Assembly: GCA_029250605.1 (NCBI GenBank)
Contig: JAQXEZ010000006.1
Location: forward strand, 137,535-201,534
DNA length: 64,000 nucleotides
DNA from: Candidatus Thalassarchaeaceae archaeon
GTDB lineage: Archaea > Thermoplasmatota > Poseidoniia > Poseidoniales > Thalassarchaeaceae
Reading direction: 5' to 3'
Shown here one piece after another: positions 1 through 64,000 of the stretch. A program made the translations under genes and the position numbers. Below the pieces are notes generated by a model that saw only the letters and a program-made list of their open reading frames with translations, was not told where the DNA came from and made no database searches. Each line of letters starts with the position of its first letter. Position 1 is the first letter of the stretch.

Positions 1-1470
1 CAATCGATTGACGTATTGTCAGGGGCGTACGAAAGGACTCCCATCAAGAGCTCAGCCGAGCTGGACTTCGGCTTCCTAACCGAGGCAACTGGAATCCATG
101 CAGACTGGCTGATTGAGTCTGCCAATGGGGAAGGCGTCACTGGCTGGGATGGTCAGGCACTTGGTGACGATAACAACCACGTGTACAGGCCAAACTCAAC
201 CGACCCTGTCACCGCTACATTCTGCGTCCCTGACGAGAACGCCGAACTTGGATGCAAGATTGACGCCGAATGGAGGATCTGGCTGTTCCTGCACGACTCG
301 CATGGAAACACCAGAATCACTAACATCTCCGTATACACGAATGACGTCAATGCAGACAGCACACCTCCAGTGGCTCACATCGAAATCTTGGAGGACTCTG
401 CATTCATTGAATTCGTAGAGTTCGTAGGCTACCAGCAGACACCCACCGGGGATCAGGATGAAGATGGAAACTGGATCATGGTCGATTCGCCCAAGTATAG
501 GGTCAGACTATCTGATACTGGTGACACCACAATCAGCTTCTCATCAGCAAACAGCAGTGACATTGGAACTGGGATAGGGAAGTTCAGTTGGTCAATTAAC
601 GGAGACGGCGACAGCGTGCACGTGTACGAGCTACCAGGTAGCGAGGCGGAGTGGACTTACACATTCAGGAACCTGACGGCTGGACAGAACACCATAATGG
701 TCGAGTTGACCGTTTATGACAAGAGGGATCAGAGAAACTTGGAGCCCACTAGGGTCTTCTTCGAAGTGGTAGGGGAAATGTTTGGTGATTCTGCCCCTGA
801 TGTTGAATTCGACAGCATCACAACTGCCGATGGAGACTCATTCTCTGCATTGGACTCTGACATTGTCAACATCACCGGCACCGTTGTAGACAACGATGCA
901 AGCGCTGAATGCGACGTCAAGGTCGAAGCATCTCTTGATGACATCTCGGTGTTCGATAAGAGCGAGGGAATCAAGACTGCCCAGAAGGCCCTCGGCCGTT
1001 TCGACTGGCAGGACGGGCTATGCGACGGAGACCAGTACTTGCTTTCACTGAACATATCCCACCTCTACCTCGAGCTCGATGGAAATGCAGGAATCATCCA
1101 CATCAGAGTCACAGAGGGATCGTACGTGATCGATGACCAGATCCAGTTGTACACTGTTCCAAGGTCGGACGAAGAGACCGGTGGAAATGAGGAGGGCAAC
1201 AGTGGACCTTCCACATTCATGTTCGCGGGAATCGGCGCTATACTGCTCATTGCAGTCCTGGCGATTACGATGATGTTCATGAGAAGGGGAGGGGGTTCGG
1301 ACCAGGAGCAGGACTCCGTGGAGTCGTTCGGCGGTGTCGAGCAGATGGATCCAGTCGAGGCTTACGTGCAGCAACTGGTGGCACAAGGATACGAGGAGCA
1401 GATGGCGCGGCAGTACGCTACCCAGTACTACGCCCAATACTACTCGCAGCAGAAGGGCGGCGGTGGTTGA
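1..1470 (+). CDS. Surface protein with Ig-like repeats and C-terminal membrane anchor (5' partial)
   Basis: The reading frame is open to the first base of the window, so the N-terminus is missing. The visible part is about 490 residues, mostly acidic, beta-rich extracellular sequence of the kind seen in PKD/Ig-like surface proteins. A transmembrane helix lies around residues 400-422 counted from the TTG at 16, followed by a short basic stretch (MRRGGG). The cytoplasmic tail is rich in Gln, Tyr and Gly. The topology is therefore an exported ectodomain with a single C-terminal anchor. I do not recognise a catalytic motif. The stop codon directly abuts the convergent gene on the minus strand. 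Confidence 0.75.
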   Translation, partial: QSIDVLSGAYERTPIKSSAELDFGFLTEATGIHADWLIESANGEGVTGWDGQALGDDNNHVYRPNSTDPVTATFCVPDENAELGCKIDAEWRIWLFLHDSHGNTRITNISVYTNDVNADSTPPVAHIEILEDSAFIEFVEFVGYQQTPTGDQDEDGNWIMVDSPKYRVRLSDTGDTTISFSSANSSDIGTGIGKFSWSINGDGDSVHVYELPGSEAEWTYTFRNLTAGQNTIMVELTVYDKRDQRNLEPTRVFFEVVGEMFGDSAPDVEFDSITTADGDSFSALDSDIVNITGTVVDNDASAECDVKVEASLDDISVFDKSEGIKTAQKALGRFDWQDGLCDGDQYLLSLNISHLYLELDGNAGIIHIRVTEGSYVIDDQIQLYTVPRSDEETGGNEEGNSGPSTFMFAGIGAILLIAVLAITMMFMRRGGGSDQEQDSVESFGGVEQMDPVEAYVQQLVAQGYEEQMARQYATQYYAQYYSQQKGGGG

Positions 1471-2442
1471 TCAGAGTTCAGGGACGTCGAGGCCCCAATT
1501 CATGGGGAGGGGCTCGCCCGATTGTTCGATCACACCCAGCCTTTCCTGGAATGACGGGGTCCTCTTCTTGATTACGTTAGAGTAGAGCTTGGACACTCTG
1601 ATATCATCAGGGACGCAAACCTTGCCGCTTGAGCACTCAATATCGATAGCCCTGTTCAGGAACGACTCGGGCCTGTTAAGCTTGAGAAGCAACCTCCTTG
1701 AGAATCGTGCGATTCCGAAGTACATGGCGATAATCAGCAGCATCACAACCAATGTGCTCGGCACCACCATCATCGCTGCAGAGCCAAGCAAGAAAACTAT
1801 GGGCATGACGAACATTAGGAGGAAGTAAGTCTCTGTTATCGGCTTCTTCTTTCGCATTCGACTGATGAGGCCCCACGAGTCGTCCTTGCTATTCTGCGGT
1901 TCGAAACCCAGTTCCCTCTCCATGGACGCCTGTTCCTCGTAAATCCCCCTGAGTCTCCCGGCTCTGGCCTCCAGAGACTTGCTGGGTTGAGATTCGATCA
2001 TCCTGTCCAAGACCTCTAGGTACTCCCCAGCTTCCTCGAAGTAACCAAGCCTGATCAGTATGGAAACTTGTTCGAAATAGGGAAGCACGTCACTGGGAGC
2101 AGCATCCTTCCTCCCCTCCCACCACTCAAGACCATGTTCTAGCATTCCCAAGTGTCCTACTATGATTTCCCCTCCTATTTTCCATGCATGCTCGTTTTGA
2201 GGGTCCAGTTCGACCGTCTTCCTGATTGCCGCCATGGACTTCGAAGCCTGAATCATATCGGGCATCATCTGCTTCCCACGTGAATCGATAGGCAGAGTCC
2301 ATTGAGCGATTGCAAACCAAGCATCAGCGTGCCCTTCGTCCAGTGAAACAATCTCTTCGGCCATTGCCAGTGCTGCTTCCCTGTTTCCCTCTTCGTTAGC
2401 TTCCATGGCATCCAGCCAAATCATCTCAGCACTCTTCGCCAC
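1471..2442 (-). CDS. TPR-repeat protein with two transmembrane helices
   Basis: A protein of 323 residues. The first ~200 residues are helical, with repeated Trp/Ala-Trp and acidic TPR-like units (for example around HADAWFAIAQW and NEHAWKIGGEI), pointing to a tetratricopeptide scaffold. Two adjacent hydrophobic helices lie at about residues 205-245, followed by a basic cytoplasmic tail. No enzyme motif is visible. It is the last gene of a minus-strand run after the large surface protein and Gar1, with only 42 bp to the Gar1 stop. A role as a membrane-attached protein-protein adaptor is inferred; the partner is unknown. Confidence 0.7.
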   Translation of the reverse strand: MAKSAEMIWLDAMEANEEGNREAALAMAEEIVSLDEGHADAWFAIAQWTLPIDSRGKQMMPDMIQASKSMAAIRKTVELDPQNEHAWKIGGEIIVGHLGMLEHGLEWWEGRKDAAPSDVLPYFEQVSILIRLGYFEEAGEYLEVLDRMIESQPSKSLEARAGRLRGIYEEQASMERELGFEPQNSKDDSWGLISRMRKKKPITETYFLLMFVMPIVFLLGSAAMMVVPSTLVVMLLIIAMYFGIARFSRRLLLKLNRPESFLNRAIDIECSSGKVCVPDDIRVSKLYSNVIKKRTPSFQERLGVIEQSGEPLPMNWGLDVPEL

Positions 2443-2484
2443 AAAATACGCAGAATGAGGCGGATGAAGAATGCTGGGGTGGGG

Positions 2485-3009
2485 TCAACGTCTCCTGTTG
2501 CCCCTCCCGCTCTTGCCTGAATCCCTTCTTCGGCCAGAATTGCCCGTTTTACGGCCGGAGTTGTTCGTACCCCTGCCTCGAGGGCCTCCTCCCTTGTTGT
2601 CTCGGAAGCTTCGGCCGCCCTTTCCGCCCGAATCCCTGCCTCGAGGGCCTCCTCCCTTGTTGTCTCGGAAGCTTCTGCCGCCCCCGCCTCCGGAAGAACC
2701 TCTCCTAAGTCCTCCTCTTTCACGGAAATTACCACCAGAATGCCTACCTCTGGACCGGTCCTGACGCGGCGCCTCTCTCGGGGCGATCTCGACTGGAGAC
2801 CCCACAGATGCCCTAGGATCAATACCATTGTACAACGGATGAATGTGAATCAGCGCTGACCCAACCGGGCCGATCACAGTATCGACCCTCCCCAGAATCT
2901 TCCCTCCGGAGACTCTAATCCTTGCCCCTAGTCTAGGGGGCCTACCCTCAAAATCAACAAGCAAGCCACCTAAATGGGACTCACGATTCACCCTTCCAGA
3001 GAAACTCAT
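2485..3009 (-). CDS. gar1: H/ACA RNP protein Gar1 with long Gly/Arg-rich tail
   Basis: Residues ~1-75 match the small beta-barrel of Gar1/Naf1, with conserved-looking features such as GKILGRVDTVIGPV and a following IHPL segment. Gar1 binds the Cbf5 pseudouridine synthase in H/ACA ribonucleoproteins, which modify rRNA. The remaining ~90 residues are an RGG/SGR-rich low-complexity tail with a duplicated 21-residue unit (SFRDNKGGGPRGR). Archaeal Gar1 proteins are normally ~80-100 residues without such a tail, whereas eukaryotic Gar1 carries GAR domains. Its start lies one base from the stop of the upstream surface-protein gene, so the two are probably co-transcribed. Confidence 0.75.
   Translation of the reverse strand: MSFSGRVNRESHLGGLLVDFEGRPPRLGARIRVSGGKILGRVDTVIGPVGSALIHIHPLYNGIDPRASVGSPVEIAPREAPRQDRSRGRHSGGNFRERGGLRRGSSGGGGGRSFRDNKGGGPRGRDSGGKGGRSFRDNKGGGPRGRGTNNSGRKTGNSGRRRDSGKSGRGNRRR
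2571..2675. repeat. 42-bp tandem direct repeat inside gar1 tail
   Basis: Two identical 42-bp copies lie at 2571-2612 and 2634-2675, offset by exactly 63 bp (21 codons). They encode the duplicated SFRDNKGGGPRGR segments. Identity at DNA level, in frame, indicates a recent tandem duplication within the RGG tail. Confidence 0.85.
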
Positions 3010-3010
3010 T

Positions 3011-4996
3011 TCACTCCCTCCGTCTTCTGAAAAGTATTGCTACTGATATTGCTATGGCTAGGGAAGGTATTCCCGAGAAGGGTAGTGTGCTGTCGTCCCC
3101 CTCATCAAAATCATCAGGTGTTTCGGGTTCTAATAGTTCTTCCATTACCAATGAAATATCCACGGTTGTGCTAGATGTTGTGCACTTGGCCGAATGGTCA
3201 CATCCTGTGACATCCACCTCGATGATTCCCAATGAAAATACACTTAGATCAATCCATTCGCTCTCCCAAGTATTTCCAGAAACCATGATTTGGCCAATTT
3301 CCTGGTCATCAACTCCTATCGTGAAAGTTACCGGCTCGCCATCTGGATCACTGTATTGCCCCCCAATTCTCCACATTTTACCATCAAATTCCCCCGATCC
3401 AATGGTCATTGAAGGGGGTGCACTTTCCTTTACAATCCCTAGATTGACGATATGCTGGAAAGAGAATTGGCCAACCAATACCTCGACCCAGACGTTGACA
3501 GGACCTGGGACGATTCCCTGTGGACTTAGGTTCACAACCAACTGCGAGGAATTTCCTTTGTGGAACTCCTGGATCTCACTTGGTTGTCCACCTTGACTAA
3601 GTGCTAGGCGGACAATAACGTCTTCATCCCATGAATCCGAATGTGAGATCATCAGGGGGTGTTGGTCTTGGAGGATTACTTCGGGCGTGGATATTGAGAC
3701 AGGTACTCCAACGTGCCACGTACGATTCCCACTGGACTTGCCAGAAGCATCCTTCGCTTCGCATGAAATCTCGGTGACCCCATTCACATTGATCCACAAT
3801 GATCCATCGATGCTCTGCGAAATCTCATTTCCGCCTGAATTGCAGACAACATCTAGATTGGAAACTCCCGACTCGTCATCGAACCAAGATGCAATACCTT
3901 CCCAAGATGACAACTTGTTTGCCCCTTCTCCAACAACCGGAATCCATGTTCCATTGGCTGGTGCTTGTTGGGTCCAAGTTGGGGCTTCATCAGTCGGAAT
4001 TGGTGATGTCGTGAAGTCTGCGAAGACATCTTCTCCAAGTGGCCACTCCTCCCTTGAGAAGTTTGACTCTAGGGAATATGTCAAACTACCATCGTCGTTT
4101 GTCAGAAACTCATAGCTCGCCGTCCCATCTCCAATGCAACTTCCTCTAATCGGCTCTGAGTCAGTTCCAGGGTTATCCTCATCGACACCTACGAATCTTC
4201 CCTCGCATTCCTCCCACATGTCCATCCTCAGGTCGGGCATCACGGGGAAAGTGAAGTCTAACTTCGCATTGCTCATGTTCGATGAATTGAATGCAATGGT
4301 GAAGTCATTGGGGTCCGAAACTCCTTCAATTACCATCGTTGCATTTAGCCAAAGCTCGATTCTGCACTCATCTGCTCCCAAGGACTCATTGATTTCAATG
4401 TCACAGTCTCTCTCAGAAGCTGGAATCACGGGTACTTCGACACACCCATCTTGACTAAATCCTTGACAGTCCCTCAATTGTGAATGCCTCGTTGGTACTC
4501 CGTTGAAATGGCCGATGTTGGTCTGACCGTCTTCCCAGGTGGTGTTCATCCAACTCACGCCCTCGCCACCCCTATGCGGGGCACCATCTCGAATCCCGAT
4601 TCTCGTGATGCTATACTCGAGACAGTCTGCAGCAATGGAGACCATCGCGTCTATCTCATCAGTAGAGAGCCAACCATCCCCTCCCGAGGGAACGATATCC
4701 TCTAGGAATGCATCCAAGTCCTCCCTAATGTCATCAGATAGTGACCAGTTTATCCATGCCTTAGCATCCACCTCGGCAGATTTCCAGTCGTCATTGACAC
4801 GAACCTCGAAAATTGCTTGGTTGTACATGAAAATGTCCTCGAATGTAATTGACCCACATTGCTCTTCTAGGGAACCACCGCTTCCAAACTGCTCCATCTT
4901 TGTTTGATTGTGATGTAACTCTCCTGAAGAGTAATGCAAGGTCGAGAATACCATGATAATGGTGGCAAAAAGAGGACCTAATCTCATCATCCGCAT
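3011..4996 (-). CDS. Large secreted surface protein with LPxxG-type C-terminal anchor
   Basis: An exported protein of about 660 residues. The frame is open up to 5062, but the ATG at 4996 gives a compact signal peptide (MRMMRLGPLF then a hydrophobic core), so I prefer it. The ectodomain is rich in Asn, Asp, Ser and Cys with Ig-like beta segments; no catalytic motif was recognised. The last ~27 residues have a tripartite tail: an LPFSG motif, a hydrophobic helix and a terminal RRRRE cluster. This arrangement resembles archaeosortase or other CTERM sorting signals. It precedes gar1 by one base and follows the phosphonate-type binding-protein gene by ~120 bp. Confidence 0.7.
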   Translation of the reverse strand: MRMMRLGPLFATIIMVFSTLHYSSGELHHNQTKMEQFGSGGSLEEQCGSITFEDIFMYNQAIFEVRVNDDWKSAEVDAKAWINWSLSDDIREDLDAFLEDIVPSGGDGWLSTDEIDAMVSIAADCLEYSITRIGIRDGAPHRGGEGVSWMNTTWEDGQTNIGHFNGVPTRHSQLRDCQGFSQDGCVEVPVIPASERDCDIEINESLGADECRIELWLNATMVIEGVSDPNDFTIAFNSSNMSNAKLDFTFPVMPDLRMDMWEECEGRFVGVDEDNPGTDSEPIRGSCIGDGTASYEFLTNDDGSLTYSLESNFSREEWPLGEDVFADFTTSPIPTDEAPTWTQQAPANGTWIPVVGEGANKLSSWEGIASWFDDESGVSNLDVVCNSGGNEISQSIDGSLWINVNGVTEISCEAKDASGKSSGNRTWHVGVPVSISTPEVILQDQHPLMISHSDSWDEDVIVRLALSQGGQPSEIQEFHKGNSSQLVVNLSPQGIVPGPVNVWVEVLVGQFSFQHIVNLGIVKESAPPSMTIGSGEFDGKMWRIGGQYSDPDGEPVTFTIGVDDQEIGQIMVSGNTWESEWIDLSVFSLGIIEVDVTGCDHSAKCTTSSTTVDISLVMEELLEPETPDDFDEGDDSTLPFSGIPSLAIAISVAILFRRRRE

Positions 4997-5118
4997 TCCA
5001 GTCACTATTGCCTTCCGGAGAGCATAGGACATCATAGTTGCCATGTTTGGTAAACCAATCATCCAATATGGACAATTTCTCCAGTCCAGTGGAATGTTAG
5101 CAACTCCTCCCCTAGTCT

Positions 5119-6195
5119 CTACTTCTCTAGGTAGGCGCGTATGCCGGGAACATTTGAAATTGCGTCCGAATAGGTGCCAAGATGCTCCTCCGCTGTGCTA
5201 GCAACCATTCCAGCGGTGTTCAGAACATCATTCAGGATCTCCCGCCCCTCACTGTCATCGCCAAGAGCCAACAGCGCATCTTGAATCAGCATCACCGTCT
5301 CATCATCCATTCTGGCTGGATCATACATGACTGGATGGCTTGGTGCTTGACCGAAAGGGGGGAGCATGACAATCTCATCCCTGTTTAGGCACCAGTCAGG
5401 ACCATCGGGCACGTCATCCTCGTTCTCATCGCAATATAGTCGGTATGCCGTATCTTTCACCATGGCTACATCCCCATGACCGGTCATCATGCACTTCAGA
5501 GCCCCTTTGTAGCCAGAGTACTGCGTCCCACCTTCGGGTATTTCCGAATCCTCATGGAAGAAGGTAGTTACAGTCGCTCTGAGAGACTCAATCTCCTCGG
5601 GATCCCCAACCACTTCAGCGTACCCATTGCCAATCAGGTAACCCATTGGTATCAGCATACCCGCGCTCTTCAGCCAACCAGTATGGCACGACTTCTTTCC
5701 CTGCATCAGTTCGAATGGGTCCGTGTCAGGATTATCATCAAGGTATGCGGCTGCAATGTCGGAGTCAGCCTTTACCCATGCTGCAGCGTTATAGTAGACC
5801 CGTCCATCTGGCTTCTTCTCGACGGCGACTACGTCCAAGTCGTACACCTGGTAACCCAACCAACCGGCTGCGCCATCGACCATCGCGATTTCTGCATTCC
5901 CGTTTGCAACCGCCTCTATCGCAGCTACCTCATCAGCCACTGGGTAGACTACTACTTTCTCCCCTGTCAATTCGCTGAGCTTGTCAGCCATTTCTTGTGG
6001 GTTCGCCTCCCAGAATAGGTATGTGTCCTTCACTTCGTAAGCAATCCTGATACAGTCCTCATCATCACCGCAATCGTCGTAATTCACTGTGAATAATGCC
6101 CATAGAACGGCAGATGACAATATCAGTCCAACAATCAAAATCGGAATGCTCCTTCCTTGGAACGTCTCTCTAATTCTGTCAATCGCTGAACTCAT
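5119..6195 (-). CDS. phnD: Phosphonate/phosphite-type ABC transporter substrate-binding protein
   Basis: 358 residues. An N-terminal membrane helix (about residues 17-37, IPILIVGLILSSAVLWALF) anchors it outside the membrane. The rest fits the PhnD-like periplasmic binding fold, with an IAYEVKDTYLF first strand, a NGNAEIAMVDGAAGW segment and the KSCHTGW and GHGDVAMVKDTAY elements of this family. It is divergently arranged with the ATPase and permease genes, which complete an importer. The substrate cannot be told from sequence: phosphonates, phosphite, phosphate esters or another small ligand are possible. The start codon lies about 31 nt from a TATA-like element. Confidence 0.75.
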   Translation of the reverse strand: MSSAIDRIRETFQGRSIPILIVGLILSSAVLWALFTVNYDDCGDDEDCIRIAYEVKDTYLFWEANPQEMADKLSELTGEKVVVYPVADEVAAIEAVANGNAEIAMVDGAAGWLGYQVYDLDVVAVEKKPDGRVYYNAAAWVKADSDIAAAYLDDNPDTDPFELMQGKKSCHTGWLKSAGMLIPMGYLIGNGYAEVVGDPEEIESLRATVTTFFHEDSEIPEGGTQYSGYKGALKCMMTGHGDVAMVKDTAYRLYCDENEDDVPDGPDWCLNRDEIVMLPPFGQAPSHPVMYDPARMDDETVMLIQDALLALGDDSEGREILNDVLNTAGMVASTAEEHLGTYSDAISNVPGIRAYLEK

Positions 6196-6222
6196 AGTTT
6201 GACCCGAAACACATATTGTCCT

Positions 6223-6230
6223 TAAATTTA
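6223..6230. promoter_or_regulatory. Symmetric TATA-like element between divergent transporter genes
   Basis: The palindrome TAAATTTA sits in the 77-bp divergent intergenic region. Its centre is about 31 nt from the minus-strand ATG at 6195, close to archaeal TATA spacing for a nearly leaderless transcript, and about 46 nt from the plus-strand GTG at 6273. A single symmetric box could serve both directions; this is an inference from position. Confidence 0.4.
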
Positions 6231-6272
6231 GGGTTACCTAAACATCAAAAGATAAATCGAACCCGAAAGAAC

Positions 6273-6944
6273 GTGCCAGAGGCAGTTAGGATAAGCAATC
6301 TGGAAGTCGGCTTCCAAAGTCATACCTTGCTTTCTATCGAGGATTTTCATGTCAATCTAGGTGAAGTTCTGGCAATTACCGGACCCTCGGGGATTGGAAA
6401 AACATCTCTCTTGAAAACAATAGCCGGCCTGCTGAAACCAATATCTGGAACAGTTCAGGTTTGTGGAGCGACAATTCCACAGAGGCCAGAAAGAGGCTCC
6501 ATAGGATACATCCCACAGAAGTTAGGACTGGTCCGGCACTCCAGTGTCTGGGCCAATGTGATGTTGGGTTCGAGAGCAGGAAATCCCAGATCAAGATCCA
6601 GGGAACACGCGATGAATGCAATCGAAGCGATGGGATTGGGGGAAAAGAAGAACGAGCCAATCAAACGACTTTCAGGAGGTCAACAGAGGAGAGTAGCTAC
6701 AGCTAGGACTCTAGCCCAACGTCCAAGACTTATTTTGGCTGATGAGTTCCTAAGTGAGTTGGACGAAGAAACATCAGAAAGGGTGGTAAACTCGGTTCTG
6801 AAATATGTAAGATCAAATGAAGCTGCCATGATTCTGGTTGAACACGACGTCTCTAGAGCTAGGGAGATTTCCGATAGGCTCCTAGTTATCGATGATGGGA
6901 GACTCAACCCGTTCATCACAGATACTTCGGTCATGGAGGTGTAG
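6273..6944 (+). CDS. phnC: ABC transporter ATP-binding protein, PhnC-like
   Basis: About 224 residues from the GTG at 6273. A TTG at 6216 is in frame, but the sequence before 6273 overlaps the promoter region and looks non-coding. Visible motifs are Walker A GPSGIGKTS, signature LSGGQQRR, Walker B RLILADE and the H-loop EHDV. It energises the adjacent permease. The gene ends two bases before the permease start, so the two are translationally close. The glutamate after the Walker B aspartate is present, so it should be an active ATPase. Confidence 0.8.
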   Translation: MPEAVRISNLEVGFQSHTLLSIEDFHVNLGEVLAITGPSGIGKTSLLKTIAGLLKPISGTVQVCGATIPQRPERGSIGYIPQKLGLVRHSSVWANVMLGSRAGNPRSRSREHAMNAIEAMGLGEKKNEPIKRLSGGQQRRVATARTLAQRPRLILADEFLSELDEETSERVVNSVLKYVRSNEAAMILVEHDVSRAREISDRLLVIDDGRLNPFITDTSVMEV

Positions 6945-6946
6945 TT

Positions 6947-7798
6947 TTGGCAAGAATTGACTCAGAACTAAGGGAATTGATGGTTTCCGTTGCTGTTCTA
7001 ATAATCGGTTTCTGGATTCTTCTGAAACTAAGCTCCGGAATAGTCTGGGATTGGAATGGGTGGAGTGTAATCGAACCACAATCTTACCCGCCCTGTGAAG
7101 CAAACAGGTTCCTACAGTTCACATGCTCAACAGCTTGGATCGGCATGATTGAAACAATTAAGATCGCAATTCTCGCAACCTTCTTCGGCATGATCCTGTC
7201 ATTGCCCATGGGTCTACTGAGCTCAAGAAACCTGTTCCCTCAGTACATCACATACCCTTCCAGAGCTGTAGTCTCAGCATGTAGGAGCCTCCCAAGTCTG
7301 ATTTGGGCCATTATCTTCGTCATCTTGGTGGGACTGGGGCCCAAAGCAGGAATAATGGCAATGACAATCTACACAGTAGGTTATCTTGGCAAGATGCAGT
7401 ACGAGGCAATAGAGGGGATGAATAGCACACCACTGGAGGCGGCGAACGCGATGGGCCTAACCAAAGCAGAGGTGTCACTATGGGTTGTCATCCCAGAAAC
7501 GGCAAATCACCTAATTGCCCAGATGATATTCATGTTCGAATACAACGTTAGATCCGGGACTGTGATAGGAATAGTTGGGGCAGGCGGGATTGGATATTAC
7601 ATCAATCTCTATCTGAAGTTCCTTCAATACGATAAGGTTGCAACCTATCTTCTGATAATCTTCTTGGTAGTGATGCTGATTGATTTGGTCTCCATCTATC
7701 TTCGCTCATTCTTCACGGACGAGTCCGAAAACACCAAGCCCTCTTGGACAGGGGTATTCTTGCCTCAGAATTTTGAGAAAGCAACGCCATCCAAATGA
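6947..7798 (+). CDS. phnE: ABC transporter permease, PhnE-like
   Basis: 283 residues starting at TTG 6947, two bases after the ATPase stop. Several transmembrane helices are visible, beginning at about residues 10-30. The BPD-transp EAA-type loop EAANAMGLTKAEVSLWVVIP contacts the ATPase. The segment RSGTVIGIVGAGGIGYYI is typical of PhnE permeases. With the divergent binding protein it forms a complete three-component importer; no C-P lyase or phosphonatase gene is in this window. Confidence 0.8.
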   Translation: MARIDSELRELMVSVAVLIIGFWILLKLSSGIVWDWNGWSVIEPQSYPPCEANRFLQFTCSTAWIGMIETIKIAILATFFGMILSLPMGLLSSRNLFPQYITYPSRAVVSACRSLPSLIWAIIFVILVGLGPKAGIMAMTIYTVGYLGKMQYEAIEGMNSTPLEAANAMGLTKAEVSLWVVIPETANHLIAQMIFMFEYNVRSGTVIGIVGAGGIGYYINLYLKFLQYDKVATYLLIIFLVVMLIDLVSIYLRSFFTDESENTKPSWTGVFLPQNFEKATPSK

Positions 7799-7801
7799 GA
7801 A

Positions 7802-8023
7802 CTAGTAGTCTGCGACGATTCTGATAGCCCCACCATCATAGAATATCTGAATGTGGTCCTTGGCCTTGAGTGTGAGAGAAGCCAACGCCTCGTACACATC
7901 TTTCTCCTCTACCTTGAACGCCTCAGCAGCCCTCTTCGTGGACCAGGCAACCTCGACAAAGTCAGATGCGGATATCCACTTCAGCAGTCTCGACTCGAAT
8001 TCGGTCAAATCGGCCACGACCAT
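7802..8023 (-). CDS. Small winged-helix-like protein
   Basis: 73 residues, ending three bases from the convergent permease stop. The pattern of short helices followed by a beta hairpin (RAAEAFKVEEKDVYEALASL and then IQIFYDGGAIRIV) suggests a winged-helix fold, possibly a DNA-binding or protein-interaction module. No family is recognised with certainty. It is placed as a single-gene unit. Confidence 0.55.
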   Translation of the reverse strand: MVVADLTEFESRLLKWISASDFVEVAWSTKRAAEAFKVEEKDVYEALASLTLKAKDHIQIFYDGGAIRIVADY

Positions 8024-8075
8024 GTTCCCCGGATAGGGTAAAGGAAATCAAGACTGCCCCATCAATAGAACCAGA

Positions 8076-8240
8076 ATGACTGATAACAACATACTAAGAC
8101 CCCTTTCAAACCTAAAACACATGGGTGAATCTGGCGTCCATATTGCTGATACAGATCGTTCTGGCCTGAGTCGTGCCTTTTGGTTCGGCCTTGGCTTAAT
8201 CTCAATGATTGAGAAGTTGGCGGGGGAGAATCACCCTTAG
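8076..8240 (+). CDS. Possible small protein, 54 residues
   Basis: An uninterrupted ATG-to-TAG frame of 54 codons fills most of the otherwise empty ~320-bp gap between the winged-helix gene and the flavodoxin gene. The product begins MTDNNILRPL and ends with an amphipathic or hydrophobic helix (RAFWFGLGLISMIEKL). A longer minus-strand ORF overlaps it but has Ser/Gln-rich shadow-like composition. I see no convincing TATA box at leaderless distance. Function unknown. Confidence 0.35.
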   Translation: MTDNNILRPLSNLKHMGESGVHIADTDRSGLSRAFWFGLGLISMIEKLAGENHP

Positions 8241-8342
8241 CATCATTTTCGGCATCATAACGACCTCCGTCAACGACCTTCAAAGTTTGTAAACAAGGAA
8301 ATAATAGGGCACTTTAGTTCTGTGAAGCAGTTCTGCCCGAGG

Positions 8343-8804
8343 ATGACAATGTCTGATAGAAACCTACTACTGATTTTCGGTACCGAGACTGGAAATGCTG
8401 AGGAGTTAGCCGAAGACGCAGGGCATCTGGCAGGTTCCTACGAACTCATTCCAACTGTGATGGATATGGAGGACATTTCCTTGGCAACTCTTTCCACGGC
8501 CTCGAGGCTGATTGTAATATGTAGCACATGGGGGGAGGGTGAGCAACCTGTAAACGCGCAGGATCTATACGACTCCGTGCAGGAATCAGATGAGGGACTC
8601 ATGGATGGAGTGAACTACGCAGTACTCGCTCTGGGAGACACCGCATTCGAGTTCTTTTGCGAGTCAGGAAAGGAGTGGGACGGCATCCTCGAGGAGAAGG
8701 GTGGAACTAGGGTTAATGATAGAATTGACTGTGACTTGGATTATGATGACTATGCCGAGGAATGGATTCGTACTACATTGGAAATAATGAAGAGAGTCGT
8801 TTAA
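8343..8804 (+). CDS. Flavodoxin-domain protein
   Basis: About 153 residues. The FMN phosphate-binding loop GTETGNAEELA, a central STWGEGEQP loop and an ALGDTAFEFFCESGKEWD segment match the flavodoxin module of sulfite reductase and cytochrome P450 reductase proteins. It is therefore probably a one-electron carrier with bound FMN. In-frame starts are GTG 8322 and ATG 8343 and 8349; the TATA-like CTTTAGTT about 28 nt upstream favours 8343. The tail is acidic (DYDDYAEEW). The redox partner is not apparent from neighbouring genes. Confidence 0.75.
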   Translation: MTMSDRNLLLIFGTETGNAEELAEDAGHLAGSYELIPTVMDMEDISLATLSTASRLIVICSTWGEGEQPVNAQDLYDSVQESDEGLMDGVNYAVLALGDTAFEFFCESGKEWDGILEEKGGTRVNDRIDCDLDYDDYAEEWIRTTLEIMKRVV

Positions 8805-8821
8805 CTGAGCCGAACAGGAAC

Positions 8822-9844
8822 TCACTTCACTTCGTATGCCCCGACCATCCTCCTGACTGCGTTCTCGACCTCGATGTCACCATCCAACAGTCCCCCCAAG
8901 GTGCTTAGGAAGGGAGTCGGGTGACCCATTCTCTCGGATCTGTTGAGGAACATCCTGGTCGCTCTGACACCCTCTGCAACCATGTGCATCTCTTCGAGGG
9001 ACTCCTCCAGGCTCTTCCCTGAACCCAGCTTCTCCCCAAGAGTACGGTTCCTGCTCCGGGGGCTGGTTGCCGTCACGTAAAGATCCCCAATTCCAGCTGG
9101 ACCGAATGCAGTCTGCGGGTCAGCCCCCATCTTCTCGAGTAGCCCGATACCCTCGCTGTATCCGGAGAGGACCAGAGCCGCCTTGAGGTTGTCACCCCCT
9201 ATTGTGTCCTTGAGCCCGTCTACGAGCCCGCATGCCAGTGCTACGCAGTTCTTGTACGCCCCCCATAGCTCCGCTCCAATCGGGTCCTCTGCGGGCGTTA
9301 GGATCAGGGAGTCAGTGGAGAGGCGTTCTGAAACCCTCTCCGCTATTCCAATGTCATTGCAAGCTACCAGGGCGTTCGTGATTACGCCACGTGCGACTTC
9401 CGGGGCTATGGTCGGTCCGGTCATTACCACTACTTGATTGGACATTCCAGCATCGGATAGTCTTCTCTCAATCGCATCCGATATCATCCCGGAACCGCCC
9501 TCTTCTGATGGTGATAGTCCCTTGGCTAGATCAACAAGTAGGTGAGATGGCCTGAGGCTTGGTATCAGCATGTCAACAACCTCCAGGATGACCGAGCTCG
9601 GGAGCGCCAACACCAGAATCTCGCAAGTCTCTGTGACATCGGAGATCTCCATCGTGCAATTCAACTCTGGTATTTGGTATCCTGGCAGGTACTTCTTGTT
9701 CTCGTGAACGGTCATCATTGACTCGTACACCTCCTGTTCGACCGTCCAGCCTAGGACGTTGTGACCGTCTTTGCACCACACTAGTGCCAACGCTGTCCCC
9801 CAGTTGCCGAGCCCAAGAACCCCTATTCGTGCCATTTTTGCCAT
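8822..9844 (-). CDS. gpsA: NAD(P)-dependent glycerol-3-phosphate dehydrogenase GpsA
   Basis: 340 residues (ATG 9844, or ATG 9835 three codons later). The N-terminal Rossmann motif GLGNWGTALA, the MTGPTIAPEVA region, the catalytic Lys region GAYKNCVALACG, and the GIGDLYVTATSPRSRNR signature are all typical of GpsA. It reduces dihydroxyacetone phosphate to sn-glycerol-3-phosphate. This is the bacterial stereochemistry; most archaea use the unrelated G1P dehydrogenase. It is flanked by flavodoxin and a tRNA, with no other lipid gene nearby. Confidence 0.92.
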   Translation of the reverse strand: MAKMARIGVLGLGNWGTALALVWCKDGHNVLGWTVEQEVYESMMTVHENKKYLPGYQIPELNCTMEISDVTETCEILVLALPSSVILEVVDMLIPSLRPSHLLVDLAKGLSPSEEGGSGMISDAIERRLSDAGMSNQVVVMTGPTIAPEVARGVITNALVACNDIGIAERVSERLSTDSLILTPAEDPIGAELWGAYKNCVALACGLVDGLKDTIGGDNLKAALVLSGYSEGIGLLEKMGADPQTAFGPAGIGDLYVTATSPRSRNRTLGEKLGSGKSLEESLEEMHMVAEGVRATRMFLNRSERMGHPTPFLSTLGGLLDGDIEVENAVRRMVGAYEVK

Positions 9845-9936
9845 CTGCGGGGCGTATAGGACCTGTTATGACACTATGGGGGCGATTGACACGGATGCGT
9901 TGACTTCTTGGTGGGTAATTATTCGCACGAGACATA

Positions 9937-10021
9937 GCAGGGGTACCCGAGTGGTCAAAGGGGCTGGGTTTAGGTCCCAGTGCGTAGTGCTTCGCAGGTT
10001 CAAATCCTGCCCCCTGCACCA
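9937..10021 (+). tRNA. tRNA-Leu (anticodon UAG), CCA encoded
   Basis: Acceptor arms GCAGGGG (9937-9943) and CCCCTGC (10011-10017) pair fully. The anticodon stem CTGGG/CCCAG encloses the loop TTTAGGT, giving anticodon UAG. A long variable arm typical of class II tRNA-Leu precedes a T-arm GCAGG-TTCAAAT-CCTGC. Discriminator A is followed by genomically encoded CCA. The final A directly abuts the stop codon of the convergent giant protease gene. Confidence 0.93.
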
Positions 10022-13000
10022 TCATTTGATTCTGATCTTCTTCGAGCGGATGCTGGAGATGCCCCGGCCCTTCCAACCCGCCATCCTGTATCCCATTATT
10101 CCTATGAATGATATCGAGAGGATTATGATGCCCCAATTCTCGGTGGTGAAAGGCCTGAATGGATCTCTTGACCATTTCTCGTTACCAAGGACGCCGTCCT
10201 CCAGATCCGGAATGCCGTCGTTGTCGTCGTCAGGGTCTAACAAGTCGGGAATGTCGTCACCATCGAAGTCAGGGGCATTCCCATCATAAAAGCCAATACT
10301 GGCAGAGTCCAGCTCGTCCACGATAGTATCGTCTCCGATGAGGGTCTGTATCGGGCATCCAAGATCGTTGCCGGGTAAGCTCAGGAGTTCGATGTAGTCC
10401 ACATTGCTGGGATTTATCCCGGGTTCGAATTGGCACTCATCAGCGTTATTCCCAACGCCATCTCGATCGCTGTCCATCCACTCCGTCGGGTCGTCGGGGA
10501 ACGCATCTGAGTTCGGACCTTGGTCCGAATGCCCGTCACCGTCGGAGTCGGACCATCTCAACCAATCTAGGGGAAATGCATCGGTTCCGTCCACACCATC
10601 GCTGTTCATGGTACAAGGCACAGGATTGAGCCATCCATCACCATCACAGTCGGTATCTACGTTATTCCCTATGCTGTCTCCATCGGTGTCATCCGTCTCG
10701 TTGGCATCGAATGGGAAGGCATCACCCTTGGCAGAAGCGAAGCAGTCGGGGATGCCGTCACCATCCTGGCTAGGGCCGCTGTTCGATGGTGGGATTAGGT
10801 CGGGCCTCCAGTATGTCGAGTCATCGCATCTGCCGTCATTGTCGTCATCTGCGTCGGTATTGTCGCCAATGCCATCACCATCGGCATCCGACCATTCGTC
10901 CCCGTCATTCGGGAAGACGTCGAAGATGTCTCTCCTACCGTCACCGTCGTCGTCCTCATCGGCGTTGTCGCCAATGCCATCGCCGTCTTTGTCCTCCCAC
11001 TCACCTTGGTCCATGGGAAATGGGTCATCGGTGTCATTTACACCGTCATTGTCGTCATCCACGTCGATGCTGTCTGGAATCCTGTCTCCATCCGAGTCAG
11101 CGGCGACGTCTGGATCCAACCAGTCGTAATCCTCTACGTTCGGAACACCGTCATTGTCTGCATCGGTGTCGAACGCATCTGGTATTCCATCTCCATCGAA
11201 GTCAGAGAAGCACATGTCAAAGAAAGTGGATGCCTCCTCCAACGTGGATTTGCCGCTAGGGCAGGGAGTCTGGGAAGCGGACTGTGACTCCGAGACGTAG
11301 TACCCCCTCGATGCAGCCGTGCATGTGGGTTGCCCCCTCAGGCTGGAGTAGTAACCAGCAACACATCCCATCTGGGATGTCTGACCAGACTGGGGGACCA
11401 TGAACCCCCTGTCAGCTAGTATGCACGTCGTCTGGGATGTGTTTGGCTGGTACGATCCCGGTGCACACGGCAACTGCTCCTTTGAGCCATGACCCAGGTC
11501 GACCGTAGTGGGGTTGTCCCTATGGGAAGACGTCCCGTCACCTATCTGCCCCGCTTCGTTAGCCCCCCAGCAAAGCAGACTCGCATCTTCGAGGATGACG
11601 CAGGAATGCCTCAGTCCCACAGATACCGATGTTGCGTTTTCATTCAGGCTGACTATTTCCGGTACCGTGCTCCCTACCTGCGAACCATCACCCAGCTGCC
11701 CGTTGCTGTTGTCCCCCCAGCAGGCAATCTCTCCGGAGTCGAAGAGGGCGCAGCTGTGGAATAGGCCAACTTCGACAGATGTCAGTAATTGGTTGGTGCT
11801 AAGTGGCACTGCGATAGGGGAATTGGAGTTACTATTGCCTCCGTTACCCAATTGCCCGTATGCGTTGTAGCCCCAGCAGAACATGGACCCATCGTTCACA
11901 CCCAGACAGGTATGCATCGCTCCGGCATCAAGTGAAACCGCGCTACTGTTACTTGGAATCGAGATTTCCACTGGAGTCGCTCTATCGGTATTTGTTCCAT
12001 CGCCAATTTGCCCGTTCCAGTTGTCTCCCCAGCACCTCACCGTTCTGTCTGACATTATTGCACAGGTGTGATATGAGCCAGTGGAGATAGATAGAGCGTC
12101 TTTGCCGCCCATTTCCGTGGGTATCGGGCTTGAACTATCGATAGAAGTCCCATCTCCCAGCTGCCCGTTGCTATTCTGGCCCCAACACTTGACGCTGTGA
12201 TCACTCAGGATCACGCAGGTGTGAGACTCTCCGGATGAGATCCCGAGCGCACTCATTCCTTGCCCGAGTTCGACTGGGACTGGCGACGTTCTCTCTATGG
12301 TGGTCCCGTCCCCCAGTTGCCCGAATTCATTGGATCCCCAGCAGCGGACTGAACCGTCATCGAAAACTGAGCATGTGTGGTATGATCCGGCAGAGATCTC
12401 CACTGCTCTCCTCCCGAGTGGCATGGATGACTTCTCAGGCTCTAAGCTTGGTGATCTAGAGCCATCTCCCAGCTGACCGTTGGTGTTGTCCCCCCAGCAG
12501 CTGACCGAACCATCATCGAGGATCGCACAGGAGTGCGATGCTCCAGATGACATCTGGAGAAGAACTGGGACGCTATGACCCTCATCAGCCCATTTGCAAG
12601 CGGTTACCGAGTTCTGTCCAGGTAGATCGTTGTACTTGCCCGCTGGACACGGAGTCCCCTCAGTGGCTCCCGGATCAGGGACGTAGTATCCGGGCTCTGC
12701 GTCATCGCATGAAGTCTGACCAGAGAGCCTCTGGAACTCCCCGTCGTTGCATGGCTGTTCTGAGGTTGCCCCATCAGAGTCCACATAGTGACCAGGACTC
12801 GCCGGAGTCATCACCGTGTTACCGGTTCCACTGACGTAATATCCAGGAGTAGCCTGCCTGCACGTGAATCTGCCGTATGAACCAGAGAGGCAGTCAGCTG
12901 CTACGGTGGGATTGCTGTCATCACTGTCCTCGCTGGAGGGAAAACCATCGCCATCGCCATCCGACCCAATTCCGACTTCGAAGATGTTCAGATTCCCATT

Positions 13001-16000
13001 ATTGTTCCAATCCCTCTCAGACGAGCTGATGTAACTCCACCTGGAGATCGCGAATCCGGATGGTTCGTTTCCAAGAGAGAGTGCTCCCGGATTACTCGCC
13101 CCACCCCAGCACCTAGCCAAGTCATTGCTACCGACTACACATGTGTAAGAGCCTCCGGATGATATTGAGAGAGCACCTAGGTTCTGGCCTAAATCAATAG
13201 CAGCAGGAGAAGAGATCTGTTCAGAGTTGCTTCCATCACCCACTTGGCCGTCGGCACCCCCTCCCCAGCAATGCAGTGAGTCACTGGAGTCAACGGCACA
13301 CGTGTGATCCCGTCCAGAGTCTATAGAAATGGCACTTGCGAGCGTGATTCCAACCGTTGCAGCATCGTTTTGTTGGTTGGTTCCGCCATCACCAAGCTGC
13401 CCCTTGCTGTTATCTCCCCAGCATTTCACATTGTTTCCCTGCAGTAGGGAGCAGGTATGGGAGCTCCCCGCCGATACGGCCACGGCATTACTACCCACAG
13501 TTACAGTGGAGGGGCTGTTCGAGGACGTTGTCGACCCAATCCCGAGCTGCCCGTTCCCGTTAGACCCCCAGCATTTCAGAGCCCAACTCTCGGTAATTGC
13601 GCATGTGTGACTTCCTCCTGCCGAGACTGCTAGTACCTTTTCTCCTAGGGTCACTGATACGGGGGTGCTCCTATCGGTGTTCGTCCCGTCCCCAATCTGA
13701 CCATCTGTATTCCTCCCCCAGCATTGCAGGCTCGCATCGTCCATTATCGCACACGTGTGCCAGTCCCCTGAGGAAATTTGCACGGGTACTCCAGTCAGAC
13801 TTGTCCCTACGGGGGAAATTGAATGAGAGTTAGTACCATCGCCAAGTTGGCCGTAGTTGTTCCTGCCCCAGCACTGCAACTCCCCATTGTCCAAGATGGA
13901 GCAAGTGTGATCTTTTCCTGAGCTGATCGAAGTTGCGGTTCTGGCTGCATCGAGGCTAACTTCCGTCATCGTCAGCCTATCTGTCGTGGTCCCGTCCCCC
14001 AGTTGCCCGAATTCATTGGATCCCCAGCATTGCAGGCTTGCATCGTCAAGAATCGCACAGAGGTGGTCGTCTCCGATGGTCATTGTAGTTTCTGTGAAGA
14101 TCGAGCCGGATTGGAAACCAGGTTCGTTATACTCGTCTGAAACCGGATGGCGCATGTCGGTTAGGACACCATCGCTAGCCGCTAAGTAGTACTTCTGTGA
14201 CCCATCTATCACATTCGCCCCTGTTACGATGACCTCCCAGTCCCCAGCATCAGGGGAATCGACGGAAATGCCGACTAGGTTGTTGACATCATCATTGGTA
14301 TACGCCTGCAGAACTCCAGTAGGGCTCTTGAGGTAAATGTCCAAGTCATTCCTGAGTTGAGTGCCTGCAGACGGGGAATTCTCCACTTCATTCCAAGAAA
14401 GAACCACCCTCAGACTGGTAATACCGGAGTCTGGAACGCTCAATTTGAAAGAGTGGCTATCCGAAGTCGCGATTTCGATACCTTCGGAGAACCCGCTACC
14501 CATGGCTCTCTCGAGATCCACTCTCCCCCACCCTTCGTGACTGTTGGGAGCCTTTTCTACGGCACCGTTTTGCCCGTCTCCACCGGAGCTGTATTGGCCT
14601 TCCATATCATGCGCAGAAGCACTCAGAATAGCCTTCACGAGAGCAGACTCCGGACAGTTGTCACTAGCAGAGTTGTATGCAAGGTTGCAATCGTATCCAT
14701 GGGCATTCAGGTGCTCGATTACTAGTGCAACACTACCAGCAGTGATGGGGGTAGCCATGGAGGTCCCACGTTTCACGGTGTAGTAGTCCCCTAGGTCTGT
14801 ACTCACATCCCTGAGGGAAGTTTTTGTCGAGTGGATCCAAGTACCGGGTGCTACGATGTCTGGCTTGATTCGACCATCGCTAGTAGGTCCCCTGTTGGAG
14901 AAACCTGCCATACCCTCTGAGTTATCTCCCTCCAGATCGTTCTTGATAGGAGTCCCATACCAATCGCAATTTCCACATACGCTGAAGTAACTTCGTGAAT
15001 GCATTGTCAGAGTGTTCCTAACGTTCTCCGAAGCCCCGACGGATATGATGTTCTTAGCCGTCGCTTGCCTATTCAGGGCCCCTAGGTTAATCTCACCATC
15101 TTGCCCACTGGGGCAATTAGTAGTCTGCCATCCGAACGAGGCGTAGGTGCAATCTCTGCCGTCATTGCCCATCGCAAATAGGATAGTAAGATCCTGATAA
15201 TTATTCGCTGCTGCATCCAACTCCATCGTATCCGATGAGTAGTAAGCCCAGCATGAGGGTGAGTTAGTGTAAGTAGGGTTGTTTTGCGTCGGCGCGCATG
15301 CATCAGGCCCCGTCCCCCAGGAGTTGGTGTGCACCCTTGCTCCAGCCGCATAAGCCTCAGCATACGCGTCTTCGAAATCCGGAATGGCAAGTGAGCCGTC
15401 ATTGCTGCCATAACCAACTGCTTGCATGAAAAGGTAGGCCCCAGGAGCCGTTCCGCTGTTGTCCTCTCCTTGGGGGGAGTTGCTCCCATCGCCCAGTACT
15501 GAACCAGCAACATGTGTGCCATGCCCGTTGTAGTCATTAGGGCCACCAGTTCCATCGGGGCACGACCCACATCCGTTGTATGAAACAACCCCCATTATCC
15601 TGCCAGCGAAGTCTGCGTGAATTCCCGAGTTCAAGGAATTGCAATTGCCGAGGCTACTGCATGCCAAAGCAGTGTCTAGGCCCGAGTCCATCACTGCAAC
15701 GATAACCCCATCCCCGGTAACTGCTCCACCATGACTCATCATGTTCGATGATTCCCCCACCCAATTCGCACCGATTATCTCAGAAGCCTCCTGGTTGTCG
15801 AACTCTGGAGAATAAATAGGCTCGACCCACTCGACGAATGGCTGTTCGGATAGCATTCCGATTTCCTTTGAACCAACCAGCACATCTGCGAACCTTTCGA
15901 GCCTATAGTCACTCAATTCGACCCCAGTCTTCAGCAAGTCAGTAATGTGTCCCGAGCCGGAGAGAAGGACTCGGACTAGGTACTTCTCACTCCCTTCATC

Positions 16001-16552
16001 TGCGTTATCTTGGCTTTCTCCTTGCAGAATCGGAAACGCATCCGGGGCAATCTTGTCTATATCGGCTAGACGAAATGCCCCAATAACCCCTGCATCATGA
16101 AGGGTTGCAGGGCTCAGACGAGGAACATCGCAATGGAATCCCTGAGGGGCGTAGAAGGTTCTGCATTCCATGCCCATTTCTTCGAGTTCGTTTTTCCAGT
16201 CCGAGGGAATGGGGTAATCGTGACCCAGTGCATGCCAACCTGAGACAAAAGACTCCCCAGTTACCTGCTCCCATTCGTGTATTGGAACATAACTTGCTGT
16301 CCTGTAGTATAGCGCGGCCTTGCCCGTATTCCCCTCGTCCCAATTCCAACCATGCGAGGGGTCCTCGAAGTTCACTGCACTTGTGTCAAATGGCATGAAG
16401 CTCGGAACCTCAATAGATTCCTTCGATTCGGGCATTTCTTCCAGTTCTGGGGGACCTACGTCAAATTGGCTGATCGACAGAATGGTGGGGAGAATCATGA
16501 CTGCCACCAGTGCCAGAGACAGGCGTGACCTCACCGCGTTGACACTGGACAT
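10022..16552 (-). CDS. Giant secreted subtilase with two RCC1 propellers, Cys-rich modules, Ca-binding repeats and C-terminal anchor
   Basis: 2176 residues from the ATG at 16552. An in-frame ATG at 16615 is possible, but 16552 gives a clean signal peptide and lies 28 nt from a TATA-like box. The S8 domain has catalytic Asp289 (VMDSGLD), His344 (GHGTHVAG) and Ser598 (GTSMATP). Then come seven RCC1-type repeats (~820-1150; HTCAI...CWG...GQLGDGT), a Cys-rich module (~1217-1327), seven more RCC1 repeats (~1332-1687), a second Cys-rich module, and Asp-rich thrombospondin-type-3 calcium repeats (~1787-2117). One C-terminal helix and a basic tail complete it. It probably works as a cell-surface protease for degrading external protein. 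Confidence 0.88.
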   Translation of the reverse strand: MSSVNAVRSRLSLALVAVMILPTILSISQFDVGPPELEEMPESKESIEVPSFMPFDTSAVNFEDPSHGWNWDEGNTGKAALYYRTASYVPIHEWEQVTGESFVSGWHALGHDYPIPSDWKNELEEMGMECRTFYAPQGFHCDVPRLSPATLHDAGVIGAFRLADIDKIAPDAFPILQGESQDNADEGSEKYLVRVLLSGSGHITDLLKTGVELSDYRLERFADVLVGSKEIGMLSEQPFVEWVEPIYSPEFDNQEASEIIGANWVGESSNMMSHGGAVTGDGVIVAVMDSGLDTALACSSLGNCNSLNSGIHADFAGRIMGVVSYNGCGSCPDGTGGPNDYNGHGTHVAGSVLGDGSNSPQGEDNSGTAPGAYLFMQAVGYGSNDGSLAIPDFEDAYAEAYAAGARVHTNSWGTGPDACAPTQNNPTYTNSPSCWAYYSSDTMELDAAANNYQDLTILFAMGNDGRDCTYASFGWQTTNCPSGQDGEINLGALNRQATAKNIISVGASENVRNTLTMHSRSYFSVCGNCDWYGTPIKNDLEGDNSEGMAGFSNRGPTSDGRIKPDIVAPGTWIHSTKTSLRDVSTDLGDYYTVKRGTSMATPITAGSVALVIEHLNAHGYDCNLAYNSASDNCPESALVKAILSASAHDMEGQYSSGGDGQNGAVEKAPNSHEGWGRVDLERAMGSGFSEGIEIATSDSHSFKLSVPDSGITSLRVVLSWNEVENSPSAGTQLRNDLDIYLKSPTGVLQAYTNDDVNNLVGISVDSPDAGDWEVIVTGANVIDGSQKYYLAASDGVLTDMRHPVSDEYNEPGFQSGSIFTETTMTIGDDHLCAILDDASLQCWGSNEFGQLGDGTTTDRLTMTEVSLDAARTATSISSGKDHTCSILDNGELQCWGRNNYGQLGDGTNSHSISPVGTSLTGVPVQISSGDWHTCAIMDDASLQCWGRNTDGQIGDGTNTDRSTPVSVTLGEKVLAVSAGGSHTCAITESWALKCWGSNGNGQLGIGSTTSSNSPSTVTVGSNAVAVSAGSSHTCSLLQGNNVKCWGDNSKGQLGDGGTNQQNDAATVGITLASAISIDSGRDHTCAVDSSDSLHCWGGGADGQVGDGSNSEQISSPAAIDLGQNLGALSISSGGSYTCVVGSNDLARCWGGASNPGALSLGNEPSGFAISRWSYISSSERDWNNNGNLNIFEVGIGSDGDGDGFPSSEDSDDSNPTVAADCLSGSYGRFTCRQATPGYYVSGTGNTVMTPASPGHYVDSDGATSEQPCNDGEFQRLSGQTSCDDAEPGYYVPDPGATEGTPCPAGKYNDLPGQNSVTACKWADEGHSVPVLLQMSSGASHSCAILDDGSVSCWGDNTNGQLGDGSRSPSLEPEKSSMPLGRRAVEISAGSYHTCSVFDDGSVRCWGSNEFGQLGDGTTIERTSPVPVELGQGMSALGISSGESHTCVILSDHSVKCWGQNSNGQLGDGTSIDSSSPIPTEMGGKDALSISTGSYHTCAIMSDRTVRCWGDNWNGQIGDGTNTDRATPVEISIPSNSSAVSLDAGAMHTCLGVNDGSMFCWGYNAYGQLGNGGNSNSNSPIAVPLSTNQLLTSVEVGLFHSCALFDSGEIACWGDNSNGQLGDGSQVGSTVPEIVSLNENATSVSVGLRHSCVILEDASLLCWGANEAGQIGDGTSSHRDNPTTVDLGHGSKEQLPCAPGSYQPNTSQTTCILADRGFMVPQSGQTSQMGCVAGYYSSLRGQPTCTAASRGYYVSESQSASQTPCPSGKSTLEEASTFFDMCFSDFDGDGIPDAFDTDADNDGVPNVEDYDWLDPDVAADSDGDRIPDSIDVDDDNDGVNDTDDPFPMDQGEWEDKDGDGIGDNADEDDDGDGRRDIFDVFPNDGDEWSDADGDGIGDNTDADDDNDGRCDDSTYWRPDLIPPSNSGPSQDGDGIPDCFASAKGDAFPFDANETDDTDGDSIGNNVDTDCDGDGWLNPVPCTMNSDGVDGTDAFPLDWLRWSDSDGDGHSDQGPNSDAFPDDPTEWMDSDRDGVGNNADECQFEPGINPSNVDYIELLSLPGNDLGCPIQTLIGDDTIVDELDSASIGFYDGNAPDFDGDDIPDLLDPDDDNDGIPDLEDGVLGNEKWSRDPFRPFTTENWGIIILSISFIGIMGYRMAGWKGRGISSIRSKKIRIK
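12300..12343. repeat. 44-bp direct repeat, copy 1 (RCC1 block 2)
   Basis: Identical over 44 bp to 13986-14029, at an in-frame distance of 1686 bp (562 codons). It encodes the CWGSNEFGQLGDGTT portion of one RCC1 repeat in the C-terminal propeller. Confidence 0.85.
13986..14029. repeat. 44-bp direct repeat, copy 2 (RCC1 block 1)
   Basis: Second copy of the 44-bp identical segment at 12300-12343, lying in the first repeat of the N-terminal RCC1 block. Nucleotide identity between diverged repeats suggests recent conversion or recombination between the two propellers. Confidence 0.85.
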
Positions 16553-16556
16553 ACTT

Positions 16557-16583
16557 CTCCTACGTAGTAGGAGGACATTAAAA
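16557..16583 (-). promoter_or_regulatory. Promoter and perfect inverted repeat ahead of the giant protease
   Basis: On the minus strand a TATA-like TTTTAAT (16577-16583) is centred 28 nt from the ATG at 16552, so the transcript is probably leaderless. Between the box and the start lies a perfect inverted repeat, CTCCTAC (16557-16563), GTA spacer, GTAGGAG (16567-16573). A site at this place could act as an operator blocking RNA polymerase; that role is inferred. Confidence 0.5.
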
Positions 16584-16708
16584 TTGCCTCCGCACTTAAT
16601 TTCCGAACTCTGCAATAATCAATCTCCAACCAGATATCTAGTTCACAATATTACTAGTTGCATTCCGTGAAAAATATCACATACGCCCGACCCGCTCGTC
16701 TGCTTCCA

Positions 16709-18826
16709 ATGGACGAAGACCTCCTTCCGTCATCATCCCTCGAAACCGAGGAGAAACAATCCACTGGAACAGTTTCTAACTCTGAAGCCGATGATAGGAT
16801 TGACGTAGAACTGGACAGGATTAGGGATAGGAGGGAGAATCCCGGTCAGAGCTTTCTGTACAACACCGTAGTGCCTCAGACATTCGATGACTATACCTTG
16901 GTCTTCGGATTGATTGCTGGCGTGGTGTTCTTTGCCTCGGTCACAATCGCTTCATCGGGTTTAATTCTCGGTGACTCCATCGTGATTGATGATTCCCTAT
17001 CGGGAACTCCACTAGACCCAAATGATTGTATTGACAAGAGGGGCGAGGTTTGGGTCAAGACATGGGTCCAGGAAGATGATCTGAGAATCCAAAGTAACAA
17101 CGTACCAACATCTTCTTCCTCTGCCATAATGGTCCAAGTGTGGAATGAGTCAGCACTCGACTCCGAGAGGGAAATCGCAGGTGTCCCGGAAATCACCCTC
17201 GCAGTCGGGGGTTCGGGGGACCTGTCCCTGGAATTGGGCAAGGAAGAATTGGATGATGGGAACTACAAAATCCTAATCGCAGTAATCTACTCGGAGGACA
17301 ATTCAACTGGATGGTCAGAACTTTCCGAAGAGGAAATTACGGAGAAAGGGAATGACCCTCTCCTCATAATTCTGAACAAGGATCTAGAAATAGAGTTGCA
17401 TACTGGCACTTCCTCCTCTCTGTTCGGTTCTGGGGAAACACATAGGAAGATGGAGAAGTTTGACGAGGAGACCCGTGCATGCATGACAATCCAGGACATG
17501 GGCATCTGGGGCTGGATCCTGATGGGCGCAGAGTGGGTTGGCGGGAGGGAAACAGCCATGCTAACTGGGGGGAATGCAGAAGTCCCTCCATGGTATATGG
17601 CAATGATCTCACTGGGGATGTCCGTATTCTTCCTTTGCGTCCAGTATCCCTTGATGCATAGGTTGTACCATAGGGATTCAGACGATATGCTATCCAGTGA
17701 ACAGATGAAAAGGCTAATCTCCAGGACGGTTGAAAACGCCTGCAAGAGGCTCCAGATCAAACCCGATCTGGAATCCATCCAGGTTCAAGACAGGGCAATC
17801 TCAGTCGATGTTTTTCTCCCATATAGATCTACAAGGAAGACAATCATGTCTCCAATCGAAGTTAAAGGCACCATTATCAAGGATATTCTGAACGAGTTCC
17901 GAATCTTCGGAGAGATGAGGCCGCTTCAGATAAAGACAGTTTGTACCGACTCAAATGATGGGTCTGGAGAAACACCCGATTTCGACGAAATTGTCGAAGT
18001 CAAACTATCCGATGACTACAGTGTCTTCTTTTCCTCAATAGGGCAGTTCGGTAAACTAGAGGAGGCTTTCAGAGAAAGCATGTCAAGATGGTTCAGGAAA
18101 CACGACGTCGCGGACTACGGCTCCGCAATTATGGCAGATGAGGATGCCGTCTTCGTCAGGGTAATTTACAGACCAGTCATGAAGTTCGCTTATTTCCTGT
18201 TCAAGCCCACCTTCGAGCATCTGCAAGGAGACCTGAGGGACCAATTGGGAACTGACTTGGAACATCTCCTAGAAGGAAGGGAACTGGTTGTCAGTGCTAG
18301 GAATGAGAAATCAACGCTGGGTGATCGAGCTGTAGCCGGACGGGTTGAGCAGGGCTCAGAGGAACACGCCGGAGAGGCAATGGTGGCTAAGCGGGAAGGC
18401 ATCCCGGGCGCCCTGCTGCAGAACCCATTCATGGGGGACATCCTGTCTTCGGTGGAGTATGTGGCTCAAAAGAATAGGAAAAGGATCGACAAGTACGGCT
18501 TCTGGGGGTTGATAGTATTCGTCTGGATTCCTTTCATGGCCAGCGGAGTTCTTGTCGGGGCCATGCTAGGGCTGGTAGCTCGAATGAGGTTCCAGAGGGT
18601 TCTCGCTGCCTGCTTCATTGGCGGTACGGCTGCATCGGTAACTTGGGCCTATACGGCACGAGGGATAATCGAGGTGATGGAGCGGTATCACGCAGAGGCG
18701 TTCATCCCATTCATCATCCTCCTAGCAGTAGGATTCACATGGCTCAAGATCAGGGACAACAAGAGACACAGAAGGGAAGAGTTGTTCAAGGAATCAATGT
18801 CATTCTTCGCCGGGGCCTCGGAGTAA
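16709..18826 (+). CDS. Multi-domain membrane protein with C-terminal small-multidrug-export-like domain
   Basis: About 705 residues from ATG 16709 (alternative starts TTG 16658 and GTG 16667). An acidic cytosolic N-terminus leads to a first helix (YTLVFGLIAGVVFF) and an extracellular region of ~200 residues, then a second helix (MAMISLGMSVFFLCV). A soluble domain of ~260 residues follows. The C-terminal ~130 residues hold four hydrophobic segments with SGVLVGAMLGLVARMRFQ, resembling the putative small multi-drug export family (PF06695). It lies upstream of an ABC system but 53 bp away. Function is not known. Confidence 0.6.
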   Translation: MDEDLLPSSSLETEEKQSTGTVSNSEADDRIDVELDRIRDRRENPGQSFLYNTVVPQTFDDYTLVFGLIAGVVFFASVTIASSGLILGDSIVIDDSLSGTPLDPNDCIDKRGEVWVKTWVQEDDLRIQSNNVPTSSSSAIMVQVWNESALDSEREIAGVPEITLAVGGSGDLSLELGKEELDDGNYKILIAVIYSEDNSTGWSELSEEEITEKGNDPLLIILNKDLEIELHTGTSSSLFGSGETHRKMEKFDEETRACMTIQDMGIWGWILMGAEWVGGRETAMLTGGNAEVPPWYMAMISLGMSVFFLCVQYPLMHRLYHRDSDDMLSSEQMKRLISRTVENACKRLQIKPDLESIQVQDRAISVDVFLPYRSTRKTIMSPIEVKGTIIKDILNEFRIFGEMRPLQIKTVCTDSNDGSGETPDFDEIVEVKLSDDYSVFFSSIGQFGKLEEAFRESMSRWFRKHDVADYGSAIMADEDAVFVRVIYRPVMKFAYFLFKPTFEHLQGDLRDQLGTDLEHLLEGRELVVSARNEKSTLGDRAVAGRVEQGSEEHAGEAMVAKREGIPGALLQNPFMGDILSSVEYVAQKNRKRIDKYGFWGLIVFVWIPFMASGVLVGAMLGLVARMRFQRVLAACFIGGTAASVTWAYTARGIIEVMERYHAEAFIPFIILLAVGFTWLKIRDNKRHRREELFKESMSFFAGASE

Positions 18827-18879
18827 TGGCTCACGGAAGCGGGATGCTAATTAGAAATAATTCGATTGTGGTGAGATAG

Positions 18880-19560
18880 ATGGAAAAGATATTGAAAATG
18901 CGCAACATAAGACGGCATTATGCGATGCCATCCGGGACTGTGAAGGCTCTCGATGGAATCGATCTGGAAGTTAGTGAAGGAGAGAGGATCATCCTCCTCG
19001 GACCCTCTGGTTCGGGGAAAACCACTCTTCTAAACTGCCTCTCGGCGTTGGATAGCCCAACCTCGGGAAGCTACTCATTCTCAGGTTCTTTAGTGCCTTC
19101 TAACGACTCAGAGAAAATGACAAAATTCAGGAGAGACAACATAGGATACGTCTTCCAATTCTTCAATCTCCTACAGGACCTAACCGTTCTGGAGAATATC
19201 CTGCTCATCCAGGAACTAGCCGGGAGTAGGGACGAGGGAAAGGCCAGGGAACTACTCGGCATGGTCGGGCTTGCCGATGAAATCCATAGATTCCCTGCGG
19301 AGATTAGCGGAGGCCAGCAGCAGCGGGTAGCGATTGCAAGAAGCCTAGCCAAGACTCCTCGCCTTCTACTTGGTGATGAACTAACCGGCAACCTCGACTC
19401 GAAGACCTCTACTGCAGTCATGGAAGTACTAGTCAAGGCATGTGAAGCAGAGGGAATAACCTGTGTTTTCGTCACTCATGACGAATCATTGATTGAATAC
19501 GCTACAAGAGTTGTAAGAATCGACAGTGGGAAGGTACTGTCTGACGAAATTGTTGAATGA
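18880..19560 (+). CDS. ABC transporter ATP-binding protein, LolD/MacB type
   Basis: 226 residues. Walker A GPSGSGKTTLLN, Q-loop QFFNLL, signature ISGGQQQRVAIARSL, Walker B LLLGDELTGNLDSKT and H-loop THDE are present. The Walker B context is GDELTGNLD where the family usually has ADEPTGNLD, a minor substitution that keeps the catalytic Glu. This subfamily partners FtsX-type permeases in lipoprotein release, macrolide or peptide export, or cell-envelope regulation. The permease follows immediately. Confidence 0.88.
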   Translation: MEKILKMRNIRRHYAMPSGTVKALDGIDLEVSEGERIILLGPSGSGKTTLLNCLSALDSPTSGSYSFSGSLVPSNDSEKMTKFRRDNIGYVFQFFNLLQDLTVLENILLIQELAGSRDEGKARELLGMVGLADEIHRFPAEISGGQQQRVAIARSLAKTPRLLLGDELTGNLDSKTSTAVMEVLVKACEAEGITCVFVTHDESLIEYATRVVRIDSGKVLSDEIVE

Positions 19561-19561
19561 G

Positions 19562-22018
19562 GTGATTTACTTGTTTGTTCTACTTACAAAGCGTTTGGCA
19601 AGAAGCCTATGGCGGACAAAGATTCGACTCTTAGCTGTGGTACTCATGGTGACGGTTGGTGTTTTCGCAGGTATTTCTTTTGCAGCATATGCACATACAG
19701 CCTCAAGCATGTATGATGACATCTATGCGGATACTGATGAGGGAGTAAACCTTGCAGATATTTGGGTTGAAAATCCTAGTCGGGCTTGGGATGGCAGTAC
19801 TGCTGATTCAATTTGTGAGGAAATCGCAAATCAATGGCCTGATTCAGATTTAGTGCTAAACGAATGCGAACCTCGCTTGAAACTGGATGGAGTCATGTTT
19901 CACACGAATGAGGATGGTGAAGAATCAATCATCCCTGCTGTTTGGCATGGTATCGACGAAGGATATGTCGACCGAGTGTGGTTTCCTGACCACGAATGCT
20001 GCTCAGGTGTTATGGCCAGTGCAGATGATGAGATAGTCGTCGATGTAAGGGTGGCTGAAGGAATGGAGGTTGAGATTGGTGATATCATTTCGATAGGTTC
20101 CGGGGCTGGAAGCATGAATTACACCATTGTGGGGATTGGTCACCATTCAAATCATCTGTACTTTACCCAGAGTGGATCACTATATCCCTCCGAACCAGGA
20201 ACATTTGCTACTGGATATTTGACGGTCGGAGGCCTTGAGAGGTTAGCCGACCTCAGTTCAGGTTCGGCCAACCTTCTACTCATCGACATAGTTGGGACTC
20301 CGGAATATGACTTGCAGACTACCACTGAAGTCGAAGGTGAAGAACTTAGTTCAATTATCGGAAAGATCGACTCTGTCATGCAAGACATTGATGACTCGCC
20401 CTCATTGGTTTACAGTCGTTCAGGAGTCGAATCAGTAGAATTTCTTCGTACCGATGCCGAAGCTGCGATGTCGATGTATGTGCCAGTTACTGCAATGATC
20501 GCAATAGTTGCTGGAATCACCATCTTCTTGAGCCTTCAGAGACTGGTACAATCTCAGGCTAGAGAGATTGCAATATTGCGAACACTTGGGATCCCACGAA
20601 ATGCTATAATTCCAGGATATATCTTGATGCCCATCATCATAGGTATGATAGGATGCTTATTTGGTACAATCCTTGGTGTACTGTTGGGTGCTCCAGCAAT
20701 GCTGGGTATGTATGAAGGATTGCTGGGAATCCCAATTATTGAAACTGCAGATGTCGTTCCAATCCTACTGCAAATTTCTGGAACCGCGATGTTGATTGTT
20801 TTGTTTTCTGGAATTCTTCCAGCTATCCAAGCCTCTAGACTACAACCTCTGGAAATCATGCGTGGCCAACATCAGATCAGACTCTCGTCTCGAGGCCTAC
20901 AGAAGTTAACTTCGAGATTACCTTCCACAGTAGGCCTGACCATCAGGTCCAGCATTAGAAAACCAACTAGACTAGCCTTCACATTCATTGCTGTCGGCCT
21001 GTCAATGCTAATCTTTGGCAGTATGACACTGATGATGGCCACAATGGAAGATGCTGTAGTTGGCAATGTTGAGAATAACCAGAATTGGGATGCGCAAGTT
21101 GTTGTTCCCTTTGGAGGGGAGGTGGCAGTGAATGAATGGGCCGATGAGAGAGATGCACCTCATGAGTCGATGCTAGTTTTCCCGGCCAACCCGGAGGGGG
21201 ATATGAGATACCTCTTGACTTATGGTTTGGATACTGTATCTACTGATGAAAATTCCATGATAGTTATAGATCTCAAAGAAGGCACACTCCCTGCTTCTAA
21301 TTCTGAAGTCACACAGGTTCTGGTTGATGAGGGATTACAGCACTTCCTCGATTGGCAAATTGGGCAAACTCAGACGATTATGTTTGGTTCAACTTCGTTG
21401 GATATTGAGATAACCGGAATCACTCAAGGAGAACTGACGCGAACCGTATACTTCCATCGACAAGACCTCGTACCCGTCGTGGGAATCGAAGCGACCTCTG
21501 TTTTGATCGATTTGCCGGAGGGAGTCGAAGTCGACAGTGAATTGGGCGAAATCTCACTCGGAGTGACTCAAAAAGAGGACTTAATCAAAACTTTTGAGTC
21601 TATTTGGGAACAGCAACAAGCATCTTTCAATTCAATTCTTGCGCTTGGAATAATCATTGCAATTGTTGTTTTATTCAATACTCTGATCATTAATCTTGCA
21701 GAACGAGACGTAGAGATTGCGACACTAAGGGTGCTCGGTGCCCCAATAAATAGGATTGGATTGATGATGCTGGGTGAACATATCGCTATTGGTTTGATAG
21801 GTGGAATTCTCGCCACTGTTTTCACCATATTTGGCACTCAAGCATTAATCTCTACATTCGTCCAATGGTCATTATATCTGACTGTGAAGTCTGACCTCAT
21901 GGTTGCAGCACAACTTGTCGGAATCGTTGTTCTCATCTCAGTAATTCTCACACCATACGGAATGTGGAGAATCAGCAGGATGGATCTAGTCGAGAAAGTC
22001 AAAGACCTATCTCAGTGA
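19562..22018 (+). CDS. FtsX-family ABC permease (MacB/LolC-like)
   Basis: About 818 residues from GTG 19562, one base after the ATPase stop (TTG 19571 is an alternative). An N-terminal helix (IRLLAVVLMVTVGVFAG) is followed by an extracytoplasmic domain (~50-290), three helices with REIAILRTLGIPR (FtsX domain 1), a central helix (~480-505), a second extracytoplasmic domain and a second FtsX domain with VEIATLRVLGAP. It should export or extract a hydrophobic or envelope substrate; the ligand is unknown. Third codon positions are AT-richer than in neighbours: 16 of the first 40 codons end in G/C, against 27 of 40 in the next gene. Confidence 0.85.
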   Translation: MIYLFVLLTKRLARSLWRTKIRLLAVVLMVTVGVFAGISFAAYAHTASSMYDDIYADTDEGVNLADIWVENPSRAWDGSTADSICEEIANQWPDSDLVLNECEPRLKLDGVMFHTNEDGEESIIPAVWHGIDEGYVDRVWFPDHECCSGVMASADDEIVVDVRVAEGMEVEIGDIISIGSGAGSMNYTIVGIGHHSNHLYFTQSGSLYPSEPGTFATGYLTVGGLERLADLSSGSANLLLIDIVGTPEYDLQTTTEVEGEELSSIIGKIDSVMQDIDDSPSLVYSRSGVESVEFLRTDAEAAMSMYVPVTAMIAIVAGITIFLSLQRLVQSQAREIAILRTLGIPRNAIIPGYILMPIIIGMIGCLFGTILGVLLGAPAMLGMYEGLLGIPIIETADVVPILLQISGTAMLIVLFSGILPAIQASRLQPLEIMRGQHQIRLSSRGLQKLTSRLPSTVGLTIRSSIRKPTRLAFTFIAVGLSMLIFGSMTLMMATMEDAVVGNVENNQNWDAQVVVPFGGEVAVNEWADERDAPHESMLVFPANPEGDMRYLLTYGLDTVSTDENSMIVIDLKEGTLPASNSEVTQVLVDEGLQHFLDWQIGQTQTIMFGSTSLDIEITGITQGELTRTVYFHRQDLVPVVGIEATSVLIDLPEGVEVDSELGEISLGVTQKEDLIKTFESIWEQQQASFNSILALGIIIAIVVLFNTLIINLAERDVEIATLRVLGAPINRIGLMMLGEHIAIGLIGGILATVFTIFGTQALISTFVQWSLYLTVKSDLMVAAQLVGIVVLISVILTPYGMWRISRMDLVEKVKDLSQ

Positions 22019-22027
22019 GCACCCCCC

Positions 22028-22810
22028 ATGCGAGTCGTCACTTGGAACCTGAATGGGATTCGGGCCGCCCATCGAAAGGGGCTCGTTGAGTTCATCGAAC
22101 GCATCGATGCCGATGTCATGCTCTTCCAGGAAGTCCGTGCCCTGCCAGAGCAGATGCCAAAGGACTGGTCCCAACCAGAGGGCTATGAGGTAATTTGGCA
22201 CCCAGCTCAGAAGAAGGGATACTCAGGGGTGATGTCATGCTCTAGGATTGGAATGACTGAGGTAGGCAGGGGGATCGACACCGAACTAGATGAGACCAGG
22301 GATCCAGAGGGGCGAGTATTGGTCACCAAGCACGATAACCTGAGTTGCATAAACATGTATCTGCCGAATGGATCCGCCAGGCAGGAGCGTCAGGAATACA
22401 AGGATCAATGGTTGGAGGACATGCTTCTATGGAGTCAACAGTTCCTCGATTCATCCGAACCTGCACTACTGTGCGGGGATCTGAACATCGCCCACACCGA
22501 GGACGATATCTGGGACCCCAAGGGAAATAAGCGCACTTCTGGATTCCTGGAGCACGAGAGAGAGTGGTTCGACAGAATGCTGGAAGCAGGGTGGCACGAT
22601 CTCCTGAGGATACATGTCGGGCCAATGAAGGGCCCTTACTCGTGGTGGTCGAATTTCCGAAGAGCAAGAGAGAGGGACAGAGGTTGGAGGATTGATTACA
22701 TCCTAGCAAACAAAGCGGCTAGACCGCTGATGAAATCAACAGAGATCATGAGGGAAGGGGGGCTAGTTGTATCCGACCATGCTCCAGTAATTGTCGATCT
22801 TGATATCTGA
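22028..22810 (+). CDS. xthA: Exodeoxyribonuclease III (AP endonuclease)
   Basis: 260 residues with the full EEP nuclease motif set: WNLNGIRA at the N-terminus, LFQEVRA (metal-binding Glu), LLCGDLNIAH (Asp/Asn catalytic pair), WWSNFRRARERDRGWRIDYI and C-terminal VSDHAPVIVDL. It cleaves DNA 5' to abasic sites and has 3'-5' exonuclease activity in base excision repair. It starts 10 bp after the FtsX permease stop, but functionally it belongs to neither neighbouring operon. Confidence 0.92.
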   Translation: MRVVTWNLNGIRAAHRKGLVEFIERIDADVMLFQEVRALPEQMPKDWSQPEGYEVIWHPAQKKGYSGVMSCSRIGMTEVGRGIDTELDETRDPEGRVLVTKHDNLSCINMYLPNGSARQERQEYKDQWLEDMLLWSQQFLDSSEPALLCGDLNIAHTEDDIWDPKGNKRTSGFLEHEREWFDRMLEAGWHDLLRIHVGPMKGPYSWWSNFRRARERDRGWRIDYILANKAARPLMKSTEIMREGGLVVSDHAPVIVDLDI

Positions 22811-22883
22811 CATACAAATTGCCCAAGAAACTCGGACAAGAGGCAACGGGACCATTCAAGAGAGTGGGCATTGGCGATAATAC

Positions 22884-23678
22884 GTGGCCGATGCCCTAGC
22901 AAACCGCTTGGAAACACTCCTTCCCGGAGGCAGAGGAGTTTGGGTCCCAATGGACCACAGCGCATCCGCATTCCCAGAGTCCGGGTTGATGGACATCGAT
23001 TCAGCAGTCGATTCAGCAATTGATGGGGGTGCAGATGCAATAGTGCTGCATAAGGGCCCATTGTCCTATCATTTTGCAAGAACTGCTTGGAGCAGATTTG
23101 TCTGCCATTCATCCATGTCAACCATCCACGGTGGCCCCCGCTCCCAGGAAAAGATCACGGTCTCCAATGCCAGAGAGAGCCTTTCGAGAGGGGCAATTGG
23201 AATGTCTGGCCAGGTAAACCTCGGAGATCAAGCAGAACCAGAGATGATTCTTCGTATGTCCAATATTACCTCCGAGGCCCTCGAGGTTGAACTCCCAGTG
23301 CTGGGGATGTTCTATCCTAGGGGGCCCAATCTGAGACTTGACCCATCAGACCCAACCATGGGGGTTGCACATGCTGCAAGGCTAGCATGGGAATTGGGTT
23401 GCAATGTTGTCAAGGTCCCATGGACCGGCACGGAAGAATCTTTCAGAACCGTTACCTCTTCAGTACCGATACCAGTTCTAGTTTCTGGAGGGGCAATAGA
23501 GGTCGAATTCTCACAGATCCTAGAAATGGTCGAGCAGTCAGTCAACGCTGGGGGGTCAGGCGTATGTATGGGGAGACACGTATTCGCTGCAGAAGATCCT
23601 GCATCCCACATCAGATCCCTGAGGGCGATAGTACATGATGGGGCATCCGCAGAAGAGGCAGCAAGGCTTCTGAGGTGA
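22884..23678 (+). CDS. 2-amino-3,7-dideoxy-D-threo-hept-6-ulosonate (ADH) synthase, DeoC/FbaB-type aldolase
   Basis: 264 residues from GTG 22884. The class I aldolase barrel features are present: VPMDHSASAF near the N-terminus, GADAIVLHKG, and a Lys in the beta-strand NVVKVPWTG that should form the Schiff base. GGAIEV and GVCMGRHVF make the phosphate-binding end. In archaea without DAHP synthase this enzyme makes the C7 precursor of 3-dehydroquinate. The next three genes are a dehydroquinate synthase II, shikimate kinase and chorismate synthase, which fixes the assignment. Confidence 0.85.
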   Translation: MADALANRLETLLPGGRGVWVPMDHSASAFPESGLMDIDSAVDSAIDGGADAIVLHKGPLSYHFARTAWSRFVCHSSMSTIHGGPRSQEKITVSNARESLSRGAIGMSGQVNLGDQAEPEMILRMSNITSEALEVELPVLGMFYPRGPNLRLDPSDPTMGVAHAARLAWELGCNVVKVPWTGTEESFRTVTSSVPIPVLVSGGAIEVEFSQILEMVEQSVNAGGSGVCMGRHVFAAEDPASHIRSLRAIVHDGASAEEAARLLR

Positions 23679-23682
23679 AAAG

Positions 23683-24615
23683 ATGCAGATTTGGTCCCAA
23701 TCCAGCGATGAAGAATTCCCCAACAGGGATGTAGTTAGTCGATTCTGGGATGGGTTCTCTGCAGATGTCTCGGAAATCCAAATCGATGGCCCATCAGATC
23801 AGGAAGAAGCATTGTCCCTCATCGGGTTAGTTCCATGGTTACTGGTTCGATGCTCGGACTGGACCATGGTTCCATTGGAGAATCTAGTTGCAGCATCCAG
23901 AGGAACGAGTACCAGAATCGCTGCAGCAATCGATGAAGAAGTCGAACTAAACGGTGCAGCATTTGCGTTGGGAGATGGAGTCGACGCCATCCTAGTACCC
24001 GGACATCTGGTTAATGATGCTGTTACAATCCTCGGAGGAAAGTGGGATATGGAGGAAATCCAAGATGACGGGGCCATCATCGAAGAAGCTAGAATTCTGT
24101 CAATCGAAGGAGCTGGAGTGGGAGAAAGAGTGTGCGTAGACCTAACAAGGAGGATTAGTGATGGCCAGGGGATGGCAGTCGGTTCAATTTCAGGTAACCT
24201 TTGCCTAATCCACGGAGAGACAATTCAATCGGATTACGTGCCCACTCGTCCGTTTAGAGTAAATGCAGGGGCAATCCACTCTTATGCCCTAATGGCAGAT
24301 GGGAAAACCAAGTATCTGAGCGAATTGACTTCTGGCGATGAAGTTGCGATATTGTCATCTTCTGGTAACAAAGAGAAGGCCACAGTCGGGCGATTGAAAG
24401 TAGAGACTCGGCCCCTACTATTGATTAGATTCGAAGTCCCAGGTTCGGAGGGACAAATAGTGGTTCAGCAAGCAGAGACCGTGAGATTGATTTCTCCCAG
24501 CAAGGGGGTGATTTCAGTGACTCAGGCGAAAGAAGGTGACAAGATTTCCATACTTACTGACAATAGGGCAAGACACGTTGGCTTCGCACTCCCAGCAGAG
24601 GTGAAAGAGAAGTGA
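23683..24615 (+). CDS. 3-dehydroquinate synthase II (archaeal type)
   Basis: 310 residues. The C-terminal two thirds, with ISDGQGMAVGSISGNLCLIHGET, the PTRPFRVNAGAIHSYAL segment and YLSELTSGDEV, matches the archaeal DHQ synthase II family that converts the ADH synthase product to 3-dehydroquinate with NAD. It starts 4 bp after the ADH synthase stop and overlaps the shikimate kinase start by 4 bp, so translation is coupled. It is unrelated to bacterial AroB. Confidence 0.88.
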   Translation: MQIWSQSSDEEFPNRDVVSRFWDGFSADVSEIQIDGPSDQEEALSLIGLVPWLLVRCSDWTMVPLENLVAASRGTSTRIAAAIDEEVELNGAAFALGDGVDAILVPGHLVNDAVTILGGKWDMEEIQDDGAIIEEARILSIEGAGVGERVCVDLTRRISDGQGMAVGSISGNLCLIHGETIQSDYVPTRPFRVNAGAIHSYALMADGKTKYLSELTSGDEVAILSSSGNKEKATVGRLKVETRPLLLIRFEVPGSEGQIVVQQAETVRLISPSKGVISVTQAKEGDKISILTDNRARHVGFALPAEVKEK

Positions 24616-25469
24616 ATGTCCTTGGTTCAGGTAGGGCCAATGGCGCCATCTCAATTCTCCACGCTTTGGGAACAGGTAGAGGATGCTCAGTAGGAATTCA
24701 GTTAGAAACAGGGGTCCATATCATAGATGAGCGTAACGAAGTAAATGATGACAGGCACGGACTTCTAGATTCTATCGAGTCTTGCTGGAGGGAGGAGGGG
24801 CTGCCAATTCCTGACAAATTCGGATGGAAGATAGAGAGCATGGTTCCAATAGGGCAAGGACTCAAGTCCAGTTCAGCTCTTTCATGTGCGGCCTTTAGAG
24901 CTCTGAATTCTTGCGCATGGACCGGACTATCCAATTCAGAAATAGCAGATCTCGCAGCCAAGTCCCAGTTGATGTCAAATTGCGCCATCACAGGAAGCAT
25001 GGATGACAATTGGGCGTCTCTAGAACCCGGGTGGAAACTCGTCGATCCAACTATGGGTGCCTCCGATTCCATAATCATCCAAGGTACGATGGATGACAGT
25101 CTGTCGGTAATAGTGTGCCTTAGAGGGCAACGTTCGGTAGAAATTTCACAAACCAGATTCTCAGAGCAGCATCAGATCTTCGAGAGATCATTGGCATCCA
25201 TAATGAGCGGGTCCGCTCTGGATTCACTCTCGTCAAATGGAATGGCAGTTTCGGTAGCCACGGGCGATCACGAGGCCCTGAGGCTCAGCAATCTCTGCAT
25301 CGCATCGGGCGCCATTGCTTCTGGAATCAGCGGTTCAGGTCCGGCAATTGCAGTAGTTTGCTTCGAAGAAGACACAGAATCAATATCAGCAATTATCGAA
25401 GAAAGGGGCCTTCTCACTATTAATACCCGTTTTGCAAGCAATGTTTCTCCCATCAAGGAGGTGTCCTGA
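24612..25469 (+). CDS. Shikimate kinase, GHMP-kinase type
   Basis: 285 residues from GTG 24612, overlapping the preceding stop (GTGA). The ATP-binding GHMP motif PIGQGLKSSSALSCAAF is clear, as are the N-terminal GSGRANGAISILHALG and the C-terminal GISGSGPAIAVV. This is the archaeal shikimate kinase, non-homologous to bacterial AroK. It ends in a TGATG overlap with chorismate synthase. The dehydratase, shikimate dehydrogenase and EPSP synthase of the pathway are not in the window. Confidence 0.9.
   Translation: MNVLGSGRANGAISILHALGTGRGCSVGIQLETGVHIIDERNEVNDDRHGLLDSIESCWREEGLPIPDKFGWKIESMVPIGQGLKSSSALSCAAFRALNSCAWTGLSNSEIADLAAKSQLMSNCAITGSMDDNWASLEPGWKLVDPTMGASDSIIIQGTMDDSLSVIVCLRGQRSVEISQTRFSEQHQIFERSLASIMSGSALDSLSSNGMAVSVATGDHEALRLSNLCIASGAIASGISGSGPAIAVVCFEEDTESISAIIEERGLLTINTRFASNVSPIKEVS
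25455..25463 (+). promoter_or_regulatory. Strong Shine-Dalgarno site for chorismate synthase
   Basis: AAGGAGGTG lies 5 bp ahead of ATG 25469, inside the end of the shikimate kinase gene. It supports internal translation initiation within the operon, in contrast to the apparently leaderless first genes elsewhere in the window. Confidence 0.7.
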
Positions 25470-26563
25470 TGGGGATGGGATTAGGTGATCAGTTGAAGGT
25501 GACACTATTCGGCGAGAGTCATGGCAAGTGCGTTGGCGCTTTAGTCGAGGGAATCCCTCCCGGAACAGAAATTGATTTGCAGACTCTTTCTGAGGATTTG
25601 TCTCGGAGAAGGTCTGGAAGGAAGGGAATGTCAGCACGATTGGAACCCGATGACTGTGAGATCCTATCTGGTATCTACAAGGGGAAAGCAACTGGATGGC
25701 CACTTCTGATGCTAGTTCGAAACTCAGATGTTAGGTCATCTGACTATGATTTCCTCCCCGATCATCCTCGTCCTGGTCACGCAGACATGGTGGAGGAGAT
25801 TAGATCCAAGGGGTCCAGCGATCTCCGTGGCGGTGGTTCCCAATCAGCCAGGCTCACTCTGGGCTTGGTATCAGCAGGAAGTCAAGCCAGGACAATATTG
25901 GAAAACGCCGGATGGTCTTGTCATGCCCATTTAAGCAGAGTCGGCGATATCTCTGCAAGGCCACTAATGGAATTGGAAAAATCAGAACCAATTGATGAGG
26001 AGTCAGAAATGTTCAGGCTCAATTGTCGCGACCCCGAAGCAGCTCCAAGAATGGCAGATTTGATCAAACGTATTAGGAGGGAGAAGGATTCTATCGGCTC
26101 TGTCGTCGAATTGCTGATTCAGGGACTGCAAATCGGTGTCGGAGAACCTTGGTTCGATGGCATCGAACCATCTCTTGCCAGAGGTCTGATGGCTATTCCG
26201 GGAGCCCGAGCAATCGAGTTTTCGAATGGAGTCGCATCCTCGCAGATGAGAGGCTCTGAGAACAATGACATGTGGCTGCCGGGACCCGACTCTCCACAGT
26301 TGGAAGGTGCGGATACTGGTGAAGCAGATGGGGCTCTGGGGGGGAGATCGACCGGGTCTCCAATTAGGGTGCTGGTTCACTTCAAACCCCCTAGTAGCGT
26401 TCCGAGAGAGCAGTTCACGCTCCACCTCCCAAGTAATGAAACTCAACCCCTCAAGGTCGGAGGGAGGCATGATCCAGTGATCGGTCCAAGAGCTGCCCCT
26501 GTCGTCGAGGCGGTTGCAATGCTTGTCATTGCTGACTTGGGCTTGATGGGCGGATTTCTGTGA
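25469..26563 (+). CDS. aroC: Chorismate synthase
   Basis: 364 residues, standard length. Motifs include GESHGKCVGALVEGIPPG, RRRSGRKGMSARLE, RPGHADM, SSDLRGGGSQSARLT and the C-terminal GRHDPVIGPRAAPVVEA. It removes phosphate from EPSP to give chorismate using reduced FMN. It is the last gene of the four-gene shikimate run and its stop abuts the convergent membrane-protein gene. The start is set by the strong ribosome-binding site. Confidence 0.95.
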   Translation: MGMGLGDQLKVTLFGESHGKCVGALVEGIPPGTEIDLQTLSEDLSRRRSGRKGMSARLEPDDCEILSGIYKGKATGWPLLMLVRNSDVRSSDYDFLPDHPRPGHADMVEEIRSKGSSDLRGGGSQSARLTLGLVSAGSQARTILENAGWSCHAHLSRVGDISARPLMELEKSEPIDEESEMFRLNCRDPEAAPRMADLIKRIRREKDSIGSVVELLIQGLQIGVGEPWFDGIEPSLARGLMAIPGARAIEFSNGVASSQMRGSENNDMWLPGPDSPQLEGADTGEADGALGGRSTGSPIRVLVHFKPPSSVPREQFTLHLPSNETQPLKVGGRHDPVIGPRAAPVVEAVAMLVIADLGLMGGFL

Positions 26564-27493
26564 TCAAGCCTGCTTCTCAAGGTACTGTTGGATTCTCAGA
26601 GGAAGGTTGATTGCGAACATCGAGGCAATCACAATGAACACTAGGATAGTTCCCAGAGCAACTCCGTAAACGCTTGTCAACTCCACACTTTCCTCGAGCC
26701 TATTTGCTGCCACAGGGTCAAGAATCCGAACGAAAAGAGGGACAAAGAAATTGATGAAGAGGGTGAGGGTTGCCACCACTGCTGCAACCGCCGGGGTATA
26801 CCCCAATGCCTTGTTGTACCTATCAGTGATGCTTTTTACATTCATTACGTAAACCTCTCCAGTTCTGATTGAAGTATCCAGCATGGAGAAACGAATAACT
26901 GCGCTTGATATCTCCATATACACAACAAGGAAAACAGCATAGAGGATTAGGAGCAGTTTCTGAACAACTTCGTTCTCCGGTAGGAAACTCAAACCAAACT
27001 CCACTTTACTACCTGCGAACCTTATTGTAACTAGAATGAGGGCCACGTATGACAGTAGCATTGCCCGTTGGTCCCTCTGCCACACCCCCCAGAAGCCAGA
27101 TATCAGTCCAACAAGGATCAGTAGCAGGTGAAGCCACAGACCTAGGAAGCCAATTCCGAACATATTAGTCAGAGCAAACCATGCCGTACCCGAAACTGGA
27201 GTGAGCATGAATGTTAGGAAACCTAGGACTAGGAGGGACCCGATCGCACCCATTTGGAGGGTTAGGACCATTCTATTTGGTGAAACGAACTCTCGATTAA
27301 CCAGCACCGGACCTCCGAAGATTGCATCTATCCAATTGGGAATCGCGACCTCTGGAACTGCATCATCAGGAATCCCAGAGTCAGCCTTCAGGGTTCCGGC
27401 GGCCTTCTTCCTGCTGGGTGCGGAAGATCTCACAACCTTCCCATCGTACAAGTGAGAGGTGTCTACTGGTCCCTTGCCTCCTTGTTCTGCCAT
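26564..27493 (-). CDS. Multi-pass membrane protein, downstream of the MoxR/DUF58 genes
   Basis: 309 residues. A soluble, Lys/Ser-rich N-terminus of ~70 residues is followed by about seven hydrophobic segments, including MGAIGSLLVLGFLTFML, LWLHLLLILVGLISGFW and a C-terminal ILVFIVIASMFAINL. No transporter motif was recognised. It starts 13 bp after the stop of the DUF58 gene, so it is likely the last gene of that operon and may be part of the same envelope complex. Confidence 0.7.
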   Translation of the reverse strand: MAEQGGKGPVDTSHLYDGKVVRSSAPSRKKAAGTLKADSGIPDDAVPEVAIPNWIDAIFGGPVLVNREFVSPNRMVLTLQMGAIGSLLVLGFLTFMLTPVSGTAWFALTNMFGIGFLGLWLHLLLILVGLISGFWGVWQRDQRAMLLSYVALILVTIRFAGSKVEFGLSFLPENEVVQKLLLILYAVFLVVYMEISSAVIRFSMLDTSIRTGEVYVMNVKSITDRYNKALGYTPAVAAVVATLTLFINFFVPLFVRILDPVAANRLEESVELTSVYGVALGTILVFIVIASMFAINLPLRIQQYLEKQA

Positions 27494-27506
27494 CTAATCA
27501 CCTACC

Positions 27507-28826
27507 TCAGAAACCCCTTGCCCCAGCCAATGCCGTGAAGAGCAACATATCAGGCTCCCAATCCATCACATAAGCCCCCAATCCTCTGAGCTCGGTCATC
27601 AAGATGTCCCTCTCAGTTTTTAGGACTTCATAACCCGTCCTGTCTATCCTTCTAGCATCGAATTCGAACTCAAGGCTACTTGGGGAGAGGATAGTAACTT
27701 CGAAGTTCCTAGACCTGAGGTCTCTCACTGCATCCACAATCGTCGGGTCGTCCTCTAGGGGGGACAGGATGATGATTGGGCTCCCTCGATGAATGTGGGG
27801 CATAATCCTCGTTGTCACAATCTTGAGAGGTGTGTTGCCCTTCGCCATCGCCCCGGCTAACTTGGTCAAGATGACATACAATTGCTTCTTCCCGGTATCC
27901 CTGTCCACAGAGACAATTTCGTCCCCGTAGACAACTACTCCAACAGAGTCCCTCCTCGAAAGGAAGTGCTGGGTTAGGCTGGCCGCTGCCCTTGTGCTGT
28001 AAACGAGTGAATTTCTGCTCACAGGACCCGTTTCGCTAACAGATCTGCTATCTACTAGAATGATTACATCGCTCACGGCATCCCTTTCGAACTCGTTAAC
28101 CATCATCTTCCCATCTTGCCTTGCTGTAGCCTTCCAGTTAATTTTCCTCATTGGGTCACCGGGGAGGTACTCCCTGAGGTTGTAGAAATTTGACCCCTCA
28201 CCGGGATTCCTGATGTTCACTGCCCCGGTGAAAATCTTAGGCACTCTACTTTTGATCATCGCGTCTTTGATGTCTTCCATCTTCGGGAAAACCAAGAAGT
28301 CGTCGTAGAGCTGAACCTCTTTCTCATTGTGGAAGAGCCCAAGCTCGTCCTGGACTCTGATGCATACGGGACCAATCGTGTAGAAGCCCCTGAGCGGGGT
28401 CTCGATGGTGTAGGAAATCTCAGTCTCCCTCTTAGGGCCGATTTCCATTAGAACGTAGTTAGCGCCCTTCTTGATTCTCATAACCTCTGGAACTCTGTCA
28501 CGTAGTTCGAGCACTTTGGCAATGCTCGATCTGTTCTGGATCCTCAGGGTTACGTCAATCTCCCCATCCTCGAAAACTCTGGCGCTCGAAGTCTTCCTCA
28601 TCGCCACGATGCTCTGAAGTTGAACTCCCTCGTCCATGACTGCCTCTTCCACTCTCCTACCCGAGGAAGCAACGTCACCATGAGATGTCCTCAGGGCCGC
28701 CCATGTCAGGAATGAAAGTAGAACCACAGCAACTGTCACAAGTTGCTGGTTGCGCAGAACTAGGCCTAGGAGATACATCGCTACCGAAAGAGACGCGAAC
28801 ATTGCTGACTTCCGGCTCCAGGCCAC
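27507..28826 (-). CDS. DUF58-domain membrane protein
   Basis: 439 residues. Two N-terminal helices (FASLSVAMYLLGLVL and VTVAVVLLSFLTWAAL) are followed by a beta-rich extracellular-like region, then the DUF58 signature RNPGEGSNFYNLREYLPGDP with RKINWKATARQ. A VWA-like segment starts at VIILVDSRSVSE. DUF58 proteins are near-universal partners of MoxR ATPases. The gene lies 19 bp after the MoxR stop. Confidence 0.88.
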   Translation of the reverse strand: MAWSRKSAMFASLSVAMYLLGLVLRNQQLVTVAVVLLSFLTWAALRTSHGDVASSGRRVEEAVMDEGVQLQSIVAMRKTSSARVFEDGEIDVTLRIQNRSSIAKVLELRDRVPEVMRIKKGANYVLMEIGPKRETEISYTIETPLRGFYTIGPVCIRVQDELGLFHNEKEVQLYDDFLVFPKMEDIKDAMIKSRVPKIFTGAVNIRNPGEGSNFYNLREYLPGDPMRKINWKATARQDGKMMVNEFERDAVSDVIILVDSRSVSETGPVSRNSLVYSTRAAASLTQHFLSRRDSVGVVVYGDEIVSVDRDTGKKQLYVILTKLAGAMAKGNTPLKIVTTRIMPHIHRGSPIIILSPLEDDPTIVDAVRDLRSRNFEVTILSPSSLEFEFDARRIDRTGYEVLKTERDILMTELRGLGAYVMDWEPDMLLFTALAGARGF

Positions 28827-28845
28827 ATTTCCACCTCGTCATCAC

Positions 28846-29910
28846 TCAGACAGTCGGGACATTCGCTGCATTCTTCCCATGTAGAATATCTCGGACGACC
28901 TCACCGCTTTCCAGTCCCTTAATCTGATGCTCTGGCTTTAGTATGATTCTGTGGGCAACTGCCAATTCTGCAACGGACTTCACGTCATCAGGAGTGACGA
29001 AGTCCCTTCCACGCATGGCTGCAACCGCTCTCCCGGTCTTCAATAGTGCTTGTGAACCTCGAGGGGACGAACCAACGAGTACTCTTGGGTCCTCTCTGGT
29101 CCTAGCCACAATGTCCACCATGTACTCTCTGACCGATCTGTCCACATACACCTCTTCGCAGGACTGTTGCATCTTGACTACGATACTTGGGTCTGTAATG
29201 CTGTTGACGTCTACCTCGTCGGTCTTACGGTTGATCCTTCTCTGCAGAATCTCATTCTCGTCAGCCCTGTCCGGGTAGCCAACCATCATCTTCATCATGA
29301 ATCTGTCAAGTTGAGCCTCTGGGAGTGGGTATGTCCCTTCTTGCTCGACTGGGTTCTGAGTGGCCATCGTTAGGAATGGTGCAGGAAGCTTGTGGGTAAC
29401 AACCCCGATTGTTACTTGCTTCTCTTGCATGGCTTCCAGTAGAGCGGCCTGAGTCTTCGGAGGCGCTCTGTTGATCTCGTCCGAGAGTAGAAGATTGCAG
29501 AAAATTGGACCAGGCTTGAAGGTGAACTCTCCTTTCTTCGCATCATATATGTTGGTCCCTGTAATGTCAGCAGGCAGCAAGTCAGGAGTGAATTGAACTC
29601 TCTTGAAATCGCACCCAAGTGCATCTGCGAAGGTGTTGGTCATCAGAGTCTTCGCCAGACCAGGGAAATCTTCGAACAGAAGATTTCCATTCGACAGAAT
29701 GTCCACCATGACGTTATCAATCACATGTGCCTTTCCAATGATTACTTTCTGGACTTCTGTACTAATCGCCTGCCCCATTGCTCCGGTGGCGGTCAATACC
29801 TCGTCTTTCTTACTCGATCCACGCGCATCTTGAGCCTTCTTGGCCAAAACTGCATCGTGTGCACCCAAACCGGGTGCCTGCATCCCTTTTGCTGGTTCTG
29901 TTTCACTCAT
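28846..29910 (-). CDS. MoxR-family AAA+ ATPase
   Basis: 354 residues from ATG 29910. A GTG at 29919 is also open, but the GGAG sequence 10 nt upstream favours the ATG. The MoxR core is clear: GNLLFEDFPGLAKT (Walker A-like), LLLSDEINRAPPKTQAALLEAMQEKQVTIG (Walker B plus sensor region, motif given by key residues SDEINR), MATQNPVEQEGTYPLPEAQLDRF and the C-terminal lid GSSPRGSQALLK. MoxR ATPases act as chaperones for VWA-domain partners, here the DUF58 protein. It follows the DUF4350 gene by 17 bp. Confidence 0.92.
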   Translation of the reverse strand: MSETEPAKGMQAPGLGAHDAVLAKKAQDARGSSKKDEVLTATGAMGQAISTEVQKVIIGKAHVIDNVMVDILSNGNLLFEDFPGLAKTLMTNTFADALGCDFKRVQFTPDLLPADITGTNIYDAKKGEFTFKPGPIFCNLLLSDEINRAPPKTQAALLEAMQEKQVTIGVVTHKLPAPFLTMATQNPVEQEGTYPLPEAQLDRFMMKMMVGYPDRADENEILQRRINRKTDEVDVNSITDPSIVVKMQQSCEEVYVDRSVREYMVDIVARTREDPRVLVGSSPRGSQALLKTGRAVAAMRGRDFVTPDDVKSVAELAVAHRIILKPEHQIKGLESGEVVRDILHGKNAANVPTV

Positions 29911-29927
29911 TTTTTTCACTCCATTTG

Positions 29928-31538
29928 TTAGTCATTTTTTCCCCATCGGCGAATGGTTTGCATCAACTTGCGCAACTCTTGCGGCGTGTACGTCCGGCTT
30001 TGGCTATAAGCCAATTCCACGAGACGGGGATCACCAATCATCGCCTGAACTTCAGGTGGTGGCCTCATTGCCATCTCATCCCTAGTCAAATCATGGTGGA
30101 TTCTAACCTTGGTAAGCAGAGCTCTCCTCACCCTATCCCTATACGTTGCAGGATCTAGCTTCTCAGGCCGCTGGTTGAATTTTGTTAGGTCGAAAACGTG
30201 TCTCCAGTTCTCCTTCTCAGGGACCACCATCATGGCTACGAGTAGTAGAAGGGCTACATTGAGTACTACTAACCACTTCAGGAACTGGTTGGATGTAAGG
30301 AGTACGACCGTACCCATAGTCTGAACGAATGGCTCTGAGAGAACACCTGTCACGTGTCTGCTCTCATCAAAAACAACTTGGAAGTTACCCGGATCCGATC
30401 TTATTGGCGCATTTAGGTCTACATTGTCAAATTCCATCATGTCGTAGACTAGGAGTCTGAAGTACCTCTCATTTCCTCCCCAATCGTTGTTATTCAGGAT
30501 TTCTTGGGTCCAGCAGTTGTTTCTCGTATAATCTCCGATAGCCGAGCAATCTTGACTTAGTCCTTCATCCTGTGCTTGTTCTAACTTCCACAGTAAATTC
30601 GAGAAAGCCTCATCATCAGAAACGAAAACTATGCTGCCCGTAACTTCCAATTCCCCTACACCAGCTGAGAACGCTCCCCTGCCTTCATCAGCAACCTTGT
30701 CGAGGACCTTTATTCCTGGGTAGTCGAACCTCATCATTAACCTCAGATCTCCCGTAGCAGGATTCTCAGGATTTGTTGGGTCGCCATTTCCGACTCTGTC
30801 AATAAAGGCAGAGGGAGAAGCCCTACCAAGGGTCATTATTTCCCTGTGCCCTGGGTCTTCAAGATCCTTGTCTGTAGCCTCAAACATCATTCCAGTTGGA
30901 CCCTTGTACATCACTGGGAGCCTGCAATCATTCAACCCATCTGGATTCTGAATTTGGAATGATGTACAACCTTGCATTAGTGCCCCAGGGGACATATCGT
31001 CTATGTCCTGGTTTACTGGAGATGCGCTCCAAACATTGCCCCAATCGATGAATTGCTCAGACTGTTGCGTGTAAACCCAATGCTGCTTATCATCTTTCAA
31101 TGGTGCATCCATGTACCTGACGCCAAATAATATGGCCAGATTGTGGGCTTGAGTGTTGTCAGCTGCAACGATAACCTTTCCTCCCTTTTCTGTGACAAAG
31201 CGGAAAATCTCATCCGCTTCCGTTTGATCGATTGGCTTCTCGGGTGCAATAATTGTCAGTAGCGTGCGATGAGGGTCTTTCCAGTCATTGACAAGCATTG
31301 GAGTGGACATTGTGTTAGCGACATAGTATCCTTCGTCCCTGTTTTCCACATACCCGTCTTCGAAACTCCCCCTCATATCGGATAATTGTCCTAGGCCGCT
31401 ATCATCGTAAGCCGAGTAATTTGTTGACTTTCCAACGACGAAAAACATGGGCAGAACGAGGAGCATTATTGATGTAATTACCAAGGCATACATGACGTTT
31501 CTATTGAATCGAGCCTCGTCATCTAACTCTTCCGGCAT
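29928..31538 (-). CDS. DUF4350-domain membrane protein
   Basis: 536 residues. An N-terminal helix (VITSIMLLVLPMFFVVG), an extracytoplasmic region with a GATase-like KGGKVIVAADNTQAHNLA element, and a helix near residue 410-430 (WLVVLNVALLLLVAMMVV). A cytosolic basic domain with RVRRALLTKVRIHHDLTRDEM follows. DUF4350 is often encoded with MoxR and DUF58 genes, as here. It is presumed to be a structural or sensory member of the complex. First gene of a four-gene unit. Confidence 0.8.
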   Translation of the reverse strand: MPEELDDEARFNRNVMYALVITSIMLLVLPMFFVVGKSTNYSAYDDSGLGQLSDMRGSFEDGYVENRDEGYYVANTMSTPMLVNDWKDPHRTLLTIIAPEKPIDQTEADEIFRFVTEKGGKVIVAADNTQAHNLAILFGVRYMDAPLKDDKQHWVYTQQSEQFIDWGNVWSASPVNQDIDDMSPGALMQGCTSFQIQNPDGLNDCRLPVMYKGPTGMMFEATDKDLEDPGHREIMTLGRASPSAFIDRVGNGDPTNPENPATGDLRLMMRFDYPGIKVLDKVADEGRGAFSAGVGELEVTGSIVFVSDDEAFSNLLWKLEQAQDEGLSQDCSAIGDYTRNNCWTQEILNNNDWGGNERYFRLLVYDMMEFDNVDLNAPIRSDPGNFQVVFDESRHVTGVLSEPFVQTMGTVVLLTSNQFLKWLVVLNVALLLLVAMMVVPEKENWRHVFDLTKFNQRPEKLDPATYRDRVRRALLTKVRIHHDLTRDEMAMRPPPEVQAMIGDPRLVELAYSQSRTYTPQELRKLMQTIRRWGKND

Positions 31539-31666
31539 TCTTCAAACCCCCTCTTCAAGTTGGACCATTGGCCCGAGCAACATCTGTCGGACATTCAAAT
31601 CACGGTTATATGTTGCTGAGTAAAGTTTGTTCTTCTCGCCGGTATCGCGTTTTCCTCAAGATTTTT

Positions 31667-32611
31667 CTAGTCCCCTTCTCTGGGGAAGATTAGGGCCACT
31701 AGCAAAACCGAGATGGTCACAATCACTCCTGGAGCAGGCAGATTAGACTCAATTGAGTCCTCTGAACTACTACTCCCATCTCCTTGGTTACTGGAACTCG
31801 AATCTCCTGTTGGCGGAGGTTCAACTGTGACTCTGACCTCTCCCTCTGCGATAGCATTCCCCCCTCCGTTCATTTCTCTCTTTGAGGTCACTGTCACTGT
31901 GATGTCACAATGCCTCTTGGGGTGGCTCTCCGAGGCCGTAACTTTCAGGTTCGCATCCTTCTCTTTGCCAGCTTCGATGTTCCCGCTGAGTAGTGAGTCT
32001 AGGCCATTATCGGTGGACAATAGTGGGCAGTCGTCCTTGACATCTACTTCCCCGACTCCGTCCTGTGCATTTCCATTGTTTGTCACAGTGACCGTGAGAA
32101 TGGTTTCGGAACCTGCATTCATGGGTCCGAAGGGTTCAGTGATTTCTAATGCTAGATCGAAAATAGATGGAATCTCGAGGTCCCCTTCCCTGTTCTGAGG
32201 TGAAGATAGGGGATCAGGAATACCCTGCCTCGCGGTAATCGTTGCAGTAATCGAGAATTTCTCCTTCTTTTCCGCATCCTGAGATAGAACGTCTATTCCG
32301 CTAATCTTGAGATCGAATGACTCATTCGATCCTGCAGTTATGGTCTCTCCCTCGGGTGCTTCATGTTCCCCACTGAAGGGGATATCGAATTCGAACTCTA
32401 CAGTTATCTCAGTTAATCCGGAATTTTCTACAAAGAACTCAACCTTTGCAGAACCTTCATCGGATAGCAGAAATGGGTTTGTAGAATCCTCTCCGGGGTA
32501 GTTAATCCCCAATTCCCAAGATTCTAGCTCTTGTGCGGATGAAGGAGCCGCAGAGAAGAAGGACAATGTCAGAATCGCTCCTAGGAGAATTGAGGCAAAC
32601 CTCGAACTCAT
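31667..32611 (-). CDS. Exported CARDB-like surface protein with LPxxG C-terminal tail
   Basis: 314 residues from ATG 32611, one base overlapping the stop of the FAD-subunit gene; a TTG at 32614 is also open. A signal peptide (FASILLGAILTLSFFSAAPSSAQ) is followed by two beta-rich repeats of CARDB/NEW3 type (ITVEFEFDIPFSG and ILTVTVTNNGNAQDGVG). A Ser-rich spacer leads to LPAPG, a hydrophobic helix and a short PREGD end. The translational coupling to a molybdenum-hydroxylase subunit is unexpected; a functional link is unproven. Confidence 0.7.
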   Translation of the reverse strand: MSSRFASILLGAILTLSFFSAAPSSAQELESWELGINYPGEDSTNPFLLSDEGSAKVEFFVENSGLTEITVEFEFDIPFSGEHEAPEGETITAGSNESFDLKISGIDVLSQDAEKKEKFSITATITARQGIPDPLSSPQNREGDLEIPSIFDLALEITEPFGPMNAGSETILTVTVTNNGNAQDGVGEVDVKDDCPLLSTDNGLDSLLSGNIEAGKEKDANLKVTASESHPKRHCDITVTVTSKREMNGGGNAIAEGEVRVTVEPPPTGDSSSSNQGDGSSSSEDSIESNLPAPGVIVTISVLLVALIFPREGD

Positions 32612-33594
32612 CAAATCACCAGTAAACCCCTACAAGCCCTCTTCGTTAAGACCTTCACCATCTTCCTTCTATATGGTGGGGAGAACCAAGTGTTCTGTAC
32701 CGGTTTTACGGCCTTCCTGATCGACTCTGCTAGATCTTCAACCGTTTCAGCACCACACCATCTTGACAGGGCCTCTTCCGCCTCCTCCGAATGGAGACTA
32801 GGAATGGATTCGAGACCGGTTGTCGCAACTCTTAGGCTTTCAGGACCACCACTAGAACCTCCTCTCCAAAGTACGGCAACACCTGCTTCCGGAAAGTCCC
32901 ATGAGTCTCGTTGCCTCAATTTCTGATAGTCGCCATGCCATTCTGAGGAATCTTCCGGAATGGTGAGGTGAGTCACTAACTCCCCTTTTTCGAGAATATT
33001 TCTTTTCATTCCATCCAACTCAAAGAATTCACAAAGCGGAAAAGATCGAACTCCTTTCGGAGAGGCTAGATGTATCGTTGCACCAAGACACATCAGAACC
33101 GGTGCCAAATCTGCCTGATATGTCGCAACGCAAAGAGTGTTCTGATTTGGTATAACCCTGCAATCGGCACCCGTCCCACAGTCGCATTTGTGACACCAGT
33201 CAATGGATTCTCGCCATGTTTCAGATTGGTTAATCCAGTAGCACCTAGTATCCAAGCAAATGTTTCCTCCAACTGTTCCAGATTTCCTGATTAGAACGCT
33301 GGCAACCGAATTTGCTGCCTTGGCTAGAACGGGATGGGTGGACGCGCCTTCTGCCAATTCACTAATGCTAACCATCGCACCGATGTGACGTTCAGTCAAT
33401 TCTCGTAATTCTGGAATCGAAGATAGTGAAATTACGTGACTCTTCACATTGATGTGCCATTTGTAGTTAGGCAAGAGGTCGGTACCCCCAGCTATCCAGT
33501 CGAAATCTTCCCCAGAATCAGAAAGCTCTTGTGACATCAGAAGGGCCTCATCCAGGCTCTTTGGCGAAAGCACCCTGAATGGTGGCATCTTCAT
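32611..33594 (-). CDS. FAD-binding subunit of a molybdenum hydroxylase, HcrB-like
   Basis: About 327 residues from ATG 33594, overlapping the large-subunit stop (ATGA); the frame extends to 33633. The FAD motif ESGEDFDWIAGGTDLLP-type loop and SGTVGGNICLDTR mark the CoxM/XdhB family. After this comes a Cys-rich insert with C-15-C, HKC, DC, a Cys five residues on and a Cys nine residues later, then ATYQADLAP. The insert resembles the extra [4Fe-4S] loop of 4-hydroxybenzoyl-CoA reductase beta subunit. It passes electrons between FAD and the Fe-S subunit. Confidence 0.82.
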   Translation of the reverse strand: MKMPPFRVLSPKSLDEALLMSQELSDSGEDFDWIAGGTDLLPNYKWHINVKSHVISLSSIPELRELTERHIGAMVSISELAEGASTHPVLAKAANSVASVLIRKSGTVGGNICLDTRCYWINQSETWRESIDWCHKCDCGTGADCRVIPNQNTLCVATYQADLAPVLMCLGATIHLASPKGVRSFPLCEFFELDGMKRNILEKGELVTHLTIPEDSSEWHGDYQKLRQRDSWDFPEAGVAVLWRGGSSGGPESLRVATTGLESIPSLHSEEAEEALSRWCGAETVEDLAESIRKAVKPVQNTWFSPPYRRKMVKVLTKRACRGLLVI

Positions 33595-36398
33595 TTTACA
33601 TCCTCCATATGGCGCCTCTCGGTATGCTTCCAAGCACTACCTGCAAGGCGAGGAGACGCAAGATATTCTTCGTCTGGAGTTACTCTGACCTCCCACCTAG
33701 GGTCCACTTCATCAGGAGGGGTGGACGGATCCAATCCGAATAGGGCGCCATTGTAGTAATCACTCCTCCCCTCATCCAACCTTCTTTCTCTGTCTCTTGA
33801 CTTATGCTCATCACTCCTCTTCTCGAGTACCGTCTGCAGATCTGAGTGCTCAAGAGACGGGCATTCCAGGTCTGTCGGATATGCAATCCCTTCAGACTTG
33901 CATCGACTTTCAATCATTTTGAAAACCTTCTCGGGCGTCATTGGGAGTTCCGAAGTTCTGACTCCCACCGCATCGTAAACAGCATTACAAACAGCAGGGA
34001 GAATTGGTAGAAGGGGCCCCTCCCCTGCTTCCTTTGCCCCAAATGGACCTTCCGGATCATTGGATTCAACGATTATTGGTACTACCTCGGGCATCTCATG
34101 AACACTCGGGATTTTGTAGTCAAGGAGATCCGGATTCATTAGATTCCCATTTCTGCTATATCGCATCTCTTCTGAAAGGACCTGCCCCATACCCATATGG
34201 CATGAACCGATGATCTGGCCCTTAACTGCCAGTGGGTTTAGGGCCTTCCCGCAATCATGAGCAGCCCAGACTTTGTCCACTTTGGTCTGGCCAGTTTCTA
34301 CGTCCACAGTTACTTCAGCAACATAGGCAGAGAAGGAGTATGCAGGTGCCAGACCTGCCGCTGCTCCCTTGTGGGTCCTTCCCATGGGTGGTGTCCTATA
34401 TGCTCCAGATGACACCAATGCTCCTCGATCCTCTTGTGCCTTGTGCAGTGCCTCTAGGTATGAAACGCCGACTGCAGGATCGCCCTTCAGGAAAATCCTA
34501 CGATCACCAATCACCAAACCTCTTCTTTCTGCCCCTGTAATCTCCACCGTTGCATCAAGCAATTTATCCCGGATTTGCATTGCTGCGGATATAGCAGCAT
34601 TGGCATTCATGAACGTGACTCTGGAAGAGTAGGACCCCAGGTCAACGGGAGAAGTATCCGAATCTCTGGATTTAACCCGAATCATATCAAGAGGCAATCC
34701 CAATACCTCGGCAACTGATTGGGCAACAACGGTATCTGAACCCTGACCAATGTCTGCAGCACCAGTATGTACCGTCACACCTCCATCCATGTCCACTTTC
34801 AGATGGACAGTTGCATGGGGGAATTTATTGGGATCCCAGTGTATGGGCAAACCACTCCCAGAGATGAAGAAACCACAACCAATTCCAATTCCCTTGCCCA
34901 GAGGTAACTTTCTGAATTTCTTGTCCCAACCACTCTCTTTCTTTACCCTCTCAAGGCATTCCCTCATTCCAATGCTGGTTACTCTAAATCCAGTAATTGT
35001 CGCTGAATGGGGGGGAAGTAGATTTGCCAGACGGAGTGTTATCGGGTCAACACCAAGCTCCTCAGCTAGGTCATCTAGCCCGACTTCGACAGCACATCTC
35101 GAGTTTACCGCCCCATGACCCCTCATGGCCCCACTGGCTGGTTTATTGGTCCAAACCCTAGCCCCGGTGTAGTGGAAAGCTCCAATCTCATACGGTGCTG
35201 TGTGGAGTACACCATTGTAGTAAGTCGTCACATGGCCGAAGGAGGCGAACGCCCCGCCGTCAATCAGTGCATCAGTCTCAATTCCACAGATTCTACCTTC
35301 CTTGTCAGCATGGAGATTCATTTCAATCCTAGATGGGTGGCGACCCCTATTGACCCAGTAAACCTCCTCTCTGTCGAAAGTGATTCGAACAGGCCTACCT
35401 GATTTTCTAGAAAGAATGGCTGCGCACATCTCATGAGGGAACGGATCTGACTTCCCACCGAAACCACCACCGACGAATGTTCGATGCACATTGATTTGAT
35501 GCATGGGGATTTCCAAAACATCGGCCAGTGCCCTGTGAAGGTAGTGAGGGACTTGTTGTGGCGTGTATAGGGTCAGTCTTCCAGATGGATCCCAATTGGC
35601 AACCACTGCATGTGGTTCCGTGAAACCGTGATTAACTCCAGCAAAATACCAACTTTTCTTGTGGCTCGCGACTGATTTTTGAGACATCCCAGAAATATCT
35701 CCGAATTCTTGGAAGACCCTCTTTTGGATGTTCGATTCACCGATGTGGTAGTTGCCCCGATCATGAATTGGCTCTTCACTATCCTCTAGGCCCTTGCGCA
35801 TGTCATGAATTGACTCCAGAATCTCGTATTCTACATCAATCAGTCTTTCTGCCTCTCTAGCAGTAGCCTCGTCGATTGCGGCCACGCAAGCAACCAAATC
35901 ACCAGCATGCCGAACTTTCTCTACTGCCATAGCATGCTCATCCTTTGTAACTGGGAGAACCCCAAATCGATTCTTTGCATCCTGGCCGGTTGCAATTGCA
36001 ATCACTCCTGGCAACTCAAGTGCTTTGGAGCAGTCTATGGAAAGGACCCTCGCATAATGGTGAGGTGAGCGCACAATCCTCCCGATTAGCTCCCCCTGGA
36101 GTCGAACATCATCCCCGTAATGGGCCTTCCCAGTAACTTTCCAAGAACTATCCACTAATGCAGTCGGCTTACCAATTATCTGCCCACTTACTAATTCGTC
36201 ATGCCTGTGAGGCCCCCAGGGTTGCTCCAAAGACCCACCCTGAGAACTAGGAATCATTTCTGGGTCTGCCGTCTGAGAGAATCTGTTCTTACCTCCGGAA
36301 CCGGGTCTAGAAAAGGGTATTTTTCCGGGTTGTTGTCGGTATCCGATAATCTCGTCATCGCTTCCTGACGCCCCCTTGTCTTCCTCTTCCTTAGCCAT
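33591..36398 (-). CDS. Molybdopterin-binding large subunit of a xanthine oxidase-family hydroxylase
   Basis: About 935 residues from ATG 36398, one base after the Fe-S subunit stop. The a/b hammerhead region (VTGKAHYGDDVRLQGELIGRIVRSPH), the FVGGGFGGKSDPFPHE molybdopterin loop, the SGAMRGHGAVNSRCAVE segment and the C-terminal GAKEAGEGPLLPILPA with the catalytic Glu are visible. The AMRGHG form is more like 4-hydroxybenzoyl-CoA reductase or related aromatic/CoA-ester enzymes than CO dehydrogenase, and the CODH active-site loop is not seen. The substrate is unknown. The C-terminal ~90 residues are a charged extension. Confidence 0.85.
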   Translation of the reverse strand: MAKEEEDKGASGSDDEIIGYRQQPGKIPFSRPGSGGKNRFSQTADPEMIPSSQGGSLEQPWGPHRHDELVSGQIIGKPTALVDSSWKVTGKAHYGDDVRLQGELIGRIVRSPHHYARVLSIDCSKALELPGVIAIATGQDAKNRFGVLPVTKDEHAMAVEKVRHAGDLVACVAAIDEATAREAERLIDVEYEILESIHDMRKGLEDSEEPIHDRGNYHIGESNIQKRVFQEFGDISGMSQKSVASHKKSWYFAGVNHGFTEPHAVVANWDPSGRLTLYTPQQVPHYLHRALADVLEIPMHQINVHRTFVGGGFGGKSDPFPHEMCAAILSRKSGRPVRITFDREEVYWVNRGRHPSRIEMNLHADKEGRICGIETDALIDGGAFASFGHVTTYYNGVLHTAPYEIGAFHYTGARVWTNKPASGAMRGHGAVNSRCAVEVGLDDLAEELGVDPITLRLANLLPPHSATITGFRVTSIGMRECLERVKKESGWDKKFRKLPLGKGIGIGCGFFISGSGLPIHWDPNKFPHATVHLKVDMDGGVTVHTGAADIGQGSDTVVAQSVAEVLGLPLDMIRVKSRDSDTSPVDLGSYSSRVTFMNANAAISAAMQIRDKLLDATVEITGAERRGLVIGDRRIFLKGDPAVGVSYLEALHKAQEDRGALVSSGAYRTPPMGRTHKGAAAGLAPAYSFSAYVAEVTVDVETGQTKVDKVWAAHDCGKALNPLAVKGQIIGSCHMGMGQVLSEEMRYSRNGNLMNPDLLDYKIPSVHEMPEVVPIIVESNDPEGPFGAKEAGEGPLLPILPAVCNAVYDAVGVRTSELPMTPEKVFKMIESRCKSEGIAYPTDLECPSLEHSDLQTVLEKRSDEHKSRDRERRLDEGRSDYYNGALFGLDPSTPPDEVDPRWEVRVTPDEEYLASPRLAGSAWKHTERRHMEDVK

Positions 36399-36399
36399 A

Positions 36400-36990
36400 C
36401 TAGTTTTCACCAAATCCTGGATGAGGGTCACTCTTGGCGCTTGTTGAGTCTTCAACACCAGACCCCGAGACAAGAATCTCAGATGCCGCTTTCACTGAGT
36501 CTACAATCTGCTGGAAACCTGTACACCGGCAAAGATTTCCTTCAATTGCACCCTTGATTTCCTCTTCATCTGGGCGAGGATTTCCTGAAAGCAGTGCCGA
36601 AATCACAACTAGAAAACCCGGAGTGCAGAATCCGCATTGACTGCCTCCAAAATCAGCGAAGGTCTGTTGAATAGGATGAAGATGATGCCCATCCGCTAGT
36701 CCTTCAACAGTAGTAATACTGGTCCCATCCACTTCGATTGCTAGAGTGAGGCAGGACAATCTAGGCTCACCATCGATGAGGACAGAACAGCATCCGCATG
36801 TCCCCATGTCGCATCCACGCTTGGTCCCTAGACTACCGATCCTATCTCTCAGGACATCAAGCAGAATTGCATTGCTTTCAATAAAAATTGACGCCTCTTC
36901 TCCGTTCACGTTGGCATTCCATTCGACCTCATCTGGATGAGGGAGCATGGGGAGTCGGAACTGCACCACATTATGACCAATCGAGTTCAT
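36400..36990 (-). CDS. [2Fe-2S] small subunit of the molybdenum hydroxylase
   Basis: 196 residues. The plant-type ferredoxin cluster CDMGTCGCCSVLIDG...SC and the C-terminal cluster QCGFCTPG...LCRCTGFQQI are complete, as in CoxS, HcrC and XdhC-type small subunits. There is an N-terminal extension of ~30 residues before the ferredoxin fold and a Ser/Asp-rich tail. First structural gene of the three-subunit operon (small, large, FAD). The upstream gene encodes an HTH-10 regulator. Confidence 0.92.
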   Translation of the reverse strand: MNSIGHNVVQFRLPMLPHPDEVEWNANVNGEEASIFIESNAILLDVLRDRIGSLGTKRGCDMGTCGCCSVLIDGEPRLSCLTLAIEVDGTSITTVEGLADGHHLHPIQQTFADFGGSQCGFCTPGFLVVISALLSGNPRPDEEEIKGAIEGNLCRCTGFQQIVDSVKAASEILVSGSGVEDSTSAKSDPHPGFGEN

Positions 36991-37019
36991 CCTTTGAGCA
37001 TTCGGTTTACTACCAAAAC

Positions 37020-37664
37020 CTAGTTGAAATCATTGACGGCCTTTTTTACGGCCTCTGACTCGGCTCTTTTTAGATGCTCACCGATGGTGCTTCTCGCTAT
37101 CCCCAACTCATCAGCTAGTTGTTTCAGAGTGACTTCCGAACCATCTTCGTAGTACCCTCTCCGAACAGCAAGCTCTAGGGCCTCTCTCTGCTTTTCCGTC
37201 AGGAAATCATAGTCCTTCCCAGGTCCGTTCTTTATCGTCTGCACACTAATGGTGTCAGGCGGCATCACTGTTCTGACGAATTCCAAGAAACTACGTATTG
37301 AACTCGAAATTCCGAAGATTCTGAATTCCAGTCCATTTTTTGAGTCAATTCCATATGGGGGATAGACATAGATGTTTGATAACCCAACTGCCGATAATGC
37401 CAGTGGATGCGTGCAACGAATGCTTACAAGAACGCCGCTTTCGTCTTCTTCGTGTTTCTCTATTACCTCAAAACTTTCCAACTCTGAGATTTCCGAAAGT
37501 ACATGCCCCTCATTAATTCTTAATTCGACTAGTTGGGTGACTCCATCAGCTTCTGTTGAAAGATGTCCAAGAACCTCTATTCTTTCGCATATGTCCATCA
37601 GAGTATCAATCTCGTCAATCCCACTCAGGGAGGAGACTTTCCACCTGAGGAGGACTTTTCTCAT
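37020..37664 (-). CDS. HTH-10 (bacterio-opsin activator type) transcription regulator
   Basis: About 215 residues from ATG 37664; the frame extends to 37790 but that part overlaps the next gene upstream. The C-terminal ~60 residues form the archaeal HTH-10 domain: LTEKQREALELAVRRGYYED followed by VTLKQLADELGIARSTIGEHLKRAE. The N-terminal part is an unassigned sensor-like domain. It lies 29 bp ahead of the molybdenum hydroxylase small subunit on the same strand, so it is a good candidate regulator of that operon. Confidence 0.82.
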   Translation of the reverse strand: MRKVLLRWKVSSLSGIDEIDTLMDICERIEVLGHLSTEADGVTQLVELRINEGHVLSEISELESFEVIEKHEEDESGVLVSIRCTHPLALSAVGLSNIYVYPPYGIDSKNGLEFRIFGISSSIRSFLEFVRTVMPPDTISVQTIKNGPGKDYDFLTEKQREALELAVRRGYYEDGSEVTLKQLADELGIARSTIGEHLKRAESEAVKKAVNDFN

Positions 37665-37701
37665 ACTCTCACAGGTCCTTTTTTCTATATAACTGCCAAC
37701 C

Positions 37702-38919
37702 CTAGCTCCAGTATGCTTCTCTGATGTCCTGATTCGATTCCATACAAAACTCGACATCAAATGGTCTCTGCGACATTGCATTACTTCCATTTAGGTGCTC
37801 AATAATTGGTCTAACATTACTTTCGTTTACAACGCCCCAACCAACTTGGGTACATGGAGCCACTGGAGAGACCGGAGTTGTCCCGGATAGGGGGTCCCAA
37901 GTCGAAAAGGATGGATACCAAGCAGAGAGATTTAGCGCATCTCGAAGGTCATCATTTGTCAATGAGAAATTAGTTCCATTCACGATAAAACCCATTCTGC
38001 TATCCGGATCTGCTCCAGAAGACAGGTCCCCAAATTCAGACCTGAGACTTTCTAGTACCTCCGAGAGTAGTCCAGCAGTTCTAGGTGTTGCAAAAGAAGT
38101 TCCTGACGTCCAATGGTAGCCGTCGATGTCATCGTGGTTAGGCAAGAACTGAGTCCAGTCGGCCGCAATGTCTGGATATGAACCGCTCATAGTTTCCTTC
38201 TGATCATCATCCTCTTCTGCGTACCCGGAAATACCAATGCTCCATGGAGGGCCTGCAGTGGAGTCTTGGATTGCTGGAGAGGGGGAGTTGTCTGCTGCCC
38301 CCGTGTGAATCTTCTTTTCTTGAACTACGGCCACTTTGGTCGCATCCTCAATACCTGGGACTGGAAGTGAGAGAATTGGGCCGAAACTAGTAGTAATGAT
38401 GTCAACCAATGGTTGGTTCGCTGCTGCAAGAACTGCAGCATCGCTGAACCCCTCAACAAAGAAAATTACCGCATTAGGATTTGCGTTAAGTACCGATCCA
38501 GTTACTGCCGTCCCATGACCGTCACTCGGATCATCTAGAATTGGGATCTCAGTATCATCATCGGGTGTGGTTCCGATTATTCTGGTTCCTCTAAACCAGA
38601 CAATATCTCCAGATTCTATGACATCCCAGCAATCTCCTCTATCCGCCTCATACCTCTCTTGCCATGTTCCATTACTGGTGATATTACACACCATGTTAAC
38701 TCCTAATTGATCAAGAAGCCACTGGGGATAGGACTCGTTCATTGAGAAGTGGTCGTGATACACGTTGATTCCCGTGTCGACAGGCGCCACGACGCTAAAA
38801 GAACCGAATCCTTCGATAACCTCGGTTTCTGCCCCCACTCCCTTATCCTGGGCTCCAAGACATCCTACCAGAGGTGCCGATAGCATCAGCACGGCAATCA
38901 GGGAAGAGACCGTTTTCAC
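37702..38919 (-). CDS. Subtilase-family lipoprotein
   Basis: 405 residues. A lipoprotein signal (MKTVSSLIAVLMLSAPLVGC) precedes an S8-like domain with Asp in VDTGINVYHDH, His in DGHGTAVTGSV and Ser in GTSFATPRTAG, in the order expected for the triad. The region between the Asp and His is longer than usual. It probably is a lipid-anchored extracellular protease. It sits inside the molybdenum hydroxylase locus, between the regulator and XdhC; I see no functional reason for that. Confidence 0.78.
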   Translation of the reverse strand: MKTVSSLIAVLMLSAPLVGCLGAQDKGVGAETEVIEGFGSFSVVAPVDTGINVYHDHFSMNESYPQWLLDQLGVNMVCNITSNGTWQERYEADRGDCWDVIESGDIVWFRGTRIIGTTPDDDTEIPILDDPSDGHGTAVTGSVLNANPNAVIFFVEGFSDAAVLAAANQPLVDIITTSFGPILSLPVPGIEDATKVAVVQEKKIHTGAADNSPSPAIQDSTAGPPWSIGISGYAEEDDDQKETMSGSYPDIAADWTQFLPNHDDIDGYHWTSGTSFATPRTAGLLSEVLESLRSEFGDLSSGADPDSRMGFIVNGTNFSLTNDDLRDALNLSAWYPSFSTWDPLSGTTPVSPVAPCTQVGWGVVNESNVRPIIEHLNGSNAMSQRPFDVEFCMESNQDIREAYWS

Positions 38920-38950
38920 AGTATCTCGTAATTGACTACGAATTTCATAC

Positions 38951-39808
38951 TTAGGTTGGGTTGTTTGCCCTTTCTAATGAAAGCACTTCAGCGCAAACGG
39001 CTACTGCAATCTCTTCAGGAGAGTCGGCCCCAATGTCCAATCCAATAGGGCATCTAACTGAGTCTAAGGCTCTCTTTTCAATCCCATTCTCGATTCCCGA
39101 CCTTTCGAATTCTGACCACTTCTTCTTCGAACCGATTGCACCAATCCTCGGCCTCTTACTGCCGCCTGAAATCTTTAGGAGCCCAATCAGTAAGTCTTCA
39201 TCGACCCCCCAGTCATGACTCAGAAGAAGCACATCAGAGAACCTTCGAAGAGACTCCTCATCCTCTTCACGAAGCAACTCTTCTACCGAGCAGCATTTTG
39301 ACTCCTCAGCATTAGGGAACCGTTCGGCGTTGCAGAAGTCTTCTCTGATGTCAAAAACAGTGTATGCCCAATCCAGGTTATCGCAAACCTTTGCAATGGC
39401 GAATCCTACATGCCCCCCTCCTGCAATCAGGATGTGAGGCATAGGATCAATCACTTCCATAGACACAGTCACTCGCCCCCCACATAGGCTGTCCAGGGCT
39501 GTCACCTCTTTTCCCTTCCCATCTTTGTGTAACAAGAAAACCTCCACAGAACCGCCCTTCTTTCTATGCGAAACATCCTCTGAGACTAGCATTTCTTCCA
39601 GCTTCTGGCCTACTCTCAGCTCAAGTCCAGCACCACCCACAGTTCCGAACCTAGTTCCCGACGAACTGAACGCGAGCCTCGCACCTGGCTTTCCAGGAAC
39701 GCTACCCTGAGCCTCGATTACGGATGCAATTGCAACCCTCTCACCGGCTCTCAACCTCTCTAGGGCCCAAGACAGTACGGCGATACTCACGCCTACCTGA
39801 CTGGGCAC
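38951..39808 (-). CDS. xdhC: XdhC/CoxI-family molybdenum hydroxylase maturation factor
   Basis: 285 residues from GTG 39808. The N-terminal XdhC-CoxI domain (VIEAQGSVPGKPGARLAF, GTVGGAGLE) and the DSLCGGRVTVSMEV segment with its conserved Cys are present. The C-terminal half is a Rossmann fold (ILIAGGGHVGFAIAKVC). XdhC-type proteins bind the molybdenum cofactor, support its sulfuration and insertion into xanthine oxidase-family enzymes. Its presence supports a mature sulfurated cofactor in the enzyme encoded 2 kb away. Confidence 0.88.
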   Translation of the reverse strand: MPSQVGVSIAVLSWALERLRAGERVAIASVIEAQGSVPGKPGARLAFSSSGTRFGTVGGAGLELRVGQKLEEMLVSEDVSHRKKGGSVEVFLLHKDGKGKEVTALDSLCGGRVTVSMEVIDPMPHILIAGGGHVGFAIAKVCDNLDWAYTVFDIREDFCNAERFPNAEESKCCSVEELLREEDEESLRRFSDVLLLSHDWGVDEDLLIGLLKISGGSKRPRIGAIGSKKKWSEFERSGIENGIEKRALDSVRCPIGLDIGADSPEEIAVAVCAEVLSLERANNPT

Positions 39809-39830
39809 TCTGCCTTTGGAGTTACTATTG

Positions 39831-40640
39831 CTAACCCAGTGCTACATCCAGGATCATCATAATGGTGAAACCTAACATTACACCCATAGTGGCTATGTCT
39901 CCATTTTTTCCTCTATGGGCCTCGGGCACCAACTCTTCGACTACTACGAAAATCATAGCTCCTGCAGCGAATGCAAGTGCATAGGGTAGGATAGGGTCAG
40001 CGTAGACTATGGCAGCTGCACCCAATACAGCCGCAATTGGCTCCACCGTTGCAGATAACTGACCCCACCAGAAACTCTCTTTCTTTGACAAACCCTCCCT
40101 CCTTAGTGGAACTGAGACCGCAGCTCCTTCGGGAAAGTTCTGAATCCCTATTCCAATTGTCAATGCAATTGCAGCTCCAATTCCATCTCCCGAGGAAGCA
40201 GCCCCAAAGGCAACACCTACTGCCAGACCTTCGGGTACGTTATGCAGGGTGATAGCAGAAATCAGCAACTTACTCCTGTGCCAACTGGTCTTCACTCCCT
40301 CAGTTTCCTCCGGAGGGGCTCCTGGATGAAGGTGCGGTAGGAAAGCATCGATTACCCTCATACATACGCCACCCATTACGAATCCGAATGCAGCGGGCAG
40401 TACCTTCGAAACCCCCTCTCCATCTGTCTGTTCGATTGCTGGACCTAGAAGTCCGAAGCAACTCGCTGCAATCATTACTCCGGCAGCAAAACCTAGCATT
40501 CCATCAAGGGCCTTTCTGTTTATTTCATGAAAGAAAAATACCAGTCCGGCTCCTGCTGCAGTCATTAACCAGGTGAAAATCCCAGCCATCAATGCCTGCT
40601 CAATTGGGCTGAACCCGTCGAGCAAATCCCCGGTATTCAC
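39831..40640 (-). CDS. ZIP-family metal transporter
   Basis: 269 residues with eight hydrophobic segments. The ZIP metal-binding helices are clear: HNVPEGLAVGVAFG in TM4 and QNFPEGAAVSVPLRREG in TM5, together with VVEELVPEAHRG near the end. It probably carries Zn2+, Fe2+ or other divalent cations into the cytosol. It starts 24 bp after the MobA-like gene and ends 22 bp before xdhC, so it may be co-transcribed with the cofactor genes. Confidence 0.88.
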   Translation of the reverse strand: MNTGDLLDGFSPIEQALMAGIFTWLMTAAGAGLVFFFHEINRKALDGMLGFAAGVMIAASCFGLLGPAIEQTDGEGVSKVLPAAFGFVMGGVCMRVIDAFLPHLHPGAPPEETEGVKTSWHRSKLLISAITLHNVPEGLAVGVAFGAASSGDGIGAAIALTIGIGIQNFPEGAAVSVPLRREGLSKKESFWWGQLSATVEPIAAVLGAAAIVYADPILPYALAFAAGAMIFVVVEELVPEAHRGKNGDIATMGVMLGFTIMMILDVALG

Positions 40641-40664
40641 GGTTCTGGGTTGAAATTACACTTT

Positions 40665-41255
40665 TCAATTTTCTTCAACAATGGAATATAACTTCTGTTG
40701 CAACTCCTCTATGTCTGATGGTGTGTCAATATTTAGGTGGAGAGTCTCGTCAATGACCTCGAATCTGACCGGATCAACGATTTCTCTCAGAGGCGTATCC
40801 TCAGAACTCACTCTGACCCTGTCCACATCGTCGGGAGATAATAGCAAAGGGTGACCCCCCCTTCCTTCTAGCATTGGACAGCAACTCTCTTCCGAATCAA
40901 TTAGCCGTTCCAGTGTGGAATCCGAGAAACCCGGCCTATCCACGGGTACTAAGAGCAATCTGTAGTTTGGCCCCTTTGAGAAATCAATGTTCGAGATTCC
41001 GACCTTAAGAGATCCAGTCCTTCCTTTCTGAGATTCTGCATTTTCAACTACATTAGATTCTGGAATCTTGGAGGATATCTCTGCAAAGTTCGTCTTGTTT
41101 GCCACCACAGTGACGTCAACTCCCTTATTCGAAACTCTCTCTGACAACCACCCCACTAGTGTGCCGTTACCAATACGAATTAGCGCCTTATCCCTTCCTA
41201 GCCTATTACTAGAACCGGCTGCAAGAATCACGCACTCGATCCGCGGCAACTCCAT
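40665..41255 (-). CDS. MobA/MocA-like molybdenum cofactor nucleotidyltransferase
   Basis: 196 residues. The NTP-transferase loop CVILAAGSSNRLGRDKAL, the LLLVPVDRPGF segment and GRGGHPLLLS are typical of MocA/MobA. MocA makes molybdopterin cytosine dinucleotide, the form used by many xanthine oxidase-family hydroxylases; MobA makes the guanine form. The neighbourhood with XdhC and a three-subunit hydroxylase favours the MocA role. The base specificity is inferred from context only. Confidence 0.8.
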   Translation of the reverse strand: MELPRIECVILAAGSSNRLGRDKALIRIGNGTLVGWLSERVSNKGVDVTVVANKTNFAEISSKIPESNVVENAESQKGRTGSLKVGISNIDFSKGPNYRLLLVPVDRPGFSDSTLERLIDSEESCCPMLEGRGGHPLLLSPDDVDRVRVSSEDTPLREIVDPVRFEVIDETLHLNIDTPSDIEELQQKLYSIVEEN

Positions 41256-41285
41256 GATATTCCGTTATCAGGCTTCGTAATAGTG

Positions 41286-42245
41286 CTATACCAATGCATC
41301 TAGTAATCCACTGAGATAAGTCATGTAAGAAAGATAGGTGAGAATCATCATCGAACCAACAGTTTTTGAGAATTCCTTGCCTCTAAGAAATGCCGTTACC
41401 ACGAAACCCGAAGTTGCGATTACTACCATTATGTCCCTAGTGAATTCACTATCGACGGTAATCCCGCCTCCGAAAATGCTGGCAATTCCGATTATCCCCA
41501 TGATATTAATTACGTTAGAGCCGAGGATGTTTCCTACGGCTACCCCCCCCTGTCCCCTGAGGCCTGCGACTACCGTGACAGCCAGCTCTGGCAATGATGT
41601 ACCCAGAGCAACAATTGTCAGGCCAATTACCGCCTCCGATACTCCGTATGTCCCTGCAATGCTAGTCGACCCTTCCACCAACAGTTTTGCTCCCAACCAT
41701 ATCGTTGCCCCACCAACTATGCAAGCCGGAATTGCGACAGACATCTTTCTTGGAAGCCACGAGTCTTCGAACTCATACTCGCCATCCCCAGATATTGCTC
41801 TGGAGTATGTGTAGTAATAGTATGCGAGTAGGCAAGATAGCATTACAACCCCACCGACTAGGGGTACCTCGCCCCCAAATACGAAAATTGCCATGAAAAT
41901 AGTAGCTACTATTACTGCTATCGAGTCCCTCTTTACGTCTTCTCCACCTTCTGACTTAGTACCCAATACCGCTGCCGTCCCAAGTACGAGCATTACATTG
42001 GCAACATTCGACCCCAGTACCCCACCAATTGCTATGTCGGGGGCATCATTTCCAATCGCCTCTATTGCGACAGCCAACTCGGGGAGAGAAGTCCCCACTG
42101 CTACTACGGTGAACCCAACAACTAGGGGCGAGACACTAAGATTCTGTGAAATTCTCGTCGCTCCTTGGACCAATGCTTCTCCTCCTCCCATTAGGAATGC
42201 GAAACCAGAAACAACGAACAGAACGTCGACTAGAGTCTCATCCAT
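41286..42245 (-). CDS. CaCA-family calcium/sodium (or cation) exchanger, YrbG-like
   Basis: 319 residues in ten or so hydrophobic segments. The two alpha-repeats are visible: VVGFTVVAVGTSLPELAVAIEA with GGVLGSNVANV and VIGLTIVALGTSLPELAVTVVA with GNILGSNVINIMGI. This inverted-repeat pair is the ion-binding core of K+-independent Na+/Ca2+ exchangers. Likely exports Ca2+ or another cation with Na+ or H+. It is on the same strand as the Mo locus, 31 bp before the MocA gene, but no functional link is evident. Confidence 0.9.
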   Translation of the reverse strand: MDETLVDVLFVVSGFAFLMGGGEALVQGATRISQNLSVSPLVVGFTVVAVGTSLPELAVAIEAIGNDAPDIAIGGVLGSNVANVMLVLGTAAVLGTKSEGGEDVKRDSIAVIVATIFMAIFVFGGEVPLVGGVVMLSCLLAYYYYTYSRAISGDGEYEFEDSWLPRKMSVAIPACIVGGATIWLGAKLLVEGSTSIAGTYGVSEAVIGLTIVALGTSLPELAVTVVAGLRGQGGVAVGNILGSNVINIMGIIGIASIFGGGITVDSEFTRDIMVVIATSGFVVTAFLRGKEFSKTVGSMMILTYLSYMTYLSGLLDALV

Positions 42246-42304
42246 ATTCTATTCCCGTGACATTCCACAAATTACTCTTTGCTAATGCTTGTTCGCAATA
42301 AACA

Positions 42305-45175
42305 TCAAGCGCACGCTCTCTCAATATGCCTAACGACTACTCCCACGCTTGGTATGGTGTGATCCTCCAGAGTTGGTGAAAATGGGACTGGTGTATCCAA
42401 AGCCCCAATTACAATCGGGGGTGTCTCCATCCTCCAGAACGACTCTTCCACAATCCTGCTAGACACTGTGTGTCCGAAACCTCCAGTCCATTGTGACTCC
42501 TGTAGAACAATTAGGCGACCGGTCCTCAATACCGAGTTGATACAAGTCTCGGAATCAAACGGAACAAGTGTTCTAAGGTCCACTACCTCTACTTCAGTTC
42601 CTCTCCTCGATGCCTCTTCCGCCGCATCCAGTGCAACATGGACCATCGCCCCCCATGTGACTATTGTCATGTCTTTCCCTCCACGAACTATTCGAGCAGA
42701 TCCAATGGAACTATTGCCACTTTCAAGCCTCTCCTGAACGGAGTTAGTGTCAACGATTTGATTGATTGACTTGCCCCAGCCAGTCATCCCCCCTCTCAGC
42801 CCGTATAGCCCAATGTGCTCAAGGTAGACAACCGGATCCGGCAGATGGTGTGATTCAATCAGAAGATCATAGGCATCTTGTGGATTGCTTGGAGAGACAA
42901 TAACCAGGCCAGGATCATTTGTCAGCCACGACTCAATCATATTTGCATGGAATGGGCCACTTCGGGTCTTTGCCCCTAGTGGTATTCTGACAGTTAGGGG
43001 CACTTCAGCACCCCACCTCCATCTTAGTTGAGCTGCATTGTTTACCAGTGGATTCATTGCCAGTGAAGTAAAACCCCCGAATTGAATCTCTGCCATGGGG
43101 CGCATACCCCCTAATGCAGCTCCTGTTGCTGAATGAATGATTATTGCCTCGGAGAGTGGCATATCGAGAAGCTTCGATTGATGTCCCTTTGCCTTCAGTC
43201 CCAGATTCATTCCGAAAGCCCCAGCAACTTCCATATCTTCTCCCATGAACAACATCTCTTCTCCAAATTGTTCAGCCAGAGTCGCCATGGCATTCTGTAT
43301 CGATCTACTGAATGTCCATGAGTTTGGAGCATCTGAAAACTCGATTCCGTATTCCCCAGATCTTAGATCAGATTCTGGGACATCGCTCTCTCGATCGATC
43401 CTACTTAGTTGGTTCTCATGGCTTGTTGCGTCAAACAGTGAGGTTACTCCTTTGACTACTGAATTGCCCTCGGGCCAATCCATTTCTTCCAACTCACTCC
43501 TAGCCGCTGCGACATAATCTTCCTCTTCCTGTAATATTCGATTCAGCATTTGTTCACCAACGCCCAATTTAATCAGCAAATCTCTGTGATTTGGAAGGGG
43601 GTCCTTCTCGGACCAGTATCGAAGCAACTCACGATCAACATAACCAGGAGGATTCCCACTCGCCGCTCCGAGATACAGATCGTCGTGATGATGTGCATGA
43701 CCACACCCCCTCATCGTCTCTACATGAATCAGAGAAGCCCCACAACCCGCTATGGCGAACTCTCTAGCTACTGCAGAGGATGCGTAGAACATTGCCGGGT
43801 CAGCACCATCAATGGTCCACGATGGTATCCCCATTGCGTGCCCCTTGTCTCCAAAAGTCTCTGCTCCAGATTGTGCCGAATTGAACGTGTCAAGGGCAAT
43901 CTGGTTATTCTGAATCATAAAGCAAATTGGAAGTCCACGTACTCCAGCGAAATTCATTGCTTCCCAGAACTCTCCACTACTGCTACATCCCTCTCCGACA
44001 GGAGCCAAATGAAACCTCTTCACGCCAAGTTGTTTCGCAGCCAACGCCACCCCAGTTGTAGTAGCACTTGCTATTGGCAGGGGTGCTGTTGGGGGCAGGA
44101 CCCTCTTCTCCCAATTCCCAATGTGTAGGTCACGCCCCCCACTCCCTTCGATGCCCCCATCCATGTAAGAATCAGCCTTCCCCATTTGGGCTGCAAGAAC
44201 TTCAATCGGAGTTTGCCCCATGGCTAGAGCAAGCCCCATATCCCGAATCATCGGTGCTACCACGTCTGCATTTTGACGCTCCCCCTCGGGAAGATCAATC
44301 GCGCGATTCATCGCAGTAGCACAGGCTGCCACGCCCTCTTGCCAAGTTGATCTGAAACCCTTCCCTCCGAAAGTACCACCATCTGGGGTCGGCAACCCAG
44401 ATGCGAACAGATCCTTCAGCTGTTCATCAACTAATCTTGTTCTGATCATCCATCTCTGCCATTGTAACCTATCTTCCACTGTTATTGAGTGATAATGGGC
44501 AATCCTCCTCATACAAAGTGTAACATCGACCAGGAATCTCTCCATCCTCCTTTCTAAGAAAACCTCACCTGTTCTTCGAGGGATAATCTCAGTTTTGACC
44601 AAAGACGAGAGATTTGGGCCGAGAAGTCGTTCTGAGAACCTCATTGCTAACTCAGAAACCAGCAATTCTGCGAATTCGTGAAAACTTCTGCCATCCAGGT
44701 TATTTGGCATTTTCAGATCGTTCCAACAGTCTGAAACCATGCCCAAATGACCATCGTGTCTTTCCGCAATGAATCCCAATAAATCATCTCGGACATGCCC
44801 AGACGAGACTCTTTGGGTGAATTCCAGGGGGGACTCGGGTTTCCAACTAGAACCCCAAATCTCCGGCAGAAGTGATTGTGGGTCATCATGCGGAGAAAGG
44901 TCATGCAGTGTTTCTTCTCCGAAAGAAAGTCCGGCGTTTCTTCTGGAAACCTCCTCTTCTAGATCGCTAATCTTAGTACGCGGCGCTCTTTCCCATATCT
45001 CCACACTCCTCGTTCTTCCTTTGCCAGAGGATGATCTATCCAGCGTAGTCCTAACCCTTTTTTCGCATTTGGAACACTTCCTGTCTAATTTATTCGCATT
45101 ATTGGACCTAGTTTTCCAAATTTGGTGAAGGCTGCATCCGGGGCACTTCCAAATCCCTATTCTCGTCAATACCAC
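42305..45175 (-). CDS. Fused 2-oxoacid dehydrogenase E1 alpha/beta with N-terminal zinc ribbon
   Basis: 956 residues from GTG 45175 (TTG 45169 is a second option). Residues ~9-45 hold a CPGC...CSKC zinc ribbon with a basic RVRTTLDR flank. A ~170-residue linker region precedes the E1 alpha domain, which has the ThDP motif VGEGCSSSGEFWEAMNFAG and IQNNQ. The E1 beta domain begins near residue 620 with NAMATLAEQFGEEMLFMGEDM and ends with TLEDHTIPSVGVVVRHIE. E1 decarboxylates 2-oxoacids for branched-chain, pyruvate or acetoin dehydrogenase complexes. No E2 or E3 gene is nearby. The zinc ribbon and the linker are not part of usual fused E1 proteins. Confidence 0.85.
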   Translation of the reverse strand: MVLTRIGIWKCPGCSLHQIWKTRSNNANKLDRKCSKCEKRVRTTLDRSSSGKGRTRSVEIWERAPRTKISDLEEEVSRRNAGLSFGEETLHDLSPHDDPQSLLPEIWGSSWKPESPLEFTQRVSSGHVRDDLLGFIAERHDGHLGMVSDCWNDLKMPNNLDGRSFHEFAELLVSELAMRFSERLLGPNLSSLVKTEIIPRRTGEVFLERRMERFLVDVTLCMRRIAHYHSITVEDRLQWQRWMIRTRLVDEQLKDLFASGLPTPDGGTFGGKGFRSTWQEGVAACATAMNRAIDLPEGERQNADVVAPMIRDMGLALAMGQTPIEVLAAQMGKADSYMDGGIEGSGGRDLHIGNWEKRVLPPTAPLPIASATTTGVALAAKQLGVKRFHLAPVGEGCSSSGEFWEAMNFAGVRGLPICFMIQNNQIALDTFNSAQSGAETFGDKGHAMGIPSWTIDGADPAMFYASSAVAREFAIAGCGASLIHVETMRGCGHAHHHDDLYLGAASGNPPGYVDRELLRYWSEKDPLPNHRDLLIKLGVGEQMLNRILQEEEDYVAAARSELEEMDWPEGNSVVKGVTSLFDATSHENQLSRIDRESDVPESDLRSGEYGIEFSDAPNSWTFSRSIQNAMATLAEQFGEEMLFMGEDMEVAGAFGMNLGLKAKGHQSKLLDMPLSEAIIIHSATGAALGGMRPMAEIQFGGFTSLAMNPLVNNAAQLRWRWGAEVPLTVRIPLGAKTRSGPFHANMIESWLTNDPGLVIVSPSNPQDAYDLLIESHHLPDPVVYLEHIGLYGLRGGMTGWGKSINQIVDTNSVQERLESGNSSIGSARIVRGGKDMTIVTWGAMVHVALDAAEEASRRGTEVEVVDLRTLVPFDSETCINSVLRTGRLIVLQESQWTGGFGHTVSSRIVEESFWRMETPPIVIGALDTPVPFSPTLEDHTIPSVGVVVRHIERACA

Positions 45176-45190
45176 GATTGCCCGAGTAGG

Positions 45191-45420
45191 TATAGTACAA
45201 CAATATTGGCCATATTTTTGGACATTTCACCACAATTAATTGTTTAATGTGGTATTTCCGTTAGGTATTTTCTAAATTCTCTTCATTTTACCATATTAAA
45301 ACAATGTACTGCAAGTAAAGTTACCACATTACTTACAACAAATAAAAAAAATTAGTAATAAAATGATAAATTACCACATTAAAACAGTATATTGAAAGAG
45401 ATAATACCATATTAATACTT
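45191..45420. promoter_or_regulatory. AT-rich repeat cluster upstream of the E1 fusion gene (24% GC)
   Basis: 55 of 230 bases are G or C, far below the flanks. The motif TTACCAYATTA recurs at 45288-45298, 45321-45331 and 45371-45381, a shorter ATACCATATTA at 45404-45414, one inverted copy TAATGTGGTA at 45245-45254, and a degenerate copy at 45228-45238. Two copies extend to 21 bp (45288-45308 and 45371-45391, 18 of 21 identical). The region lies upstream of the minus-strand E1 gene and the last copy overlaps the MoeZ stop codon. No ORF was found. An operator array or another DNA-binding site cluster is likely. Confidence 0.65.
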
Positions 45421-46521
45421 GACTATTTCTGGATCTACATTGTCAGACCAAGAGAGTATGCCCCCAGTCAAGTTGAAAACACGTCCAATTTCCAAATCAG
45501 ATTCTATGATGAATCTAGCCACAGCAGCCGATCTATGGCCACTTCGGCAGTATACAACGATGTCCGTTTCCGTTGGAAGCTCAGATAATCTCTTAGGAAT
45601 TTCAAGATGCATTATTCTCGCATCCGTACCTTCAATCGAAGCAATAGCCTCCTCATGTGCTCTTCTAACATCAAGAAGGAATGGTTTCCAACCATCCTGT
45701 CTCTGTTCGAAAAGATCCTTCGCACCAATTTCTTCAAAATCTCTGCTAATCGGACCTCCTAGTCTTGTGACCCTAACTCTTTCCGGATTCTTCGAAAATG
45801 ATAGTGATCTCATTTCCATCGTCAAAGCATCAATGGCCAGCAGTTTCCCGATCAGATTTTCTCCAATGCCTAGGATTACTTTGATTGCCTCAGAGGCCTG
45901 AATTGTTCCAACCAGTCCAGGCAGTACGCCTAAAACGCCGGCTTCCGAGCAATTCGGCGCCAATTCTGGAGGGGGGGGAGTGGGAAACAGGTCACGATAA
46001 TTCGGCCCATCGTTTAGGTTGAACGTAGAGACCTGCCCCTCGAATCTATGGATGCTGCCGAAAATCCAAGGTTTATCCAGTATCTCACAGGAGTCACCGA
46101 TTAGATATCGAGATTGGAAATTGTCCGTTCCATCGATAATTACATCATAATCGCCCAATATTTCCAGTGAATTCCCCTGAGTCAGCCTATCATCCATCAA
46201 AATCACATCAATATCTGGATTAAACCCCTCGATCCAGTTCGAAGCAGACTCAACCTTGGACTTGCCAACCCAAGAAACATTGTGGATGATCTGCCTCTGT
46301 AAATTGGATGAACTAACCGTATCATTGTCGATAATGCCTATTCTGCCGACTCCGGCTGCAGCCAAATACATCAATGCCGGAGATCCCAGGCCCCCTGCTC
46401 CCACCACCAGAACCGATGATCTCAGCAATTTCTCCTGACCTTCTTCCCCCACCCCAGGGAGAACTAGGTGCCTTGCGTACCTCTCCCTTTGCTCTGGGTT
46501 CAAGTAGTCTGACATTGTCAT
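45412..46521 (-). CDS. moeZ: MoeZ-like adenylyltransferase-sulfurtransferase (ThiF plus rhodanese)
   Basis: About 369 residues from ATG 46521 (ATG 46515 also possible; upstream frame overlaps the thioredoxin reductase gene). The ThiF/MoeB E1-like domain has GAGGLGSPALMYLAAAGVG, RQIIHNVSWVGKSK and DGTDNFQSRY. The segment NYRDLFPTPPPPELAPNC lacks the CxxC zinc pair of E. coli MoeB, as in MoeZ-type proteins. A C-terminal rhodanese domain has the active-site loop CRSGHRS. It activates a sulfur-carrier protein and loads sulfur for molybdopterin, thiamine or tRNA pathways. Consistent with the nearby molybdenum enzyme, though it need not serve it alone. Confidence 0.9.
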   Translation of the reverse strand: MTMSDYLNPEQRERYARHLVLPGVGEEGQEKLLRSSVLVVGAGGLGSPALMYLAAAGVGRIGIIDNDTVSSSNLQRQIIHNVSWVGKSKVESASNWIEGFNPDIDVILMDDRLTQGNSLEILGDYDVIIDGTDNFQSRYLIGDSCEILDKPWIFGSIHRFEGQVSTFNLNDGPNYRDLFPTPPPPELAPNCSEAGVLGVLPGLVGTIQASEAIKVILGIGENLIGKLLAIDALTMEMRSLSFSKNPERVRVTRLGGPISRDFEEIGAKDLFEQRQDGWKPFLLDVRRAHEEAIASIEGTDARIMHLEIPKRLSELPTETDIVVYCRSGHRSAAVARFIIESDLEIGRVFNLTGGILSWSDNVDPEIVKY

Positions 46522-46556
46522 CGTGAAAGGGCATCCAATCAAGGTACCTTCGGTCC

Positions 46557-47486
46557 TCAATCTTGCTCTTCCAACCACTTTTCTGCGTCTATTGCGGCCT
46601 GGCATCCCATTCCAGCAGCAGTAATTGCTTGTCGATATCTTTTGTCGACAACGTCCCCTGCAGCAAATACCCCTGGGACTGCAGTCATTGTATTCTCCTT
46701 GTGGACTATGTATCCTTCTGAGTCAGTTTCCAACTGTTTCTCGAGGAAACTGGTAATTGGCTTGTGCCCTATTGCAATAAATGCGCCAGCACAACTAATC
46801 TTCTCCTCAGAACCATCCCTGGGGTCCTCTAGGACCGCACCAGTGAGACCCTGATCACCAGCAATCCATTTTTTCACCTGCCTGAATGTCTTGATCTCAA
46901 TTTTCGGGTGCTCAGCAGCCCTTTCATACATCACCTTCGACGCCTTGAAAACCTCCCTTCTGTGTATGACAGTAACCTTGCTAGCAAACCTAGTCAGGAA
47001 AATCGCCTCCTCCATTGCTGAATCTCCACCTCCAACAACAATGATCTCCTCGTCACGGAAGAAAGCACCGTCACAAGTGGCACATGTCGAGATCCCTCGT
47101 CCCTTCTGCTCCTCCTCGCCCTCTGCACCAAGCCAAATTGCTTCTGCCCCGGTGCAAATTATCAGCGATTCTGCCTTGAACTCCTCTCCCTCTACCCAGA
47201 CGCCGAAGGGACGTTGCGAAAGATCGACTCTTTCCACATTCTTGTCTTGGACCTCCAACCCGAATCTTTCGGCTTGCCCCCTCATATCGATCATCATCTC
47301 GGGCCCGCCAATTCCCTTTGGATATCCGGGGAAGTTCTCAACATCAGACGTTAGCATTAGTTGTCCGCCTGACATGTATCCAGCGAACATCAAAGGTTCT
47401 AGCAGCGCTCTGGACGCGTATAGTCCCGCAGTGTACCCTGCAGGGCCTGAACCAACGATGATAACGCTCCTGACATCCTCGCCCAT
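46557..47486 (-). CDS. trxB: Thioredoxin reductase
   Basis: 309 residues. FAD-binding GSGPAGYTAGLYASRA, active-site CATCDGAFF, NAD(P)H-binding GGGDSAMEEAIFLTRFA and C-terminal GVFAAGDVVDKRYRQAITAAG are all present, standard for the low-molecular-weight family. It reduces thioredoxin or glutaredoxin-like partners with NAD(P)H; the basic HRREVFKASK segment fits NADPH binding. The stop is 35 bp before the MoeZ start, so they are likely one transcript. Divergent from the GYD gene. Confidence 0.94.
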   Translation of the reverse strand: MGEDVRSVIIVGSGPAGYTAGLYASRALLEPLMFAGYMSGGQLMLTSDVENFPGYPKGIGGPEMMIDMRGQAERFGLEVQDKNVERVDLSQRPFGVWVEGEEFKAESLIICTGAEAIWLGAEGEEEQKGRGISTCATCDGAFFRDEEIIVVGGGDSAMEEAIFLTRFASKVTVIHRREVFKASKVMYERAAEHPKIEIKTFRQVKKWIAGDQGLTGAVLEDPRDGSEEKISCAGAFIAIGHKPITSFLEKQLETDSEGYIVHKENTMTAVPGVFAAGDVVDKRYRQAITAAGMGCQAAIDAEKWLEEQD

Positions 47487-47567
47487 AAGTCACCGAGGTG
47501 TAAGGCATCCCTTGAATCTTGACAGTCAAATCGACTCATTGAATCGAGTAATATTGAGAAAGAAATC

Positions 47568-47576
47568 GTAATATAA
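47568..47576 (+). promoter_or_regulatory. TATA-like box of the GYD gene
   Basis: GTAATATAA is centred about 24 nt from ATG 47596, the spacing of a leaderless archaeal transcript. It supports 47596 as the true start even though the frame is broken a few codons later. Confidence 0.5.
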
Positions 47577-47595
47577 CAACTACCAAGGGCCAATC

Positions 47596-47915
47596 ATGCC
47601 AAAATACATGTATTCTGGAAACTAACTAAGGAAGGTGCCGCCGGTCTGCTAAAGGACGGAGGCAAGGCGAGGAAGGAAGAAGCTGAGAGGATAGTGGAAG
47701 CTATGGGGGGATCCCTGGAAGCATACTATTGGTCATTTGGCGAGATGGATTTCATGATGATTGCCGACATTCCAGAGGCCATGGCCGTGAAGTTCTCCCT
47801 CTACGTAGGAGCCTCGGGAGTTTTCAATGGAAAGCTGACGCCACTAATCACCGTCGAGGGTATGGAAGCAGCTACCTCAACTGAGTTGCCTTCGATGAGA
47901 CTCCCCGGCGAGTGA
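47596..47915 (+). pseudogene. GYD-domain protein with a one-base frameshift
   Basis: From ATG 47596 the frame reads MPKYMYSGN and stops at TAA 47623. Shifting by one base at about 47623-47624 restores a continuous GYD-type protein of ~106 residues: the resumed frame gives TKEGAAGLLKDGGKARKE and then MGGSLEAYYWSFGEMDFMM and a GASGVFNG segment. The domain start MPKYM...GNYT is typical of the family. One missing base is enough to explain it. It may be a real inactivation or an error in this sequence. The domain is small and ferredoxin-like; its function is not defined. Confidence 0.75.
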
Positions 47916-47923
47916 TGTTCCCC

Positions 47924-48319
47924 TCAACCAGACATCGCTGCGACTGCGCCAACCGCGGATCTAGCATGTGGCTCTAGCCTAGGCTCAATGTGTTCAGGCT
48001 CGGCACCAGGTCCAATTATTCCCAGTCCAATGGGTTTGTTGTGCTTGATTTGCAATTCAATTATCGACATCGTCACAGAATTTCCCATTACAAGCCCATG
48101 ATCGGTCTCGCCACGTTCAATAATTCCCAAAACGATGGCTCCTTGGATTTCTTCACTCTGGAGCATCCTGTCAAGAGCGAGGGGCGCCTCCATAGAACCA
48201 GGGACCCACACAATATCCCGAACTAGCAAATTCTTTGATTCCGCCTCATCTTTGGCGAATTCGAGCATCTTCTCTACTTCTTCGCGATGAAATGAGCCAC
48301 AAACAATTCCAAGATTCAT
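47924..48319 (-). CDS. ribH: 6,7-dimethyl-8-ribityllumazine synthase
   Basis: 131 residues. The N-terminal GIVCGSFHREEVEKML, the VPGSMEAPLALDRML segment, GAIVLGIIERGETDHG and the C-terminal PIGLGIIGPGAEPEH follow the RibH order. It condenses 5-amino-6-ribitylamino-uracil with dihydroxybutanone phosphate to make lumazine. Start ATG overlaps the riboflavin synthase stop (ATGA), so the two are coupled. Last gene of the four-gene riboflavin operon; its stop lies 8 bp from the convergent GYD gene. Confidence 0.9.
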   Translation of the reverse strand: MNLGIVCGSFHREEVEKMLEFAKDEAESKNLLVRDIVWVPGSMEAPLALDRMLQSEEIQGAIVLGIIERGETDHGLVMGNSVTMSIIELQIKHNKPIGLGIIGPGAEPEHIEPRLEPHARSAVGAVAAMSG

Positions 48320-48915
48320 AATTTACCCATCCTGAGCATCGTCTCCACAACTGCTTGGGTCCTCGAGTCTATCTCAATGTTTACTCTGTCTCCTACGGCC
48401 TTCTTGTCCAAGGTGGTAATTCTCAGAGTTTCTGGAATAATGTGTAAAATGAAACCCCCTTCATCGCATTTCCCCACAGTAAGAGACATCCCATCCACGG
48501 CGATGAACCCCTTTTCTAAGATGAATGGAGCACATCCATCTGGCATGGAAATTCTAAGGTCAAATCCCTCGCCAACCATTCTTGACTCCAATATTTCAGC
48601 CGTCCCCATTACATGCCCAGATAGGATATGCCCCCCCAATTCATCACCGAGCCTCATCGACCTCTCGACATTCAGGAGGTCACCCTCCTTTCTGTCAGCC
48701 AGCGTTGTCCTCTCCAGGGTCTCTGTAATTGCATCAAAGGTCACCTGCCCCGAGTCCATGCCAATCACAGTCATGCACACTCCATCCAGAGATACGCTTG
48801 CCCCCGTTTCAAGTCCCTCTGCGAAATCTCCTAGGTCCACTGTGAATGTGCAAATACCATCTCCTTCGACAATTTTCAGAATGGGTGCCGTTCCGGCTAC
48901 AATTCCTGTAAACAT
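48316..48915 (-). CDS. ribE: Riboflavin synthase, bacterial/eukaryotic alpha type
   Basis: 199 residues from ATG 48915 (TTG 48921 also open; a GAGGAGG sequence upstream supports 48915). Two lumazine-binding repeats are visible: MFTGIVAGTAPILKI...GASVSLDGVCMTV and GDELGGHILSGHV...FIAVDGMSLTV. It dismutates two lumazines to riboflavin. This trimeric enzyme is the bacterial and eukaryotic form; many archaea instead use an unrelated RibC. It lies between RibL and RibH in the operon. Confidence 0.93.
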   Translation of the reverse strand: MFTGIVAGTAPILKIVEGDGICTFTVDLGDFAEGLETGASVSLDGVCMTVIGMDSGQVTFDAITETLERTTLADRKEGDLLNVERSMRLGDELGGHILSGHVMGTAEILESRMVGEGFDLRISMPDGCAPFILEKGFIAVDGMSLTVGKCDEGGFILHIIPETLRITTLDKKAVGDRVNIEIDSRTQAVVETMLRMGKL

Positions 48916-48917
48916 GC

Positions 48918-49379
48918 TCAATCCTCCTCATAGGGGCCACCTTCTGTGTTGGGCCACAAATCTAGAATCCTTGCAATAATCTTCCTAGTTCCGTCTAGAT
49001 CATCCGACAGACCCTCGACTCGAGTCACCCCCACGTCTTCGAAACCCGCATCGTCGAGACCAGACCTAATTGCGTCAATCGAGTGCTTCTGGTCATAGCC
49101 AAGAGCAATAAGATCAGGCTTTACTTCCCTCAGTATCTCGAAAATCGGAACTCCAGGGGGATTCCCAATAATTGCCTTGTCCACGGGCTTCAGTCCTTCC
49201 ACCATCCTCCTTCTCAAATCTTGACCAGTTACTGGCTCGTGCTTCTGCTTCCTCACGGTCTCATCATGGGCAATTACGACAACAAGCTCGTCACCAAGCG
49301 ATTTTGCTTGTTCAACGTAGTGCAAATGGCCTGCATGGAGGAGGTCGAATATTCCAACCGCCATCACTCTGACCATCAT
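48918..49379 (-). CDS. ribL: FAD synthase RibL, archaeal cytidylyltransferase type
   Basis: 153 residues (ATG 49379, or 49364 which begins MAVGIFDLL). The nucleotidyltransferase motif GIFDLLHAGHLHYVEQAK with HAGH, the VRKQKHEPV segment and the KPDLIALGYDQKHS C-terminal element match archaeal RibL, which adenylates FMN to FAD. The related family member is glycerol-3-phosphate cytidylyltransferase, but the setting among riboflavin genes favours RibL. Its 3' end sits two bases before the ribE ATG. Confidence 0.85.
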   Translation of the reverse strand: MMVRVMAVGIFDLLHAGHLHYVEQAKSLGDELVVVIAHDETVRKQKHEPVTGQDLRRRMVEGLKPVDKAIIGNPPGVPIFEILREVKPDLIALGYDQKHSIDAIRSGLDDAGFEDVGVTRVEGLSDDLDGTRKIIARILDLWPNTEGGPYEED

Positions 49380-49402
49380 GGAGACCCCGTTGACATCTTC
49401 GC

Positions 49403-50134
49403 CTAATCCTTTTCATCGAAAGCAGTGGAAATCTGCTCCCCGGTTACCATGGGAATGCCATATCTTGCCGCATATTCTCTTGCTCCGTCCAAGGACAATG
49501 CACCATCTCCATCTGGCTCCAGCATCTCGGCCCCTATTGTACAGGGAACCAGTCCTGCCAATCTGGCTATCGACACGGCTAGTTCGGTGTGACCCTGCCT
49601 TGTCTTGAGCCCTCCGGGAGACTCCCTACACACGGGGATATGTCCAGGGGTCCTGAATTCCTTGCCCAGTTGAGAGAGTGCGAAGTCATCCCTGGCGCCA
49701 CTATCAATCAATTCTCCAGACAGTTCTCCGAACCTTCTTGTCGTCAGAGCTCTGTCCCTATCGGTAATCCCGGTATACGTCTCTCTATGATTCAAAGAAA
49801 GAGTGAAGGCCGATCTAGAATCATACTGTAGGTCGTTTGTAACTAGATGCTCAAGTACTGGATTCTCCCCAATCAAGGCATCGTGTGAATGGATGTCCTG
49901 TAGCCAAGGGAGCCCAAACATCTCTCCAATTTCATTCCCTATTGCTAGGAAGAGTAGACCTCCACAGTCTTTCCTCAGTCTCCTAATTACTTCCGGAGTA
50001 GCTGATGTTGCAGGCCATAGTAAGTCCGTCTCCTTCTCTCTGAAGTCCGAATCAAAGATCATCACTGGATTTCCTGACTTGAATGCGGAAATTACCCTAG
50101 CAACTCCGTCATCCATGTCAGGCGGAGGGGCCAT
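49403..50134 (-). CDS. ribB: 3,4-dihydroxy-2-butanone 4-phosphate synthase
   Basis: 243 residues. The acidic metal-binding loop MIFDSDFREKETDLLWPA, SLNHRETYTGITDRDRAL, EFRTPGHIPVC and the TRQGHTELAVSIARLAGL motif are complete for RibB. It converts ribulose 5-phosphate to the four-carbon unit of the lumazine ring. It is the first gene of the riboflavin operon, 23 bp before ribL. No GTP cyclohydrolase or reductase gene is in the window. Confidence 0.92.
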   Translation of the reverse strand: MAPPPDMDDGVARVISAFKSGNPVMIFDSDFREKETDLLWPATSATPEVIRRLRKDCGGLLFLAIGNEIGEMFGLPWLQDIHSHDALIGENPVLEHLVTNDLQYDSRSAFTLSLNHRETYTGITDRDRALTTRRFGELSGELIDSGARDDFALSQLGKEFRTPGHIPVCRESPGGLKTRQGHTELAVSIARLAGLVPCTIGAEMLEPDGDGALSLDGAREYAARYGIPMVTGEQISTAFDEKD

Positions 50135-50191
50135 CGATACCCGATACTTTCGGTCTAGAAATAATGATGTCTCGAGACAATCTCCGCTGGA

Positions 50192-51067
50192 ATGATGGCA
50201 GGAGCCAACGCATCTTCGGCACCTGTCCGAGTCGACCTTGCTGGCGGTTGGACCGACGTCGGACCATATCCTAGCGACTTCGGAGGAGAGGTAGTGAACT
50301 TCGCAATTAACCTCAGAGTGTTTGCTCGGACCGACTCAGACTCCGACAATACCAAGGCAGACTTTGAGTTTCCAGTGCATCGGGGTTCTGGATTGGGAAC
50401 TAGTTCAGCCATGAATGTCGCCTTGTCTGCGCTTACTGCCCCCGAGAAAATAGAGAATCCCGAGGCACTCGCAGAGGAAGCCTTTGTTCTCGAATCGGAA
50501 TCCGGGAATTATTGTGGGAGGCAAGATCAGTGGGCCTCAGCAATCGGGGGTTTCAACCACTTGCTGTTCATCGGAGATTCGGTCGAGAGAATGCCATTTG
50601 AGCCAATGAGGTCATCAATGAATTGGTTGAAGAAGCATCTCGTCATCTCATTCTCGGGGAAAAGCAGGAATTCCGGGGAAATGCAAGAATCAGTGTGGAC
50701 TCGATACTCAAACGGAGAACAGGAAGTAATCAATGGCCTACACAAGATTCGGGGTGCAGCCAGGGTGATGGCAAACGGGCTCCAGCAAGACCGCCGAGAT
50801 ATGGTGGTTGATTCATTGAAGGAAATCTGCGAGGGCGTAGACTTGATTGATCGGTCAATCCACGATCCCTTCCGCAATGTCGTGGAACCACTCATCGACA
50901 GTGGTTCAGCCGTAGCTTGGAAGGCATTGGGGGCTGGTGGAGGGGGGTGTTCAGCGATTCTGTGCTCCCCCACAGGCCGGGAAGAAGTAACACAGGCAAT
51001 AGAAAGAGAGGATTGGGAGATAATTGATTGGGATTTTGAAGACAAAGGAGTCATGCTTCACAATTGA
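50192..51067 (+). CDS. GHMP-family sugar kinase (HddA/galactokinase-like)
   Basis: 291 residues. SAPVRVDLAGGWTDVGPYP at the N-terminus, the ATP loop HRGSGLGTSSAMNVAL and the C-terminal GAGGGGCSAILC identify a GHMP kinase of the D-glycero-D-manno-heptose-7-phosphate kinase or fucokinase-like group. It phosphorylates a sugar or sugar phosphate at C1. The YCGRQDQWASAIGGFN segment is typical of that group. Divergently transcribed from ribB with a 57-bp gap; the sugar is unknown. Confidence 0.82.
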   Translation: MMAGANASSAPVRVDLAGGWTDVGPYPSDFGGEVVNFAINLRVFARTDSDSDNTKADFEFPVHRGSGLGTSSAMNVALSALTAPEKIENPEALAEEAFVLESESGNYCGRQDQWASAIGGFNHLLFIGDSVERMPFEPMRSSMNWLKKHLVISFSGKSRNSGEMQESVWTRYSNGEQEVINGLHKIRGAARVMANGLQQDRRDMVVDSLKEICEGVDLIDRSIHDPFRNVVEPLIDSGSAVAWKALGAGGGGCSAILCSPTGREEVTQAIEREDWEIIDWDFEDKGVMLHN

Positions 51068-51110
51068 TGCTAGTACGAAATCTCAAACATGACCATTTGC
51101 CCGAACATAC

Positions 51111-54100
51111 ATGGCCGACCGCCGTCATATGTTCGCCTCTCTCGCCTTATTGGTTCTAATCGCACCTTTGGCATCCTCGTCCATCTCCTTCGAATCTCAA
51201 CGGCAGGGGGGATTAGATACAAATGGCGACTGGATTCCTAGCGCAGAGTCGGACATCCACTGGAATTGGTGGACTCATTGGAGCCGAGACAAGGATTCCA
51301 ACTCCCTTGATGACAGGCTGGAATGGTTGATAGAGCAACCAGAGCAAACTCAGAGAGACTGGTGGAAGAGGGCGCCAGAGGGAAGTGCTCGAATTTTCGT
51401 CGACTATGACCACCATCCGACAGACGCCGACGTCTCAGCACTAGAGTCACTTGGGGTGGAAGTTACCTTCAGATTCGGATACTTGAACACGGTTTCTGGT
51501 ACATCGCCTATTGCGCCAATCGTAGACGAGGAGGGCATCAGATCCCTGAATGGTGTGGTTATGATCGAGGATCTAGGTCTCGCCGAGGTCAACATGCACG
51601 AGGCAGTCCCCAACATGGGCGTCGACACAGTTTGGGAAGACTTCGGACTCGATGGGACAGGTTCTGTGATCGCCATTCTGGACACAGGTGTACGTGGTGA
51701 TCACGAAGGACTCAACGATATGGACGACGACCCATTTACTTGCATCGATGATCCTCCCGAGCCAGATCCGCTGGATCCTGAACCACAGCCTATTCCAGCC
51801 GATTGCGACCCCAAGATAATCGCATTCTTCGATGCGGTCTTCACGGACGAGGAGCAAGACCCATCCACATCCTATGACTCAGGAACTCACGGCAGCCACG
51901 TCGCAGGCATTGCAGCTGGCTCCGGAGGAGGCCAGACCGACCCCGTAACGGGTCTGAGGTATGTTGGAGCGGCTCCCGGGGCTCATCTGATCAACATACT
52001 CGGTTGCTGCGATGGCGATATTGAGGATGTGATGCAAGGGGCCCAGTGGGCAATTGACAACAAGGAAAAGTACGGAATCGACATCGTCACTTCTTCCTTG
52101 GGGGAACAGCAATTCGAGGTCCATGTGGACAACGATGGGAGCTCGGCATGGAGCCGCCAGATGGACATGGTCGTGGAAGCCGGAATCATCACGACCCTAT
52201 CGGCAGGGAACGAATTCGGAGGGGCAACCCTAGCCGGTTGTAACACGATAGATAGCCCTGGAGATGCGCAATTACCAGTTACAGTGGCCAGTTTGGACAA
52301 GGACCTAGGACTTGCAATATACAGCAGCAGGGGGTACACTTCAGATTTCAGGGTAAAACCGGACGTTGCAACAATAGGCTCTGACATAATGGCTCCCGAC
52401 GCAGCAACGCAGGACGGGTACACCAGCAAGTCAGGAACGAGTATGGCCACCCCTCTGATGGCAGGAATCGCTGCATTGATGGTTCAAGCCAATCCTGATC
52501 TGACTCCTGAAGAATTCAAGTCAATAATTGCAGCACATTCGATAGAGAGGGACGTCCAGCTCCTTGATGACCCGGGATTCAACGATTGTAGCATTCTTGA
52601 GACCAGACCAGACAATGAGTTTGGATATGGCCAGGCGGACCCCACAGCCTTTGTAGAGGCCGCAGGGAGTATCGATCGTTCACTCAATGTCTCAATGGAA
52701 ATGGAGACCATGCAAGAAGTCGGGAATGAGAGCTACATCAATGGCCACTCATCAGGAGCAGGGATTGATCAGCCAACAACTAGGGTTGAGATTCGAGTCG
52801 GAGGTGGGGATTGGAAGGAGGCAGAGGACGACTCTCCGTTGGAAGACTGGTCAATATGGAGCATTCGACTAGATCCTCACAAGGAGTCGGGAAACTCTAC
52901 CGTTTTCGCCAGACTTGTCGTCGATGATGAACATATTTCCCCAGTAGACGCTCGAAGGGTAATCCTACTCGATATGCCAGCAGTAGCTGAAGAGTCCGAA
53001 GACTCGGGCTCTTCTAGAATTCTGGTTATCGCAGTAGCTCTGATGTTTGCCTTAATGCTCAGTTACGTTGTTTTCCACAGGGAACGCCTGATTGAAGAGT
53101 GGTTCGATGGGGAGGCCCTAACCGACAATAGGCTCAGAAGAGTGGTTTCCCTGTGCGTCCTATACTTCGCTCAAGGCCTCCCATGGGGATTCGCCGTAGT
53201 TGCATTCGTAGCATATTTGGCCGAAAATGGCTTCACTGCAGGAGAAACCGGGACTCTTCTGGCCACGATTGCTCTTCCCTGGACCTTCAAATGGATTTGG
53301 GGGCCTGTAATTGATACACTCAACATCCCGATATATGGAAAACGAAGGCTTTGGGTTCTTTTTTCCCAGTTTGGAATGGCAGTGACCATTGGAATAATCC
53401 TCTTTGTTCCCAACTTGATAGAGCAGATCGACATTGTGATATCGCTCATGTTCATCCACAACATCTTCGCTTCCCTACAGGATGTCAGTACTGACGCTCT
53501 AGCAGTAGACGTCTTGCAAGATCACGAGGTTTCGAAGGTGAATGGATATATGTTCGCATCAAAGAGGGCCGGGATGATAGTTGGAGGGGCAGTACTTGGC
53601 GGTTTGGTCAGCATCATTGGTATCAGGGGGATGCTCGCTTTCCAGCTCCCCCTACTCCTCCTGATTATGGTGCTACCCATGTACCTTTACGAGAAACCGG
53701 GAACTAGGCTATTCCCTTGGTCCACCCGAACTTCCGAGTCTACTGGGTCAGAGAAAGATAGCCTCTTCGAGGAGTCCTATGAAGTGGATGAGAAGCTCTA
53801 CTGGGATGATCCGGAGGAATCCAGGTGGTGGGCTGCTGTAGCAGTGGGTAAGGCGACATTCGAAGAGAAAATCTCCGTTCCAGCATTTATCACGATAATC
53901 TCGATCTTTATCTTCGTGTCAGGCCTTTTGTTCGCCATCGTTTCAGTGGATCTCACTGTGCCATTCTACTCAAAGGCCAAGATAGTCGCATTCGGAGGCT
54001 TAGTCCTCGCAGTATTTGTAGCGTTTTTCGAAAGACATTATGGATCCGGCTCACGCAATGACGGGGATACTTCTTTACCCAAGCTAACCAATCCATTCTC

Positions 54101-54857
54101 TTTGTTGCCCCAATCCTCCATGAGGACTCTTGCTCAGACCAGTTTCAACTTAACCAAGGCATTCCATCTGAAGTCTTCATTCCTTCTGATTTTCTGCTGT
54201 CTTCTTACTGAAATGTATTACTTCCTTGACCCCATTATCATTGACATATTGGTTGTACAGTCTGGTTGGGGGGATGCAAAGTACAGCTTGATCGTGGGCG
54301 GGGGCGGTATCCTAGCAACCATGTTTGGTCAAATCTCGGGCGGTTTCCTCGGGGAAAAATATGGCGTAAGGAGAATGGGAATGATTGGATTCACCTGCCT
54401 CGCCATATGCAATGGCATGCTAGCCGTACTGGAACCACTCTGGACAAACACCCCTGTCATGGTAATGTACGTTTTAATCAAAGGCTTCGTAACAGGCGTC
54501 GCCTTCATCGCCGTGGTTGCTGTGTGCATGAAAATGACATGGAGTAAGGTTGGTGGGACGCAATTCACTGCATATATGTCGATGTTCAACCTAGGGGGCG
54601 TGATAGCACTCTCCAAGACAGGGCAGGTTTTGGAATTCTTTGACAACGACGTCATCCCGGCAATCTACACAGGTGCGGCCCTCACGATGATTGCTGTGGT
54701 TTTCTTGATTTTCATTGACCCCGAGGAGTGTAACAGGGTGCTGGAGAACAAATCCAACAATGGAGAAATCATTGATGCCAAAATCTTGGATGCCGATTTG
54801 GGAGAGTCCACTTGGTGGGAAGAGGAAGGAGGCGGCGATTCTGTCACAGCTGCATGA
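51111..54857 (+). CDS. Subtilase (S8) fused to an AmpG-like MFS transporter
   Basis: 1248 residues in one uninterrupted frame. Residues 1-25 form a signal peptide or first helix. The S8 domain has Asp191 (AILDTGVRG), His260 (GTHGSHVAG) and Ser444 (SGTSMATP). After an Asp/Glu-rich spacer, a helix at ~637-657 leads into an MFS domain (~675-1215) with VLYFAQGLPWGFAVV, LPWTFKWIWGPVID and DVSTDALAVDVL, all AmpG-like. The MFS halves are separated by a ~100-residue cytosolic loop. The arrangement puts the protease outside and the permease in the membrane, suggesting coupled peptide generation and uptake. Glutaredoxin overlaps the 3' end. Confidence 0.85.
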   Translation: MADRRHMFASLALLVLIAPLASSSISFESQRQGGLDTNGDWIPSAESDIHWNWWTHWSRDKDSNSLDDRLEWLIEQPEQTQRDWWKRAPEGSARIFVDYDHHPTDADVSALESLGVEVTFRFGYLNTVSGTSPIAPIVDEEGIRSLNGVVMIEDLGLAEVNMHEAVPNMGVDTVWEDFGLDGTGSVIAILDTGVRGDHEGLNDMDDDPFTCIDDPPEPDPLDPEPQPIPADCDPKIIAFFDAVFTDEEQDPSTSYDSGTHGSHVAGIAAGSGGGQTDPVTGLRYVGAAPGAHLINILGCCDGDIEDVMQGAQWAIDNKEKYGIDIVTSSLGEQQFEVHVDNDGSSAWSRQMDMVVEAGIITTLSAGNEFGGATLAGCNTIDSPGDAQLPVTVASLDKDLGLAIYSSRGYTSDFRVKPDVATIGSDIMAPDAATQDGYTSKSGTSMATPLMAGIAALMVQANPDLTPEEFKSIIAAHSIERDVQLLDDPGFNDCSILETRPDNEFGYGQADPTAFVEAAGSIDRSLNVSMEMETMQEVGNESYINGHSSGAGIDQPTTRVEIRVGGGDWKEAEDDSPLEDWSIWSIRLDPHKESGNSTVFARLVVDDEHISPVDARRVILLDMPAVAEESEDSGSSRILVIAVALMFALMLSYVVFHRERLIEEWFDGEALTDNRLRRVVSLCVLYFAQGLPWGFAVVAFVAYLAENGFTAGETGTLLATIALPWTFKWIWGPVIDTLNIPIYGKRRLWVLFSQFGMAVTIGIILFVPNLIEQIDIVISLMFIHNIFASLQDVSTDALAVDVLQDHEVSKVNGYMFASKRAGMIVGGAVLGGLVSIIGIRGMLAFQLPLLLLIMVLPMYLYEKPGTRLFPWSTRTSESTGSEKDSLFEESYEVDEKLYWDDPEESRWWAAVAVGKATFEEKISVPAFITIISIFIFVSGLLFAIVSVDLTVPFYSKAKIVAFGGLVLAVFVAFFERHYGSGSRNDGDTSLPKLTNPFSLLPQSSMRTLAQTSFNLTKAFHLKSSFLLIFCCLLTEMYYFLDPIIIDILVVQSGWGDAKYSLIVGGGGILATMFGQISGGFLGEKYGVRRMGMIGFTCLAICNGMLAVLEPLWTNTPVMVMYVLIKGFVTGVAFIAVVAVCMKMTWSKVGGTQFTAYMSMFNLGGVIALSKTGQVLEFFDNDVIPAIYTGAALTMIAVVFLIFIDPEECNRVLENKSNNGEIIDAKILDADLGESTWWEEEGGGDSVTAA

Positions 54858-55107
54858 GATTATCGAGAAAGCAGATGAGGACTTCCTAGTCTTCACACAG
54901 ACGGTCTGCCCTTACTGTACTAGGGCATTCAGAATCCTTGATTCGAAGGGCCTGACTTATTCCGAAGTGAATCTAGACAACTTCGAGGGCCTCCGCAAGG
55001 AGGTTGTAATGGAGACTGGCCACAGGACAGTACCTGTGGTGTTCGATATGAGGGGCGAGGAACCCATTTTCGTCGGTGGCTCAGACCACCTAATGGAATA
55101 CCTCTAG
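54790..55107 (+). CDS. Glutaredoxin-like protein
   Basis: About 105 residues from ATG 54790, overlapping the MFS fusion by 68 bp. There is no later ATG before the domain, though a rare start near 54838 with a GGAGG ahead of it cannot be excluded. The glutaredoxin active site is VCPYCTRA with the cis-Pro TVPVVF and FVGGSDHLMEYL motifs. It reduces disulfides or glutathionylated-like mixed disulfides, with an unknown thiol donor. The stop shares a CTAG palindrome with the convergent lipoprotein stop. Confidence 0.85.
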   Translation: MPIWESPLGGKRKEAAILSQLHEIIEKADEDFLVFTQTVCPYCTRAFRILDSKGLTYSEVNLDNFEGLRKEVVMETGHRTVPVVFDMRGEEPIFVGGSDHLMEYL

Positions 55108-56069
55108 AGTGTCCACGATTGGGTAATTCCACCAGCTATTCTCACTCTCAGGAAGGTCGATCCACCCGTGAAGGTGGCTGTTAGGGTGTATTCTCCTGAT
55201 GGATAGGGAATAGTCCCCAGCGTCCCCATCTCACTCGCTCCCGGTCCCCAAATCCTCTCTAGTGCCGATATCGACATGTGATCCCTGAGAGTCAGTGAAA
55301 TGGATGACCCTGATCCACAATCTGCATCGATGAAGTAGATCATCTCATCCCATTCCCCATCACTCGGGTGGTCGTTAACGAGAAACGTGTCACGAATCTC
55401 AATGTCATTCCCAGAATCCTCCCATGTGTCGCTAAACAGGTCTCCCCCTCTGACGAAGTAGACATCCCCTGAGTGCCCAGAACCGCTATCGGAGAGCATC
55501 ATCCTGAGTTTTGTCCCCCCCATTTCATCCTTCCAGGTGAAGGAGTAGAAGAAACCGGCTTCGCTATCGAACACGTAATCCAGCCTAGAACCATCCGAGG
55601 AGCTGGCAATGATCACTGCAGTGCTCCCTGAGATATCGGAGACAAAGGCATCCCATTCCATTGAGAAAAGGGTGAAAGACCAGGTATTCCCCTCCATGAG
55701 GGGGAAACTCAGAACAGACTGCGCGACCCCATTCTCGAAAGCACCCAATTCGGAATGAGTCATCCTGCCTAGGAAGGGGTTGTGGTTGAGAACTGCATGG
55801 CGCCTCGCCTCGGTAAGGCTGGATATCGCTAGCATGTACGCAGTTCCATCCTCCTCGCTGGTGCTAGCCACCACCAATCTTGCCGTGTCATCGCTGTAAT
55901 CCGGAGTCGAGAAAGTGTATAGCCACCAATCCCCAGTCTCCCAGATTGGCACCTCAAAATCACTCGTTGAGGAATCATCCCCACCTGACTGCCCCCCCGA
56001 GCATCCTGCGAGTGATGATGATAGCAGAACCACTAGGATTGCATATGCGCGACCCATTCCCATGCCCAT
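55104..56069 (-). CDS. Lipoprotein of unknown function
   Basis: 321 residues (alternative starts ATG 56063 and 56057). A lipoprotein signal ending in SSSLAGC with a following Gly/Ser/Asp-rich stretch places it outside the membrane. The mature part is beta-rich with many aromatic residues (WETGDWWLYTFSTPDYSD, VQSVLSFPLMEGNTWSF). I do not recognise the family. It lies between glutaredoxin and the membrane pyrophosphatase as a single-gene unit. Confidence 0.65.
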   Translation of the reverse strand: MGMGMGRAYAILVVLLSSSLAGCSGGQSGGDDSSTSDFEVPIWETGDWWLYTFSTPDYSDDTARLVVASTSEEDGTAYMLAISSLTEARRHAVLNHNPFLGRMTHSELGAFENGVAQSVLSFPLMEGNTWSFTLFSMEWDAFVSDISGSTAVIIASSSDGSRLDYVFDSEAGFFYSFTWKDEMGGTKLRMMLSDSGSGHSGDVYFVRGGDLFSDTWEDSGNDIEIRDTFLVNDHPSDGEWDEMIYFIDADCGSGSSISLTLRDHMSISALERIWGPGASEMGTLGTIPYPSGEYTLTATFTGGSTFLRVRIAGGITQSWTL

Positions 56070-56114
56070 CCCTAGGGTGAGCCCATCAAGAGCCTGACGC
56101 TCAATCGTTTGACT

Positions 56115-58193
56115 TCAGAGGGCGCCTAGCTCACCAGTCTTGGTCAGCATCCCAGCAATAACTACGCTGACTATGCTCATCAGTTTGATCAGGATGTTCA
56201 GAGATGGCCCGCTAGTGTCCTTGAACGGGTCTCCAATGGTATCGCCCACTACAGCGGCGCTGTGGGCATCGTCACCCTTTGCAGCGCCTTCTATGTGACC
56301 TTGCTCAATGGCCTTCTTGGCGTTGTCCCATGCTCCTCCTGCATTTGCCATGAATAGGGCCATCAGGACGCCGCTAGCGGTTGCTCCGGCTAGAGTACCA
56401 CCCAATGCTGCGCTACCTAGAAGCAATCCTATGATTACCGGGCTCGATACGGCCACGACACCTGGCATCACCATCTCTCGAAGGGCCGCCTTGGTGGAGA
56501 TGTCCACGCAGGTGGCACTGTCTGGCTCTACTCCCTCGCGACCCTCGAGAAGTCCATCGATCTCCTTGAACTGCCTCCTTATCTCGGTGATCATGTCCTC
56601 CGCTGCACGACCAACCGACTTCATCGTCATCGCAGCAACTACGAACGGCAGTGCAGCCCCGATTAGGAGCCCGATTACCACCATTGGTTCGGTCAGGCTC
56701 AGGTCCGCTGCCTCTAGCCCAGCACTGGTCTTGAAAGCGGCGAAAAGGGCTAGGGCGGTCAGAGCCGCACTGCCAATCGCGAATCCCTTGCCGATTGCTG
56801 CAGTCGTGTTCCCAATCGAGTCAAGCCCATCGGTAATCTCCCTGACATCATCCCCTAGGCCGGACATTTCAGCAATTCCGCCAGCATTGTCTGCGACCGG
56901 GCCATAGGCATCCACAGTCATGGTCACGCCAACTGTCCCTAGCATCCCCATAGCTGCCATTGCTATGCCATAAAGTCCGAGATCGCCACCACCCATCACA
57001 TGGTCGGCTCCGAAGATACCCGCCGCCATCAGTAGGACTGGGATGAAAACCGACTGCATCCCTACTGCCAATCCAGCGATTGCATTGGTCGCGCTACCGG
57101 TCTTGCTCGCCTCCCCGATGTATGGGATTGCCTTTACCTTGATGCCGAATACGTCTTCTATTCCGGTGTAGTACTCAGTAACCAAGCCAATTAGAATCCC
57201 AACCAGTGAACCGATTGCGACAGCTTGGATCACCGTGGTCGGCAATTCTAGGTAGTCTAGGGCGAAGTAGCCACCAGCGATGAAAAGTCCCGCACCTATG
57301 AATGTGGTATTCCTTAGTGCTGCTCCCGGGTCCATGTTCTGCATTGCGGTAATCGAGAATACGCCAATTATGGAAGCTATGTAACCAACTACTGCCAGTA
57401 CGATTGGAATCATCACGTAGTCTGGACCGAGCAGATCCTCGTTTGCTGCAGCAATCACCATTGCTGCGATTATGCTGCCTACGAATGACTCGAAGATATC
57501 CGCACCCATGCCCGCAACGTCCCCGACGTTGTCCCCGACGTTGTCGGCAATCACACCGGGGTTCCTGGGATCGTCCTCGGGAATCCCCGCCTCAACCTTG
57601 CCAACCAGGTCCGCACCAACGTCCGCTGCCTTGGTGTAAATCCCGCCACCAACACGTGCGAAAAGGGCTATTAAAGAGGCACCCATGCCGAATCCAGCAA
57701 TGTTTTCCACGTTCAGGAACTCGGTTTGAGTCAGGTAGTACATCAGGGAAATCCCAGCTAGACCCAATCCCCCTACGGCCAGCCCCATCACCGCACCGCC
57801 ATTGTATGACGTGGTTAGTGCGGCTGATTGTCCGCCATCGGCTGCAGCCTGTGCTGTACGACCGTTCGCACTGGTTGCCGACCGCATTCCAGAGAATCCT
57901 GCAGCGACGCTGCATAGCGCCCCTATGATGAATGCGATCATGGTCTCCATGCCGAGCCCCCGCTCCTCCCCCCCTACAAGGAGGAGGATTGCTACCGCTA
58001 CAATGAATCCGGAGAGCAACCTGTATTCTGCGTAAAGGAATGCCATCGCACCGTCTTGGATTTGCCCGGTTATCTTTGCGACAGTCTCGTTCTCGATCTT
58101 TATTGAATTCACCTTATTGTATAGTAAGAATGCAATGCCAAGTCCCAAAAGACCTGCTGCGATTCCTATCATCCCTAGTTGTTCTCCATCCAT
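56115..58193 (-). CDS. hppA: K+-dependent membrane-bound pyrophosphatase
   Basis: 692 residues, about 16 helices. Substrate-binding loops include [20 protein letters not shown] with [19 protein letters not shown], and C-terminal [23 protein letters not shown]. The determinant segment [17 protein letters not shown] has Ala where K+-independent enzymes have Lys, so this is the K+-dependent class. It couples PPi hydrolysis to pumping of H+ or Na+, which cannot be separated by eye. Monocistronic with a TATA-like AT stretch ~38 bp upstream. Confidence 0.93.
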
Positions 58194-58270
58194 AGTTACA
58201 CCATCAGTTCGGCTCGTCGAATCGAGTGCTCTATTTAATCCAAATCCAATTGCAAAACTGCCTTTGCTGT

Positions 58271-59176
58271 TTAGTCAATATTTGCAAGGACAACCGAGGC
58301 AAACGAATTCAGAACTCCCACACCGTCGTGTTCGCGTTGGAAGGAAACCAACTCTTCCTCAGAAATGTGACCCCAATCGAATGCCCTTTCCACTCTCGCC
58401 TTGGCCGCTTCGGGATGGAACTGGACTCCCCAGGCAGGAAGCTCCAGACCATCCTCGCCCATTACCCGAACCGCGGTAACTCTGTTGTGTTCCGCCGAAC
58501 CAAGTAGCAAGCAACTCTTGGGAACGGTTGTCACGTGATCCTGATGGGAATATAGCGCTACAGGGGCCCCGTCCTCACCGCTTCCCTTTGAAGAAAATAA
58601 CTTGTCCGAGGAACCATGTGAATTTAGTGCAAGTTCCCAGACCCCGCTGGACATCGAATCCGCTCTTTCGACACTCGCTCCAAGGGAATGGCAGAGAAGT
58701 TGATGGCCAAAGCAGATTCCAAGGGTGGGTATCCCCATTCTTGATGAGCACCTCATTAGGGATCCACCTCCACTCATCCACTCCTCCCACATTGTCACGT
58801 TTCTCCTCGAACCGCTGCAGACTACGGCATCTGGCCCAATGGCCCGGATCCATGCCTCGGTCAACTCATCATCTCCGTGCAAGGGCATTGCCACTCTCCT
58901 GAAAATCACCTCATTCCCCTGCATCTCCATTCTGCAATCCTCCCAGAATGGGTACTCGTAATCCCAATTTGGCACATCATTCTCAGAAATTCCGACCAAT
59001 CCTTCTTCCTGAGCTCGTAAACCCGCTTCTTCAGACTGCATTTGCGGAGTCACTAGCAGAACCTCCACTGCACCCGCCTCCGCAATGGGCTGTATCACCT
59101 CTTGATTGCCCCCATGTCCAAACTCTGATCTTTCGACCAACAGATCGATTATGATGACTCGGGTTACTCTGACCAT
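58271..59176 (-). CDS. Class I glutamine amidotransferase-like protein
   Basis: About 301 residues from ATG 59176; the frame extends to 59278 but that would overlap the divergent NifU-like gene. The nucleophile loop GICFGHQLL with Cys, followed by [10 protein letters not shown] and the GVQFHPEAA motif (His-Glu), makes a complete GATase1 triad. GMP synthase, carbamoyl phosphate synthase and stand-alone GATase proteins share these. No synthetase partner is next to it, so the acceptor is unknown. Confidence 0.8.
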
Positions 59177-59233
59177 AATACCCCGAAGAGGCAATTCTTT
59201 GAAAGACCCCCGCCCCTCAAGAGTCTGAGAAAC

Positions 59234-59509
59234 ATGGTCGACAAACAACTTATCCTTGATTCGGTCGGCCCCGTCCAAGCCGTTTTAGACGCCCACGATG
59301 GGGTGGTAAATGTGGTAGATACCACGGACGGAGTGATCATGATTTCATTGGAAGGGGGTTGTACTGGTTGTAGCTCTACTCCAATGACTGCCATGCAGAT
59401 TTACTACTCTTTGATGAAGCTGGACAAAGTTGAGGACGTCGTCTTCGTAAACGGTGAACTCCCTGCATACATGCGCTCATTCATAGATGACAAACTAAAC
59501 TCGGAGTAG
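59234..59509 (+). CDS. NifU C-terminal domain (Nfu-like) Fe-S scaffold or carrier
   Basis: 91 residues. VGPVQAVLDAHDGVVNVVDTTDGVI is followed by a GGCTGCSST loop with the CxxC cluster-binding pair, then a helix and VEDVVFVNGELP. This matches the NifU/Nfu C-terminal domain, which delivers Fe-S clusters to target proteins. Small size means it is a stand-alone carrier. Divergent from the amidotransferase gene. Confidence 0.82.
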   Translation: MVDKQLILDSVGPVQAVLDAHDGVVNVVDTTDGVIMISLEGGCTGCSSTPMTAMQIYYSLMKLDKVEDVVFVNGELPAYMRSFIDDKLNSE

Positions 59510-59510
59510 A

Positions 59511-59885
59511 CTACTCATCCTTCACTTTCTTCATAATTTTATGAGGATTTGCCTCTCCTTGTACGTCCTTCCCTTTGATGTTCATGACTGATGCCAATGC
59601 CATCATCACTGCAATCACAGCAAACGGCCTAGCTATTTTCGTCGATCCCCAAATCTCCCCTCCTGAGTAGTGTAGTGAGAAAAGCAGAGCCGCCGAGGCA
59701 AGACAGATTGTAGCAATCACTCTCTGCGCCAGAATCTCGCCCTCAGTCGTTCTAGATAGGGAGCCAATCGCCATCCATAGGAAGGTCGCTAAACTGCAGA
59801 GCACCAATGAGGCCGCTTCTATGAACTCGAGGTATCCCACAACCGACCCTATGGGGGCCAGTTTGAGTATCTTCTGTAAAATCAA
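59511..59885 (-). CDS. Small membrane protein with about four helices
   Basis: 124 residues. Hydrophobic stretches are at SVVGYLEFIEAASLVLCSLATFLWMAI (two segments), VIATICLASAALLFSL and FAVIAVMMALASVMN, followed by a Lys-rich tail. No family was recognised. It is convergent with the NifU-like gene with a 1-bp gap and divergent from the next plus-strand gene. Confidence 0.55.
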   Translation of the reverse strand: MILQKILKLAPIGSVVGYLEFIEAASLVLCSLATFLWMAIGSLSRTTEGEILAQRVIATICLASAALLFSLHYSGGEIWGSTKIARPFAVIAVMMALASVMNIKGKDVQGEANPHKIMKKVKDE

Positions 59886-59918
59886 TAACGCAATATATTC
59901 CTCTACGGATGCGCTGTC

Positions 59919-60314
59919 ATGGGAACTTCACCTAGGTCCAGGTGGTCCAATCGGGATGACTCTTCATACCAAGGGGGGAATTCTGAGGCTAAAACCAGAA
60001 TGAAACCCCAATCCCATGATCGGGCCCAGCCAAAGGCAGATTCCTCCGCTCCGATGCTTTTAGTCGGCCAATTGACCAGTTTGGTCACGTTGTCTATGCT
60101 CTATGCTGGCAACGAGTCCTCTGGATCAGAGAGTCTGGATGGGTCCTCAGTTTGGGGCTTGGGAGGGACTGCCCTCCTTGTTACGATTCTTTTCGGATTG
60201 TTCTCCTTCCTCTTCCTATTTCGAGTCTCAATCTCCGGAAAGGCCCCAAAAAGGAGACGGAGAATTGCAAGAATTTGGCTATTGGCATCAATTCTTGCTA
60301 CGCAACTGACTTGA
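59919..60314 (+). CDS. Small membrane protein
   Basis: 131 residues. A polar ~45-residue N-terminus precedes three hydrophobic segments (MLLVGQLTSLVTLSMLY, ALLVTILFGLFSFLFLF, IARIWLLASILATQLT) with a KAPKRRRRIAR loop. I do not recognise it. It runs into the next gene with a 32-bp gap, so both may form one unit. Confidence 0.55.
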   Translation: MGTSPRSRWSNRDDSSYQGGNSEAKTRMKPQSHDRAQPKADSSAPMLLVGQLTSLVTLSMLYAGNESSGSESLDGSSVWGLGGTALLVTILFGLFSFLFLFRVSISGKAPKRRRRIARIWLLASILATQLT

Positions 60315-60346
60315 GTGACTTTCCCTTGCGTCTACTGTAGATTGCC

Positions 60347-61210
60347 ATGCATCCTCTTTCCAATGCCATCTTCGCCATCTCTGGAATAATGATTTTTGTC
60401 AGTATTCTTTTCATGGGAACGGGGACCACAATTCCACTATTTGACGCCCAAGAAGAGTCTGAGGTGGAATTCTTTTTTTCTGGAACGAGTACCATCCTAA
60501 ACTTCGAACAGACCGAATCAGAAACCAACAATGGTTGGGCAATATACTCATTCGGACAATATTTGGATGACGATGGTGATGGGTACTGGGATGATTGTGA
60601 AATTCCACAGATTTCTCTCCTCAACGATTCAGATGTGGACTTCTTCTACCCTCAATGTGACAATTCCACTCAGAGGGAAGATGTGCCAGACATGATTTAC
60701 GTTGGACAACTATGCCAAAACCCATCCGATGCATCTTCATCTCGATGTACTGAAGGCAATTACACCTTCGAATCAGATGTCTTTGTAAGACTCTCACAGG
60801 AGTCCCAGGGAAGTGACGATAACTCCCTATTTTCTCGTCTTATAGATTGGTTAATTGACGGCTTATCCACTGGTCGGACGATACTTTGTAGCGCCATCCC
60901 CTTGCTAATACTTGGGCTAGCAGCCTCACTCTTTCTTACCGATGAGGAAGAAGAAACCCCGAAAAAGACGAAAGGTAAACCAACTGCCGAATGGCGTGCC
61001 TACTCCCTCACTGGCCAGGAGAGGGGTGACGATGGCATCCCGAAGGCATTCAGCAGACACTCCGAGAAGAAGGACTTCAACAGGAAGCCTAGGAAGGGTA
61101 ACGTCCGAGGAGGTGTTCACAAGACTGGGGGGCTATTCTTGGATGGATGGACTGATGCAGACTCCGATGCTGCATACAAGAAAAAGGTCAAGGATCGCCG
61201 AGAGAGATGA
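60347..61210 (+). CDS. Membrane protein with an Asp-rich calcium-type loop and basic tail
   Basis: 287 residues. First helix NAIFAISGIMIFVSILF, then an extracellular region with the Asp loop YLDDDGDGYWDDCE, which looks like a thrombospondin-type-3 or EF-hand-like Ca2+ site. Four or more Cys residues may form disulfides. A second helix (GRTILCSAIPLLILGLAASLF) leads into a ~90-residue Lys/Arg-rich cytosolic tail. Unknown family. The stop lies one base from the convergent small ORF. Confidence 0.6.
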   Translation: MHPLSNAIFAISGIMIFVSILFMGTGTTIPLFDAQEESEVEFFFSGTSTILNFEQTESETNNGWAIYSFGQYLDDDGDGYWDDCEIPQISLLNDSDVDFFYPQCDNSTQREDVPDMIYVGQLCQNPSDASSSRCTEGNYTFESDVFVRLSQESQGSDDNSLFSRLIDWLIDGLSTGRTILCSAIPLLILGLAASLFLTDEEEETPKKTKGKPTAEWRAYSLTGQERGDDGIPKAFSRHSEKKDFNRKPRKGNVRGGVHKTGGLFLDGWTDADSDAAYKKKVKDRRER

Positions 61211-61211
61211 C

Positions 61212-61367
61212 TCATCGCAAGAGTGGAATCATCATCAAAAGAAATCCGATAATCACCATGGCGACTATTCCCCGACGAAGATATGTGAAAATGGAGTCTA
61301 GGACCATTCCGCTATACGGGTCCCGCCCCTTGCCGACATAGATTCGCCGTGGCTCTTCCTTTTCCAG
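61212..61367 (-). CDS. Possible small tail-anchored membrane protein, 51 codons
   Basis: An open frame after nadE on the same strand begins with CTG 61367, directly after an in-frame TAG, and ends at TGA 61214-61212. The deduced C-terminus is a strong membrane helix (GIVAMVIIGFLLMMIPLL) preceded by a basic, proline-containing segment (RRIYVGKGRDPYSG). There is no ATG except at codon 21 (61307), which would shorten it to 31 residues. The exact fit between the two neighbouring stops argues for a real gene; a CTG start argues against it. Confidence 0.35.
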   Translation of the reverse strand: MEKEEPRRIYVGKGRDPYSGMVLDSIFTYLRRGIVAMVIIGFLLMMIPLLR

Positions 61368-61377
61368 CTAAACCCCC

Positions 61378-62148
61378 CTAGTCTGTAGAATCCAGCTTGA
61401 ATACTGGTATCGGGGCCATCTTGTGTGAGTTTGCCTCATGCAACCCTAAGTACAGGCTCATCACTTCCTTTTCACGATCGGTCATTTCCGAACCCGGGGG
61501 ATTCTCCAACTCCCTCATCGCCCACTCCAACTCTTCGTAGGAAGCACCTATTTGCTCTTCATCGGTTCTCCCATCTTCCCACAACCCATCAGTCGGGGCC
61601 GCATCTAGGATTTCCTCGATTACCCCCAACTCCTTTCCAATTGCAAACACATCAGATTTGTACAAATCCGCTATGGGGGAGATATCCACGCCCCCATCCC
61701 CGTATTTCGTGAAGAAGCCGACTCCAAAGTCCTCAACCTTGTTCCCAGTCCCGATGACTATGCCGTTGTTTGAGCCAGCAATTGCATACAAGACCGTCAT
61801 ACGCAACCTGGCTCTGGAGTTTGCGAGGGATAATTCGGACAAACCACTCCCCATCTTCGAACAAAACTCATCGTAAGTCGAAGAAAGGTCGATTTTCTCC
61901 TCACTGACATTCGCCCATTTCGTTTTCAGCCATTCAATGTGACGTTCCGATAGTTCATTTTGCATTCTGTCTTGGTGGATTGGCATGTTCAGGACGATCG
62001 TGTCAATGCCAGTCATCGCCGATATCGTAGATGTAACTGCGGAGTCCACACCCCCAGAAACTCCTACCACTAAGGCCCCTATCCCATTCTTTTTCGCATA
62101 TTCTCCAATCCAGTCGGAGATGTTCTCGGCTACATTGCTCCAATCCAT
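61378..62148 (-). CDS. nadE: NH3-dependent NAD+ synthase
   Basis: 256 residues. The ATP pyrophosphatase loop GVSGGVDSAVTSTI, the GSNNGIVIGTGNKVEDFGVGFFTKYGDGG segment (key residues GTGNK and KYGDGG) and DGLWEDGRTDEEQIGASYEELE are diagnostic. It amidates nicotinate adenine dinucleotide to NAD+. The protein lacks a glutaminase domain, so ammonia or a separate GATase is the nitrogen source. It starts nine bases after the HMA-DUF4396 gene. Confidence 0.93.
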   Translation of the reverse strand: MDWSNVAENISDWIGEYAKKNGIGALVVGVSGGVDSAVTSTISAMTGIDTIVLNMPIHQDRMQNELSERHIEWLKTKWANVSEEKIDLSSTYDEFCSKMGSGLSELSLANSRARLRMTVLYAIAGSNNGIVIGTGNKVEDFGVGFFTKYGDGGVDISPIADLYKSDVFAIGKELGVIEEILDAAPTDGLWEDGRTDEEQIGASYEELEWAMRELENPPGSEMTDREKEVMSLYLGLHEANSHKMAPIPVFKLDSTD

Positions 62149-62157
62149 AAGGGAACC

Positions 62158-62799
62158 TCAGTGACAAGCCACCCCGTACTTCTTCAACCTCCAGTAGTTG
62201 TAAGGCCAAGGGGTCAGGAAACCTGCAATCAGCATCGGTACAATAACCCACCAAGTAAGATTAGCACCCCCAGTAAGTACAAAATCCACTACATTCATGG
62301 CAGCCTCCATGGATAACATTGAGATTAGCGACATCCCTATTGCAACGCGAAAGGCTTGGTAAAGAGGCATTTGATTTAGAAGAATGAATGTCTCAAGGGC
62401 GATAGAAGTCATAATTCCATTGAACATCGCTAGAGCCATAATCATCATGGCGCTAAAACCCGTTTCTGTGAATACGAATTGGAAAGCAGCTATGGTCCCG
62501 AAGTCTCCGATGCTACAGCCAATTAGGCACCATTTTGTGTTGTTAGCCGACTGCCACCAGACGGCCCTATCTCTCCAATGAAATTCCTCTCCTCGGCCAT
62601 CGACAGTGTATCCTGCTGTCCGTACTGCATCACTCAACTCCTCACTGGTCACACCTTCATGCCTGATCTCAGCACTCCCCTCCTGGTGGCTAACTACTGC
62701 TGAGATGACTCTAGGAAGGACCTCTAGTGCCTCCTTAACTCGGTTGGAGCAACCGTCGCAAGTCATTCCATCGACTTCTAGATGAATCATCTCTGCCAT
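62158..62799 (-). CDS. HMA metal-binding domain fused to a DUF4396 membrane domain
   Basis: About 213 residues from ATG 62799 (62823 also open). Residues ~4-70 are a heavy-metal-associated domain with MTCDGCSNRV (CxxC). A linker with the Trp-rich RDRAVWWQS is followed by KWCLIGCSIGDFGTIAAFQF and three more helices matching DUF4396. The His/Cys end (VACH) may bind metal. It is probably a copper or other soft-metal handling membrane protein; the transport activity is not known. Co-oriented with nadE. Confidence 0.75.
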   Translation of the reverse strand: MAEMIHLEVDGMTCDGCSNRVKEALEVLPRVISAVVSHQEGSAEIRHEGVTSEELSDAVRTAGYTVDGRGEEFHWRDRAVWWQSANNTKWCLIGCSIGDFGTIAAFQFVFTETGFSAMMIMALAMFNGIMTSIALETFILLNQMPLYQAFRVAIGMSLISMLSMEAAMNVVDFVLTGGANLTWWVIVPMLIAGFLTPWPYNYWRLKKYGVACH

Positions 62800-62903
62800 G
62801 ATTCCAACTGGTGCATGAGGCATTTTAAGTCTTGCAATTTACAGCCTAATTGTCCCCTTGACCCCCCCTCAAGTTCAAGACGAACTTCTAGGTCGCTTGG
62901 CCG

Positions 62904-64000
62904 ATGAGCGTGCCCGTTTCCCCTGGCGAACTTGACCCGGTGGCACTAGAGAGCTCTTTGATGGGAATCTGGCAAGATGAGAAGACCTTCTCAAAATCTA
63001 TTGAGTCCAGGAGGGAACTCAAGTCTCCGTTCACATTTTTGGAAGGTCCGCCAACTGCAAACGGCCGACCAGGGATTCATCACGTTCTTTCCCGTCTGTT
63101 CAAGGACATGGTCTGTAGATGGAAGTCGATGGAGGGGCACGTAGTAGAGAGAAAGGGAGGCTGGGACACACACGGACTACCTGTGGAAATAGAGGTCCAG
63201 AAGCAGTTGGATTTGATGTCCAACGAAGCCATCGAGAAATTTGGCATGGAGGCTTTCAACCAGAAGTGCAAGGAGAGTGTTTGGACCTATGAGGAGGCAT
63301 GGAGGGAAATGACCGAGAGAATGGGTTTCTGGGTTGACATGGAGGACCCATACGTCACTCTACAAGACGACTACATAGAATCAGCATGGTGGTCATTGAA
63401 ACAGATGTTCGAAAAAGGCCTCCTATTCAGGGGCCACAAGGTCCTCCCATACTGTCCCCAAACCGGGACTAGTTACTCTACTCACGAGGTCTCCCAGGGA
63501 TACAAGGAGGTCTCTGAGCCAGCAGTCTTCGTGAAATTCAAACTGGTGGACGAGGAAGCCTCCGTCTTGGCATGGACCACCACTCCCTGGACTCTGCCCG
63601 GAAATGTGGGCTTGGCCGTCGGGCCAGAGGTTACCTACTGCAGAGTCAGAGTTACGGAACCGCCCTCTGGGAAATGGGAAGGCAGAGGTGGTGCAGAGGT
63701 GGGTGAGGAACTAATCCTCGCTAAAGATCTGATTGGGAGCGTACTCAGGAATCATGCCGACATCGTCGATGAGTTCCCCGGAGCAGAGTTGGTGGGGAAG
63801 GCTTACGCTCCTCTCTTCCCCGGAGCAATTGAAAGAGGGGAATCCAAGGCGGCATGGACAATAGTCGCTGCGGATTTCGTCACAACCACGGACGGAACCG
63901 GCGTAGTCCATACCGCAGTAATGTACGGTGAGGACGATTACAGGCTCGGGATGGAGGTAGGATTCCCGGCACAGCACACCGTCGGAATGGATGGCGCCTT
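62904..64000 (+). CDS. ileS: Isoleucyl-tRNA synthetase (3' partial)
   Basis: The first 365 codons are present and run off the window; a stop precedes ATG 62904 in frame, so the start is fixed. The HIGH region is FLEGPPTANGRPGIHHVLSR and the following WDTHGLPVEIEVQKQL is typical of class I IleRS. The editing (CP1) domain starts at about residue 160, with AWTTTPWTLPGNVGLAVG. It charges tRNA-Ile. Divergent from the HMA-DUF4396 gene with a ~100-bp gap. Confidence 0.95.
   Translation, partial: MSVPVSPGELDPVALESSLMGIWQDEKTFSKSIESRRELKSPFTFLEGPPTANGRPGIHHVLSRLFKDMVCRWKSMEGHVVERKGGWDTHGLPVEIEVQKQLDLMSNEAIEKFGMEAFNQKCKESVWTYEEAWREMTERMGFWVDMEDPYVTLQDDYIESAWWSLKQMFEKGLLFRGHKVLPYCPQTGTSYSTHEVSQGYKEVSEPAVFVKFKLVDEEASVLAWTTTPWTLPGNVGLAVGPEVTYCRVRVTEPPSGKWEGRGGAEVGEELILAKDLIGSVLRNHADIVDEFPGAELVGKAYAPLFPGAIERGESKAAWTIVAADFVTTTDGTGVVHTAVMYGEDDYRLGMEVGFPAQHTVGMDGA

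Follow-up and report, generated by a model that had tools for sequence, protein, structure and literature searches.

Free-living cells that digest polymers outside the cell lose the products to diffusion, a problem that a protease joined to its own importer would solve directly at the molecular level. Whether such a protein exists is the question raised by one reading frame in the window, the whole stretch of 64,000 nucleotides from a Candidatus Thalassarchaeaceae genome analyzed here. An earlier interpretation of this DNA (the sequence-only reading) had described a single open reading frame (ORF) of 1248 codons, and this description holds: the frame opens with ATG, encodes 1248 amino acids and has no internal stop. 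Along it lie, in order, a signal peptide, an S8 subtilase, one transmembrane anchor and a transporter of the major facilitator superfamily (MFS), an architecture that can be read directly from the sequence. The features of the ORF and of its two flanking genes are as follows:

50192-51067, + strand: GHMP-type kinase, directly upstream of the fusion
51111-54857, + strand: entire fusion ORF, 1248 codons plus stop
51111-51188, + strand: signal peptide-like N-terminus, residues 1-26 (residues 6-29 hydrophobic; boundary set by eye)
51378-51590, + strand: probable I9-type prodomain, residues ~90-160 (assigned by position, without a Pfam match)
51654-52631, + strand: Peptidase_S8 catalytic domain, residues 182-507 (Pfam)
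51681, 51888, 52209 and 52440, + strand: codons of the S8 tetrad, D191, H260, N367 and S444
52632-53000, + strand: post-protease ectodomain, residues 508-630 (gap between Pfam domains)
52791-53030, + strand: module exchange boundary, residues 561-640 (step in synonymous divergence)
53007-53075, + strand: single transmembrane anchor, residues ~633-655 (AF2 helix, 3-25 of the model)
53130-53684, + strand: N-half of the MFS (TM1-6), carrying motif A (D735/R745/R746) and a QDxxxDA motif at Q790
53877-54044, + strand: additional two-helix hairpin in the TM6/TM7 interval (AF2 model)
54171-54710, + strand: MFS C-half, TM7-12 (AF2 model)
54790-55107, + strand: glutaredoxin (PF00462, 1.3e-14)

The anchor helix stands N-terminal to TM1 of the MFS half and carries positive charges on its C-terminal side, a positive-inside pattern found in 143 of 145 family proteins, with ties in the other 2. 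Similarity of the post-protease ectodomain to CBM_6 stays below the cut-off and is confined to two relatives, and the hairpin is apparently missing from f2-type MFS (split hmm matches). The glutaredoxin ORF is open from 54715, and because ATG, GTG and TTG are all missing between the fusion stop and the domain, its start should lie within the 3' end of the fusion.

A misassembly that joined two adjacent genes, a possibility that the sequence-only reading had itself raised, would give the same picture at a single locus. The junction, however, recurs in independent assemblies: S8 and MFS share one ORF at 59 of 80 named loci in a scan of genome contigs, far above chance, the remainder being MFS with a different N-terminal domain (19) or cut by contig ends (2). 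Two of the fused loci, L078 and L114, come from isolates named in the AG- style, as is usual for single-cell genomes. In a second family of the class (f3), the fusion was present at all 12 loci fetched from genus g23 (11 genomes), with 3 of 14 g23 genomes giving no MFS match. This recurrence across loci and families refutes the artefact, whose probability we consider practically nil, and orthologues are not always encoded as two genes, although some genomes do split S8 and MFS.

The N-terminal half is a Peptidase_S8 member (PF00082, residues 182-507; E 4e-43, 148.2 bits against a gathering score of 21.8). Asp191, His260 and Ser444, from which an active-looking subtilase had been claimed, are in place, and with the oxyanion Asn367 in addition they form an ordered Asp-His-Asn-Ser tetrad that points to a probably active enzyme. 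The tetrad is intact in 72/72 fused homologues examined and in 11/11 stand-alone homologues. Ka/Ks values of 0.04-0.06 for the S8 half and 0.07-0.12 for the MFS half, each from the 3 of 5 pairs that were unsaturated, make both halves appear to be under selection as protein. The top PDB match for the S8 half is to Tk-SP-like archaeal subtilisins (PDB 3afg, E 2e-35). Tk-SP is secreted and soluble and is not known to be attached to a transporter, whereas the window S8 half is joined to one.

The C-terminal half falls into the AmpG/SLC33A1 (PAT) branch of the MFS by Pfam gathering scores (MFS_1, residues 681-1166, E 1.1e-28, 100.6 bits against 33.4; Acatn and BT1 also exceeded, at 31.9/23.7 and 41.1/22 bits) and by its nearest solved structures. 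All seven of its profile matches in the PDB are AmpG or acetyl-CoA transporter 1 (SLC33A1; Acatn, PF13000), the best being AmpG muropeptide permeases (PDB 9j9z, 8zbb, 9c3f, 8zgz). AmpG likewise fills Foldseek ranks 1-4, at a modest TM-score of ~0.5 by query length and with other MFS close behind (the drug exporter EfpA is fifth); the acetyl-CoA transporter is not among the best 50 Foldseek rows. We know of no protease domain in SLC33A1. The QDxxxDA motif falls, in a by-eye alignment, at the place of A129/Q131 of P. aeruginosa AmpG (residues reported in PMC5154545), and, unlike AmpG, the window protein has an ectodomain and an additional anchor helix. Its score against the AmpG model TIGR00901, 111.3 bits, is far under the curated cut-off of 350.

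AmpG is a muropeptide permease, and the sequence-only reading had expected murein to be missing from this organism. Neither murein transpeptidase (PF00905) nor AmpD-type amidase (PF01510) was detected in any of 28 genomes of the window genus (completeness reaches 90% or more in 3), with controls positive in 10/14 and 6/14, respectively. The expectation is thus borne out for the two families searched, and muropeptide recycling by this genus is unlikely. Because of these missing families and the low TIGR00901 score, we call the MFS half AmpG-like and not AmpG: of the earlier AmpG-type assignment, the branch stands and AmpG proper does not.

Any anchor could serve an S8 domain, and the MFS half might therefore be a degenerate membrane anchor of the protease. 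We find this hardly credible: a single anchor helix is already there, the Ka/Ks values are low, and the 149 members compared, whatever their ectodomain (of 156; 4 lacking an ectodomain and 3 partial proteins were left out), keep 32 positions of polar, charged, aromatic or proline type at 97% conservation or more, along with motif A and QDxxxDA. Such conservation indicates that the MFS half is more than a mere anchor.

Across Poseidoniia, the ectodomain on this anchored transporter can be S8, M28 metallopeptidase, cupredoxin, lipobox or a beta domain (SPL), according to a census of fetched loci that is not a random sample and counts identical proteins once. Of its 156 entries, 5 stayed unclassed because they were cut or unmatched (one of them, L169, being labelled 'none' in the tree). 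S8 and M28 are unrelated peptidase families, both fused to one transporter family, and the M28 fusions of two genomes (G095, G338) occupy the S8-fusion locus itself, with glutaredoxin and the 55104 ORF adjacent and, in G095, also an H+-PPase. The residues His, Asp, Glu, Asp and His of M28, presumably metal ligands, are kept in 13/13 proteins, and the HxD Asp in 12 with one ambiguous case; the presumed cupredoxin ligands His, Cys and Met are kept in 12/12, and the second His in 11, again with one ambiguous case. Because the same slot also holds ectodomains without a recognised enzyme, the ectodomain could be a sensor or binding lid (a cupredoxin, a beta domain, a binding-only subtilase) that controls the MFS, but the intact S8 tetrads and likely M28 ligands make this distinctly improbable.

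The single frame, the catalytic residues, the conserved transporter core, the topology, the recurrence and the replacement of S8 by M28 lead us to prefer a surface subtilase tethered to a PAT-branch MFS permease that imports its products, a reading to which we give a probability of roughly 0.4. The signal peptide would export the S8 domain, the single helix would anchor it with N outside and C inside by the positive-inside rule, and the chain would run on into a 12+2-helix transporter. At the membrane, the protease would then cut protein, whether dissolved or bound to particles, and the permease joined to it would import the released peptide or glycopeptide before it is lost to diffusion. Proteolytic activity, import direction, substrate and the relevance of tethering are what we infer here; the evidence suggests, and does not prove, that food is cut at the membrane and taken up through the attached channel. 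According to earlier work, MGII live as proteolytic heterotrophs and have extracellular S8 and M28 (PMC6864105, PMC6461757), and a subtilase has been reported among highly transcribed genes (PMC9723583). It is also possible, and we propose it more tentatively, that Poseidoniia possess a family of ectodomain-permeases, in which one PAT-type MFS exchanges unrelated outer domains and which act as tethered degrade-and-import machines.

Cupredoxin and lipobox ectodomains, as non-peptidases, speak against the preferred reading, and several genomes argue against obligate coupling. Some members of g5 and g6 encode S8 as an anchored protein of its own (11 stand-alone loci), and their transporter bears a beta-rich domain without a recognised enzyme; in G122 and G127 (76 and 74% complete), the transporter is present and an S8 orthologue was not found. 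The trees favour an old S8 fusion that was later split at least twice, both being quick trees with SH-aLRT only and a long-branch warning (MFS tree, 80 rows, after removal of same-label rows of 88% identity or more and of L124 and L195; S8 tree, after removal of rows of 93% identity or more). Block-by-block synonymous divergence indicates that the two halves recombine separately in the window genus, which argues against tight co-adaptation: a step at residues 561-640 is clear in 3 of 6 pairs (L052, L055 and L059, the first two showing the same picture and possibly not independent) and weaker in L096, while L058 and L053, near saturation, have none. The exchanged ectodomains, the persistence of S8 as an anchored stand-alone protein and the separate recombination would all suit a fusion for delivery, in which S8 and MFS are made together and act apart: once exported, the protease would cut itself off its anchor or work on unrelated substrates, the MFS would have a function of its own, and the ectodomain slot would be an export-and-anchor platform. 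Both recognised enzymes among the ectodomains are peptidases, though, and the S8 fusion is retained in two families of the class; on balance we think this account unlikely.

On the same strand as the S8 fusion, the GHMP-type kinase lies upstream at 38 of 68 loci with room and the glutaredoxin downstream at 59 of 70. The latter would suit a thiol substrate, and PAT-branch SLC33A1 is reported to export oxidised glutathione (PMC12889552), which counts against import and raises the alternative of an MFS that moves a peptide, glycopeptide or thiol compound outward for trimming by the outer protease. AmpG, the closest solved relative, is nevertheless an importer, and no precursor gene was recognised among the neighbours scanned; we consider such export decidedly unlikely. 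It would resemble the PCAT exporters, which also have protease and transporter in one chain, with the protease side cytosolic; PCAT proteins, however, combine the ABC superfamily with C39 for export, whereas the window protein matches only MFS-type and S8 families in Pfam and is no PCAT member. Their N-terminal C39 protease is a described export-type coupling (PMC6363468), and the remark in the sequence-only reading that it knew no described case of such coupling was too strong.

Among the titles and opening lines of abstracts in the literature searched, from which subscription journals are mostly absent, we found no description of an S8-MFS or M28-MFS fusion, and a term search of MGII main texts gave 0 occurrences of 'fusion' and 'major facilitator'. 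To our knowledge, there is no earlier MFS-type hydrolase-importer fusion; the ectodomain-permeases, if real, would be the first, and would explain in physical terms how pelagic cells of tiny size retain extracellular digestion products. The exchanged modules offer natural experiments: one transporter occurs in combination with S8, M28, cupredoxin or an ectodomain in which no enzyme is recognised. The cells concerned are widespread, uncultured archaea of the ocean, a group that has been described as outnumbering all other planktonic archaea in surface waters (PMC6461757).

Regarding the remaining ectodomains, the SPL domains found in f1 and in f2 share homology (99.7), whereas a relationship between SPL and the lipobox ectodomain is unsupported (hhalign probability 0.2). 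CBM-like Foldseek matches of SPL were set aside because of the pLDDT of 44 of its AF2 model. A reciprocal swap of S8 and SPL was considered and dropped, as stand-alone SPL proteins occur in S8-fused and SPL-fused genomes alike. The MFS half partially matched 3 phage records and the whole protein 279 plasmid records, of which 0 reached 80% coverage. In the wider phylum (389 sampled genomes), where ectodomain fusions may also occur, the matches listed include five from outside the class, whose open frames span 395-566 amino acids at E values between 1.5e-24 and 2e-27.

The ORF at 51111-54857 on the forward strand starts with ATG and continues stop-free through 1248 aa, as the sequence-only reading had claimed, with the Pfam domains Peptidase_S8 (182-507) and MFS_1 (681-1166), BT1 and Acatn likewise above cut-off, and TIGR00901 (AmpG family) as top NCBIfam model, at 111 bits and well below its cut-off of 350. 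It lies in G000:C4:137535-201534, from a genome of 1.48 Mb in 20 contigs, and P0001 was matched in 148/148 family genomes searched (E<=0.001; partial matches included). Genome contigs were scanned with an MFS alignment; of the 156 stretches confirmed, the best 80 were retained, under names such as Euryarchaeota, Poseidoniales, Thalassarchaeum, MGII and similar. Among these best 80, S8 and MFS share a single ORF in 59 loci, the MFS carries a different N-terminus in 19, contig ends cut 2, and S8 as a separate ORF adjoining the MFS occurs in none (BLAST E 1e-20, ORFs of at least 200 aa). Misassembly of two neighbours, the alternative originally raised, is rejected, since the fusion recurs in other assemblies (59/80). 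Five loci bear isolate names of AG- pattern, presumably single-amplified genomes, with the S8 fusion in L078 and L114 and another N-terminus in L080, L081 and L087. The order GHMP kinase, fusion, glutaredoxin was seen repeatedly across loci. The protease-transporter fusion is real and recurrent, its architecture is solid, and the literature searched contained no description of it; its function is testable, the roles assigned to its halves being predicted.

The S8-MFS fusion belongs to a modular family of ectodomain-MFS proteins, collected by MFS-alignment searches of the class and a phylum sample, with loci fetched and 156 distinct proteins classed by N-terminus.

N-terminal types among the 156 distinct proteins (f1, family of the window, Candidatus Thalassarchaeaceae; f3, a second family, which we take to be Marine Group III).
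S8 type: 74/156 (62 from f1, 12 from f3)
SPL beta-domain type: 29/156
Lipobox-domain type: 20/156
M28 type: 13/156
Cupredoxin type: 12/156
N-terminal ectodomain absent: 3/156
Unclassed: 5/156, including both f3 loci of genus g25 (L194, L195)

No S8 match was found in the two g25 loci. Two further SPL fusions, beyond the 156, occur in the window's own genus (genomes G122 and G127), and family f2, which we assume to be Poseidoniaceae, also has a second relative type of ~440-480 aa without an ectodomain. Of the M28-MFS examples put to Pfam, 3/3 were upheld (E 9.6e-20 to 5.2e-16), as was the one example of plastocyanin-MFS (7.9e-13). Likely M28 ligand residues are present in 13/13 M28 fusions; the cupredoxin fusions have His, Cys and Met in 12/12 and a second His in 11, the twelfth being ambiguous. 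Elsewhere in the genome of the window, L248:5442-7201 (G000:C19) holds two tandem, secreted-looking SPL-ectodomain homologues directly behind an FtsZ-like gene (named by eye), with PGF-like C-terminal anchors that are presumably PGF-CTERM.

Different ectodomains can occupy one locus. The fusion in the window is flanked by, among others, glutaredoxin, the 55104 ORF and H+-pyrophosphatase; M28-MFS adjoins glutaredoxin and the 55104 homologue in G095 (f1, genus g9) and G338 (f2, genus g22), with H+-pyrophosphatase also near it in G095, and the SPL version in G122 and G127 sits between GHMP kinase and the 55104 homologue. Where loci had room, glutaredoxin lies downstream in 8/12 M28 loci (6 of these 8 on the opposite strand), 18/28 SPL, 0/15 lipobox and 0/10 cupredoxin loci. 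Neighbours in f3 differ from those of the window (3 loci checked).

In the protease half, whose closest solved sequence is 3afg, Asp, His, Asn and Ser are kept in 72/72 fused and 11/11 stand-alone S8 homologues. The S8 domain should lie outside the cell, because the anchor helix is positive-inside (143/145 family proteins; 2 ties). The 7 PDB sequences matched by the MFS-family profile are without exception AmpG or acetyl-CoA transporter 1. In the AF2 model for residues 631-1248 (65 sequences; pLDDT 75, pTM 0.76), an anchor helix is followed by the 12 helices of the MFS, with a two-helix hairpin inserted after TM6 and before TM7. By Foldseek, AmpG took ranks 1-4 among 336 matches at E<=0.001, at TM-scores of ~0.5 by query length, with other MFS, e.g. 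EfpA, close behind. Of the polar, charged, aromatic or proline positions, 32 reach at least 97% conservation in 149 members, including D735, R745, R746, Q790, D791 and D795; Q790 lies in a QDxxxDA motif that by eye aligns with the site of Q131 in P. aeruginosa AmpG. For that protein, A129T and A129D are reported to abolish function, and resistance was kept with the Q131 changes tabulated in the study, yet the study's abstract also names Q131 (PMC5154545). Across 28 genus genomes (3 at least 90% complete), Amidase_2 was found in 0/28 (positive controls in 6/14) and murein transpeptidase in 0/28 (10/14).

In some of the pairs compared, the two halves differ in divergence. Compared with fetched loci L052 and L055, the window shows per-site synonymous differences of 0.47-0.88 across S8 blocks, 0.17-0.35 across MFS blocks and 0.50-0.65 in flanking genes, and L059 has the opposite pattern, with 0.22-0.39 over residues 81-560, 0.62-0.81 past 640 and 0.44-0.54 in the flanks. 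The step falls at about residues 560-640, immediately ahead of the anchor; of the other three pairs, L096 has a weaker step and L058 and L053, near saturation, have none. Genome G137 (L036, L096) combines 86% identity in S8 with 46% in MFS. These steps and this contrast argue that the halves exchange as modules within the genus.

With paralogues at 30-35% as root, the 63-row tree of S8 has f3 fusions falling outside f1, and stand-alone S8 genes of genus g5 and of genus g6 nesting at two separate points within the fused f1 clade. The midpoint-rooted tree of the MFS, with 80 rows, requires 12 changes of label; in it the S8 types of f3 and f1 are united (98) and the SPL type of f1 falls within S8 types. 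S8 orthologues (at least 54% identity) occur in 18/28 genomes searched (f1 16, f3 2), and were not found in those searched of f2 (6), g9 (1) and g4 (1) or in G122 and G127, whose best S8 matches reach 33-39%. The simplest reading is an old S8 fusion in which S8 was later replaced on the transporter and retained elsewhere as its own gene, at least twice; the fusion may have been transferred between f1 and f3. Genomes of g5 have a tandem stand-alone S8 pair (L042:65-4133; also L043, L044, L132, L133, L138); on the fetched stretches that include both (L042-L044), this pair and the SPL-MFS gene lie ~13-14 kb apart. Some genomes (G004, G013, G066) have two S8-MFS copies (L149, L150, L099/L100).

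As to mechanism, we tentatively favour, at a probability of about 0.4, that the outer S8 would cleave a substrate whose product the attached MFS would import, because two unrelated peptidases occur on one transporter family, the nearest solved relative is an importer, the transport core is conserved and the MGII lifestyle is described as proteolytic. One to four extracellular S8 are reported in every MAG of one MGII study and M28 as common (PMC6864105; PMC6461757), and a subtilase among the highly transcribed genes listed (PMC9723583). Against cleavage and import stand the non-peptidase ectodomains, the split S8/transporter arrangements, the independent recombination of the halves and the export reported for one PAT member. 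The adjacent glutaredoxin and GHMP kinase hint, speculatively, at a thiol or glycopeptide substrate.

Two other regions of the window were noted. A 2197-aa ORF at 10022-16615 on the reverse strand has partial subtilase-domain similarity, a second and very large S8-like protein, and a riboflavin-type block at 47924-50134, also reverse and divergent from the fusion, comprises lumazine-binding, cytidylyltransferase-like and DHBP synthase genes.
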